Shown here: in pieces, positions 1 to 41,527 of the stretch | Position numbering within the stretch: position 1 is the first letter of the stretch | Layout of the letters: the number at the start of each line of letters is the position of its first letter | DNA from: a virus | IMG/VR virus record: IMGVR_UViG_3300028820_000007 | Location: 1-41,527 of that record | DNA length: 41,527 bases | Strand: one strand, 5' to 3' | Translations under genes and position numbers: made by a program | Notes under the pieces: generated by a model | Seen by the model: the letters and a program-made list of their open reading frames with translations, nothing else | What the model was told of the DNA's origin: nothing | The model's database searches: none

Positions 1-1
1 A

Positions 2-943
2 ATTAAAACTGGGGATACGTTAGATGTCAATCTAACTGGTAGTAATACTATAACTACTATTGGAAATTCCCTAACAGTAAGAAGTTCCTCTATTCAACAC
101 CAAGTACTACTCAGCACAGGTATAAGTTCAAGTGAAGCCATCTGGGGAGCTCTACCACTTAATCAAGCTAATGCTGTAAGCGGAATTCTACCTATTGCTA
201 ATGGAGGTACAGGAGCTAATACAAAAACAACAGCTTTTGATACTTTAGCTCCTACCTCAATAGCTGGAGAAATGATTTGGTTTAATGGAACAACTAATAG
301 TATTGTTCCTCCAAATATGACTTCGACTATACAATTTTTGAGTCAAGCCTCTTCAGGACAACCTACTTGGACTAAACTTACTACGTCATTAATTACTTCT
401 ACCCATAGACCAGTTAACTATACACCTACTGGGACAAGTCTAACAGATCATATAGCTGCTATAGACACTGCTATAGGCAGGGTTTCGTTAACAGGTAACC
501 CAGGTACTATAGTATCTGAAATTAATACAAATATAAATATAGCTTTGGTTACACATACTTTTCAGACTCGAAATCTGATTGTAACAGTGATGCGTACTGA
601 TAACTTTCAGATTGTATATCCAGAGGTCGTATATACTAGTTTAGATAAAATTCAAATTATCTTCAGTGAACCACCTCCACCAGGTTTATACCGCGTTATT
701 GTACAAGATGCGGCAAAACTTAATTTAAGGAGGTTCTTTTCTGATATAAATGATACTGTAAATACAAGTATAGTTATAAATCATGACTTAGGTACGAGAG
801 ATATAGCTATAGACGTATTTCAAAAAGTACCGGTATATAAGAGGGTATTTGTAGAAGCAGCAGCAACTACAGTAAATTCTATAACGCTCACATTTAGTAG
901 ACCACCTGGAAATAATATCTACAGAGTGATGGTGACAGGATAA
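2..943 (+). CDS. Tail fibre protein, C-terminal part (5' end outside window)
   Basis: The frame is open from base 2, so the start codon lies upstream of the window; 313 residues are visible. Near visible residue 70 there is a fibre signature, GILPIANGGTGAN, which is common in phage tail fibres just before distal domains. The last 130 residues hold two copies of a beta domain: each has an opening strand (VTHTFQTRNLIVTVM, and VINHDLGTRDIAIDVF) and ends with a strand like YRVIVQD or YRVMVTG. This tandem HxLGTRD...YRVxVTG layout is typical of distal fibre or adhesin domains. An ATG at 272 is internal to the same continuous protein and is unlikely to be the true start. The next gene begins one base after the stop. 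Role as a host-recognition fibre is inferred from these repeats. Confidence 0.75.
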   Translation: MKTGDTLDVNLTGSNTITTIGNSLTVRSSSIQHQVLLSTGISSSEAIWGALPLNQANAVSGILPIANGGTGANTKTTAFDTLAPTSIAGEMIWFNGTTNSIVPPNMTSTIQFLSQASSGQPTWTKLTTSLITSTHRPVNYTPTGTSLTDHIAAIDTAIGRVSLTGNPGTIVSEINTNINIALVTHTFQTRNLIVTVMRTDNFQIVYPEVVYTSLDKIQIIFSEPPPPGLYRVIVQDAAKLNLRRFFSDINDTVNTSIVINHDLGTRDIAIDVFQKVPVYKRVFVEAAATTVNSITLTFSRPPGNNIYRVMVTG

Positions 944-944
944 T

Positions 945-2084
945 ATGCCAATACCTTTTCTAAACACTGCTAGTTTTACTGGAATTCAACTAACTTCCAA
1001 TCCTGTTGTAGGGCATGTACTTACTTGTATTGATACAAACGGTACCGCAGCATGGTCACCTGTATCTGCAAGTTTTACGAGTTTATCATTAGACTTAGAC
1101 GTAAATGGTAGAAAGATTATTTCATCTAATAATAGTAATATTGAGTTTGCTCCTCATGGTGTAGGTCAAATCTTATTGACAGGACAAACGGTTTTAGGTG
1201 GTAACTTAGATACTAACGGTTTTTTAATCACAAGTAATAATAACAGTAATATAAATATTGACCCTCATGGTACAGGCAAAATCTTACTGAGCGCATTAGT
1301 TGAATTAGGCGGAGATATAGATTTACGAACTCATAAAATAATTACAACAGGTTCAAACCCAATTACACTTGAGCCTGCTAACAACCAAAACATAGTATTA
1401 AATCCAAGTGGAACAGGAAAAGTAATCCTAGATTCAGATACTGTACTAGGGGGCAATTTAGACTTAGCTACAAATAAAATTGTTACTACAGATAATAATA
1501 ATGATATTGAATTAGATCCTCATGGTACAGGCAAAATAGTACTCAGTGCTAATGTAAAACTTGGCGGAAATTTAGATACAAATGGTTTTGATATAGTATC
1601 TAGTTCAAACCAAAACATAACACTCACACCTAATGGATCCGGTTTAATTAATCTAAACGGACCAATAATTTTAGGTGGTGATATTAATGTTGATGGTAAG
1701 AAGATACTTTCAACACAAAACGGAGATATCGAGATTGAACCACATGGGTCTGGCTTAATTAGGCTTAGTGGTAATGTAAGTATACAGAATGGCTTCAATA
1801 TATTCTTAGGTACGACAACGGGTACAAGAATTGGTACTTCAACTGATCAGCGCTTAGCATTTTACAATGCTACACCTATACCCCAACCAGCTAGTGCTGA
1901 GCAAAAAGCACTTGTAAATAATACTAATGGTGATACTAGTGCACTTGTATTAGAACAAGTAAACGAAACCTGGACTGGAGATGAATCAGGAAAAATAAAC
2001 AACAACTTCGCAAGAATAGCTGTTTTACTTAACAGACTTCGTCAAGACTTAGTCAGCTTAGGTTTAATTAAAGGTGACGCGTAG
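945..2084 (+). CDS. Repeat-built tail fibre protein
   Basis: This 379-residue protein is dominated by six tandem units of about 37 residues (about residues 50-278). Each has the pattern LGG-N/D-hydrophobic-D...KI(I/V)...N-I-x-hydrophobic-x-PHGTGKI-hydrophobic-L, alternating short beta strands with Gly/Asn turns. Such repeats are expected to form a long trimeric beta shaft. The tail of the protein has GTRIGTSTDQRLAFYNATP, resembling the GTKIG...KLGFFGATP segment seen near the ends of many phage fibres, and a short C-terminal helix. Its ATG follows the upstream fibre stop by one base, so the two are probably cotranscribed. Host-binding function is inferred; the repeats are read directly. Confidence 0.72.
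   Translation: MPIPFLNTASFTGIQLTSNPVVGHVLTCIDTNGTAAWSPVSASFTSLSLDLDVNGRKIISSNNSNIEFAPHGVGQILLTGQTVLGGNLDTNGFLITSNNNSNINIDPHGTGKILLSALVELGGDIDLRTHKIITTGSNPITLEPANNQNIVLNPSGTGKVILDSDTVLGGNLDLATNKIVTTDNNNDIELDPHGTGKIVLSANVKLGGNLDTNGFDIVSSSNQNITLTPNGSGLINLNGPIILGGDINVDGKKILSTQNGDIEIEPHGSGLIRLSGNVSIQNGFNIFLGTTTGTRIGTSTDQRLAFYNATPIPQPASAEQKALVNNTNGDTSALVLEQVNETWTGDESGKINNNFARIAVLLNRLRQDLVSLGLIKGDA
1092..1780 (+). repeat. Six tandem ~111-bp protein-coding repeats
   Basis: Six in-frame units of about 37 codons (one is about 47) lie inside the fibre gene. They share LGG, NLD or DID, and PHGTG or close variants. The DNA of the units has drifted while the residue pattern is kept, so this is an old, protein-selected repeat rather than a recent duplication. 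Confidence 0.75.
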
Positions 2085-2094
2085 AGATTGTTTT

Positions 2095-3945
2095 ATGAGT
2101 GATGAATTTGATATAGACTTACTACATCAAGCTCTATCTTTAAGTGAAAGCGAGTTTGATTTATTTCTTGAAGATTGGTATAACTCACTTTCGAAAAATC
2201 AAGAGTTATCTAAATCTGTTTACCTAAAAATGGGTAAGCATAGAGATCCAAATGGAGGATTAACTAAAGAAGGCATCGAATACTATAACAGGAAAACTGG
2301 TTCTAATCTTAAACCAGGAGTTAATTGGAAACCTAGAACAGCTGAGGACTTTAGAAGAAAAGGCAGTTTTCTAGTTAGGTTTTACACAAACCCTGTCGGT
2401 CCTTTGGTAGATGAAAAAGGACAGTTAACAAGGTTAGCTAAGGCAGCCCGGGCGTGGGGTGAGCATGCTCCCACTACACGAGCTGCAGCAGCTAAACTAG
2501 CAGCAAAGGGTAGAAGCCTACTAGAAAAAGCTAAACGAATGAAGGAGAGTAGAAAGAGAGTAAAGGCTAGTCTTAACTCTCTTTATGAACAGTACTCTAT
2601 TCCTTCTAAAAACCCCGATGATTATTTAGTAGTTGAGGATAGAGATAAAGTATCTACTTACCATTTACAAGTAAAAGAAAATGGTGTTCCCAATCCACGT
2701 TTAATGGGAGCTGCTTGGCGTGCTCTATATCATCCATCAGGACACCGAGGTAACCCATATAAGGGTCCACAAAAAGATAAAGCTAAACGTAAATTAAGGG
2801 CATTATATAAATCTCTAGGAAGAGAGATGCCTAGAGTACAGAGACATAGTCTTTTTAGTTCTGATGGTGTAGAGACTAAAGAAACTAATCAGGAGTTAAG
2901 CAAATCACTTAGATTAAGGAACTTTATTTATAACCTTGTAGAAAAACCTATAAAAAGGGGAATGGCAATACGAAATCCAGTTATACGAAAGTTAACTTCA
3001 AATGAACATGTCGATTCTAATTTAGATGGTTTTGATGCAAATACTTTAGATTATCGAGAGTCTTGCTCTGATCTTGATGTGGATTTAAATGAATTACTTC
3101 CAGAACTGGAGAATAAATTATCTCAACTAACAAACTCAGATAAATACTCAAACTGTTCTAAAGAAACGTTAAAGTTAGCTTTGAGTATATCGAAAGATAT
3201 TATTCTTAGTCTATTAGGATTGAATTTATCTGAGTCTACTTTTACTGAAGAATTAGATGAAGCTGAGTATTATCTATCAGACTCAGAGTTAGGTGAAAAC
3301 AGACTATCTGTACTTAATACAGAATCATATAGTTTAGAAGAAGTTGATCTTCCAGATGGATTTGTATTTTTAACTACTGTTGATAGGGACTTCATTCTAA
3401 GGAAATACACTTTCAATGATTACAGCCAGGCTATTTCGTTTGTAAACGACATTTACAATAAAGCAGAAGATGTTGGACACCATCCTATTGAATTGTTAAC
3501 TATATACAATTCTCCAGTAACAGAAGTCTATGTAAAGCTAAGTACAAATGATGAAAAAATTGGCGATGCCACTGTTGAGTTTAATACCGTTACTCTAAAA
3601 GATATTAGCTTAGCTAACTATTGTAATAGTATATACAACACTCACTATAAGAGTGGTCTATCTAATAGCGGAAATGAAGAATTATCAAATAACGATGATG
3701 TAGAACTTACTAACTACTACATAGATCAGTTAAACATGGCTTTAAATGATTTAAAGCTTAGCAAAGAAATAGATCTTGATGATTACGAAAGCTATTCTGA
3801 GAGTATATTTCTAGACAGAGACAAGCACCAACAAGCTAAGGCAGAAGCTAAACTCAAATTCAGAGTTTACCCCAGCGTATATGCAAATATGTGGATGGTT
3901 AAGCGTTACAAAGAACTCGGGGGTAGATTTGCAAAACGGGATTGA
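2095..3945 (+). CDS. Multidomain head-region protein with a pterin dehydratase-like domain
   Basis: I place the start at ATG 2095 (616 aa). A frame-compatible ATG at 2074 would overlap the previous gene and add seven unlikely residues. Domains in order: residues 46-100, GGLTKEGIEYYNRKTGSNL and RRKGSF, resembling small DUF6321-type domains of large DNA viruses; 173-245, a segment around HLQV, LMGAAWRAL, HRGNPYKGP and LRALYKSLG of a type I associate with phage head-maturation proteins; 420-518, a domain aligning with pterin-4a-carbinolamine dehydratase (AEDVGHHP, YN, LST, DISLA); 583-612, KFRVYPSVYANMWMVKRYK, another small domain seen in viral proteins. Linkers are acidic and rich in Leu-Ser. 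Position just upstream of the protease/scaffold and capsid genes suggests a head-assembly or internal capsid protein. Domain calls are from motif recall; enzymatic activity is uncertain because one active-site His is Asn. Confidence 0.7.
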   Translation: MSDEFDIDLLHQALSLSESEFDLFLEDWYNSLSKNQELSKSVYLKMGKHRDPNGGLTKEGIEYYNRKTGSNLKPGVNWKPRTAEDFRRKGSFLVRFYTNPVGPLVDEKGQLTRLAKAARAWGEHAPTTRAAAAKLAAKGRSLLEKAKRMKESRKRVKASLNSLYEQYSIPSKNPDDYLVVEDRDKVSTYHLQVKENGVPNPRLMGAAWRALYHPSGHRGNPYKGPQKDKAKRKLRALYKSLGREMPRVQRHSLFSSDGVETKETNQELSKSLRLRNFIYNLVEKPIKRGMAIRNPVIRKLTSNEHVDSNLDGFDANTLDYRESCSDLDVDLNELLPELENKLSQLTNSDKYSNCSKETLKLALSISKDIILSLLGLNLSESTFTEELDEAEYYLSDSELGENRLSVLNTESYSLEEVDLPDGFVFLTTVDRDFILRKYTFNDYSQAISFVNDIYNKAEDVGHHPIELLTIYNSPVTEVYVKLSTNDEKIGDATVEFNTVTLKDISLANYCNSIYNTHYKSGLSNSGNEELSNNDDVELTNYYIDQLNMALNDLKLSKEIDLDDYESYSESIFLDRDKHQQAKAEAKLKFRVYPSVYANMWMVKRYKELGGRFAKRD

Positions 3946-3972
3946 TATAGCTTAGTTTTAACACTTTTATTA

Positions 3973-4002
3973 GGACTACAATCACTGTGAGTGGTGTAGT
4001 CT
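3973..4002 (+). terminator. Stem-loop just upstream of protease/scaffold gene
   Basis: GACTACA (3974-3980) pairs with TGTAGTC (3995-4001), and TCAC pairs with GTGG (with one G.U) around a TGTGA loop, leaving one bulged A. A short U-rich stretch (TATTTTCAT) follows and runs directly into the ATG at 4012. It may be a weak terminator or attenuator, or an RNA end or processing structure that covers the ribosome-binding region, since no clear Shine-Dalgarno is seen there. Confidence 0.5.
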
Positions 4003-4011
4003 ATTTTCATA

Positions 4012-6399
4012 ATGGAAAAGTACTTCTATATTTCACCTGAATTATACGAGCAGCTTTTGTCTGCACGTCTGTTAGATATATTAGACGAATCCAATTTAGA
4101 TGAACAATTACTAAGTGTATCACCAGAAGTCTGTAAGCAGCCTGGCGGACCAAAAGGCTTTTCTGCAATAGCTTCATGCAAAGCACAAGGTCTAATTCCT
4201 AGAGCAGATGGAAGAATTTATAAGTCAAAAGAGAAGCTATCAAATGACTGTAGTGAATTAGAGCTTGTAGTAAAACAACTATCCGAGAAGTATAGTTTAC
4301 ACCCAGGTGGATTGAAGAAGTGGTTTGAGGAGCAGACTCCTCCAGAAGCGATCAGAAAAAGAATAGAGGAAAAGACTGGTGAAAGTTTTCCTGGAGGTTG
4401 GGTACGTGTATCTGCAGAAACTGGTGAGATAATAGGTCCTTGCGGTAGAAAAAGTAGTAAAGATAATAGTTCCTATCCAAAGTGTATGAGTTACGAAAAG
4501 TGGAAAAGCTTATCAAAGCAAGAAAGAATTAACGCTGCAAGAAGAAAACAAGCAGAAGGTGTACCTGCATATGGTAAAGGCAATAAACCTAAGTTAGTTA
4601 AAACAGAGCTTTCAAACACAGTTAACTACGCAGATAGAACTATAACAACTCCAGTCAATAAACCTAAGGAATGGGATGGTCTAGCTTTATATGTTGAATA
4701 CTCACCTGGAGAACAAAGGATAGATTCAACAGGTGTAACTACCTTTTTAGATTTTTATGGTTACTTTGAAGACTCAAACAACTTAGATTCAGAAGAACTA
4801 GATTTTTATTATTACTCAGGTAATCCAGTTTCTAATAAAGTCTTTATTGTAGAGAAACAAACAGAAACAGGTGGATTAGATGAGCTCAAGGTTATGCTAG
4901 GCTACCCTTCACAATTGGATGCAATGAAGGCTTACCTAGCTCATAATCCACCTGAATCTTTTAAATCTATTTACGAAATATCTTCTTCGGCTTTGCATTC
5001 TTTTATAAAAGCTTCTAAGGAATTTAAGTTATCTAATAGTCTTCTATTAGATAAAGTAATTGAGACTAATAGTTCCGACATAGATATATATCCTATTAAG
5101 TTTGTAGCTTATAGGTCCGAAAGTTTTAGTAACACGCCACGACCAATGCTCAAAATTCCTGTTGCAAAGCTTGGTTCTTGGGTACATACAGTCTATAAAA
5201 AAGTTGAGTTCACTCAACGTGATTTTGATGACATGATACGGAATTTTAAAAATGATGTTCTCGGATTTCCACCTTATTGTAGGTATGGACACTCAAAGTA
5301 TCCAAATAGTGTAGATGCAGAACCTTCTGTAGGTGAAGTTAAAGATTTAGTACAGGAGGGTGACATACTCTATTCCATAGTTGAACCAAATAATGACGAG
5401 ACAGTAGAGGAGATAAGATCTAAGAAATATAGGTTTAGTAGTCCTGAAGTAACTAGAAATTTTATTGATAAAAATACAGGTAAAAATCTAGGTACAGTTT
5501 TAACTGCAATTTCACTTACAAATGCACCTTTTCTCCCTAACCTTCCTGACAATCAAGTATTAAGCATCAACTGCCCAGATTCAAAAGATTTTTTTATATT
5601 AAATCTTAGTACATGCGAACATATCTCTGGTGTTGAAGTAGCTAAATGCACTTCACCTGAGTCTATAAGTATGTCATCTAGTAGATTGTATATGGAAAAT
5701 AAAATGAATGTCACACTTAGTGAAGGAGCAGTTAGCGAAGCTTCCCAGGAAGAATTGGCCATGAATGCTCCTATGAAAGAGCTCATGAAATCTCCTGCAA
5801 AAGAAGTTATGAAGTCTCAACCTGAAATGGAAGAGATGGATGCAGAACAGAAGAAGCAGGAGATGTCCAAAAAAGAAAAAATGTCTAGTAAAGATACTAA
5901 GGAGAAAATGAGTCAGTCTGTTGATACTCCAGTATCTGTATCTACAGAGCAGCTGCTGAGTCAGATTCAAGCTCTTTCTAAACAAATGGAAGAGCTATCG
6001 AATGCTTATCAAGCAAGACTTAAGGAAGCTGATGAACGACTAAACCAAGCTTTATCTATTAATGCACAGCTTGAAGCTCGTCTAAGAGAGACTGAAGCAA
6101 GAACTGAGTATTTAACTTCTCAAGCTTATGCAGCTGAACTTAGCAATCGTAAAGCTGAGTATATTCGTAAAGGTATTCCGCCTTTTATTGTTAATAAAGT
6201 ATTTGACATAATCCAGTCTAATCCCTCTCAACAAATTAGATTGTCTAACGGTGAGCAAGTTACTTTGCAGTCCCAGCTAGAGGAACTTCTTTCCCAGTTT
6301 CCTCCTGAGTTTAGAATAAGCTTCCAGCAGTTCTCCAGCACTGCTACACCTGCTCAAAAAGCAGAAAATCCCTATAGAAAAGCTGGAATTATCAAGTAA
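4012..6399 (+). CDS. Prohead protease (Mu gpI-like) fused to pyrophosphatase-like domain and scaffold
   Basis: This 795-aa polypeptide combines several parts. Residues 38-75 and 96-195 hold short Cys-containing segments (CKQPGGPKGFSAIASC; GGWVRVSAETGEIIGPCGR; YPKC) like DUF5872-type modules. Residues 207-335 match phage inorganic-pyrophosphatase-like domains: VEYSPGEQR, YGYF, DSEELD, FIVEKQ, DELKVMLG. Residues 378-515 match the Mu gpI-type protease: FTQRDFDDMIRNFK, GH at 426-427, GEVKDL, YRFSSPE at 473-479, then LTNAPFLPNLP. Residues 570-635 are Met/Lys/Glu rich, and 640-715 form a predicted coiled coil typical of a scaffold. The capsid gene follows directly, fitting a protease-scaffold role in prohead assembly and maturation. 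Extra N-terminal domains make it much longer than Mu gpI (361 aa). The pyrophosphatase metal motif is altered (DxD to DxE), so activity is doubtful. Confidence 0.83.
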   Translation: MEKYFYISPELYEQLLSARLLDILDESNLDEQLLSVSPEVCKQPGGPKGFSAIASCKAQGLIPRADGRIYKSKEKLSNDCSELELVVKQLSEKYSLHPGGLKKWFEEQTPPEAIRKRIEEKTGESFPGGWVRVSAETGEIIGPCGRKSSKDNSSYPKCMSYEKWKSLSKQERINAARRKQAEGVPAYGKGNKPKLVKTELSNTVNYADRTITTPVNKPKEWDGLALYVEYSPGEQRIDSTGVTTFLDFYGYFEDSNNLDSEELDFYYYSGNPVSNKVFIVEKQTETGGLDELKVMLGYPSQLDAMKAYLAHNPPESFKSIYEISSSALHSFIKASKEFKLSNSLLLDKVIETNSSDIDIYPIKFVAYRSESFSNTPRPMLKIPVAKLGSWVHTVYKKVEFTQRDFDDMIRNFKNDVLGFPPYCRYGHSKYPNSVDAEPSVGEVKDLVQEGDILYSIVEPNNDETVEEIRSKKYRFSSPEVTRNFIDKNTGKNLGTVLTAISLTNAPFLPNLPDNQVLSINCPDSKDFFILNLSTCEHISGVEVAKCTSPESISMSSSRLYMENKMNVTLSEGAVSEASQEELAMNAPMKELMKSPAKEVMKSQPEMEEMDAEQKKQEMSKKEKMSSKDTKEKMSQSVDTPVSVSTEQLLSQIQALSKQMEELSNAYQARLKEADERLNQALSINAQLEARLRETEARTEYLTSQAYAAELSNRKAEYIRKGIPPFIVNKVFDIIQSNPSQQIRLSNGEQVTLQSQLEELLSQFPPEFRISFQQFSSTATPAQKAENPYRKAGIIK

Positions 6400-6411
6400 G
6401 GTAAACCATCT

Positions 6412-6416
6412 AGGAG
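6412..6416 (+). promoter_or_regulatory. Strong ribosome-binding site of capsid gene
   Basis: AGGAG lies 11 bases before the ATG at 6428. It is one of the clearest Shine-Dalgarno sequences in the window, where most genes have weak ones. This fits high translation of the capsid protein. Confidence 0.65.
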
Positions 6417-6427
6417 ACATAAAATAA

Positions 6428-7636
6428 ATGCTTGCCCCTACTGCTTTAAACACCCCATATCAAGATGGTGTACCTATTCTCGGCTTAGGTTATACAGAGC
6501 TTCTAGAGGTTGCCGAGTATTTCGCGCAACTAGAAGATCAAAATAATGGGGATCCACTTGCCGAGTTCTTTCCTGATGAAAATATAACAGCTTTTAAAGT
6601 AAAAATCCAGCGTCGTAAAACTGGTGTAGGTATTACTCCGCTGGTTAACTTCGGACAACCTGACGTGTTCGTTCCGGATGATAGCTATGACGAGAAAGAA
6701 GTCACTCCCTTCCCTATTCGGGAGTCTGCACTAATTTCTCAGGTGACTATCAACCATCTACGCAAGTTTGGCACTTACAACGAAACCGGAGCAGGTTTAG
6801 AAGAAGTTGCTCGAGTAATGCAGCGCTTAGTAGAAAGGCGTAACAACTTTATTAGAGTTGTTCGTGCTAAGCAAATGCTGGGTGGGATCTCTTATGTAGA
6901 TCCCCGTACTAAAGTTGGCATTTCTCTATCGGCTAACTTCCACCCTGCTAACCTAGTTACATTAACTACTAACGATTTCTTTACGAACAAAGCTTCTGAT
7001 CCAATTCAAATCTTGCTTAGACATAAGTATGAATTACATACGCTAGGTAAAGCTGAACCTACGCATATCATTATGTCTAAGCATATGCGTTTCATTCTAG
7101 AGAACCACCCAGCTGTAAGAGCCAACATGGGCTTTTACTTACCTGCTCCACTAACCGCTGGTACCAACGCTCCTCAAGGTTTTGTGGGTGCTAGCCTAGC
7201 AGCCTATCAAGGCTATGCAACTATGGAGGGTGGTAAGCTTACTTCCATTGCTGGTCTAAAAGTAGTAGTTGTAGATACTCTGTATGAAGACCCAGCTAAT
7301 GGATTTAAAGTAACAGAGGTTTGGCCTCCTCACAAAGTAGCAATTGTTGCCAAGCAACGTGGTTCAGCCATTGTTGGGCGTACAACCCACACTCTTGGTG
7401 AGAACCCTGATATGAAGCCTGGTATGTACGTTCGTGTCTCTACACGCGATTTAGAGCCTCCTCAGGCACCTGGTGGTAGATTAATGCAGTTAGGCGACAA
7501 CCTAATTCCGCACTTTATCTACCCTGATTGGGTTCGATTAATTGATGTGTCTACTGAGGCTGAAGTCAAGAAAGTTGTAAACACCGGACTAGTAACTCTA
7601 ACGGTACCTAGCTTCGATCACACTCAAGTCCAGTAG
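6428..7636 (+). CDS. Major capsid protein (gpE-like HK97 fold)
   Basis: The 402-aa product has the features of the major capsid protein E family. An N-terminal segment leads to FFPDENITAFKVKIQRRKTG; a conserved P-loop-like stretch follows (VNFGQPDVFVPDD, then EVTPFPIRESALIS); a long helix (EEVARVMQRLVERRNNFIRVVRAKQML) forms the spine; and a C-terminal beta region contains VTEVWPPHKVAIVAKQRGSA. The gene sits directly after the protease/scaffold gene, the classic capsid order. Codons here include more C/G-ending forms (AAC, TTC, CGT) than in neighbours, as expected of a highly expressed gene. It is followed by a GC-rich hairpin. No obvious N-terminal cleavage site was recognised. Family call rests on pattern recall and gene order. 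Confidence 0.85.
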   Translation: MLAPTALNTPYQDGVPILGLGYTELLEVAEYFAQLEDQNNGDPLAEFFPDENITAFKVKIQRRKTGVGITPLVNFGQPDVFVPDDSYDEKEVTPFPIRESALISQVTINHLRKFGTYNETGAGLEEVARVMQRLVERRNNFIRVVRAKQMLGGISYVDPRTKVGISLSANFHPANLVTLTTNDFFTNKASDPIQILLRHKYELHTLGKAEPTHIIMSKHMRFILENHPAVRANMGFYLPAPLTAGTNAPQGFVGASLAAYQGYATMEGGKLTSIAGLKVVVVDTLYEDPANGFKVTEVWPPHKVAIVAKQRGSAIVGRTTHTLGENPDMKPGMYVRVSTRDLEPPQAPGGRLMQLGDNLIPHFIYPDWVRLIDVSTEAEVKKVVNTGLVTLTVPSFDHTQVQ

Positions 7637-7649
7637 TTAGCTGAATAAG

Positions 7650-7674
7650 ACAGGGGGTATTCAATACCCCCTGT
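7650..7674 (+). terminator. GC-rich hairpin after capsid gene
   Basis: ACAGGGGGTAT (7650-7660) and ATACCCCCTGT (7664-7674) form a perfect 11-bp stem with a TCA loop. No U-tract follows (AAACCC), so it may act as an mRNA 3'-end stabiliser or processing stop rather than a classical intrinsic terminator. Confidence 0.6.
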
Positions 7675-7705
7675 AAACCCTCAAACAATTGGAGAAATAT
7701 AAACT

Positions 7706-8605
7706 ATGGCTTTAGATAAACTGTTACAACTAATTCCAGGAGCTAGCGTAGCTGCCGGTGACACCATTAGCGAACGTACCAGAAAAGGTATTGTTGAAGG
7801 TGTCAGACTAATGTATTTACCTGACATAGATGCAACTACAAACAATAATCAACCAGGCTTTGTTGTAACGCCTGGTAAATTGTTAATCGGAGAGTATGTT
7901 TACGACTTTCCTGGATTAACTCCTAGTGATCCAGATTTAGTTGCTGCTGCAGCTGGAGGATTGTCTTTAACAACTACCGCTGCAGTTACAGCTGTACCTG
8001 ATGCCGTAACTGGTGGAGCTATTTCCACTACTGCGCCAGTTGATGTTTGGGCAGTAACACCAGCTCCTATGTATAAGGTAGATCCATTTTCAGTTGTTCA
8101 GCTAACTTCAACCGGATCAGTTCGTGATAATCCTCTTGTAGTCGATATTGTTGTAAATCCTGGACATAAAGTAAACAAGCTGCGTATTGAATACGTTAAA
8201 CACAATGATACTCCGGCAAACCAAGTGATTAGTGTTAATGGAAAGAGCTTTTCTGCTTCTGGTGATACAGTTACTGCTGTAGATGCCACTTTAGGTCTAA
8301 ATCTAACGATTGTACTAACTGCTAGTAGAGATGCAACTTATGAAGGTGATGTAACCGAAGCAGTAGTTAGAGATGCTGTTATCCACGGTCTGAATCAGTC
8401 TTTACCTGCTGGTGTATCTCTATCTAAAAAGATAGCATTTGGCTTATCTAATACTCCTCGTGGTGATAGCCTCACTACAAAGGGTATGGTAATTGCTGGA
8501 CAGCGTGTAGAATTCCGAGATAAGTCGATCTATCTAGGTCGTATAACTGGACCTAATACAGTGGATACAACCCAAGCAGAGGTCTTTCAACCTTATCCTC
8601 GTTAG
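7706..8605 (+). CDS. Probable capsid-associated (decoration-type) protein
   Basis: The 299-aa product matches no family I can name. It is rich in Thr, Val, Ala and Gly and has beta-strand-like stretches: LLIGEYVYDFPG near residues 54-65, and a central region (about 130-240) that reads like a beta sandwich (NPLVVDIVVNPG, KLRIEYVKH, LNLTIVLTA). A GGAGAA ribosome-binding site precedes the ATG by ten bases. It lies directly after the capsid gene and is bounded by strong hairpins on both sides, the pattern seen here for abundant virion proteins. That context suggests a head decoration or minor capsid protein, which is inference from position only. Confidence 0.5.
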   Translation: MALDKLLQLIPGASVAAGDTISERTRKGIVEGVRLMYLPDIDATTNNNQPGFVVTPGKLLIGEYVYDFPGLTPSDPDLVAAAAGGLSLTTTAAVTAVPDAVTGGAISTTAPVDVWAVTPAPMYKVDPFSVVQLTSTGSVRDNPLVVDIVVNPGHKVNKLRIEYVKHNDTPANQVISVNGKSFSASGDTVTAVDATLGLNLTIVLTASRDATYEGDVTEAVVRDAVIHGLNQSLPAGVSLSKKIAFGLSNTPRGDSLTTKGMVIAGQRVEFRDKSIYLGRITGPNTVDTTQAEVFQPYPR

Positions 8606-8614
8606 TCTTTAGTA

Positions 8615-8661
8615 TTTACAGTGTGGTAGTATTGAATCAGTCGATCCTACCACACTGTAAA
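8615..8661 (+). terminator. 15-bp perfect stem-loop between head genes
   Basis: TTTACAGTGTGGTAG (8615-8629) pairs perfectly with CTACCACACTGTAAA (8647-8661) around a 17-base loop. The right arm ends in A and no U-tract follows, so it is terminator-like but could be an RNA-processing or stability element. It occupies the region just before the ATG at 8680 and rules out the GTG at 8623 as a likely start. Confidence 0.65.
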
Positions 8662-8679
8662 AAGGATTTTAGGGTTTAT

Positions 8680-9273
8680 ATGGCATACTTTAAAGTTCTA
8701 AGTATTATTAAACAATATCCTGAATTAGTTGTTAGTAACATCTATGAACTAGATGACTATGAAGCTGATGTGCTTAAACAAGGTGCAAGCGGACATATAC
8801 TCGAAAACATAATGTTTGTTTCAGATGAATTTAAAGCCAGTTCATGTGGTTTAGTTTCATTCGGAATAAAGAGACCAGAACCTACAGTTTTAATAAACAT
8901 TACCCAGGAACAAGCTGAAGATACTAATAACCAATCTGATGTTGACAATAAACAAACTGAGGTTGTACAAGATAATAATACCTATGATGAAGAAGTGAAT
9001 AGAAAAAAAGAAACAAACGTAGTTGCAGAGGTAATTAATCCCTTTTATTATGCCAATGAAGAAACTGAACCTAAATCAATTGATGTTAGGTATTCAGAAA
9101 GAGAAAAAGAGTTAAACTCACTTTTAGCTAGGGATATAAAAGACCTGTGTGACAGAGTGAACATTACTTATAAAAATAAAGCACAAGCAGTTCAAGCAAT
9201 TCTTAATTTAGAGTTTCCTGACTATGTTAAAAATCAACCTTCATTAGAAGAAGTTATAAATGACGAGTTGTAG
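8680..9273 (+). CDS. Head-region protein with C-terminal HeH/SAP-like motif
   Basis: I start the gene at ATG 8680 (197 aa), because a GTG at 8623 falls inside a perfect stem-loop. AAAGGA precedes the ATG by 13 bases. The first 75 residues look like a compact alpha/beta domain. Residues 75-145 are acidic, Asn/Gln-rich and probably disordered. Residues 148-181 (LARDIKDLCDRVNITY-KNKAQAVQAIL) form the helix-extended loop-helix pattern of HeH/SAP-type modules, which often bind nucleic acid and occur in small phage head or head-tail proteins. Location between capsid and neck genes suggests a head-completion or packaging-related role, but this is inferred. Confidence 0.5.
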   Translation: MAYFKVLSIIKQYPELVVSNIYELDDYEADVLKQGASGHILENIMFVSDEFKASSCGLVSFGIKRPEPTVLINITQEQAEDTNNQSDVDNKQTEVVQDNNTYDEEVNRKKETNVVAEVINPFYYANEETEPKSIDVRYSEREKELNSLLARDIKDLCDRVNITYKNKAQAVQAILNLEFPDYVKNQPSLEEVINDEL

Positions 9274-9296
9274 AAGTTTATTTATAAAAGGTTAGC

Positions 9297-11381
9297 ATGC
9301 CTTGGAATAGTAATGATAATGTATTTGGGTCGTCGTTAATCGGTTACGGCGACTCTTTTTTTAAACGGTGTGTACGTATGGTTCGTACACATAACGTACT
9401 ATTAGATCCTAATACAGTTACGGATGAGGAAATTGAGTTTACTCTAAAAAACTTAGCTTATCCTAGAATTTGGTTTTACCTAAAAACCGCAAAGGTAAAA
9501 AATACAGGTTTACCTGTATTCTATGATCCTCAGTCTAGTCCCAGCACAGACTTTGGTGATGAACAAGTATTTAGACAGGCTTTAATTGACTCTGCAAATG
9601 AGTCTTTTGCAAGTTCTATAGCTTGGATAGCGAGTGCATATGCAGCTTCTATATTGACCTCTAAAACGTTTCATATTGTAGACAATTATGCTGATTTAGC
9701 TAAGCATTTAGAGAAAATAGCAACAGCTACATTAGAACAACTTAAACAGGAATTATGTTGTTCAGCAAGTGAGGCTCCTCTAAAAGCTGCTACTAAATCA
9801 CCTTTTGACGATATATCCTTTTATTTTGCTCCAGCTTATGATCCTCTAACAGACACCTTGTATGAGAGGATAGAGCTTAACTGGTATGAAAGAGCAATTA
9901 TGGAGGTGATAGTAGGATCTACTCCAGAGCCTGCCTATTACGAAGTGCCTAACTACACTAAACCGCTGCAGCTAGCAATGCAGGTTCAAAATGCAATTAA
10001 CAACAGGTCGAAGCGAATTTTAACTGTGTTAAATGCAGGTGGGAGAACACCAGCTAAGATCGAAATCGTACCTAAAGCAGATTTACCACCCGATAGTAAT
10101 CAGATCTATCAAGTAGAGGTTGCATTAGAACGATTAACAGCTGTAGCTAGAGATAAGGAAATTGTTCAGAGTGCTGAGTCTATAAATTTAGTATTTCGCA
10201 GATACTTATATTTTGTAGGTTCTACACCAAGTCAAAGTGACCTAGATAGAGCTTTTGGTGTAGGTAATAGTGTTTTTACAGTAGGTCCAGGTGGTTCTGT
10301 TGCTCCTCCTACAAGTCCAGCAACAACAGGTGGTGGAATATATTCCACATTACCTACACCAATTCCTGGAGCAATATTTTGGCAGATAACTGCTGTTCCA
10401 AATGCAGAGTTTATTGGGAATTACACATTAGGTACAGTAGATGTAACTACAACTCTACCTCCTACTTTAAGGAATAGGTTGTATAAAGGTTATAAGTGGC
10501 GTTGTGTTAATAGCGTTGATCCTGATTTTCCTGGAAATAATGGTGTTTGGGTACTTGAAGAAGAGTATCCCAAATTAGGCTTTCATGAAATTAAATATGG
10601 AACTAAAGCTGATTATAATGAGTTAACACGTACAGGTCCTCATGGAATCTTTTTACAACTTGGTTCTACAAAAGAATCTAAGGATGTTTCCGGATTAACC
10701 CCCCTAGAAGATCTAAGTAATATAAACACCTTTTATTTCCGTGTAGATGATGAAATTGCTTGGGGTTCTTATTTTCATACTTTAACTGAAGAAGATGTTA
10801 AAGAATCAGAAGTAGTTGGAAATACAATTCCGTTTGGTATTTTTAAATACAGAGTTACTGGACCTAATACCACAACTTTACCTGCTAATACAACAGGTTA
10901 TTCTACTGAAGACTCAGATAATTTACCAATAGTCTCTTCTATATCATTTAGAGTACCTGCAGGTGCTAGTGCTGCAAAAATAGCTCAAGCTTTTAACCAT
11001 AGTCTATTTAACTACTACAAAACAAATAACGTTATTGGTGCAATCATAAAGAATGTTAATGCCGTAACATGTACAGTAAATAGAGCTGAACCTTTAACTA
11101 TAGCAGTAGTTATAGACTTTACTGAACTACCTGCACCAATATCTATTGCAACCGGTAACTACTCTGAACCTTTGAGCTCATTTACAAATGAACCTAAGTC
11201 TCTTTACTTAATTAGTCCTTTAGTAAAACCAACATCAATTCAAGCAGATGGATCAAATCCTAATGGTTTTATTACAGATGGTAAAGGAAGTGCATTGTTA
11301 GTAAGGCAGAAGTTTTCTGATCAACATCAGTACGTTAGAGACAAACTAAACAGTATATACGCAGGTGGGTATAGACCATAA
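9297..11381 (+). CDS. Unrecognised neck/tail-region virion protein
   Basis: The 694-aa product is unfamiliar to me. Its N-terminal 250 residues are mainly helical and include an Ala-rich helix (SSIAWIASAYAASILTS). From about 330 there is a Pro/Gly/Thr-rich linker, then beta-rich segments with paired WRCVNSVDPDFPGN and WVLEEEYPKLGF. The C-terminus ends with a basic helix (RQKFSDQHQYVRDKLN). AAAAGG five bases before the ATG is a good ribosome-binding site. Its stop overlaps the next ATG (TAATG), so the two products are probably made in step. Standing between head genes and tail sheath, it may be a neck or head-tail joining protein; no motif proves this. Confidence 0.45.
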   Translation: MPWNSNDNVFGSSLIGYGDSFFKRCVRMVRTHNVLLDPNTVTDEEIEFTLKNLAYPRIWFYLKTAKVKNTGLPVFYDPQSSPSTDFGDEQVFRQALIDSANESFASSIAWIASAYAASILTSKTFHIVDNYADLAKHLEKIATATLEQLKQELCCSASEAPLKAATKSPFDDISFYFAPAYDPLTDTLYERIELNWYERAIMEVIVGSTPEPAYYEVPNYTKPLQLAMQVQNAINNRSKRILTVLNAGGRTPAKIEIVPKADLPPDSNQIYQVEVALERLTAVARDKEIVQSAESINLVFRRYLYFVGSTPSQSDLDRAFGVGNSVFTVGPGGSVAPPTSPATTGGGIYSTLPTPIPGAIFWQITAVPNAEFIGNYTLGTVDVTTTLPPTLRNRLYKGYKWRCVNSVDPDFPGNNGVWVLEEEYPKLGFHEIKYGTKADYNELTRTGPHGIFLQLGSTKESKDVSGLTPLEDLSNINTFYFRVDDEIAWGSYFHTLTEEDVKESEVVGNTIPFGIFKYRVTGPNTTTLPANTTGYSTEDSDNLPIVSSISFRVPAGASAAKIAQAFNHSLFNYYKTNNVIGAIIKNVNAVTCTVNRAEPLTIAVVIDFTELPAPISIATGNYSEPLSSFTNEPKSLYLISPLVKPTSIQADGSNPNGFITDGKGSALLVRQKFSDQHQYVRDKLNSIYAGGYRP

Positions 11382-12223
11382 TGCCACATCCTATTTACTA
11401 CCCTCAAAATGACGGTTCTAATCCACACTTAAGGGCTTCTCTAGGCTTATTAATGGATGCAACTTTATTAGGTTTATTAAACCACCCACTCTTAGTTAAT
11501 CCCCCTATACGTGACCCTAGAGACCCATCTAAAAAGCTTTATATAACAAATGCAAGAACATATGATGGTACAAATATAGAAAATGATGGTTTAAGTCTAT
11601 TAGTGTACCCATACCATCGAGAAGGCAGCATACTTACTACAAACTCAGCAAACGCTGCGATGGTAATGCATGACTTTAATATGGGTACAGGTCCAGGTCA
11701 GTTTACTAAGACTACAGTAACTTTAAACATTGTATTAACGTATCGAGGATATCAAAAAGAATTTTTTAGTTATTACGTGCCTGCACCATATACAGAAAAT
11801 CCTGGATTAGATTGTGTTATCCCTGAAAATCCAATAGAGTTTAGTGATAGTGGTAATACTAATAATCCTAACTTTAGGGAAGTAACAATAGTAACTTACC
11901 CAGGTGAAAATGTTCTGTACGACTATATTGAATTAGTTAGGTTAGCACTAGAAACAGATTTGCGTATTTTATATGCACAAGGTCAACCACTAAATTCTAA
12001 TTCCTACGTTGAGTATATAACTCCTCTATCACAGAATTGGACGGAGAAAGATAATGTTGTACGACATAAGATAGGTTTACTCTGGAAGTTAACTGTAAAT
12101 GCACCTAGATGGTGGAATTGGAGATTCACAGACATACCTTATAGAGGTCTTAGTAAGATTAGAACTGAGCGTATAGTAGCAGATCCTGTTATAGTTCCTA
12201 GAGAGATTTATGTGCCTAAATAA
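11381..12223 (+). CDS. Candidate tail terminator or neck protein upstream of sheath
   Basis: The 280-aa product begins within the stop codon of the preceding gene (TAATG). It contains beta-rich segments (KTTVTLNIVLTYRGY, FREVTIVTYPG) and an amphipathic helix around YIELVRLALETDLRIL. The C-terminal part has WKLTVNAPRWWNWRF. The overall length and position directly before the sheath gene resemble tail terminator or sheath terminator proteins in myoviruses, which cap the tail and join it to the neck. I recognise no diagnostic residue, so the function is an inference from synteny. Confidence 0.4.
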   Translation: MPHPIYYPQNDGSNPHLRASLGLLMDATLLGLLNHPLLVNPPIRDPRDPSKKLYITNARTYDGTNIENDGLSLLVYPYHREGSILTTNSANAAMVMHDFNMGTGPGQFTKTTVTLNIVLTYRGYQKEFFSYYVPAPYTENPGLDCVIPENPIEFSDSGNTNNPNFREVTIVTYPGENVLYDYIELVRLALETDLRILYAQGQPLNSNSYVEYITPLSQNWTEKDNVVRHKIGLLWKLTVNAPRWWNWRFTDIPYRGLSKIRTERIVADPVIVPREIYVPK

Positions 12224-12332
12224 CTAACTTGCGCAGATTTTGAATTTAAGTTAGCTAATGCCCAGATTCACAAGTAATGAAGGGTATTAAATAATTTTAT
12301 ACTGTAAGTTTACTGAATAAGCGAGACTAACT
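12224..12332 (+). promoter_or_regulatory. Untranslated gap before sheath gene, possible promoter
   Basis: No open frame longer than ten codons is present. CTAACTT (12224-12230) can pair with AAGTTAG (12248-12254). TTATACTG around 12297-12304 resembles a -10 box about 30 bases before the GTG at 12333, but I see no good -35. A promoter here would let the sheath be expressed separately; this is weakly supported. Confidence 0.25.
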
Positions 12333-15300
12333 GTGCCTATCGACGCTCTTTATCCCTCAATCTTTTTTAATGAAGATAACGTTGGGTTACGCCCACCGGT
12401 TAGTAGAGTTCAAAATAGAATAGGGATTGTTGGAGCTTTCTCCAGAGGTCCACAGAATGAGGGTATTGTTATTTCTAACAGAGAACAGCTTAGAAAAATT
12501 TTTGAAGAGGACTTATACCCAGGTTCTCTAGCTGTTCAAGCTGCAATGGACCAAGGCGCCAGAGACTTTGTTATAGTTAGAGCCCTATCTAAAGGTAGAG
12601 CGGGTAGAGGTGAGATATTAGTTGTAGGTACTGCTACTGTAAATCATATCGTTACTGTCTTAATAAGGGATGATAAAGGCCAAGTTGCTTTTGAGGCCAC
12701 TTCTATCGCTATTAATAACGGTGATAGTGAATTTAAAATACGAGATAAAATTGCTACAGCAATTGGAACTGACCCTAATCAACGAGTTCTACCTGAAGTA
12801 ATAGGTAATAAACTATATGTAACTGCTCAAGAGTTTGGCTATCACACAGATAACTGGACTGTACATGTTGTTCCTCTTAAACAGTTCGGTGCAGGTATTA
12901 TTGATGTTGATAGACTTAAGCAAGTCGAGTCAGCTCGGTTGACTAATCAATCGACAGCTTATGTATTCTATACCGGTTTGTACTACGACTATGAACCATC
13001 GAGTAATGCTGATGAATCTCTACCTACTGTAATTAGACCCAACGATAAGCAAATACGTGCAACCTTTAACTCAGTATCACCTAACCTACCTGTAACAATC
13101 AATGCAACTACTGATGTAATTACCTTAAATGGTCATAATTTACAGGTCGGTGACAGAATAAAATTTGGGTTTTCTACTCCACCTCGAGTGGGTAACAGCG
13201 ACATCTCATCTACAGATATTTACTACGTTACAAACGTTACTCAAGACACATTTCAAGTTGCAGCTACTCGGGCTCATGCTTTAGCTGGAACACCAGTTGT
13301 AGATTTTAGTTCAGCAGGTGCTAACGTAACAATTAATCATATAGAAGGTGCTTATCGACACAACCTAGCAGAACTAAGATCTTTCCCACTGATTGGTGTT
13401 GAGGCGCCTTTCCTTGTTCAATTAGGAGATGGTAATGGAGTTTTAAATACATATAAGTGGGATCCTGATAATTTATCAGCAGATGATGGCGATGATGTAA
13501 CAACTGCTAATTATATTAAACCCGAGGTTCTTACTATTGTTAACCCTGGTAGGTGGGTAAAAGATAACAATGCCTCAAACGGTCGTTGGATTATATCTAC
13601 TCCTCCCTCTGTAGGAACTACCTATGCGCCTACAACACCGGCTAGATTTACGGGTGGACAGGATCCTCCAACTGTTGCTGAAAGAATTTTATATCACGCA
13701 GATAACACTCCAATCTTAAAGGTACTAGCTAAGTCTCCTGGTGTTTGGGGTAACGATGTAGCTATTACAGTTACTCCTGCACAGCAGACCTTTGGTATTA
13801 TTCGTAAAGTTAACATGCGGATTGTTGATTACCGCAGAACTAACCGAGTTGCCAATGGTTTCTTTGAAGAGTTCTTACCTTCACTGGATCTACAAGATGT
13901 ATTCTACACAGCTTCGGGTAATACGTTACTTTCAGCGTCAAACCGTTCAGACTTAGTTAACCTACAGTATCTAGGTAAGACTGCTGATGATTTAACTAAG
14001 GTACCTACACATACAAAGGCTGTAGGAACTCTATCTTTCGCTTCTGATGCATCTGAAGATGGGACGCTCTTCATAGATATTAGAGATCGCAGATCTGGTT
14101 TTCCAATTGTCAATACTGTTAAGTATACCTACAGACAGTTTGACACTGCTCAAAGTATAGCTAAAGGTGTAGAACGCTTAATTAATAACTCCGGTACTAA
14201 GGCAGCTGTTACACTTAAATTCCTAGATGGTACTAGTATTTCCCAAAATAACACCTTAACTGTATTAGGTGTATCTACAGCACGTGCACCAGCTGGGGGT
14301 TATGACCGGTTTACACTAGTACAAGCTTTAAAAACAGCCTTTGTAGGCGATTTAAGGTATGATACAGTTGTTCTTCCTACCGGTGATGGTATACGCTTTG
14401 TACAAAAGAATGCAGGCGTAGATGAAACTCCTGTAAACATTACTAAGTCTCAAGCTACAGACATTGTAAATGTTTATATCTCAAATAACGCTAAAATTCT
14501 AAATTTGCATCCTGACGTACACTTAGTCAGTTCTATTGTTACGACACGAATTAAACTAACTGATGGAACAGTATTATCTCAACCAACCTTTGCTTTAGGA
14601 TCGCTAGCTTCACCTGTAACTGATATTGAAGTAGTTACAAATGCAATTGTAGCCTCTTGGGCAGGTAATAATGAGGTATTAGTCTCTAAAATTGATGCAA
14701 ATACACTTGAATTTAAACTAATAGACTCATCTGAGTTAGATATTGAAGAAGTAACCTTCACAGCTGCAGGTTTCCTTAAAGACGGTACTAATCAGTTCGG
14801 TGCTGCTTGGTCTAGCATTTGGCCAGGGACTTTTACTCTGAACATCAGTGGCCCTGTAGTTGTTGCAAGTGGTACTGTTGTAAACGTTGCTGGTACTGCG
14901 GTTACAATATCAAGCAATATAACAACACCTTCTGCTCTTGCTATACAACTAGCAGCAGGATTGGGATCAAGTAGGGTAATAAACGGTGTAACGTATAACG
15001 TTAGTGTTTCTGGCACTACTATTAAATTTACACCTGCTTCTGGTGCTTTTACACCTACTACACCTCTAGTAATAAATATAAACAACAGTCTAGTAGCTAA
15101 ACTTAACTTCTTAGGCTATCCAAATGCAACAACTACGCTAGGTGGAGGAGTACCAAATCTACCTGTCGAAGCTCGGTTAAATGGACTAGAGCTTATTCTA
15201 GAGGCTAAAGACGTAGGTGTACAAGGTAATTTAATTGAGTATAGAGCACGTACAAATAATCTTCTATCTATTACAGTACTTCCAGGTGATTATGAAAGGC

Positions 15301-16232
15301 TAGAAGGAGGTCAAGACCTAGCTACTGAGGCTTATCTTCGATATGGTAGTTTAGGACCTACGCTCAATGAAAAAGATTTCTTAGATGGATTAGAAGTACT
15401 AAGAAATCTTCAAGCAAACCTTATTGGGGTAGCTGCTACACCAGATGAATTTGGAAGACCTATTGAGACCTTAGATAGCATTCACTTTGCTCTAATACAG
15501 CAAGCTGAAACTGCTTCAGAAGAAGATGGTTTGAGGTTTGCTGTTCTAGCTGCACCTAAGGGCTTAACTGCCCAACAAGCTAGAAACTACATGGCGACTC
15601 AGCCTAATTCTAGATTTGGAAAGATGGTTGCTGGTTGGGTAACCTATGCAGGTCAACCTATTTTAGGTCAATACGCAGTGTCTCCTACCGGTTTTGCACT
15701 AGGTCACATAGCAGTGACTCCATTCCAAGTATCTACTGCTGCAAGAGCTTCATCTCCTCAAATTAGAAATGTGATTTCTACTGACGTTTCTGTTGGACAC
15801 GCAGCTAGAAACGAATATACACAAAATAGATTAGATATTATCTACCGAGAGGAAGGCAGTGGAATGGTACACTTCTTAAACGGAAGAACACTATCTACTG
15901 ACCCTGCTTGGTATTGGGATACAATTAGACGTGTTTATAACGTAATAAGGGAAGATCTATTCTTTAGCCTCCAGTGGGCTAAGTCTGAGCCATTGACACA
16001 GCAAACTGTACGCCAGATTAAAGATGCAGTTGATAACTATCTAGAGATTAGGAAGTCACAGGGTTTGATTCTTGAATATAGTAAGACAGAAATTAGTATC
16101 TCTAAAAACCCTGTAAGTGCCCTAATTAGTGGTAACCTAACGATAGATGCGTACTTTACTCCGATCTATCCTGCTGATAGACTAATTGTTAATCTGATAA
16201 GACAACCAGAGCGTGTAACAATAGCACTCTAA
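12333..16232 (+). CDS. Contractile tail sheath protein (oversized)
   Basis: The start is GTG; the resulting N-terminus (MPIDALYPSIFFNED, then RIGIVGAFSRGP) is the standard sheath opening, followed by SLAVQAAMDQGARDFVIVRAL. The C-terminal 300 residues are typical too: ETLDSIHFALIQQAE, RFAVLAAPKG, SRFGKMVAGW, a long helix near AWYWDTIRRVYNVIRED, and ISISKNPVSALISGNLTIDAYF. At 1299 aa it is about twice T4 gp18 (659 aa). Extra material lies in the middle. Residues about 252-336 (ITLNGHNLQVGDRIKF, IYYVTNVTQDTFQVA) match the HGL-xxGD virion domain found in many phage structural proteins. GGQD occurs twice (about 440 and 992), each near a GVWGN or GVQGN element, suggesting duplication of a sheath subdomain. 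The protein would form the contractile tube around the tail. Confidence 0.92.
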   Translation: MPIDALYPSIFFNEDNVGLRPPVSRVQNRIGIVGAFSRGPQNEGIVISNREQLRKIFEEDLYPGSLAVQAAMDQGARDFVIVRALSKGRAGRGEILVVGTATVNHIVTVLIRDDKGQVAFEATSIAINNGDSEFKIRDKIATAIGTDPNQRVLPEVIGNKLYVTAQEFGYHTDNWTVHVVPLKQFGAGIIDVDRLKQVESARLTNQSTAYVFYTGLYYDYEPSSNADESLPTVIRPNDKQIRATFNSVSPNLPVTINATTDVITLNGHNLQVGDRIKFGFSTPPRVGNSDISSTDIYYVTNVTQDTFQVAATRAHALAGTPVVDFSSAGANVTINHIEGAYRHNLAELRSFPLIGVEAPFLVQLGDGNGVLNTYKWDPDNLSADDGDDVTTANYIKPEVLTIVNPGRWVKDNNASNGRWIISTPPSVGTTYAPTTPARFTGGQDPPTVAERILYHADNTPILKVLAKSPGVWGNDVAITVTPAQQTFGIIRKVNMRIVDYRRTNRVANGFFEEFLPSLDLQDVFYTASGNTLLSASNRSDLVNLQYLGKTADDLTKVPTHTKAVGTLSFASDASEDGTLFIDIRDRRSGFPIVNTVKYTYRQFDTAQSIAKGVERLINNSGTKAAVTLKFLDGTSISQNNTLTVLGVSTARAPAGGYDRFTLVQALKTAFVGDLRYDTVVLPTGDGIRFVQKNAGVDETPVNITKSQATDIVNVYISNNAKILNLHPDVHLVSSIVTTRIKLTDGTVLSQPTFALGSLASPVTDIEVVTNAIVASWAGNNEVLVSKIDANTLEFKLIDSSELDIEEVTFTAAGFLKDGTNQFGAAWSSIWPGTFTLNISGPVVVASGTVVNVAGTAVTISSNITTPSALAIQLAAGLGSSRVINGVTYNVSVSGTTIKFTPASGAFTPTTPLVININNSLVAKLNFLGYPNATTTLGGGVPNLPVEARLNGLELILEAKDVGVQGNLIEYRARTNNLLSITVLPGDYERLEGGQDLATEAYLRYGSLGPTLNEKDFLDGLEVLRNLQANLIGVAATPDEFGRPIETLDSIHFALIQQAETASEEDGLRFAVLAAPKGLTAQQARNYMATQPNSRFGKMVAGWVTYAGQPILGQYAVSPTGFALGHIAVTPFQVSTAARASSPQIRNVISTDVSVGHAARNEYTQNRLDIIYREEGSGMVHFLNGRTLSTDPAWYWDTIRRVYNVIREDLFFSLQWAKSEPLTQQTVRQIKDAVDNYLEIRKSQGLILEYSKTEISISKNPVSALISGNLTIDAYFTPIYPADRLIVNLIRQPERVTIAL

Positions 16233-16258
16233 AATAAGGTTGTTTTAGTTGTCAAACT

Positions 16259-16289
16259 AAAGGGGGTGAAAGATCTTGCACCCCTTTTT
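16259..16289 (+). terminator. Rho-independent terminator after sheath gene
   Basis: AAAGGGGGTG (16259-16268) pairs with CACCCCTTT (16279-16287) with one bulged G, and a run of T follows (16285-16289). The loop contains AAGATCTT. This is the classic intrinsic terminator shape, placed 26 bases after the sheath stop. Confidence 0.8.
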
Positions 16290-16339
16290 ACTAATTATTC
16301 AGGCTTTACTTGAACTGTTTCTTTAAATGTAATAAACAC

Positions 16340-16380
16340 GGTACATATTTATCTAACTTGCCTAGTGACAGGTACATATT
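16340..16380 (+). repeat. Direct repeat GGTACATATT, 31-bp spacing
   Basis: Two identical decamers at 16340-16349 and 16371-16380 are about three helical turns apart, a spacing compatible with a dimeric or paired binding site. Function is unknown and chance is possible in AT-rich DNA. Confidence 0.4.
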
Positions 16381-16480
16381 CAACAGCTAGTTTTTTGTTC
16401 TGATAGGCGGATAATAGCTCAAGTATATATACATAGGTTAATAGTACTATTGAAAGGTTATCTAGCATGTAATTCCCCCT

Positions 16481-16504
16481 AATATCATTTTAAATATCAT
16501 TAAA
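16481..16504 (+). repeat. Tandem 12-bp AATATCATT repeat
   Basis: AATATCATTTTA (16481-16492) is followed immediately by AATATCATTAAA (16493-16504). It lies in the untranslated region before the tube gene, and a related ATATCAT occurs near 16587. Confidence 0.4.
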
Positions 16505-16657
16505 CTAACTTAGGTACTATTAGCTTTACTGGTCAAATTATTTTTAATTAAAAAACAAAATCTGATAATTTAAACAGAAAGTGCTATATCATATCACATA
16601 AGTTACTTGTAGTCAATATAATCCAAGTATTTACAGATTTAAATTTAGGTTTTAACT

Positions 16658-17404
16658 ATGGCTGTAGCAGGAAATCCTGGTCGTCCACATAACGGTGTAC
16701 TTAATAACGGTATTTTTGACCCGATACAGGGTTTTGACTGCAATGTTTGGGTGCAAGGAATGTGCGGTAATGGTGCACCCAGAATGATTGGACGATTTAC
16801 TAGTGCAGTTTTAACCATACGTAACGCTACTGAAGCGTACATGGAGTTAGATCAAAGAGTACCTAGATATTTAGATGGAGAAATACAAATAGCCTTCGTA
16901 CTTGAGCGTGGAATGATTGACACCGACATATTTGCGGAGGCGATGGGGTACACGAGAATTTCTCGTGCTAACAGAATTAATAGATCTCCTAGAATTTCTG
17001 TTACGTTTAGCGTAGATGCATCTGGTGATTTTTATTCTACAAATGATGAAGGTTTATTTACTAGACCTTATAGTAATGAATTAAGGGGTATAGGGGGTAA
17101 CAGTATAATATACAACCCAACTGAGGGTAGACCACAATTTGCTTTTGATCCTGCATGTGATGCCCCTGTCTTAGGTACTGGTCCAGATGAACAGCGGTAT
17201 AGATCTGTTGTAGGTAGAATAAAACTACTAAACTGCAAAATTGACTCTATTAACACTGCTTTCTCTGGTGGTCGTGGTGTTGTACCAGTTCAGCTACAAG
17301 GCGTAGCCGAAGGTTATGAATACTATAGAGAAGGTCTAAATACCGCTCAGTTTACTATAGGTGTAAATAGATTCCAAGATCTATTTGGCCCTCAAGGCGT
17401 GTAA
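16658..17404 (+). CDS. Probable tail tube protein
   Basis: The 248-aa product follows the sheath gene, the usual place for the tail tube. It has a beta-rich body with ATEAYMELDQRVPRYLDGEIQIAFVLERGMID (quoted in pieces: ATEAYMELDQRVP, RYLDGEIQIAF, VLERGMID), resembling the strand-LDG-strand-xRGxxD pattern of myovirus tube proteins, and a closing RIKLLNCKID strand. It would polymerise into the hexameric inner tube for DNA passage. The gene stands alone, with a long untranslated region before it and a strong terminator after it, as fits an abundant product. Only a weak AGG precedes the ATG. The function is inferred from position, size and partial pattern. Confidence 0.65.
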   Translation: MAVAGNPGRPHNGVLNNGIFDPIQGFDCNVWVQGMCGNGAPRMIGRFTSAVLTIRNATEAYMELDQRVPRYLDGEIQIAFVLERGMIDTDIFAEAMGYTRISRANRINRSPRISVTFSVDASGDFYSTNDEGLFTRPYSNELRGIGGNSIIYNPTEGRPQFAFDPACDAPVLGTGPDEQRYRSVVGRIKLLNCKIDSINTAFSGGRGVVPVQLQGVAEGYEYYREGLNTAQFTIGVNRFQDLFGPQGV

Positions 17405-17426
17405 TTTACCTAAAAAACGCAAAACT

Positions 17427-17468
17427 AATAAGCTAGTTCTAGTAGTATAGGACTAGCTTATTTTTATT
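17427..17468 (+). terminator. Strong rho-independent terminator after tube gene
   Basis: AATAAGCTAGTTCTA (17427-17441) pairs over 15 positions (one G.U) with TAGGACTAGCTTATT (17448-17462) around a GTAGTA loop, followed by TTTATTTAT. It is the best terminator in the window. Confidence 0.85.
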
Positions 17469-17488
17469 TATAAATTGTTTTAATTACT

Positions 17489-19858
17489 ATGACAGATTTA
17501 GCAGGATTTGAGAGGAAAGGTAGAATTGCAGATTCTGCAAATTCCAAAACTAGATTTGCTGAAACCTTTGATGGTTATACAAAAACAGAAGGAAATTCAG
17601 AAGGAAGACTTATACCTCATCACTACATAAAAAATAATAACTTTCCTACTTGTTGTTTAGTTACAGTACCTCAACCACATCATAAAGAGCTATTTCAATC
17701 AAGAATTGAGTATGCAAATAGGTTTTTACCTAGACCTGCTTATAAAATGGATTCTCTAGGTCAAATCTTTGTTGCAGGTAGACGTACACCCTGGGCTATT
17801 GTAAATGCCGAGTGTAAGGTAACCAGAGTATGGGCAGCAGGGGATGGTCTAGTGAGGTTAGCACCATCCATGAAATTTAGAGAAGCACCTCCAGATTGGG
17901 AATCCGGTATAGGTTTATTTCTATTCCCTGAAATGGAAGTAAGACTTTTCATGGGATACACTAAAAACCTTTATCAAGAGCCCTCTGATTGGCAGGACGA
18001 TAGATGGTATACCAATCCAAATCCAGACGTGCAGCCCGTTTTTTGGGGTGTTGTAGACATGATTACCGTAAAAGGCTCTAGCAGTGGAGTCTTTTACGAA
18101 GTAGTGTTTAGAGACAAAATGCGGTATTTTGTAGACACTGTATTACATTCTCCTATTTCAATAGTTACTAGACAGCACGAGGATACAGATGGGAGAGGTT
18201 ATCTATCTAGAGGAATGTTTCTCCAAAATATTATCGATCAAACTTTCTTTACTCCAGGTGTATTTAGACAGGAACCTGTTGTAGGAGATGAATTTGCTTA
18301 TGATCGTAACCAAGCTGCACACCGCAGAACTAGTGTTATGTCTTCGCATAATTCTCCACATAGTTCTGTTAGTCCTGTAAAAGCACAATTTCCCTGTGAT
18401 ACAGAATATGATTTGGAGATTACTGGTATATTTGGTGGACCTGATCAAACTAGGAAACCTTTTGTAATGGACTATGCATGCTATGACAGTATAAGTCTAG
18501 TTGATAAAGATGTTTTTCCACATCTAAGTAAAGTAGAAGATGGTGGTAGTACACAAAGTGAAGAGCAGAAACTAAAACTGCAGCAAGATTTTATGTTTGG
18601 TGACTGCAGTGTTATGAAGACGCAATTAGAGAACTCTAAACCACCATTTGATGAGAGTGCAAAAAGACTAAAGTCTGTTATGGAGTTGCTTATAAAACGG
18701 TCTAGAACCTCGGATGATGCTAGACGAGGTCTAAAATCAGGATTTTACGACATAGAAGTAGGAGAAGATGATCCAGAAGTAAAAACCTTCTTTGATAGTC
18801 AAGCAAGCGGCAATAACTTAACTGCCTTCTTCTTTGATTCAAGAAGAGAGCAGATGCCTGCTGTAGTGGCAGCACCCCAATCTTCTGATACCCCACACGG
18901 ATTAAATGTTGTCACTCTAATAAATTCTAATGTAGAAGGTCAACCTCCAATAGATGTTATTAGATATCTAGCTAATTCTGAGTTATGGCCTACTGAAGTT
19001 TTTGTAGACCACAGAACAGGTCATTTTTTCTATATTCCAAGAGCAACACATTTTAGAAAAGATGGTATGCCATCTAGGGTGTACGTAATTGGTAGACCAG
19101 TTGAGATAAATAATAAGATATATCCACCTAATGTCCACGAATGGCAGATGGAGTGGAGCACATTAGGTTATAAAAATAATTTTCATGTTATGTCTGTTGG
19201 TTCAACTAGTGGTGGTTCAGAACTACCGTTACACTATTACTTTTCTTTAGTAGAATCTCCAGGTGGAAGAATTCTACCTAGCTACATAGCACCTAGACAT
19301 ACTCGCATTGCTGATCCTACTGCATCGTTAGATAGTACAGGTGCAAAAAATGCATTGGTAACTGCCCTTAGCATGGCTAGAGTTCTATCTAGAGATATAA
19401 GAGTTGGAACAATAGTTGTAGATGGAGATCCTAAACTACTACCTGGACATTCTTGTTGGATATTCAATGCTGGATTGTTTAATGTAGACTCCTTACAAAT
19501 GACCGGGGAGGAGTATACCAGATCAATTACACCTGCTGCACTTAGTGAGTATATGAATAAAGCATATAACTGCTATAGAGATAATGCATTAGGTCAGACT
19601 AGTAACAGACAGTACTTTGGTGTACCTGCATCTATGACAATAGCAAATGATGCCAATAAAACTATATCTAGTTCAATAGTTGAAGATGATAAAGCAACTG
19701 AATTTGATAAGTTAGTAGGGAATGAACCTCTATATAGAGGATCTAATCAAACACGTCAGACAGGTATTATTTTGAGAGTTGATACTGTTCAGCATATATT
19801 TTGCATTAACTTAAGAAAAGGTTATCAAACGGAAATTTTGTTAGGAGAGTTAATGTAG
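17489..19858 (+). CDS. Probable baseplate hub protein (gp27/gpD-like)
   Basis: The 789-aa product has features of tail hub proteins. Residues about 110-215 contain strands and the FWGVVDMITVKGSSSGVFYEV-type segment (quoted as FWGVVDMITVKG and VFYEVVFRDKMRYFVDTV), comparable to the G-x-I/V-x-x-hydrophobic strand followed by RD in hub beta barrels. Near residues 640-653 GTIVVDGDPKLLPG resembles the late-control gpD/gp27-type motif G-x-hydrophobic-V-x-GDPxLxPG. A hub protein would cap the tube and carry the cell-puncturing needle. The gene is the first after a strong terminator, with no clear Shine-Dalgarno. No lysozyme domain was seen. It is the best hub candidate in the window, but the call is from motif memory. 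Confidence 0.5.
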   Translation: MTDLAGFERKGRIADSANSKTRFAETFDGYTKTEGNSEGRLIPHHYIKNNNFPTCCLVTVPQPHHKELFQSRIEYANRFLPRPAYKMDSLGQIFVAGRRTPWAIVNAECKVTRVWAAGDGLVRLAPSMKFREAPPDWESGIGLFLFPEMEVRLFMGYTKNLYQEPSDWQDDRWYTNPNPDVQPVFWGVVDMITVKGSSSGVFYEVVFRDKMRYFVDTVLHSPISIVTRQHEDTDGRGYLSRGMFLQNIIDQTFFTPGVFRQEPVVGDEFAYDRNQAAHRRTSVMSSHNSPHSSVSPVKAQFPCDTEYDLEITGIFGGPDQTRKPFVMDYACYDSISLVDKDVFPHLSKVEDGGSTQSEEQKLKLQQDFMFGDCSVMKTQLENSKPPFDESAKRLKSVMELLIKRSRTSDDARRGLKSGFYDIEVGEDDPEVKTFFDSQASGNNLTAFFFDSRREQMPAVVAAPQSSDTPHGLNVVTLINSNVEGQPPIDVIRYLANSELWPTEVFVDHRTGHFFYIPRATHFRKDGMPSRVYVIGRPVEINNKIYPPNVHEWQMEWSTLGYKNNFHVMSVGSTSGGSELPLHYYFSLVESPGGRILPSYIAPRHTRIADPTASLDSTGAKNALVTALSMARVLSRDIRVGTIVVDGDPKLLPGHSCWIFNAGLFNVDSLQMTGEEYTRSITPAALSEYMNKAYNCYRDNALGQTSNRQYFGVPASMTIANDANKTISSSIVEDDKATEFDKLVGNEPLYRGSNQTRQTGIILRVDTVQHIFCINLRKGYQTEILLGELM

Positions 19859-19860
19859 TT

Positions 19861-20673
19861 ATGGCAACTCAATTACTAAACAATGTGTTTCCAGGATCTA
19901 GAGCTGCTATTTTTAATAGGCAGTCTGACATGATTCAGAAATATGTAACTCCGACAGGTGGTCCAGAAGAGGTGTTAACTTCAACATCTCATTTAGAATC
20001 GCGTAGACAAGGTTTAACGATTGGCAATAAGAGAGTTGGTGGACACCAAGTTGGTATACAGATAATGACTAGTGAATCTGTATCTCCTTTTGGTGTAGGC
20101 GAATTTATAAGACCACCAGCTCCTAATACAGGTTTAGTTGTATCTCCTGTAAACGGAATGAATCGGTATGTATCGCATGGTGGAGGTTTGTTTTTTACTG
20201 GTAAAGGCGATAATAATATCAGTGAATCAATCCAGTCAGCTGATTCGTCTTTAGGTAGAGGTTTATCATATCCTAGAGATCCCATTTGGTTAGTAGGTGG
20301 TAATGAGGGTTCTCCAATAGTAGATAGACTTACACGAACATTAAAATATTATCCGCAAACTCTCGAAACTACTGATAGACCTATTCAATTAATAAGTCAT
20401 TTGGACACAAAAAACGAACCAACTAGATCTGAAATCATTGTTCCAGGTTCAATGGAAACAACAGATTGGAGTGGTAATAAAAGCAGGGTGGAGTTAGGTA
20501 CTGTTAATAGTACAAATTTCTCAGATGAGTTTCACAAAGATCACGGTATGCGTAGAGACTATTCTGAACAGAGAACACTAGCTAATGTACACGAACATAA
20601 TTATTGGCAGGCAGCTTGTAAAGTGGCAATAGATGCCTGGCTTAGAAATGAAGAGCGTATTGGAATGAAGTAA
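19861..20673 (+). CDS. Unrecognised baseplate-region protein
   Basis: The 270-aa product has no domain I recognise. It is Gly/Pro/Ser-rich with few long helices, apart from a C-terminal helix (YWQAACKVAIDAWLRNEE). The start lies two bases after the hub stop, and its own stop overlaps the next ATG (TAATG), so it is part of one translational block with the hub-like gene and the small gene after it. A baseplate or hub-associated role is likely from context alone. Confidence 0.45.
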   Translation: MATQLLNNVFPGSRAAIFNRQSDMIQKYVTPTGGPEEVLTSTSHLESRRQGLTIGNKRVGGHQVGIQIMTSESVSPFGVGEFIRPPAPNTGLVVSPVNGMNRYVSHGGGLFFTGKGDNNISESIQSADSSLGRGLSYPRDPIWLVGGNEGSPIVDRLTRTLKYYPQTLETTDRPIQLISHLDTKNEPTRSEIIVPGSMETTDWSGNKSRVELGTVNSTNFSDEFHKDHGMRRDYSEQRTLANVHEHNYWQAACKVAIDAWLRNEERIGMK

Positions 20674-21008
20674 TGTTTGGTGTTCTAGCAAAGGAATTAA
20701 AAAATATAAGTCCTCTATATCAAAAAGAGGAACTATTGAATCAGTTAGCTTTTGCAGTTTTCTCTACTTCTGAATCTTTTGTCTTTAAACAGAGTAACTC
20801 AACTGTAGTTCTTATCAATAAACCTAATTTAGTAAATAAAAATATAGAGTCTAGTTCAGTTGTAAATCGAACGAAGGAGATAAGTGCACTAAGGACTTCG
20901 CCCAATAAAGATGATTCACATTCTGTTCAGAATAAAACAGATCCTATAGAACTTAATTTATTAGGTTTAACTTTGATAAATTTACCTTCAATACTTCTTG
21001 AACAGTAA
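20673..21008 (+). CDS. Small unrecognised baseplate-region protein
   Basis: This 111-aa product begins inside the stop of the previous gene (TAATG). Its N-terminus is helical (VLAKELKNISPLYQKEELLNQLAFAVF); the middle is polar and likely disordered, and it ends with a hydrophobic LLGLTLINLPSILLEQ segment. The hydrophobic end is too short and interrupted by Pro to call a membrane span. Coupled translation suggests it works with its neighbours; function unknown. Confidence 0.4.
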   Translation: MFGVLAKELKNISPLYQKEELLNQLAFAVFSTSESFVFKQSNSTVVLINKPNLVNKNIESSSVVNRTKEISALRTSPNKDDSHSVQNKTDPIELNLLGLTLINLPSILLEQ

Positions 21009-21024
21009 TAGGCGTATATAGTTT

Positions 21025-21528
21025 ATGGAATCCCAATACGGTTGGAATAGATACTCGGGTAATTACAGTCTTAAGGAACCAGAAACAGACTCTACAAACT
21101 TTACTTTATTAGTAGGAAATGCAACAAAGTTATCTATACCAAACATAGCTAACTTACCTAACTGGAAAGACCATACAACCAATACTACATATAAACTAGC
21201 ATTGCAGGCTTTGACTATTGCGGAGTCTCTAGGTTTAGTTGGACCTTATGAAGCGAGAGAAAAGTCCAACTTAGAACGTAGTAGAAGATTACGTTTTTCT
21301 AGTCCCAGAGGTATATGTAACGTGTCTGGTTTAGCCCCTGTGAGAGAGTTAAAGAATCCATTTTACCAGGTTGGAAGTTATTTTATAAAGCATCCTGATC
21401 ATCCTATTAGACATCCACAGTGGGTAATGTCAGAAGTTTGGGGTAATAATTACGCCCGTTGGTTTCATTTTGCCACACCGGATTTTACTTGGGTTTCTCC
21501 TATAGCTGATTTCTTAGGTTGTGGATAG
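21025..21528 (+). CDS. Unrecognised small virion-region protein
   Basis: The 167-aa product has an aromatic-rich C-terminal half (WVMSEVWGNNYARWFHFATPDFTWVSP) and a short helix (YKLALQALTIAESLGL) in the first half. I know no family for it. It follows the preceding stop by 16 bases and is followed by a 232-base gap with a possible tiny gene. A structural role is assumed from location in the baseplate block. Confidence 0.4.
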   Translation: MESQYGWNRYSGNYSLKEPETDSTNFTLLVGNATKLSIPNIANLPNWKDHTTNTTYKLALQALTIAESLGLVGPYEAREKSNLERSRRLRFSSPRGICNVSGLAPVRELKNPFYQVGSYFIKHPDHPIRHPQWVMSEVWGNNYARWFHFATPDFTWVSPIADFLGCG

Positions 21529-21579
21529 TGGAATCTTGTAACTTTTACAAAAACATAAGCGGATAACTAAAAGGTAAGT

Positions 21580-21699
21580 ATGTTTTATATTGTAACTAAC
21601 GTGGTTAGACAAAACTTTACTACTAGAGTATGTTGTAGTTGTATGGTAGGATATCCTGTGTTTAATTTTGGTTTTATTGCTAAAGTGTTGATGAAGTAA
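21580..21699 (+). CDS. Possible 39-aa small protein with Cys cluster
   Basis: An ATG at 21580 opens 39 codons ending at TAA 21697-21699, preceded by AAAGG with five-base spacing, one of the better ribosome-binding sites nearby. The peptide has a VCCSCM cluster and hydrophobic second half. It fills most of the gap between two larger genes. It could be a real small protein or a leader peptide; its end overlaps one arm of a stem-loop. Length alone leaves real doubt. Confidence 0.35.
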   Translation: MFYIVTNVVRQNFTTRVCCSCMVGYPVFNFGFIAKVLMK

Positions 21700-21720
21700 G
21701 AAATTCGCGCTTCATCCGCG
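21690..21720 (+). promoter_or_regulatory. Two mutually exclusive short stem-loops
   Basis: GATGAAG (21690-21696) can pair with CTTCATC (21710-21716). Alternatively CGCG (21706-21709) pairs with CGCG (21717-21720), which places exactly CTTCATC in the loop. The first arm lies in the last codons of the possible 39-aa gene, so translation would favour the second fold. This is an attenuator-like geometry, but both stems are short. Confidence 0.3.
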
Positions 21721-21760
21721 TAGTAGTTAATGTGTGTATATTACGTTATAAACTTTAAGT

Positions 21761-23107
21761 ATGACAAGAGTAAAGTCAAATATAGAGATACCAGTAGATA
21801 TTTTTGGTATAAATACTAAGTATCTAGAAAATCCTAGTTTTGTTGCAGACGATAACGAAATGTCAAATATATTTTCGCAGGAGTTTGCGGCTGTAGCTGG
21901 ATTAGCTGCACATGGTAAGTACTATCTAAGATACAGAGATAAGCAGAACTTTCTGGAATCTAATTCTTCGCGATATTTTGAGCCAAGACTGCCGAGAAGG
22001 AAACAGACAACTCAGCTACACAAACAATTGTTTAGGTTAGTAATTGCTTTGTCTTCTGTTGTTGATTTACTTTTAGTCATAAATACGCAGTACACTGTAA
22101 ATTCTCTACCTAATAGAAATCCGATTAAACTAACTGTACACGCTAAGCGCTGGAGATTAAAACCTAAGGATGAAGATTTTTATCCTAAGTACGACTTTTC
22201 AGACCCCAAAAACCTGCCTGAAATAGGTGCTTCTTTACCTGGAAATATGCTTAGCTTTCTTAAGGTGAATAAACCAGACCCAACTTATTTAGAAGTTTAC
22301 CAAGCAATCTTGTCTAATACAGAGACGTTTTTAAACTCAAATAAACCTGATCCTCTGTTACTTTCTAGATTTATACTACGTAGTTCACCGAGGTTAGAGA
22401 GGGCAAGACAAATACTAACTGCATTTGTAAATTCTATTGTTTTAGTAAATCTACCTATATCGAAAGTATATTCACCTGGCTTTGATGTAAATACAAGAAC
22501 TGATATCATAACCAGATTAGTGAATATTAGTAATATTGCAACAGATGAGTTAGATAAAGCTTTGATCTTTAATAAACTGGCTGAAAATATTTTCACGGGT
22601 AACTATACAGATAACGATATTGACTTACTTAAAAAGTTAATAAATATTGACCAGTCTTTATTTACTGATTCTTATTTACTCAGTAGAGTAAAAGCATCAA
22701 ACGAACTTTTGGATAAATTAATTAGTTGTTATATCAATGTATTAGATCCAAATGAAACAATTCACGATTTGTTAGATACTTATCTAGAGGAGTCTAGTAT
22801 ATTGGACGGTGCTTTAGGTATACCCGGTAATTACATTGCTGCTGGTACTGTACATGTATTGAAGGTGTTATTTATTTTAAATGATTTAACACAAGGGATT
22901 GTTGATCCGGAAGCTTTCAAAGCATGTATACCATTATTGGTACAAGGTATTAAGTTTATTAATGACAGTAAACTAGAACAATTTAATCTAATTATAGGTA
23001 AGTTGTTTTCAATACTCAATATCATTAAACAGACTGATATTGATGCTTTAGTAAACGTTAGTAACTCAAGATTCTTACGATTACACAGAACTATAACAAC
23101 TAGGTAA
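21761..23107 (+). CDS. Unrecognised helical virion-region protein
   Basis: The 448-aa product is largely helical, with a basic stretch near the first 80 residues (YFEPRLPRRKQTTQLHKQ) and repeated Leu/Ile-rich helices through the C-terminal half (LLKKLINIDQSL, HVLKVLFILNDLTQG, LIIGKLFSILNIIKQ). I see no signal peptide and no convincing membrane span. Its stop is six bases before the next ATG. Position inside the baseplate block suggests a structural or assembly role. No family recognised. Confidence 0.42.
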   Translation: MTRVKSNIEIPVDIFGINTKYLENPSFVADDNEMSNIFSQEFAAVAGLAAHGKYYLRYRDKQNFLESNSSRYFEPRLPRRKQTTQLHKQLFRLVIALSSVVDLLLVINTQYTVNSLPNRNPIKLTVHAKRWRLKPKDEDFYPKYDFSDPKNLPEIGASLPGNMLSFLKVNKPDPTYLEVYQAILSNTETFLNSNKPDPLLLSRFILRSSPRLERARQILTAFVNSIVLVNLPISKVYSPGFDVNTRTDIITRLVNISNIATDELDKALIFNKLAENIFTGNYTDNDIDLLKKLINIDQSLFTDSYLLSRVKASNELLDKLISCYINVLDPNETIHDLLDTYLEESSILDGALGIPGNYIAAGTVHVLKVLFILNDLTQGIVDPEAFKACIPLLVQGIKFINDSKLEQFNLIIGKLFSILNIIKQTDIDALVNVSNSRFLRLHRTITTR

Positions 23108-23113
23108 AGTAAA

Positions 23114-25234
23114 ATGACAACTTGTATAAATTCAAATTCAAAAGATTCTCGATTAAAAAATATTGTCTTACCGAAAATACTCCAGATATTAAATCTAGGT
23201 AATATTGAGAGTAAGTGTCCGGACTTTACTGCTATACCGGGTACTTACATACCTACTTTAGAGAGTGATGATATTGGCTTACCTGGAGTATTTATACCTG
23301 AAGATACAAATATAAGACCTTTTATTCCTATTACTAGTTTACCCGTAGTTGATTTTATTGAGAAGATACCGAATAGGCCTGGTATACCTGGGGTAGTAAT
23401 AATTTGCAATACTAAGAATCCGCCTATATTTGTACCAGAGCTACCTATAGACAATACAATTGAGGGTGTTTTTGTACCGGGTATCCCTGGAGCTTATGTA
23501 ATACCACCAGCGACAGACTTACCAAATTATTCAATCAGTGATTTTATACCAACCGTAGAATTAGAGTACATAGATCCGTATGAGATATCACTGCCGAACT
23601 ATAACAGCAATTATAATAGGAGCTCAATATTTATACCAAATGATTCTGTAATACTACCGTCGAGTTTTGATACCAATAACACCGTAATACCGGGTATTCT
23701 AATACCTGGCTCTAATAAGAGTTATAGACCTGTATTTATGAATGAAGATGGCCAAGACAACAGGAGTAGCCAAGATAAAAGCAACGAGAACAATCAGAAT
23801 AACCAGGGTAATTTAGATGATATCGACGACATAAAGGTTCCGGGATTGATATCTGGTTTACCCGAGATTAGTCTTCCCATAAACTTAGGTGATCCAATAA
23901 CCGGAATATTTTTTCCAAGTAATCCCCTGATTCCTCCTTTTATTCCAGGGTTTCCTTACATACCTCAAGATTTTTTACAAGTACTAAATTCTGTAAGTAA
24001 CTCTTTAGCTGTACAACCTATACCAATCTTGGTGGTAAACGATAGTCTAATTGACTCTAATATTAATCCAAAAGACCTAAATTTATCAACGCCGACTTTA
24101 CCTGTTTTTAGTATACGTATTGGTCGCAGTGGTTTAGGTATAGTCGAGGATACTCCTAATACTGAGATTTCTCTTGATGAATTTACAAGATTTGGAATAA
24201 TTTCTGTTAGAGCGGCGCATGAAAACTTAAGAGAGATAAATAGAGCTATAACTTCAATAATTTCTAGAATAAAAACATTTACAAATTATATAGATAAGTA
24301 CGTAGAAACACAAGGTTTGAACTTTGTTAATCAAGCAAATGTTACTAGATACGAGATTATTGAGTCTAGTGTAACTAACAGTATTGCAACAGCAGAAACG
24401 TTAGTAGGTAGATTTAAATCAGATAACAACTTTTACAAGTCCTATTGGGAAATACCCTATAGGTACGATGGCGTATATGAAAGAACTCAGGAAAGAACTA
24501 AGGAAATTTATCAGAATAATTACTCAACTGCAAATATAATTATGTCGCATGTTACCCAGGGTAACAAAGTTGATTTTCGTGCTGGTAGAGTTATAAATCA
24601 AGCTACACATTTTATAAATTTGGCTAAGGCTGAAATACAGAATTATGCACCTATAACAACTACTATAAGCGAAGTAATGGAAACCCAATCAGTTTCCCAC
24701 AGACTTACTTCAGATGAAATAGAATTTAACTCCATGGTCAATATAATTAGGACGGCTGAATACCAACGATTAATTAGTTATAGGTTCTCGCATATATCTG
24801 AAAGAGATGACTGGAGAACAAAGAGGTATACCGAGCACATAGAAAGAGATAAGATTACACTTATTGGGCGGAATGAATATAAGGCAATTAGGGGCTTAGT
24901 TAACTATGTTGCGAATGGTGTTATAACAATTACATCAAATACTAAAATAGTCTTGAACGCGCCTATTATACTTTTAAGGGGCCAAGTGGTACGAGGCGCT
25001 TATGAATTTGTTAGAGTTCCCGACCCGGAAGTGCCCACTGTAGAAGAGGAGCCCTTAAAACCCTACTACGAAAGAGTAAGTTCACATCCCTCCAATCTCG
25101 CTAGTTCTGGTTATGGAGATATACCAAGGGATACGGACGCTATTCCCCCACCAACGGTAGGGACAGATGGCACTATAATGAGTCACCTTGTTCCCCCTAG
25201 CGTCGCTGCTGAACAATACAGACGGGAAAAGTAG
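23114..25234 (+). CDS. Pro/Gly-rich protein with needle-like C-terminal segment
   Basis: This 706-aa product has an unusual first 290 residues full of short Pro-Gly hydrophobic motifs (IPGTYIP, GLPGVFIP, GIPGVVI, FVPGIPGAYVIPP, VIPGILIPG, FIPGFPYIP), somewhat like elastin or silk linkers. An Asn/Gln/Asp-rich linker lies at 205-240. Residues 360-590 are helical. Residues about 590-625 (NYVANGVITITSNTKIVLNAPIILLRG in part) read as consecutive short beta strands like the needle repeats of spike proteins. A Pro-rich tail ends it. Set between the hub-like gene and the gp25-like gene, it may be a central spike or hub accessory; this is inferred. Confidence 0.5.
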   Translation: MTTCINSNSKDSRLKNIVLPKILQILNLGNIESKCPDFTAIPGTYIPTLESDDIGLPGVFIPEDTNIRPFIPITSLPVVDFIEKIPNRPGIPGVVIICNTKNPPIFVPELPIDNTIEGVFVPGIPGAYVIPPATDLPNYSISDFIPTVELEYIDPYEISLPNYNSNYNRSSIFIPNDSVILPSSFDTNNTVIPGILIPGSNKSYRPVFMNEDGQDNRSSQDKSNENNQNNQGNLDDIDDIKVPGLISGLPEISLPINLGDPITGIFFPSNPLIPPFIPGFPYIPQDFLQVLNSVSNSLAVQPIPILVVNDSLIDSNINPKDLNLSTPTLPVFSIRIGRSGLGIVEDTPNTEISLDEFTRFGIISVRAAHENLREINRAITSIISRIKTFTNYIDKYVETQGLNFVNQANVTRYEIIESSVTNSIATAETLVGRFKSDNNFYKSYWEIPYRYDGVYERTQERTKEIYQNNYSTANIIMSHVTQGNKVDFRAGRVINQATHFINLAKAEIQNYAPITTTISEVMETQSVSHRLTSDEIEFNSMVNIIRTAEYQRLISYRFSHISERDDWRTKRYTEHIERDKITLIGRNEYKAIRGLVNYVANGVITITSNTKIVLNAPIILLRGQVVRGAYEFVRVPDPEVPTVEEEPLKPYYERVSSHPSNLASSGYGDIPRDTDAIPPPTVGTDGTIMSHLVPPSVAAEQYRREK

Positions 25235-25262
25235 TAGTTAGTTAAGTAAAAAATTAAGTTAT

Positions 25263-25556
25263 ATGAGTCAGCAACTAGTTGGATTAGAGTCGATTAATGA
25301 CGATGTTTTAAGGATAACGAGTAAGTTTCTAGACCGTGTAGAGTTTAGAGGTACCTCAGCTATTGAACTGGCTAGATTAATAAATCTAACTAAGGATCCA
25401 GAAATCCTAAAGCAAAATCTAGACGAGAGAACATTAAAGCTTCTTATATCTGCCTTAGAATCTAGTTCAGGATTTGGCTCAGAATCTCTGGACTGGGTTC
25501 ATGTATACACAGTATACATAGCTATTTACGAACAAAACTACCTAAAGCAGAGTTGA
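25263..25556 (+). CDS. Small unrecognised baseplate-region protein
   Basis: The 97-aa product is mostly helical (DDVLRITSKFLDRV, SAIELARLINLT, RTLKLLISALE) and ends with a Tyr-rich segment. It sits directly before the gp25-like gene (six bases from stop to ATG), so cotranslation with wedge proteins is likely. No family recognised. It may be a small baseplate component or assembly chaperone, which the sequence cannot distinguish. Confidence 0.42.
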   Translation: MSQQLVGLESINDDVLRITSKFLDRVEFRGTSAIELARLINLTKDPEILKQNLDERTLKLLISALESSSGFGSESLDWVHVYTVYIAIYEQNYLKQS

Positions 25557-25562
25557 TAATTA

Positions 25563-26069
25563 ATGGATAGACCTGAACTGAGTCAAACAGACTTAGAAAG
25601 ACTTTATACAGATATTGGTTGGTTTGTAGGTAACTCCAATTTAGCAGGGGAAGCTTTACGTGGAGGTGATATAGCTATAGCATCTAACTCTGATTTTGTT
25701 ATACGTTCAGGTGTAAGTGAAATTGTTGAATCTTTAAAACGTAGGTTATCCACTCCTAGAACCTTTTATGAAAGGTGGATTTTAGATGTAGATGGTTTAG
25801 TTTCAATCGACTCAGACTATGGAAATCCAGCATTTAATGCTTTATCTGAACCAATGACTAGTTCATGGTTGAGATCAATGTTAGATTTTATTACCTTAAC
25901 TGTTAACCGAGAAGACAGGGTTAATCTAATAAACGTTAGTGTAGGCTCTATTTCTCCTCAATCTGGTTTAGTTACATTCTTGATAGAGTACAAAATTATA
26001 GGTTCAGATATCGTATATTCGATGCAATTAGAGTCTAATGGGGAAGAATTGTTATTAACCCCAGATTAG
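25563..26069 (+). CDS. Baseplate wedge protein, gp25/gpW-like
   Basis: The 168-aa protein has the order of elements of the GPW/gp25 family: a Gly-Gly-Asp with a beta hairpin near residues 34-48 (GGDIAIASNSDFVIRSG), a helix ending in RLSTP (61-65), DYGNP (85-89), then a helix and beta strands around NREDRVNLINVSV. The family usually has PRV near that last position; here it is DRV. In contractile tails this protein starts the sheath at the baseplate. The next gene is gpJ-like, the usual partner order (gp25, gpJ, gpI), which strengthens the call. Length is slightly above T4 gp25 (132 aa). Confidence 0.75.
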   Translation: MDRPELSQTDLERLYTDIGWFVGNSNLAGEALRGGDIAIASNSDFVIRSGVSEIVESLKRRLSTPRTFYERWILDVDGLVSIDSDYGNPAFNALSEPMTSSWLRSMLDFITLTVNREDRVNLINVSVGSISPQSGLVTFLIEYKIIGSDIVYSMQLESNGEELLLTPD

Positions 26070-26073
26070 TTGT

Positions 26074-27126
26074 ATGAGTATAACTTTTAGAAATATAAAT
26101 ACGCTCTTTAATGACTTAGCGCAGACGTTAAGTCAGGTAGGCTCACGTTTAACTAATTTTAGACAGGGATCAGGTTTATATACACTATCTAGAGCTTGGT
26201 TAACATTATTAGCAAGAACAGAGGTTGAACTAAGAGACTTAGTATTAAGTTTTTATGTCCAACTTGCTACTGGTGATGATCTAGATAGAAGAGTAGAAGA
26301 TTTTGGATTAAAGAGGAAAGACGGTAGCTATGCATCAGGTAGAATTAGTATAGTTGCTAATCTTCCTACAGTTGCAGTTTTACCTAGATATTCTTTGGTT
26401 CAGGTACCAAATAGTAATATATCTTTTCTAACTCAAACGGAAATTACAGTAGGTGGTAGAAATGCAACAAGTGTAGATGTTATTTCTACAAATCCAACTG
26501 CGATTTCTTTACCTGCAGGCTCTAGATTATTTATACCAGCTTTGCCTAATGCTGTAGTAACTACAGTACAAGCAATTCAGGGCGGATCACCTCCTGAATC
26601 AGATAAGGAGCTTAGGCAGAGGTTTCAGGACTTCATACTCAGTCTACAAGAAAGCACTTTACGAGGGGTACGTAGAGCTATTTTAGCCATACCTGGTGTT
26701 ACCCAGGTAATACTATTGGATCAATATCCAATACAAGGGGTTTTTACTGTAGTTTATGATACCAATACTCCAGATCCAAATGATTTACTTATGTCAGTAA
26801 AGGGAGCAGTAGAAACAACAAAAGGTTTAGGAATACCTTATCAAATCATACCTGTTATTCGTAGGAAAATAGATTTGTTAATTAGAGTTACCTATGTTAA
26901 CAGTAGTGTTGTAAATGAGGCTGAGTTAGATATAACGAGAGTACTCTCTAATATTAGACCTGGTATTGGAGTTCCTATAAATATATCAACTTTAATTAGC
27001 TCTATTTTAAGAGCTAACAATGGCATTGTTGATGTAGCTATATTGTCTCCAGGAAACAATATTGTACCTAGACCGTTTGAACGTTTGATTATTAATAGTT
27101 TTAAGGTTGAGAGGTTGATTTTATAG
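26074..27126 (+). CDS. Baseplate wedge protein, gpJ/gp6-like
   Basis: The 350-aa protein matches the baseplate J family. Residues 65-81 have ATGDDLDRRVEDFGLKR; a beta region follows, with VLPRYSLVQV and the pattern of LPAGSRLFIPAL; then AIQGGSPPESDKELRQRF near 167-184, very close to the family's GG-x-xxESDEELRxR hallmark; and RRAILAIPGVTQVILL next. The C-terminal part has the expected alternating strands and VGVPINISTLISSIL-like segment. gpJ proteins form the wedge ring that joins hub to tail fibres. Its TAG stop shares a base with the next gene's GTG (TAGTG), so translation is probably coupled. Confidence 0.88.
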   Translation: MSITFRNINTLFNDLAQTLSQVGSRLTNFRQGSGLYTLSRAWLTLLARTEVELRDLVLSFYVQLATGDDLDRRVEDFGLKRKDGSYASGRISIVANLPTVAVLPRYSLVQVPNSNISFLTQTEITVGGRNATSVDVISTNPTAISLPAGSRLFIPALPNAVVTTVQAIQGGSPPESDKELRQRFQDFILSLQESTLRGVRRAILAIPGVTQVILLDQYPIQGVFTVVYDTNTPDPNDLLMSVKGAVETTKGLGIPYQIIPVIRRKIDLLIRVTYVNSSVVNEAELDITRVLSNIRPGIGVPINISTLISSILRANNGIVDVAILSPGNNIVPRPFERLIINSFKVERLIL

Positions 27127-27980
27127 TGTCTAAGGAATTAAGACCTGATGAAAAATTCTTAAGCAATTTAGCCTTTAAGGTATTTATGTCAACAATACCT
27201 CAAGGTTATAGATTCTTTGGTAGAGATAATCTAGTATATCCAGAACAATTGAAGTTATTTGCTAAAGGTTTCTCTGACTTAATTGGACATCTTTGGTTCA
27301 ATATCAAGTCAGCTAAACGTGCAACCTTAATGCGGAAAGCCTGGTCAGAGTATTTGGATTTATGGGCGCTTGAAGCTAATTTGCAGCGTAGGAAAGGGGA
27401 GTCTGATATATCTTTACGCAGACGGGTCATAATGGCGATTCTAGGCCTGAAAACTAGTAAACCTGGAACAAAAGATCAAGTTGCAGATTTAATCGCTAAA
27501 GACGGATTTTTGCTTTATGAAGCTTGGAGAGAATTAGCTTATCTACAACAACCTAACTTTAAATCTTTTGTTTCACTATTAAATGGTAAGACTGGTTCTA
27601 GTGTATTAATGGATCATAGTTTTTATCGCATAAATACATACTCTGTAGATCTTTATGAAGACGAATATGCTGAGTTAGCTGCACTATTAGTACAGAAAAT
27701 AAATGAGATAAAAACACTTGGGGTTAAAGCATTTATTAGACAAGGTTTTCAGGGGTCTATATCGAAAGATCAGAGTAAGATTAGTTTTGGAGAATACAAA
27801 ACTAACCAAGAACTCTGCTCATCTGTATTTGAACCAAATGTCTTTGAACCCCAGGTGTTTTATGAACAAACTTGTAGACTGCCTAGAAGAAACCCGTTTC
27901 AGACTAAGATACTTACGAATAATCGGTTATACATAAAAACGTCAGAAAATAATTTCTTAGTAGCTACGGGAATCCTATAA
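27126..27980 (+). CDS. Baseplate wedge protein, gpI/DUF2313-like
   Basis: The start is GTG overlapping the gpJ-like stop. The 284-aa protein has the gpI-type feature: a helical N-terminus, YLDLWALEANLQRRKGESD (about 76-94) then a basic RRR and a VIMAILGLKT helix, equivalent to the WA...GL.R..GESD..YR.RI pattern. This family is the tail protein that connects gpJ to tail fibres. Position directly after gpJ is the standard arrangement. The C-terminal third is unfamiliar and Phe/Asn-rich (VFEPNVFEPQVFYEQ is a small repeat). Its own stop overlaps the next ATG. Confidence 0.68.
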   Translation: MSKELRPDEKFLSNLAFKVFMSTIPQGYRFFGRDNLVYPEQLKLFAKGFSDLIGHLWFNIKSAKRATLMRKAWSEYLDLWALEANLQRRKGESDISLRRRVIMAILGLKTSKPGTKDQVADLIAKDGFLLYEAWRELAYLQQPNFKSFVSLLNGKTGSSVLMDHSFYRINTYSVDLYEDEYAELAALLVQKINEIKTLGVKAFIRQGFQGSISKDQSKISFGEYKTNQELCSSVFEPNVFEPQVFYEQTCRLPRRNPFQTKILTNNRLYIKTSENNFLVATGIL

Positions 27981-28861
27981 TGACAATTGTATATAGAAAC
28001 GTAAAAGGTTCACCTTTATCTGCGGATGAATACGATCATAATATCAATGAAATAATAGCTCTAACAACAAATAGAGCAAATCACGTCGGTACTCAACCGG
28101 CTTCTACTATATCTGATTTTGCTTCTGCTGTAGAGAATCTAGATATTATTAGCGGAAGTTCGGGATTAAAGACTAAGCTAGATTTACTAACGAATATCAC
28201 TGCTCCAGTAGATATTGGAGCACTAGTTAGTAAATCACATAGTCCTGTTACAATTAATGCTACCAGTGCTAATGGTTTGTTTATAAACCAACAAGAGATA
28301 GGTTTAAGACTAGCCAGTGCCACAACTTCTGGAGCTTTAAGTTCGCACGATTGGAACGTATTTAACAATAAAATTTCTAGTGCTACTAGTTTGGGTACAA
28401 GTCCAAACAAACAGGATATTTATGTCGGACAGGTAGGCACAACATTAAGGTATAAGAGCTTAGTTGCAGGTGATGGTATTGTACTAACTTCCAATGCAAA
28501 CGAAATCAGTATATCTTTAGCAAATAACGTTTCTAACTCCTTACGGGTTAATCGTTATAACATAGTTATTAATAGAATGAAAAATAATACAAATGTATTG
28601 GGTACACTACCAAGTGATGCAGTTGTTTTGTTTTTTAAAACAAAAGTAAGAGAAGTTGCAAACGGACCAGTGGCAATATCTATTCTATACGGCAGTGATA
28701 CTATTATAAGCTCCGGTATAATTCGACCTCAAGAGGCGAACCAGGCAGTTCACTTCGATGTTGTTTTGTCGAACCCTGTGCCAACTGGGGTTTTAGCTGC
28801 ACTAGGTCCTAGTTCAGCTTCTACTGGTATAGTAACAGTTTATGTTGGCTACATACTATGA
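27980..28861 (+). CDS. Short tail fibre-like protein
   Basis: The 293-aa protein opens with a widely used virion-attachment segment (VYRNVKGSPLSADEYDHNINEI, read as KGSPLSADEYDHN), which in many phages precedes fibre or collar proteins. The middle has SHSPVTINATSANGLFINQQEIGL and HDWNVFNNK, both of kinds found in fibre shafts. The last 110 residues look like a compact beta domain. Its start overlaps the gpI-like stop (TAATG) and its stop overlaps the next ATG (ATGA). Coming straight after the wedge protein that holds fibres, a baseplate-attached fibre is the most likely role. Confidence 0.6.
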   Translation: MTIVYRNVKGSPLSADEYDHNINEIIALTTNRANHVGTQPASTISDFASAVENLDIISGSSGLKTKLDLLTNITAPVDIGALVSKSHSPVTINATSANGLFINQQEIGLRLASATTSGALSSHDWNVFNNKISSATSLGTSPNKQDIYVGQVGTTLRYKSLVAGDGIVLTSNANEISISLANNVSNSLRVNRYNIVINRMKNNTNVLGTLPSDAVVLFFKTKVREVANGPVAISILYGSDTIISSGIIRPQEANQAVHFDVVLSNPVPTGVLAALGPSSASTGIVTVYVGYIL

Positions 28862-30435
28862 CTACTAAGGCGGATTTTACAGATCAGTTTAGGTCTTACT
28901 TAGCTAAATTAGCTTTGACAGAGAATTCTTATTATATTGGCATTGCGCAGACAGATCCTTGGCCGAACGAGGCCGATGAAATTTCTGAGAATAAAAATTT
29001 ACCTGAGCCTAAATTACCAAGTATTGGATTACAAGAATTAATAGGAATTGTACGTGTAAAGGCTATACAGCCTTTAGTTCCGGTTGATTTAGTAAAGTAC
29101 CCTAAAAGTTTGGAGTACAAGCAAGCTATTGACTTATCAGTTTCGTACAAGTTTATATCATTACTGACCTTTGACAAATTAGTTTGGCTATATGATCGTA
29201 ATAACAATCTAATAAGTTCAATTGTATTAGACCAATTGGTTATGGAAAACTCTAGGTCTATTACAAGTGAGTTTGAATTACCTGTTTTAATCTGTAGTGA
29301 TAATCTAGGATATTTATTTGGTTTGGTAAGTAGTAAGTTTACTAACAGTCTAAGATTGGTTAAGTATACAAATATATCGAAAAGTTTCAAAAGTGTTAAC
29401 TTTCCAGATTTAAATGAAATACAAATAATTAGCAATATAGGAAGTATAGGTGGCCAATTTTTTATAAGTTTTAATGGAAGTAACACCTCACCTATACCTT
29501 ATAACGTTACTCCACAGAATCTCAAACCTTTATTAGAGGTTCTTCCTGATATTGGTATTGGTAATATAGAGTGTACTAGTTTACAAGGACACAACCAACC
29601 TTTGAATGTATCTCCTATAAAAGTTGAATTTATTAACCAACTCTCTAATTCGAGTCAACCTTTGTTTGGTATAACTAACTTAACTCTAACAGGTAACACT
29701 CCAATGATAAAAATAAGTCGTTTGCAGTCAGGCTTGTCTAACGAGATCGTCGATATCGCTGCAGATGACTCATACCTAACCTGCTTAAATGACCAGGGTT
29801 TTCTGATACCTTTCTTGACAACTGACCTAACTAGAGCAAATGTTTATGCCCAGTTAGATCTTAGAGATCTTCTCAATTTACAAGACTCAAATGAGAGACT
29901 TATCAAGCACTGCTATTTTGGACAGAGTTATTTGGTTGTACTAAGTTCTTTTAACAACTTGTATGTACTTGATAAGTATACTTATACCTTAGTAAGTAAA
30001 ATTAGCTTAGATATACCCGCGGATGACGGTTCGCACTTGCTCTCAATGTGTATTTTGGAAGAAGAGCTTTATATTTTAACTGAAAAAAGAGTTTATAAGT
30101 ACAAGGTTAATTTTGAATTGGATAACTTTGCAATTTTCGAATATGGTTCAGACAAATTTGTTGGTGTAAGTAAGACAGAATCAAACAGAAAAGCTTTCAG
30201 AATCTCGCATATTGGTTGGTATGCTGAAATATTACCAGGTCAATTACCAAGAACTACCTATAGACAGACAGTATTGCTTAATAACGTTGTCTTTAAAGAG
30301 AATGTAAATACAAGTAAGTCTGTCTTTTTATCCTCAGAAATAGAGAGCTATGAAACAGTATTTATAAGTAATCACGAGCCTCAAGTTATAAATGAGGATA
30401 CATATAAACTATTAAAAGTAGCTAAGTCTTTTTAG
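28858..30435 (+). CDS. Baseplate-peripheral protein with propeller-like repeats
   Basis: The 525-aa protein starts inside the previous stop (ATGA). The N-terminus (DQFRSYLAKLALTEN, YYIGIAQTDPWPNE) resembles the opening of some T4-like wedge-associated proteins, with YYxxIG..xPWP. Residues 110-450 contain repeated four-strand-like runs with a polar turn: LVWLYDRNNNLISSIVL, LGYLFGLVSS, YLTCLNDQGFLIPFL, LVVLSSFNNLYVLDKYTYTLVSKI, ELYILTEKRVYKYKV. Such spacing suggests a beta-propeller. The role may be a peripheral baseplate or receptor-contact protein. The propeller is read from pattern, not confirmed. Confidence 0.5.
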   Translation: MTTKADFTDQFRSYLAKLALTENSYYIGIAQTDPWPNEADEISENKNLPEPKLPSIGLQELIGIVRVKAIQPLVPVDLVKYPKSLEYKQAIDLSVSYKFISLLTFDKLVWLYDRNNNLISSIVLDQLVMENSRSITSEFELPVLICSDNLGYLFGLVSSKFTNSLRLVKYTNISKSFKSVNFPDLNEIQIISNIGSIGGQFFISFNGSNTSPIPYNVTPQNLKPLLEVLPDIGIGNIECTSLQGHNQPLNVSPIKVEFINQLSNSSQPLFGITNLTLTGNTPMIKISRLQSGLSNEIVDIAADDSYLTCLNDQGFLIPFLTTDLTRANVYAQLDLRDLLNLQDSNERLIKHCYFGQSYLVVLSSFNNLYVLDKYTYTLVSKISLDIPADDGSHLLSMCILEEELYILTEKRVYKYKVNFELDNFAIFEYGSDKFVGVSKTESNRKAFRISHIGWYAEILPGQLPRTTYRQTVLLNNVVFKENVNTSKSVFLSSEIESYETVFISNHEPQVINEDTYKLLKVAKSF

Positions 30436-30454
30436 AGTTAAGTTATAAATACCA

Positions 30455-33400
30455 ATGAATAAAGTAAACCCAAATACAAAGAAAGTTTACAGAGATAGAT
30501 TCAATCCTACACAAACTAACCAGGATTGGACACAGGTACTTTTTAAGGAGGGTGTATATCTTCAGGGAGCAGAACTCAATGAAATTCAGTCAATTATAAT
30601 TCACCGTTTAGGATCAGTTATTAATAGGCTAATACCTGATGGGGCCTTATTAGCTGGCGGTGAAATGACTGAATTTGTTGATGAACGTACAGGTTTGTCG
30701 ACTGTAAATCTTAGAGAAGCGGTTGTAAAATATTTCTCTACTTTATTCAGAGTTCCTGCCCGAGACTTAATTCTTCAGGGTTCTGAAGATGGTAGTTACA
30801 CAATCGGTGTCTTATTAACCCGACAATATTTAACAGCCGTACAAAACCCAATTCTGTATCAGGAAGAGGAGGTAGTTCAAGGATTTGGAACGGAAGGTGC
30901 GGATCGTGAATTTTGGGATGCACAGTGGACATTTAAGATTGATGGTTTAATACTACCCGGATTTACTCAACCTTTAGAAATACAGGACTTGGATACAAAT
31001 CCTGATAAGTACTTCTTTCCAGTTTACAGACTACCGACGACAAATGGTGGAGTAATTAATAAATACAACTACGACTTTCGTAATTATTTGAGTACAGTAA
31101 TAAATGAGATAAACAATTCATTTATAGTATCTGGCTTGGAGTTGATTAATACTGGTAATGCGGGCAAGTTAACTACAACTGGTGGAGGAGACAAGTTTAG
31201 GTATCAAGATATAGATTATCTGGAGTTTTCGCTTTCTGAGGGTCTTGCATACATTCAAGGAAAACGCGTAAGGATAGACTCTAAACAAGTTTTTAAAATA
31301 CCTCGTGCTCTGGAAGAGCGTTACATAGATAGAGACAGAATTGATCTGTTAGAAAAGGACGCTTTTCCAAGTAAGGTTGCATTTGTTTGTTTAGGCTTAA
31401 CATTAGATTCTACAGTACCAACATTGGATAGTAATGTTTTTACGTTGGATACATACTGCGATGTTTATAAACAAGCTGTATATTTTAGACTTACATTGGA
31501 TTCTACAATACCAACATTAGATGCTGATACTACTATAGATACATATTACGGTGCTTATAGGAGGCCTGTATACTTTATTACGTTGGATTCCACAACACCG
31601 ACGTTAGATAGTACTACTGCTACTCTAGATGTAGATGGTACTGTTCCTATACAAGCTATAAACTTTAGTTTTACTTTAAGTCCCGTCGATCTTGTTCTAA
31701 ATAGTGTAAATCAAACTTTGTATCCTAATGCATCTATAACAATCACAATCAGTGTAAGTGCATTTGAGCTTCCTGCAGATAATAATTTAGCGAAGGTATT
31801 ACTTAGAGACTTGTTTTATGATGTACTAACTTTACTACCTAATGAAAGCTTGCCCAATGTAAACTACTCTGCGAGGAATCAGTTCAACGAAGATTTAATT
31901 CTAAACGTAGACTTTACTGAGAACGATGTCAAGGAAGCTATTTTACATAACTTTCTCATAGTGAAGGTAAACCTGACAGAAGTTGATGTACTAGGTAGGG
32001 TAGTACCTGCTATTAAATTCTATTCGCGTAAATTTGGTGAGCTAGGAAGATCTTATACTCTAACTTTTACAACAGATAATTACGAAAATATTACGTCTAC
32101 ATTAAGTAGTTCTAATCCACCAAAAGATAATTTTGAGGGTGGTTTGTTAAGACCAATCGTACCTCTTAACTTTAGACCTGTAAGTCAAGTCGGATCGGTG
32201 GAGATCGGTTATAGAGTTAGAAAAGTATTGACTAGAAGCACGACAAGTGCTATTGATGATCCAGGTGTAGATGAGAGAATTACAGATATTGAAGGCGTTG
32301 TACTTGTATTTGATAACCATACTAACTATAGACCTGGTTTAGACTTTAATGTTACGACAGATGGTAGATTAAGCTGGGATTCGGCATTAAATGCTCCTAC
32401 ACCTGGTCAAGAATACATTGTAATCTACTCAACTACTAAAACTATTAAGCCCGGTAAGGCGAAGCATTTAGTAGCGACAGAGACATTAATAAGAGATGTC
32501 TCTCTGAAAGAACAGTTAGTATCTCCGCCTAGGAGAAATATTTTAAGTGTTATTAGGGTCGTATCTGGAAATAAGTTATATAGATTAGGTGTAGATTATT
32601 ATGTAAATCTAGACAGGACTGGAATTGAGTTTATAGAGGGAAGAGGTCCTTCTGACGGTAGTACCTTTGATATCGAATTTGAATATGGATTGGTCTATGA
32701 ATCAGGAGACTATATTTCTATTGATAAGTACGATTTTAACTCGAGGGTATTAGTAAAAAGAGCTTTTAATAACTTTGATCCTGATCTTGTCAAATTAGAT
32801 AATTTTTACACTAGATCGCTGGATATAAGAAATGGTATTGAATTATCAGATTCTAGACTTTATCAATTAGAGCAACCTGTCTTTGTCAGTTACTATTATT
32901 ACTTAAACAGGGAAGATTTAGTTTATTTAGATAGCGATGGAAATGTTAGAGTATTGAGAGGTAAGTCTGAATATCAAAACTATATTGCTCCACCAGTTCC
33001 TTATGGAGTTTTACCTATTGCTAGTATTCAGCTTCCAGCCGATTCAACTGCCAAAGATATTATCGTAAGACATTTTGGAAATAAATCTGTTTCCCAAACA
33101 GAATTGTTCCATCTTGTCACTAGGGTAAAAGAAATCGAGTCCATACTTCTTGAGTTAGTATTACGTCAGAAGGTTATAGAAGAGATTCCTTGCTCTGCTT
33201 CATTAGTTGATGCAAACTCAGACAACTTTACTAACTTAGGTAATTTAGATACACAAGATGATTTAATCAAAGATAATACAGATTCTGTTTTAATTCCTAT
33301 AGCTTCGTTATCTGCCTTAGAATTGCCCAGTGAATTAACAGTGCATGACAAAAGTCCTGATTTAGTTGTAGATTTAGAGAGAAGCTTTATAGATTCTACT

Positions 33401-36400
33401 TCTTGGTCTCACGTTTATACACTGCCGTTTAGTACTTACATAGCTAAAAGTCAGTTATCAATTACGACTAGTACTGTTGTTCAGAATATTACATTACCAA
33501 ATAATATTGCTAGTAGTACGATTGGTCCTAGTATAGATGAATGGGTAGATAGAGTTACGGACGAACAGTTGATAGAACAAATATCAACTGGATGGATACA
33601 TGCTAGCAAGCTGTCTACTCGCAAAGCACAGTTAATTAATTTGATTCGCTGGTACCAAGGAGAAGATACAGACGAAACATATTTTCCTTGGGTAGATAGA
33701 TCATTAGACTTTCCGCATGCTTCAAGTCAAGATTACGTTGATTATTTAGGTATCACAAAGAGGGAGACAGATAACACTAGAAGAAGTAACTACAATCTAA
33801 TAGACGCTATTTCTCAAGATTATAGCTTGATGCGTCCAAGACGCATAGAGTTTGAGTTAAGGGGATTTTTGCCAAATGAAAGTATTAGAGTTAGATTTGC
33901 TGGTTTTGATTTACCGTGTTTTCCTTTAGGGTTAACTCAACAAGGACTATCTCCCGATAGAGGGTTTCACTTAGATGCTATTCTTCTAAGTGTAAAACCG
34001 CAAGATAATAGTTTTGATTATAGTGCTTTAAGAAAGAGAGTAAGTCGAGCTTACTCGAACTATGAGTTTAACTGGCAGGGTGTAAATGAGAATAGCTGTT
34101 TACTAGAACACCAAAAACCTAATAATAAAATAATTACTCATTATCTAAAACGGACCGTGCAGCAGGTCTTTGGTTTACCTGAAAATAATCCGTTAGTAAG
34201 AGAGGTAATAGATGGTTTACTAGATAACTTTGATTTAATTGAAAATACATCTGGTACTGTAAAAGCAGATGCTAATGGTAATGCTAAAGGATTTTTTCAT
34301 GTACCTCTACTTTTGATTCCGACTGGTGATAAGGTTGTAGAGTTCATAGGCAATCAGAGGAGCTACGCACGCAGTAAGTTCCTCGCCTTTAACCATAAGA
34401 ATAGAGTAAACAATAAATATAAAGCTGAAACAAAGTCTTCTATATACCAAGAAATTGTAGATAGGTTTAGTCCAGTTGATACTAACTCTAAGTATTCTCC
34501 CATAACTTGGGAGTACATAGATGGAAGGTGCAAACCTGTTCAAAGTGTATTAGGTAGATATGCAACAGAAGAGGCTTGTATTTTAGATAATCCTCCACCT
34601 CCTCCTTTTATACCTACTAGAGCATACCCAATAAACACAGCTGATAAGTACCAGTTACCAATTTTACAAAAGACACCTAATTCTGATGAATTTGTTTTTA
34701 TAAATGGTTATCATGAGATTTACCTAAATACCGGAGCTACTGATAACAGGCAATACAAAGTGAAATCTGTTTTGGGTTCACCGGAGTTAGTAAGTAGTTT
34801 AAGTAAATTACAAGTAAAAATAATAGAAACATCTGATCTTACGGATGCTAGTTCACTTAAATTAATTTTATTTGGAATTATACAAACTACTTTCACAAAT
34901 GCTGGTAGTTTTAGTACTCTGAAACTACAGTCAACGACTGAGTACGATATAAGTGTCGTATTGGAGGACAGCTTTAACTCAGATGAGTACATTTTTAACT
35001 TTGTATTTGTACCCGGGTATGCGCTGAATGTTAAACCTAAAGAACAGCAACTAGCTACAGCAAAGAGTGTAACTTTCTTACCAGAGAGTCTATATGAGTA
35101 TTACTCTAATGTATCTATACCTAACCCAATTGGTTATACTTTTGCTCTAGACAAAATAACACCGGTTAGGTCTGTAAAGTTAGCGATAACTAAAGTACCA
35201 ACTGATAAAAACAAAATAATTAGAGTTGAAATACGTAATACTTTATCGGGTTATCCAGGTGATACAATACTGGGCTCCGCAGAATTGCGGGCTGGAGATG
35301 TCGAATGTCTTGAACCTTTAACAGGTGAGGCTGGGCAGCCAGAATTCACTGAGTTTGTATTTACAAAAGAACCAATCTATCTAAATCCGTTTGAAGTCTA
35401 TTGCATTGTAGTCGTAGCAACGGATGCTGGATTCGAAGTGGCTGTAGCAGATTCTAACAATACAGATATATTTACTGGATCTAACAATACTCTAAGTAGT
35501 TTAGCAGTACTTGCAGATAAAAACGAGCCTGATAAGTTCTTTGTGTCCAATAACGGTACAGTATGGTCACTGTTTTACAATAGAAGACTGTGTTTTGAAT
35601 TAGTTGGCTGCAGTTTTTACGGACTAAAGGTAGGTACTATAGAAAGGCTTTCTGGTGATAACTGTCTGAATAGAGATGCAGTTGTATCTTCATCAGATCC
35701 GGAAGGTTTTGAGGGCTGTTTAGTTTTGAGAGGAAGAACTAATGTTTATAACTCTCAAGTATTTGTACCTGCCAGGTATAACACGTTTGATAAAACAAGC
35801 TTAACTTGTCAATACACGGGTTCGATCCCTGGTTGTAACTCCGAATGGATAAATATCCATTATAACAGACTTAATATAATTAAGAAAACATACAATACAT
35901 TTGCAATAAGACATCTATTTTATGGAAGAGATGGGGTTGCCCCAGTTTTAGCTAAGGATTCTCCTATTGTAGTTACTGGAAGGTATAACTATCCGGCTAA
36001 CTATATTACAAAGGAGGTTGTACTTAGTGAAGATACACCGTTTAACAATGTACGTATTTTGGTTGATGAATATCTACCTCCACAATGTAATGTGGTCTAT
36101 TCGCTGAGTGTAGACGGGGGAGTTACTTGGATAGTTGCTAACAACGAGTTAGGACCTAATGGGGAAATTACCACAACACGAATTGATGAGAACGTTAAAT
36201 CTATCTCTAGTTCACTTAAATATGAATTCAACCAGCGTGTCTGTACTTGGGAATTAGCTAGTGACTTTATATATGACAGCACTCTGAAACGCAGAGTAGG
36301 TGGCGTATTTACTCAACTCAGTGGTTATGCGAGACGTTACAAAATTAGAATATCTGCAACTACAACTGACAATACAGTTAGCCCAACTTTAAGAAACCTT

Positions 36401-37036
36401 CGAATCGTAGCATACGATGATGTAGCTTCTAACCGCATGTTGGCTCAAAATGAAGGGCGTGTGAAGATTGATGCTAAAGATATAAGCTCCGGTTTTCTGA
36501 AGGATAAATTAGTAGCTGGTAGAGGTATAGATATTGTTCCTGTTCAGTCTCAATTGGATAATTCACCTAGTTATATAGAAATAAAACTAACTGATTTAGG
36601 ATTACTTGATGATACACTGTTTACTGGTAACGTAACAATAGGTACAGACGAAGTAAGACCTTATCTTAAAATACAAGGTAACTATGCAAATATTATTCAG
36701 GATGATGGGATTGGTAGCGTAGACAGCTGGGTGATTGACCTATCTAAGTCTAGTATACACAAGAGGATTGTTACTCAATCAGGACAACTTCGGCTCCCAA
36801 TCAATCCGCTAGGCTCTGGTCAACAAATGGTTTTGATAATTATACAGAGTAGTCCTAACGGAGGTGTTAATATAGCTTGGCCTGCAGACTTTAAATGGGC
36901 AGGTGGAGTTGTACCTCACTTATCCCAACAACCTGGAGCTGTCGATATTTTAGAGGGTATTTATGATGCTTCTCCTAGCGAATTTAATCCAAATGGAGTT
37001 TGGTATGTAAGACTAATAAAGAATTTCTTTAGCTAA
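30455..37036 (+). CDS. Very large DUF4815 virion protein
   Basis: The 2193-aa protein begins with a clear DUF4815 opening: YRDRFNPTQTNQDWTQVLFKEG (in part) and YLQGAELNEIQS. DUF4815 proteins are phage structural proteins near baseplates and large fibres; their function is not defined. Residues 315-406 are a three-copy tandem repeat (LTLDSTxPTLD...VYF). The middle is mixed beta with linker regions, including a Pro-rich NPPPPPFIPTRAYP. The last 100 residues (MVLIIIQSSPNGGVNIAWP, FKWAGGVVPHL, AVDILEG, VWYVRLI) match a common C-terminal beta domain of phage fibres with the Q...GG..I.WP..KW.GG..P motif. It is the longest gene here and may form the largest fibre or baseplate arm. Confidence 0.75.
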   Translation: MNKVNPNTKKVYRDRFNPTQTNQDWTQVLFKEGVYLQGAELNEIQSIIIHRLGSVINRLIPDGALLAGGEMTEFVDERTGLSTVNLREAVVKYFSTLFRVPARDLILQGSEDGSYTIGVLLTRQYLTAVQNPILYQEEEVVQGFGTEGADREFWDAQWTFKIDGLILPGFTQPLEIQDLDTNPDKYFFPVYRLPTTNGGVINKYNYDFRNYLSTVINEINNSFIVSGLELINTGNAGKLTTTGGGDKFRYQDIDYLEFSLSEGLAYIQGKRVRIDSKQVFKIPRALEERYIDRDRIDLLEKDAFPSKVAFVCLGLTLDSTVPTLDSNVFTLDTYCDVYKQAVYFRLTLDSTIPTLDADTTIDTYYGAYRRPVYFITLDSTTPTLDSTTATLDVDGTVPIQAINFSFTLSPVDLVLNSVNQTLYPNASITITISVSAFELPADNNLAKVLLRDLFYDVLTLLPNESLPNVNYSARNQFNEDLILNVDFTENDVKEAILHNFLIVKVNLTEVDVLGRVVPAIKFYSRKFGELGRSYTLTFTTDNYENITSTLSSSNPPKDNFEGGLLRPIVPLNFRPVSQVGSVEIGYRVRKVLTRSTTSAIDDPGVDERITDIEGVVLVFDNHTNYRPGLDFNVTTDGRLSWDSALNAPTPGQEYIVIYSTTKTIKPGKAKHLVATETLIRDVSLKEQLVSPPRRNILSVIRVVSGNKLYRLGVDYYVNLDRTGIEFIEGRGPSDGSTFDIEFEYGLVYESGDYISIDKYDFNSRVLVKRAFNNFDPDLVKLDNFYTRSLDIRNGIELSDSRLYQLEQPVFVSYYYYLNREDLVYLDSDGNVRVLRGKSEYQNYIAPPVPYGVLPIASIQLPADSTAKDIIVRHFGNKSVSQTELFHLVTRVKEIESILLELVLRQKVIEEIPCSASLVDANSDNFTNLGNLDTQDDLIKDNTDSVLIPIASLSALELPSELTVHDKSPDLVVDLERSFIDSTSWSHVYTLPFSTYIAKSQLSITTSTVVQNITLPNNIASSTIGPSIDEWVDRVTDEQLIEQISTGWIHASKLSTRKAQLINLIRWYQGEDTDETYFPWVDRSLDFPHASSQDYVDYLGITKRETDNTRRSNYNLIDAISQDYSLMRPRRIEFELRGFLPNESIRVRFAGFDLPCFPLGLTQQGLSPDRGFHLDAILLSVKPQDNSFDYSALRKRVSRAYSNYEFNWQGVNENSCLLEHQKPNNKIITHYLKRTVQQVFGLPENNPLVREVIDGLLDNFDLIENTSGTVKADANGNAKGFFHVPLLLIPTGDKVVEFIGNQRSYARSKFLAFNHKNRVNNKYKAETKSSIYQEIVDRFSPVDTNSKYSPITWEYIDGRCKPVQSVLGRYATEEACILDNPPPPPFIPTRAYPINTADKYQLPILQKTPNSDEFVFINGYHEIYLNTGATDNRQYKVKSVLGSPELVSSLSKLQVKIIETSDLTDASSLKLILFGIIQTTFTNAGSFSTLKLQSTTEYDISVVLEDSFNSDEYIFNFVFVPGYALNVKPKEQQLATAKSVTFLPESLYEYYSNVSIPNPIGYTFALDKITPVRSVKLAITKVPTDKNKIIRVEIRNTLSGYPGDTILGSAELRAGDVECLEPLTGEAGQPEFTEFVFTKEPIYLNPFEVYCIVVVATDAGFEVAVADSNNTDIFTGSNNTLSSLAVLADKNEPDKFFVSNNGTVWSLFYNRRLCFELVGCSFYGLKVGTIERLSGDNCLNRDAVVSSSDPEGFEGCLVLRGRTNVYNSQVFVPARYNTFDKTSLTCQYTGSIPGCNSEWINIHYNRLNIIKKTYNTFAIRHLFYGRDGVAPVLAKDSPIVVTGRYNYPANYITKEVVLSEDTPFNNVRILVDEYLPPQCNVVYSLSVDGGVTWIVANNELGPNGEITTTRIDENVKSISSSLKYEFNQRVCTWELASDFIYDSTLKRRVGGVFTQLSGYARRYKIRISATTTDNTVSPTLRNLRIVAYDDVASNRMLAQNEGRVKIDAKDISSGFLKDKLVAGRGIDIVPVQSQLDNSPSYIEIKLTDLGLLDDTLFTGNVTIGTDEVRPYLKIQGNYANIIQDDGIGSVDSWVIDLSKSSIHKRIVTQSGQLRLPINPLGSGQQMVLIIIQSSPNGGVNIAWPADFKWAGGVVPHLSQQPGAVDILEGIYDASPSEFNPNGVWYVRLIKNFFS
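31397..31672 (+). repeat. Three tandem ~31-codon repeats in DUF4815 gene
   Basis: Three in-frame units read LTLDSTVPTLD, LTLDSTIPTLD and TLDSTTPTLD, followed in the first two by D-T-Y-x-x-x-Y...VYF. The DNA copies are clearly related (ttggattctaca and ttggattccaca) but diverged, so the repeat is moderately recent and maintained in frame. Confidence 0.7.
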
Positions 37037-37110
37037 GTTTGTTTATTTTTATCTCATTTTCTGTATTTGTTTTTCAGTTAATTTGTATTTACTGCAATGT
37101 AGGTTTAAAG

Positions 37111-37404
37111 ATGGAAGAGTACATTTGGTGCATCTCTCAAAAACCTATACTAGATCGATTAATAATTCAGTTTAATGCTCATAAAGTAAACTATGTTTAT
37201 CCAGTTCCGGTAAAATCTCTACCAAAAGAGTTTATATACGAGTTAAAGCGTAATTATGATTTGTCTGAGGCATCTATTAAGAAGATTTCTATTCTTATAC
37301 GCGGTAATGAAGAGGATATAAAGAAGGCAAAAAATATACTAGACTTTGTTACCAAAACAAGTAAATTAGTAAAGCAACTAAATAAACTATATGAGGTTAG
37401 TTAG
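37111..37404 (+). CDS. Small helical protein, unrecognised
   Basis: I start at ATG 37111 (97 aa). A TTG at 37039 would add a 24-residue hydrophobic extension (FIFISFSVFVFQLICIYC), which looks like a translated U-rich gap rather than a real signal. The product has helices rich in Lys/Glu (FIYELKRNYDLSEASIKK, NEEDIKKAKNILDFV, KLVKQLNKLYE). Its TAG stop overlaps the next gene's GTG (TAGTG). It may be an assembly chaperone or adaptor for the large neighbour, but nothing in the sequence proves this. Confidence 0.42.
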   Translation: MEEYIWCISQKPILDRLIIQFNAHKVNYVYPVPVKSLPKEFIYELKRNYDLSEASIKKISILIRGNEEDIKKAKNILDFVTKTSKLVKQLNKLYEVS

Positions 37405-38045
37405 TGTTAGATAGAAATTTAGCAGTTGAGTTATTTAGTCTATTCGCAGGTAATTCTGTTGAATATACAGATTCTCTTGCCTCCCCAGAAAAGCCAAGAC
37501 AACAAGTTCCAATTCAGCTAACTCAATCTCAGTTAGTAAAAAGATTTTTTACTAAAGATACACTTATAAATGTTCATTTTCCTTTTCTTAGTAATAACGA
37601 TACGAGTAGTCATAGATTAGTAATTTACTCTAGATCACTAGATATAGATAGATTAAGAAGTTTCATTGAGAAAGATAAACAAGTTTATCTTGATAAATTT
37701 GTTCTATTAGAAGTAAAAGGATCGAATGATTATCCAGGTTTATTTTATCTATCACAGCAATCTAGTTCCTTAAGAAGCTTTGTAAACAAACTGAAACCTG
37801 GAAGATATCCCGTAACTATAAGTGAAGAAGGTAGGTTACCCATAATAGCGTTAGTTAATAAAGTTAGGAATCAACCTATAGTTAATCCATTTAGTATAAA
37901 AGTTAGTGATAGCATAAACATAAATGTTAATCAATGGGAATTTCCCTTTGATTATGATTTACTTAGGCAACATATTAAACAGTTTACACGATATATAACA
38001 CTTGATCCTGATAGTAGTAACAGTGAACTAATTAGTCTATTATGA
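37404..38045 (+). CDS. Unrecognised virion-region protein, 213 aa
   Basis: The GTG start overlaps the preceding stop (TAGTG) and the stop overlaps the next ATG (ATGA), so this gene is in a tightly coupled block. The protein is mixed alpha/beta: a short N-terminal helix (LAVELFSLFAG), a basic-polar stretch (LTQSQLVKRFF), strands near VLLEVKGSN and YPVTISEEG, and a C-terminal helix (YDLLRQHIKQF). No family recognised. Function probably linked to the peripheral tail structures around it. Confidence 0.42.
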   Translation: MLDRNLAVELFSLFAGNSVEYTDSLASPEKPRQQVPIQLTQSQLVKRFFTKDTLINVHFPFLSNNDTSSHRLVIYSRSLDIDRLRSFIEKDKQVYLDKFVLLEVKGSNDYPGLFYLSQQSSSLRSFVNKLKPGRYPVTISEEGRLPIIALVNKVRNQPIVNPFSIKVSDSININVNQWEFPFDYDLLRQHIKQFTRYITLDPDSSNSELISLL

Positions 38046-38668
38046 GCTATATCAAATATCGGGATGCAGATGGTGCAGTTAAATATATAGCTGGAAGAAA
38101 TACTGGGAATGATCCACAAGATCCCTTTATTCCAGAGCAGGTTATATTACAGGAGAATCTTGCAACTGCAAGTAATCAAGTAACTACACACCAATATCTA
38201 AATGATATACGTAATAAAGACTTTGCTACACAAAGCACTCTTCTTCAAGTATCTGAGCGCATTAATAGAATAACAAAAGTTGGTTCTATAATCACTCAGA
38301 ACATTGTTATATCTAGTACTGCTAATGTCTATAACTTTGGAGCAAGTGTAGATTTAGTAGAGTTTAACTCTGTTGGAATACAAGTCCAAGTTGTAACTGC
38401 CAGTACAAATGCTGTTAATCTGGCTATGCGTGTTCAGTTTAGTGGAGATAATATAACCTTCAACTTTTTATCTAAGTTAGATGCTAATGATGTATCTAGT
38501 TTAAGAACCTTTAATTTAGGTAGCTTAAACGTAGTTGGACCTCTATCAGGTGGATTGATTTTATTACCTCGATCAATGAGGTATATGAAATTAGGTTTTA
38601 CTGCGTTGGATACACCAGGTTCTACTTCTGGTGTAGTACAGGCAATTATTCAGGGATTGAATAATTAG
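38042..38668 (+). CDS. Beta-rich small virion protein
   Basis: The 208-aa product starts within the previous stop. The N-terminal 90 residues include a short helix region (LLQVSERINRITK); the rest is beta-rich, with segments VGIQVQVVTAS, AMRVQFSGDNITFNF, RSMRYMKLGFTAL and TSGVVQAIIQGL. The last pattern, RYMKLG followed by a Gly-rich turn and a closing strand, is common in small phage head or fibre proteins with a jelly-roll-like fold. Surface attachment or adhesin function is possible; not assigned. Confidence 0.42.
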   Translation: MSYIKYRDADGAVKYIAGRNTGNDPQDPFIPEQVILQENLATASNQVTTHQYLNDIRNKDFATQSTLLQVSERINRITKVGSIITQNIVISSTANVYNFGASVDLVEFNSVGIQVQVVTASTNAVNLAMRVQFSGDNITFNFLSKLDANDVSSLRTFNLGSLNVVGPLSGGLILLPRSMRYMKLGFTALDTPGSTSGVVQAIIQGLNN

Positions 38669-38682
38669 ATTATTACTTAGCT

Positions 38683-38913
38683 ATGGGAAATCTGACAGAG
38701 AAGTTAATAAATTACATTGAGCTAAACCATGCTCTCACTACTAACTACAGATATGGTATAACTCCGCCAGGAAGTTATGTAGTTAGTACAGATTTATTAG
38801 CTCCTGTAGTACACTCTAAAAATCGTTTATTACGGTCAGAAGTCGGACTACCTGTTGATTACTTAGATGATGATAATTATCTAGATGATAACTATCTACA
38901 AGCAGGAGCATAG
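38683..38913 (+). CDS. Small acidic protein, unrecognised
   Basis: The 76-aa product has an N-terminal helix (LTEKLINYIELNHAL), a Tyr/Gly/Pro middle (YRYGITPPGSYVV) and a repeated acidic end (YLDDDNYLDDNYLQ). It lies 14 bases after one gene and three bases before the next. Short size and low complexity limit the call; it is kept because it fits the packed operon with no overlap to a better frame. Confidence 0.38.
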   Translation: MGNLTEKLINYIELNHALTTNYRYGITPPGSYVVSTDLLAPVVHSKNRLLRSEVGLPVDYLDDDNYLDDNYLQAGA

Positions 38914-38916
38914 ACG

Positions 38917-39282
38917 ATGAGTATTAACTTAGCTGGTTTTAAAATAACGCCTAGAGAGAATCCAAATAATCCTAATGAAAATAGCCTTTTAGGAACTAAT
39001 GGATCTGCATTTGTTATTAAATACAACAATCTAATCGATCAGCTACAGTTGATTCTTAATGATTTAAATAAACCGGTTGTTAGAAATAGATTTAGTGGAG
39101 ATAACATAACTAGATCTTTTTTATTAAGTGAAGCTCCTAATCCAGATAATCAAGTTTTAGTATTTGTTGATAATAATTATGTGAACGCAAATAACTATAA
39201 TATTTCAGGAAACCAAATTAACTTTGTAAATCCTCCAACACCTGGAGCAAATAATGTAGAAGTTATTATTCTCAAGTATTGA
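38917..39282 (+). CDS. Small fibre-domain protein
   Basis: The last 65 residues of this 121-aa protein are a recognisable fibre domain: NRFSGDNITRSFLLSEAP, VLVFVDNNYVNANNYNISGNQINFVNPPTPG (read as VFVDNNYV and NQINFVNPPTPG) and a closing VEVIILKY strand. This FSG-x-x-x-x-x-F-x-L...VFVDG...YxxSGxxIxF..PP pattern is widespread in phage tail fibres and decoration proteins. The N-terminal half is Asn/Pro-rich with a short helix (LIDQLQLILNDL), possibly for trimerisation or attachment. A standalone fibre module fits the location. Confidence 0.6.
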   Translation: MSINLAGFKITPRENPNNPNENSLLGTNGSAFVIKYNNLIDQLQLILNDLNKPVVRNRFSGDNITRSFLLSEAPNPDNQVLVFVDNNYVNANNYNISGNQINFVNPPTPGANNVEVIILKY

Positions 39283-39289
39283 GTCTAAC

Positions 39290-40006
39290 ATGATTAAGCA
39301 GATTGTTGATGTTGGTGTAAGTAGACTCAATCCCTTTATAGTAGTTAGTGAGACTAATGTAGTCCTACAAGGACAAATACAATTTCAAAACAGATTACCC
39401 TTTTTTGTTATTTCAGAAAATAATCGAGACTTAAATAGAGTAGCTAGATTACCTAGTTATACCTCCTATCCATTCACTGATCTGGTAGAACTAATTTATA
39501 GCTATACAAATAACGAGCAAACAAATCCAGAAGAACCACCGAAAGAAGAAATCAAAATAATCAGACTCGAAGACCAAGAACTTATTATTGAAATCAAAAA
39601 TCCCTGTATTATACGCTCAATTTATAAACAACTGGATTTGGATACAACAGTTATATATAAATACTTAGATCAGTTTCCAGATCCGTCTAAACCTAGACTT
39701 ATAGAGTTTAAAGATTTAAGGACACATCAGTTGTATACACTTGAGAATACAATACGTGCAGCTCAGATTCTTTCTCAACAGCAAGAATTAAAAACTTTAA
39801 AATGCTTATCTGACTTACCTAAGTATGAAAATTATAGAGTTATAAGTTTAGTCAACCAGACTTTTTTAGATTGGTTTAGTTTGACCTACTCTGAATATCT
39901 ATATTTCAGCTATACAAAAACAACTCCCAGAATAAGTTGGTTAAATTTAACGTATAGTGAGTATCAATACACAACTTATAGCCAATTTTTAGATATTGAA
40001 TTATAA
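39290..40006 (+). CDS. Unrecognised protein with LTYSEY repeats
   Basis: The 238-aa product has an N-terminal beta-rich part, a Pro/Glu-rich linker near residues 75-90 (NPEEPPKEEIK) and a helix around RAAQILSQQQELKTL. Near its C-terminus the motif LTYSEYxY occurs twice (about 198-205 and 220-227), each preceded by a Trp (DWFS and SWLN). The repeat is aromatic-rich, as in some carbohydrate-contact or beta-fold linkers, but I recognise no family. It sits between a fibre-domain protein and a spike-like protein, so a role in the peripheral tail is likely. Confidence 0.42.
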   Translation: MIKQIVDVGVSRLNPFIVVSETNVVLQGQIQFQNRLPFFVISENNRDLNRVARLPSYTSYPFTDLVELIYSYTNNEQTNPEEPPKEEIKIIRLEDQELIIEIKNPCIIRSIYKQLDLDTTVIYKYLDQFPDPSKPRLIEFKDLRTHQLYTLENTIRAAQILSQQQELKTLKCLSDLPKYENYRVISLVNQTFLDWFSLTYSEYLYFSYTKTTPRISWLNLTYSEYQYTTYSQFLDIEL

Positions 40007-40045
40007 GTAAAGACTAATTAGTTTACTAAATCTTTAGGTAAATAT

Positions 40046-40999
40046 ATGCCGTGGGCAGGTTCAGTAGATACAATTGCGGAACTAAAGGCAATACCAAGTC
40101 AGTTAAGACAAGATGGATTTCCTTTACTAGTTAGATCTGAAGCTGATTGGTTTTGTTATTTATCTAGTAACTCACAGGTTGCTGATGAAACTAATGTTAT
40201 TAGTCCTAATCAGGGTTCAGGACGTTGGCTGAGATTGGGTTTATTTAGGACTAAAAGAAGATTAAATAGCTCTATAACCATTTATGTATCTAATACAGGA
40301 AGTGACTCTAATAACGGATTATCTGCCGGTTCTCCATTACTAACAATACAAGCAGCAATTGACAAAGCTTTACAGCTGGATATTTATCCGTATACAGTAA
40401 CTATACAAATAGCAGATGGAGTATACACAGCACCGATAGAACTGAAGAAAGTAAGTGGAAACGTTTTAATTCGTGGAAATTTATCTAATCCATCTTCTGT
40501 TGTTATTCAAGCTTCCAATGTCACGTCTGTCGTAACAGCAATTGGTGTAGAAAACTATGAATTAGAATCACTGAGATTTAATTCTTTAGTTAGCGGAGAT
40601 TTGATTAGATTAGATAATTCTTCTATCATTTTGAAAAATGTTGTTTTAGGCAACTGCTTAGGATCAAACTCTATTTTAGCTAACAACTCAAAGATTTTAG
40701 TTGAGAATCTTTTTGTAGCAGGTGGGCCGAGTACAGGAGTATTACTTAATCTACAAAAATATTCTCAATTGATGATTGAAGGTAGTGTTACTGCACTAGC
40801 TAACTTTGCTGTAGATACTGTATTGAACTGTGAACTCTTTTCCCTAGCAGACTTAAGAAATACAAACTTTGACCAAGATATTTATACTATTACTGGTAAA
40901 AAATTTAACGTAGCTACCAACAGTATTATTATAGGCACAATACCGTTTGGTTCTATTACAGGTACAGTGGATACAAATACATACGGTCAGTTTATCTAA
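40046..40999 (+). CDS. Beta-helix tail spike-like protein
   Basis: Residues 1-65 (MPWAGSVDTIAELKAIPSQ; GSGRWLRLG) look like the capped N-terminal segment many phages use before a spike body. Then YVSNTGSDSNNGLSAGSP followed by TIQAAIDKAL is the hallmark opening of pectate-lyase-like right-handed beta-helices. The following rungs (VTIQIADGVYTAPIEL, VVIQASNVTSV, LIRLDNSSIILKNVVL, SILANNSKILVENLFV) fit this fold. Such spikes bind or degrade surface glycans; catalytic residues are not obvious, so it may bind without cutting. At 317 aa it is short for a tailspike and may be a branch piece. A weak AGG precedes the ATG by ten bases. Confidence 0.68.
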   Translation: MPWAGSVDTIAELKAIPSQLRQDGFPLLVRSEADWFCYLSSNSQVADETNVISPNQGSGRWLRLGLFRTKRRLNSSITIYVSNTGSDSNNGLSAGSPLLTIQAAIDKALQLDIYPYTVTIQIADGVYTAPIELKKVSGNVLIRGNLSNPSSVVIQASNVTSVVTAIGVENYELESLRFNSLVSGDLIRLDNSSIILKNVVLGNCLGSNSILANNSKILVENLFVAGGPSTGVLLNLQKYSQLMIEGSVTALANFAVDTVLNCELFSLADLRNTNFDQDIYTITGKKFNVATNSIIIGTIPFGSITGTVDTNTYGQFI

Positions 41000-41001
41000 A
41001 A

Positions 41002-41527
41002 ATGGCTTATCTAGGTCCTCCGTTAACTAGTTATTCAATTCCTCATTACCTAATTCCCCGATTAAATGTAGATAGCTCTTCTGATAGACAAGAAGCAGGA
41101 GTAGAAACTAGTCCTATTGTACCTAACTCTTCGGATAATACAGAAATAACTACAGTTAATCTAGATTCAAACTCCTCCGGAGTAAGAGCATTAGATACTG
41201 GATTAGTTCAAAGACTACCAGCTAATCCATCACCTGCAGTAGAACCTATAAGAACAGAACAAAATTCTAATGTTAAGGCAGAGAAACATTTTAGAATCTA
41301 TGTTTCTAAAGATAGATACTTTGAAATGGATATGTTGCCTGCTATTAGGCAAAATTTATCTCACCCACATGGTTTGTCTGGTCAATCAGTACCGGGTGCT
41401 CCTCCAGGTGTTACTTTTACTCAGCTGCAAAATACAGCTAACATACCTATACCTGGTGGTGCTCCAGTTGTGCAAAGTCTAGGTGTAAATATGATGACAA
41501 TGCAGTTTGTAGGGGCATTTATTGGGT
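41002..41527 (+). CDS. Partial gene at window end, unrecognised tail protein
   Basis: An ATG two bases after the preceding stop opens a frame that runs to the window edge (175 codons, 3' end missing). The first 100 residues are Ser/Asn/Pro-rich and probably disordered. From about residue 92 it becomes ordered (KHFRIYVSKDRYFEMDML), then a Pro/Gly stretch (GQSVPGAPPGV) and NMMTMQFVGAFIG at the edge. Too little is visible for a family. An in-frame-independent ORF at 41270-41482 is in another frame and less likely. Confidence 0.5.
   Translation, partial: MAYLGPPLTSYSIPHYLIPRLNVDSSSDRQEAGVETSPIVPNSSDNTEITTVNLDSNSSGVRALDTGLVQRLPANPSPAVEPIRTEQNSNVKAEKHFRIYVSKDRYFEMDMLPAIRQNLSHPHGLSGQSVPGAPPGVTFTQLQNTANIPIPGGAPVVQSLGVNMMTMQFVGAFIG

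Follow-up and report, generated by a model that had tools for sequence, protein, structure and literature searches.

What would a phage need the fold of a pterin dehydratase for, in a protein encoded beside its capsid genes? The window (the whole stretch of DNA analysed here, a 41.5-kb virus record of 41,527 nucleotides) encodes a 616-aa protein in which the original prediction had recognized a domain resembling pterin-4a-carbinolamine dehydratase (PCD, or DCoH). The domain does lie at residues 420-518, counted from the ATG at 2095, as had been described, and the profile PF01329 and the predicted fold both agree with this assignment. The ORF and its parts are the following:

2095..3945, + strand: 616-aa multi-domain protein (P0001) carrying the PCD-like domain, in the head gene block; intact in a second contig at 90% identity
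2239..2457, + strand: DUF6321 domain, residues 49-121 (PF19846, E 5e-24)
2599..2844, + strand: unnamed domain, residues 169-250, conserved more strongly than the rest of the protein (dN/dS 0.011 for the two phages)
3301..3309, + strand: candidate protease site RLS (KLS in the relative) on the N-terminal side of the PCD domain, hypothesized from motif counts
3352..3648, + strand: PCD/DCoH-fold domain, Pfam core 3382-3630 (PF01329, 37.6 bits; AF2 pLDDT 88; top Foldseek matches all PCD/DCoH)
3466..3486, + strand: retained E-x3-HHP, i.e. E458, H462, H463 and P464 (invariant in 51/51 aligned sequences)
3547..3549, + strand: Asn485 at the third catalytic His position (His in 47/51 aligned sequences)
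3562..3588, + strand: catalytic-loop insertion of ~9 residues, by prediction an additional beta-hairpin (alignment and AF2 model)
3679..3687, + strand: candidate protease site ELS on the C-terminal side of the PCD domain, hypothesized from motif counts
3805..3942, + strand: conserved C-terminal domain, weakly DUF5872-like (PF19197 below cut-off; phrog_27331, E 8e-5; dN/dS 0.024)

Homology, fold and distribution of the PCD domain

The Pfam family Pterin_4a (PF01329) matches residues 430-512 (window positions 3382-3630) with 37.6 bits against a cut-off of 26 (E 2.4e-9), a significant outcome for the profile check that had been proposed with the prediction. Moreover, a profile built from two sequences only, the window domain and its relative, aligned in hhalign with 19 cellular PCDs at a probability of 98.1 (E 1.3e-13), and on the E values of these two comparisons we rejected a chance match. 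Solved PCD/DCoH chains were also matched by the domain in a phmmer sequence search of the PDB, at E ~1e-4. The NCBIfam PCD equivalog models match it with E down to 1e-8, yet all of them below their own cut-offs: the 4a-hydroxytetrahydrobiopterin dehydratase equivalog reaches 34.8 bits where 146 are needed, and the other models score lower.

Structure prediction, the other check proposed, returned the alpha-beta PCD fold. The AF2 model computed from a 51-row alignment (pLDDT 88.3, pTM 0.80) shows the PCD succession of strands and helices, and the loop insertion builds an additional hairpin (model residues 75-80 and 83-89). With this model, Foldseek found 23 PDB matches at E<=0.001, all of them PCD/DCoH, the closest being 1dch (rmsd 1.3). 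Since the 51-row alignment includes PCDs, the model is not independent evidence for the fold. A second model, made from the two phage sequences alone, was poor (pLDDT 51), but its best 15 PDB matches were still all members of the PCD family. We regard the segment as a well supported, true but divergent member of the PCD/DCoH superfamily within a phage head-block protein, for which an ultimate origin in a cellular gene is the best explanation. In our tree it stands alone on a very long branch, with no clear nearest cellular relative.

How widespread is this arrangement? The search of IMG/VR yielded one related contig only, IMGVR_UViG_3300027279_000004 (46.8 kb), in which the same protein has the same architecture and an intact ORF, with 90% identity overall and 93-94% in the PCD domain. 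This relative was also the sole match of an IMG/VR DNA pattern written with the x6 spacing of the window domain. No match to the domain was obtained by tblastn among 50,697 phage records, and none to its model at E<=0.001 among the predicted viral structures of BFVD. A further locus, L004, found via the capsid protein, was rejected as a relative, as the match is a short chance one in an unrelated phage protein. Comparison of the two phages gave dN/dS values of 0.065 for the PCD core, 0.289 for the linker that precedes it (residues 251-415), 0.011 for the 169-250 domain and 0.042 for the capsid protein; the PCD domain is maintained by purifying selection. Residues 169-250 (window 2599-2844), 99% identical and nearly unchanged between the two phages, gave no match in a Pfam search.

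An altered active site

E458, H462, H463 and P464 are unchanged across the alignment (51/51 rows), and Asp503 is kept as well. Of the features expected from an active PCD (EC 4.2.1.96), the window domain possesses E-x3-H-H-P and lacks the third His and the standard catalytic loop. The replacement of the third active-site His by Asn, noticed in the original prediction, is borne out: this residue is His in 47 of the 51 aligned PCDs and Asn485 here. To this we add Phe423, absent from that prediction, which stands in place of a Trp common to 48/51 aligned sequences. Two other claims had to be amended. The motif E-x3-HHP-x6-Y, described as exact, is indeed present in the window, but most of the aligned PCDs have x5; x6 is thus a minority spacing, and "exact" fits the window and not the family norm. 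Furthermore, the alignment gives three insertions relative to PCDs, and not two: one residue after HHP, four ahead of the next strand and ~9 in the catalytic loop.

In the PCD motif, the third catalytic position is His or Trp, and PCDs deprived of one catalytic His have been reported from mutant studies to keep some activity. Changes at three places, the third His, the conserved Trp and the catalytic loop, make it probable that the window domain has lost its dehydratase activity or retains little of it. Two cellular PCD homologues are also devoid of the third catalytic His, which is Ser in Brumimicrobium oceani (L031, 2962-3234) and Phe in a Nitrososphaeraceae archaeon (L045, 2950-3210).

The window domain shares with the PCD/DCoH family (PF01329, COG2154; PDB 1dch, 3jst, 2ebb) the fold, E-x3-HHP, Y-N and the C-terminal D-x3-A. 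It differs from it by Asn for the third His, Phe for the Trp, its three insertions with the additional hairpin in the catalytic loop, and by being embedded in a 616-aa phage protein. A precedent for a PCD domain that is inactive and has a non-enzymatic role, in assembly, exists in Raf2 (PMC5859369). Raf2 and acRAF (PDB 4low) have in common with our domain the PCD fold and an altered active site; however, they are separate proteins acting on Rubisco, whereas the window domain keeps HHP and lies in a phage head block. The acRAF structure 4low ranks below all true PCDs by sequence and by fold, and the window domain is therefore not closer to it.

Head genes, candidate protease sites and the possible role of the domain

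The PCD-bearing ORF is followed by a fused InPase/head protease gene and then by the major capsid gene:

4012..6399, + strand: 795-aa protein with an InPase domain (4669-5007), a head maturation protease (5146-5616) and a scaffold-like tail (PF18823, E 1e-16; phrog_32941, E 1e-25; phrog_3894, E 0.0018)
6428..7636, + strand: major capsid protein (PF03864, E 3e-14; phrog_30785, E 4e-34)

The window's major capsid protein shares ~29% identity with its counterpart in Microcystis phage LMM01, and the gene order (protease, capsid, further genes, sheath) is the LMM01 order. The window also encodes a tail sheath and baseplate proteins and therefore belongs to a contractile-tailed phage. Its sheath protein (window 12333-16232) is unusually long, 1299 aa, and sheath families match chiefly the C-terminal part. 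The InPase domain (PF18823, window 4669-5007), which lies upstream of the head maturation protease in the fused ORF, evolves under purifying selection (dN/dS 0.060).

DUF6321, the N-terminal domain of our protein, is found in a pelagiphage as a stand-alone gene between the scaffold and capsid genes, and in Synechococcus phage S-RIP1 it lies a few genes ahead of the capsid gene. In a survey of polyvalent phage proteins, InPase domains of this kind are described from such proteins, which are thought to be packaged (PMC5512222). The window presents a polyvalent-type architecture, with DUF6321, the 169-250 domain, the PCD domain and the C-terminal domain in one protein adjoining the head protease and capsid genes. 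It resembles the polyvalent proteins of that survey in having several unrelated domains in one head-linked protein, and the next ORF has the InPase domain known from them. Pterins go unmentioned in the survey's main text. The PCD module seems to be an addition to the putatively packaged polyvalent proteins, and it adds a module of enzyme origin to the domains linked with phage heads. A head-internal place for the 616-aa protein is likely from its gene context. Of the original interpretation, the PCD/DCoH fold inside a head-block protein is supported, and a place in the virion is suggested by this context.

Could the domain be released from its carrier? The motif [EK]LS[NKS], chosen after inspection, occurs four times in the PCD-bearing ORF and five times in the next one, where ~0.2 and 0.4 copies are expected, respectively, and reaches three copies in no other ORF. 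The copies are mostly interdomain, and in the relative they retain L-S for the most part. Candidate LS sites lie near residues 39, 269, 405 and 531. In particular, RLS at 403, which reads KLS in the relative, and a second site, ELS at 529, bracket the PCD domain. One KLS falls within the PCD fold, and the statistics of the exact tripeptides are marginal once corrected. T4-type (L/I)xE sites showed no enrichment in the PCD-bearing ORF. On these motifs we base the hypothesis that the prohead protease may cleave at LS.

We infer packaging, cleavage, delivery and a loss of activity along the following lines. The 616-aa protein would be drawn into the prohead together with the protease/scaffold protein; there the prohead protease may cut at the [E/K/R]-L-S linkers, which would free a piece of ~14 kDa (residues ~406-530). 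This PCD piece would be packaged and, in the way suggested for other polyvalent head proteins, may pass into the host together with the DNA. The module is a concrete test case for the excision, packaging and injection of such modules.

Which function would such a piece serve? Searches with the families Biopterin_H, PTPS and GTP_cyclohydroI covered 16 records (the window, its relative and 14 PCD-bearing records) and found neither a biopterin-dependent hydroxylase nor PTPS nor GTP cyclohydrolase I; a phage pterin pathway was rejected for these 16 records. Many of them are fragments, and pterin genes may lie elsewhere in the genomes. As no pterin pathway gene accompanies the domain, the question becomes what phages need the PCD fold for. 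We favor a module that binds a ligand or a protein, or acts as an effector, within a head-internal protein whose dehydratase activity is lost or much reduced, because the His and the Trp are changed, the loop is remodelled and partner pterin genes are lacking. We give this reading about an even chance of being right: E458 and the HH pair, needless for a pure binding module, are fully kept, which counts against it and leaves room for weak catalysis, and the activity kept by single-His mutants also counts against it. A domain that still works as a pterin dehydratase, if weakly or on an altered substrate, either delivered by the virion or made during infection and acting on host pterins, would account for the conservation of E458, H462, H463 and D503 and for the purifying selection, and phage PCDs with all three His do exist as stand-alone proteins. 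We consider it rather unlikely, since Asn and Phe stand in place of the third His and the Trp, the catalytic loop is altered, the 16 records are devoid of pterin pathway genes, and a metabolic enzyme would be oddly placed in a structural gene block.

The adjoining protease/scaffold and capsid genes might instead point to an oligomerization or scaffold module that serves head assembly only, with no role after packaging, in the manner of DCoH dimers or Raf2; elsewhere, indeed, PCD folds act in dimerization (1f93) and as assembly factors (PMC5859369). However, LMM01 and My-WqHQDG have the same protease-capsid order without a PCD-like domain in the capsid-adjacent protease protein, and neither gave any match to the PCD domain. 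The domain would thus seem dispensable for assembling the head in this group, and an assembly-only role seems to us unlikely. That the resemblance is fortuitous, or the domain a functionless, decaying remnant, could be argued from the single related contig in IMG/VR and from the length of the branch to cellular PCDs, but the agreement of several profile methods, the intact architecture in the second contig and the dN/dS of 0.065 make this highly improbable.

Stand-alone PCDs in large uncultivated phages

When IMG/VR was searched with the DNA pattern for AE-x3-HHP-x5-YN, stand-alone PCD-like ORFs turned up at 17 loci; several are identical, and many lie on long phage contigs. Among the 11 stand-alone phage PCDs placed in the tree, nine form one clade (support 99/94), separate from the window domain. 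These proteins (L006-L007, L010-L020, L022, L024) have in common with our case a phage-borne PCD domain, and N-terminal tags that suggest head cargo. They differ from it in that they keep the third His, and so all three, often have Cys for the C-terminal Asp, consist of a single domain and belong to another phage group. L009 and L023 are short contigs, and L009, which groups with cellular Bacteroidota, may be non-viral. MT835479.1 (L028), the sole INPHARED record matched by the stand-alone phage PCDs, was not counted as a phage, being of high GC and unannotated, with bacterial-looking ORFs. This record, publicly listed as a "Bacteriophage sp." of human faecal origin, resembles a fragment of a high-GC bacterial chromosome with an ordinary PCD gene.

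A short N-terminal tag containing (L/I)-x-E is found in 63 of 150 ORFs (~42%) from 13 loci (L006, L007, L010-L013, L016-L020, L022, L024), versus 5-13/150 at internal positions. Otherwise unrelated proteins carry one of a few such tags, in each of which (L/I)-x-E lies close to the N-terminus, namely MNLQENIRRI, MKIIITESQ, MKYIITETQ, MKKIVKLTESDL and MKYLKLFE. The internal proteins of T4 are steered into the head by propeptides of ~10 residues that are removed there (PMC9026906). By analogy, the tags suggest that the stand-alone PCDs may be head cargo, and the tagged ORFs as a whole look like a large set of cargo proteins, putatively directed to the head by a T4-like peptide that can be removed.

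These observations suggest that phages have put the PCD fold to new use, either for binding or as cargo of the virion. More tentatively, and as less likely than not, it may have been recruited at least twice as virion cargo, as a protease-excised, injected module in the phage studied here and as tagged stand-alone proteins in large phages. If true, this would point to a host target or a ligand of the PCD fold in early infection.

In three of the loci (L007, L012 and L022) we also observed C-terminal tags common to several tagged but unrelated proteins, such as CW.GYT.KGMKTMFGK.YPNCVKK and YARTLKNARRQGVG.RF.

Follow-up and report, generated by a model that had tools for sequence, protein, structure and literature searches.

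What is an inorganic-pyrophosphatase (InPase) domain doing on the protease and scaffold chain of a phage head, and does it still work as an enzyme? The question is raised by a 41.5-kb virus record (41,527 nucleotides, the whole of the DNA analysed, hereafter the window) that contains head and contractile-tail genes. Directly upstream of its major capsid gene (6428–7636, plus strand; PF03864, E = 2.9e-14; phrog_30785, E = 4.4e-34) lies an open reading frame of 795 codons in which an InPase domain precedes a capsid protease.

Domain organization of the 795-residue protein

The open reading frame (4012–6399, plus strand) encodes an N-terminal module, the InPase domain, a linker, the protease and a scaffold-like coiled-coil tail, all of the features below being on the plus strand. 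A small Gly/Cys/Lys-rich module (residues 130–197, GGWVRV...GPCGR...YPKCM, 4399–4602) matches families of unknown function (phrog_23735, E = 1.5e-6; phrog_727, E = 8.6e-6). The InPase domain (PF18823, residues 213–333, 4648–5010) follows, and a linker at about residues 343–373 (5038–5130) joins it to the capsid (prohead) protease (residues 375–520, 5134–5571), behind which the scaffold-like C-terminal region with its coiled coil extends over 5602–6396. Within that region, an in-frame ATG at 5761 stands behind AGGAAG (AGGAGG in the second contig described below) at good spacing (5740–5763); judged from these signals it is a possible nested scaffold start, to be likened to the nested start of Mu genes I and Z.

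No relative of the whole protein was found in the phage genome collection. The frame is, however, intact and 90% identical in a second viral contig (L001), and this copy, together with the ratios of non-synonymous to synonymous change (dN/dS) between the two, rules out an assembly artefact or a chance reading frame. The ratio is 0.068 for the InPase domain, 0.050 for the protease, 0.242 for the linker (taken as residues 334–374) and 0.167 for the tail; the InPase domain has been conserved by purifying selection since the window and L001 split.

Identity and predicted fold of the InPase domain

An earlier note, made from the letters of the window, had placed an InPase-type domain N-terminal to a prohead protease/scaffold, at 4630–5016 (residues 207–335), and this assignment stands. 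The motifs on which it drew are in frame (VEYSPGEQR, residues 228–236; YGY, 249–251; DSEELD, 259–264; FIVEKQ, 278–283; DELKVMLG, 290–297), and residues 220–332 match PF18823 in Pfam with 61.5 bits against a cut-off of 26.8 (E = 1e-16). The only solved chain with a convincing sequence match to the domain is the portal protein gp19 of Pa193 (9b41), whose C-terminal InPase region is recovered at E = 8.5e-5 with the domain alone and at E = 1.6e-36 with the family profile. These two matches show that the similarity is not due to chance. In the Pa193 portal, residues 94–528 were modelled, whereas residues 529–765, which hold the InPase, gave no discernible density (PMC11042391); in that entry the InPase part is therefore without a solved structure.

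An AlphaFold model of residues 203–548, computed from an alignment of 79 rows, reaches a pLDDT of about 90 or above in most of the InPase and the protease and drops to 32–41 at residues 343–373 or thereabouts, predicting two confident domains on a disordered linker. All of the motifs listed above fall within one predicted fold, apart from the protease, and not in separate ones. Residues 10–139 of the model superpose on type I pyrophosphatases with Z of 8–8.8 and an r.m.s.d. of 3.0–4.0 over 110–120 residues (VIA-align), and a Foldseek comparison gives E = 6e-4, so that the domain is predicted to have the type I pyrophosphatase fold. A relation to PF00719, against which the note had also proposed a check, is thus borne out in the fold and not in the sequence, which gave nothing against that family at E ≤ 1. 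The domain has about 125 residues and E. coli pyrophosphatase about 175, a difference in length compatible with the absence of the β-hairpin insert of cellular type I pyrophosphatases, which PF18823 InPases are described as lacking (Iyer et al. 2017, PMC5512222). The PF18823 domains of polyvalent proteins treated in that study share YGY, D-x-[DE]-x-x-D and DExK with the present one and likewise occur in virion-associated multidomain proteins, whereas the domain here is carried on a capsid maturation protease/scaffold, is highly diverged and has Lys282 in place of Gln.

The metal site

Alignment with E. coli pyrophosphatase by HHalign, using a sequence checked against PDB entries, pairs Y249, D259, E261 and D264 with Y55, D65, D67 and D70 of the cellular enzyme and does not fix the DExK loop. 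The metal motif DSEELD (4786–4803) corresponds to D-G-D-x-x-D, and DELK (residues 290–293, 4879–4890) to the DExK of the family. From Glu for Asp in the first and Leu for His in the second, a possibly altered metal site had been deduced, and from this a degenerate or re-tuned pyrophosphatase. The residues named do not support that view. Among 83 distinct viral InPase domains, found with DExK as search pattern, the column of D259 holds Asp in 82 and that of D264 in all 83; at E261 there are 50 Asp, 32 Glu and one Met, and the column of the supposed His contains His in 57 domains, Asp in nine, Ser and Leu in four each, and other residues. D290, E291 and K293 are invariant in this set, partly by construction because DExK was the search pattern. 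With Asp and Glu alternating and the His column variable, both substitutions are ordinary variation. D-x-E-x-x-D is also present in Tenacibaculum phage Larrie (DGEEID), in the viral contig L011 (DGEELD) and in a Nodularia phage (DKEALD). A link between Glu261 and fusion to a protease was considered and dropped: one protease-fused domain (L054) has Asp, and the later search pattern favoured Glu. The active-site variant D117E of yeast pyrophosphatase was reportedly made and studied by Tuominen in 1998, and we take D117 to be the equivalent of D67 in the E. coli enzyme.

Every acidic residue of the family (D259, E261, D264, D290 and E291) is kept, as are Tyr249, Lys293 and Tyr308; to judge by these residues, the active site seems to be intact. 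The function of the domain could still be doubted for other reasons. Lys282 (4855–4857) is unique to this lineage, the position being Gln in 132 of 134 InPase domains, and Y230, S231 and N257 are further departures from the family consensus. In the domain tree, which has too few columns to place the domain, the stem leading to the window and L001 measures 2.57 changes per column, compared with a median end branch of 0.22. Given this very long stem and Lys282, the function may have shifted.

The protease and its lineage

Residues 379–535 match phrog_32941 (E = 9.7e-26), and the protease domain also matches phrog_3894 (head maturation protease, E = 0.0018). One member of phrog_32941 is gp085 of Microcystis phage Ma-LMM01, the gene of which lies just 5' of that for the major head protein. 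Residues 173–318 of the model superpose on herpes assemblin (1vzv; Z = 11.4, r.m.s.d. 2.7, 113 residues) and on T4 gp21 (5jbl; Z = 8.1). By its relatives and predicted fold, the region of residues 375–520 is a capsid protease of the herpes-assemblin/T4 gp21 type; in Pfam the protein remains below the cut-off for the Mu-like protease family PF10123 (12.7 bits against 25.2). His427 (nucleotide 5290, in YGH) and Ser477 (nucleotide 5440, in SS[PG]E) are conserved in the alignment of protease relatives and are probably the catalytic residues.

Within this protease lineage, among the relatives found, the InPase domain occurs in the window and L001 only. It is absent from Ma-LMM01 gp085 and its kin, from a Microcoleus phage and from six further viral contigs (L092–L094, L099, L105 and L106), so the fusion is particular to the lineage of the window and L001, whether the domain was gained there or lost in the others. 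Ma-LMM01 gp085 resembles the present protein in being a related protease/scaffold encoded directly 5' of the major capsid gene; unlike it, gp085 has 450 residues and neither the InPase domain nor the N-terminal module.

InPase domains on other head proteins

Fusion of an InPase to a head protease recurs outside this lineage. In Larrie (L003), an InPase (E = 1.9e-43) is followed by CLP_protease (E = 2.2e-17). As in the window, the InPase comes before the head protease, a long tail lies behind and the gene adjoins a structural gene; the protease, by contrast, is of the ClpP family, with a fold other than the assemblin type, and the N-terminal module is missing. No Larrie relatives were found among the viral contigs. 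A 1,275-residue chain in L011 (IMGVR 3300027985; 5797–9621) runs from an InPase through several small modules, DUF6582 among them, to a Mu-like protease/scaffold (Mu-like_Pro, PF10123, E = 1e-30, above the cut-off). It too combines an InPase with DELK, a small module of unknown function and a protease of the same broad class, but the InPase stands first and a long insert of other modules intervenes, and the two InPases are only about 26% identical.

A different order is seen in five contigs (L019, L026, L054, L129 and L135), in which the InPase lies behind a protease of the type of Bacillus phage G gp19 and the Gordonia 'capsid maturation protease'. The N-terminal halves in L019 and L026 match these proteins and phrog_18299 (E = 3e-4), and the fusion in L026 is encoded a few genes downstream of a terminase-like gene. 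The protease label for L019 and L026 comes from sequence, as the AlphaFold pLDDT of the N-terminal half is 41. A further candidate for this type, L071, was excluded, since alignment of its N-terminus is poor and the region resembles MuF.

Many phage records, in addition, have the InPase on a minor head or portal protein. One InPase query returned 471 records, and most among the matches listed are annotated as minor head protein; the InPase-bearing protein of KPP22 is annotated 'virion protein'. Portals of Pbunavirus-type phages (Pa193 gp19, BcepF1) resemble the present case in bearing the InPase on a head protein able to face the capsid lumen, and differ in having it at the portal C-terminus, not at the N-terminus of a protease, and, in Pa193, with DGDEVD and DEHK. 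In L084 (5908–7812), one phage protein joins an InPase to a RelA/SpoT domain.

The occurrence of InPases in polyvalent proteins and on portals, with packaging and injection proposed, was described by Iyer et al. 2017 (PMC5512222), where the term 'prohead protease' occurs only in the title of a reference. That the phage family hydrolyses pyrophosphate is likewise a prediction of that study. No paper on InPase–protease fusions was found in the open-access literature; the PF18823 family is known, and its fusion to a head protease seems to be undescribed.

Neighbouring genes

The upstream neighbour (2074–3945, plus strand) combines DUF6321, a domain like pterin-4a-carbinolamine dehydratase (PCD; 3382–3630) and a weak, sub-threshold match to DUF5872 (Pfam: PF19846, E = 5.4e-24; PF01329, E = 2.5e-9; PF19197, E = 0.015). 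The dehydratase-like domain has the motif AEDVGHHPIELLTIY and is matched by solved PCDs at E = 1e-4; a search with it of 50,697 phage records gave no convincing match, with one at E = 0.8. In Synechococcus phage S-CBP4, DUF6321 stands as a gene of its own, flanked by those for capsid assembly and the major capsid protein, a position that ties the module to head genes.

The tail sheath of the window (12333–16232, 1,299 residues) is matched by sheath families over its C-terminal 450 or so residues only; the remaining N-terminal part is therefore a very large extension or insertion. The protein encoded at 272–943 resembles, in its C-terminal 70 residues, the C-termini of virion structural proteins, head decoration proteins included (phrog_2647, phrog_8309), which suggests a mobile C-terminal module.

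Proposed role of the InPase domain

The reading that we prefer, with a probability of roughly 45%, is that the added InPase is borne into the capsid lumen on the protease/scaffold chain, cut free, and injected, to hydrolyse PPi or a pyrophosphate-containing nucleotide. Belonging to the scaffold core, the chain would assemble inside the prohead and so carry the InPase into the lumen. The protease would most likely cut the chain within the flexible linker, whose disorder in the model and rapid divergence are what one would expect if it were a cleavable tether; no motif for cleavage was recognized. The freed InPase may then stay with the packaged DNA and enter the host at infection. It would probably hydrolyse PPi, or some related phosphoanhydride, in a metal-dependent reaction that in the new host could aid early phage transcription and replication, or remove a host signal. 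A precedent is SPN3US, a phage that packages and ejects many head proteins and in which processing of such proteins by the prohead protease is documented (PMC10052503).

Whether the domain is an enzyme at all bears directly on this proposal. It may instead have become a folded OB-type binding or spacing module in the scaffold core, as the very long stem branch, Lys282 with the three other departures, and the protease relatives that do without an InPase would allow. Such a module would hardly be expected to keep the complete set of family acidic residues with Tyr249, Lys293 and Tyr308, or a dN/dS as low as that of the InPase and close to the protease's, and the Asp-to-Glu change is common in PF18823; we regard loss of catalysis as unlikely, if a serious contender. 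If the domain is active, it could work in the producing cell, as part of a soluble chain or in the prohead, clearing PPi from late replication and transcription. We consider this improbable. Host cells already have a soluble pyrophosphatase, and InPases sit on portals as well as on head proteases and in polyvalent proteins, which points to packaging, although the chain, as a head protein, is expected to be made late, and PPi clearing was proposed for the family by Iyer et al. (PMC5512222). Lastly, the InPase might be packaged and yet act on a nucleotide-type defence or alarmone molecule rather than on PPi. Nucleotide-like substrates were suggested in the same study from NUDIX and TmrB neighbourhoods, and the RelA/SpoT fusion would fit them; the fold and acidic site are nevertheless those of PPi hydrolases, and we hold this substrate to be quite improbable.

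The cargo proposal, to return to it, is made attractive by the occurrence of two enzyme-type domains in adjacent proteins of the head cluster. Its extension, that the head is loaded with two enzymes, the InPase and the pterin-dehydratase-like domain, on adjacent proteins, with the protease freeing cargo for the next host, is speculative and on balance doubtful.

Implications

For annotation, the survey corrects a likely error, in that Asp-to-Glu in the metal motif is no mark of a dead InPase. For phage heads, enzymes hung on portals and injected giant proteins are already known. Both the C-termini of portals and the protease/scaffold chains point into the capsid, and a domain moved onto either would hence sit in the lumen; from the fusions to head proteases and to portals we infer a recurrent route by which the InPase is loaded there. 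The presence of the same enzyme domain on three or four types of head protease suggests that the protease/scaffold may serve as a general cargo dock with built-in release.
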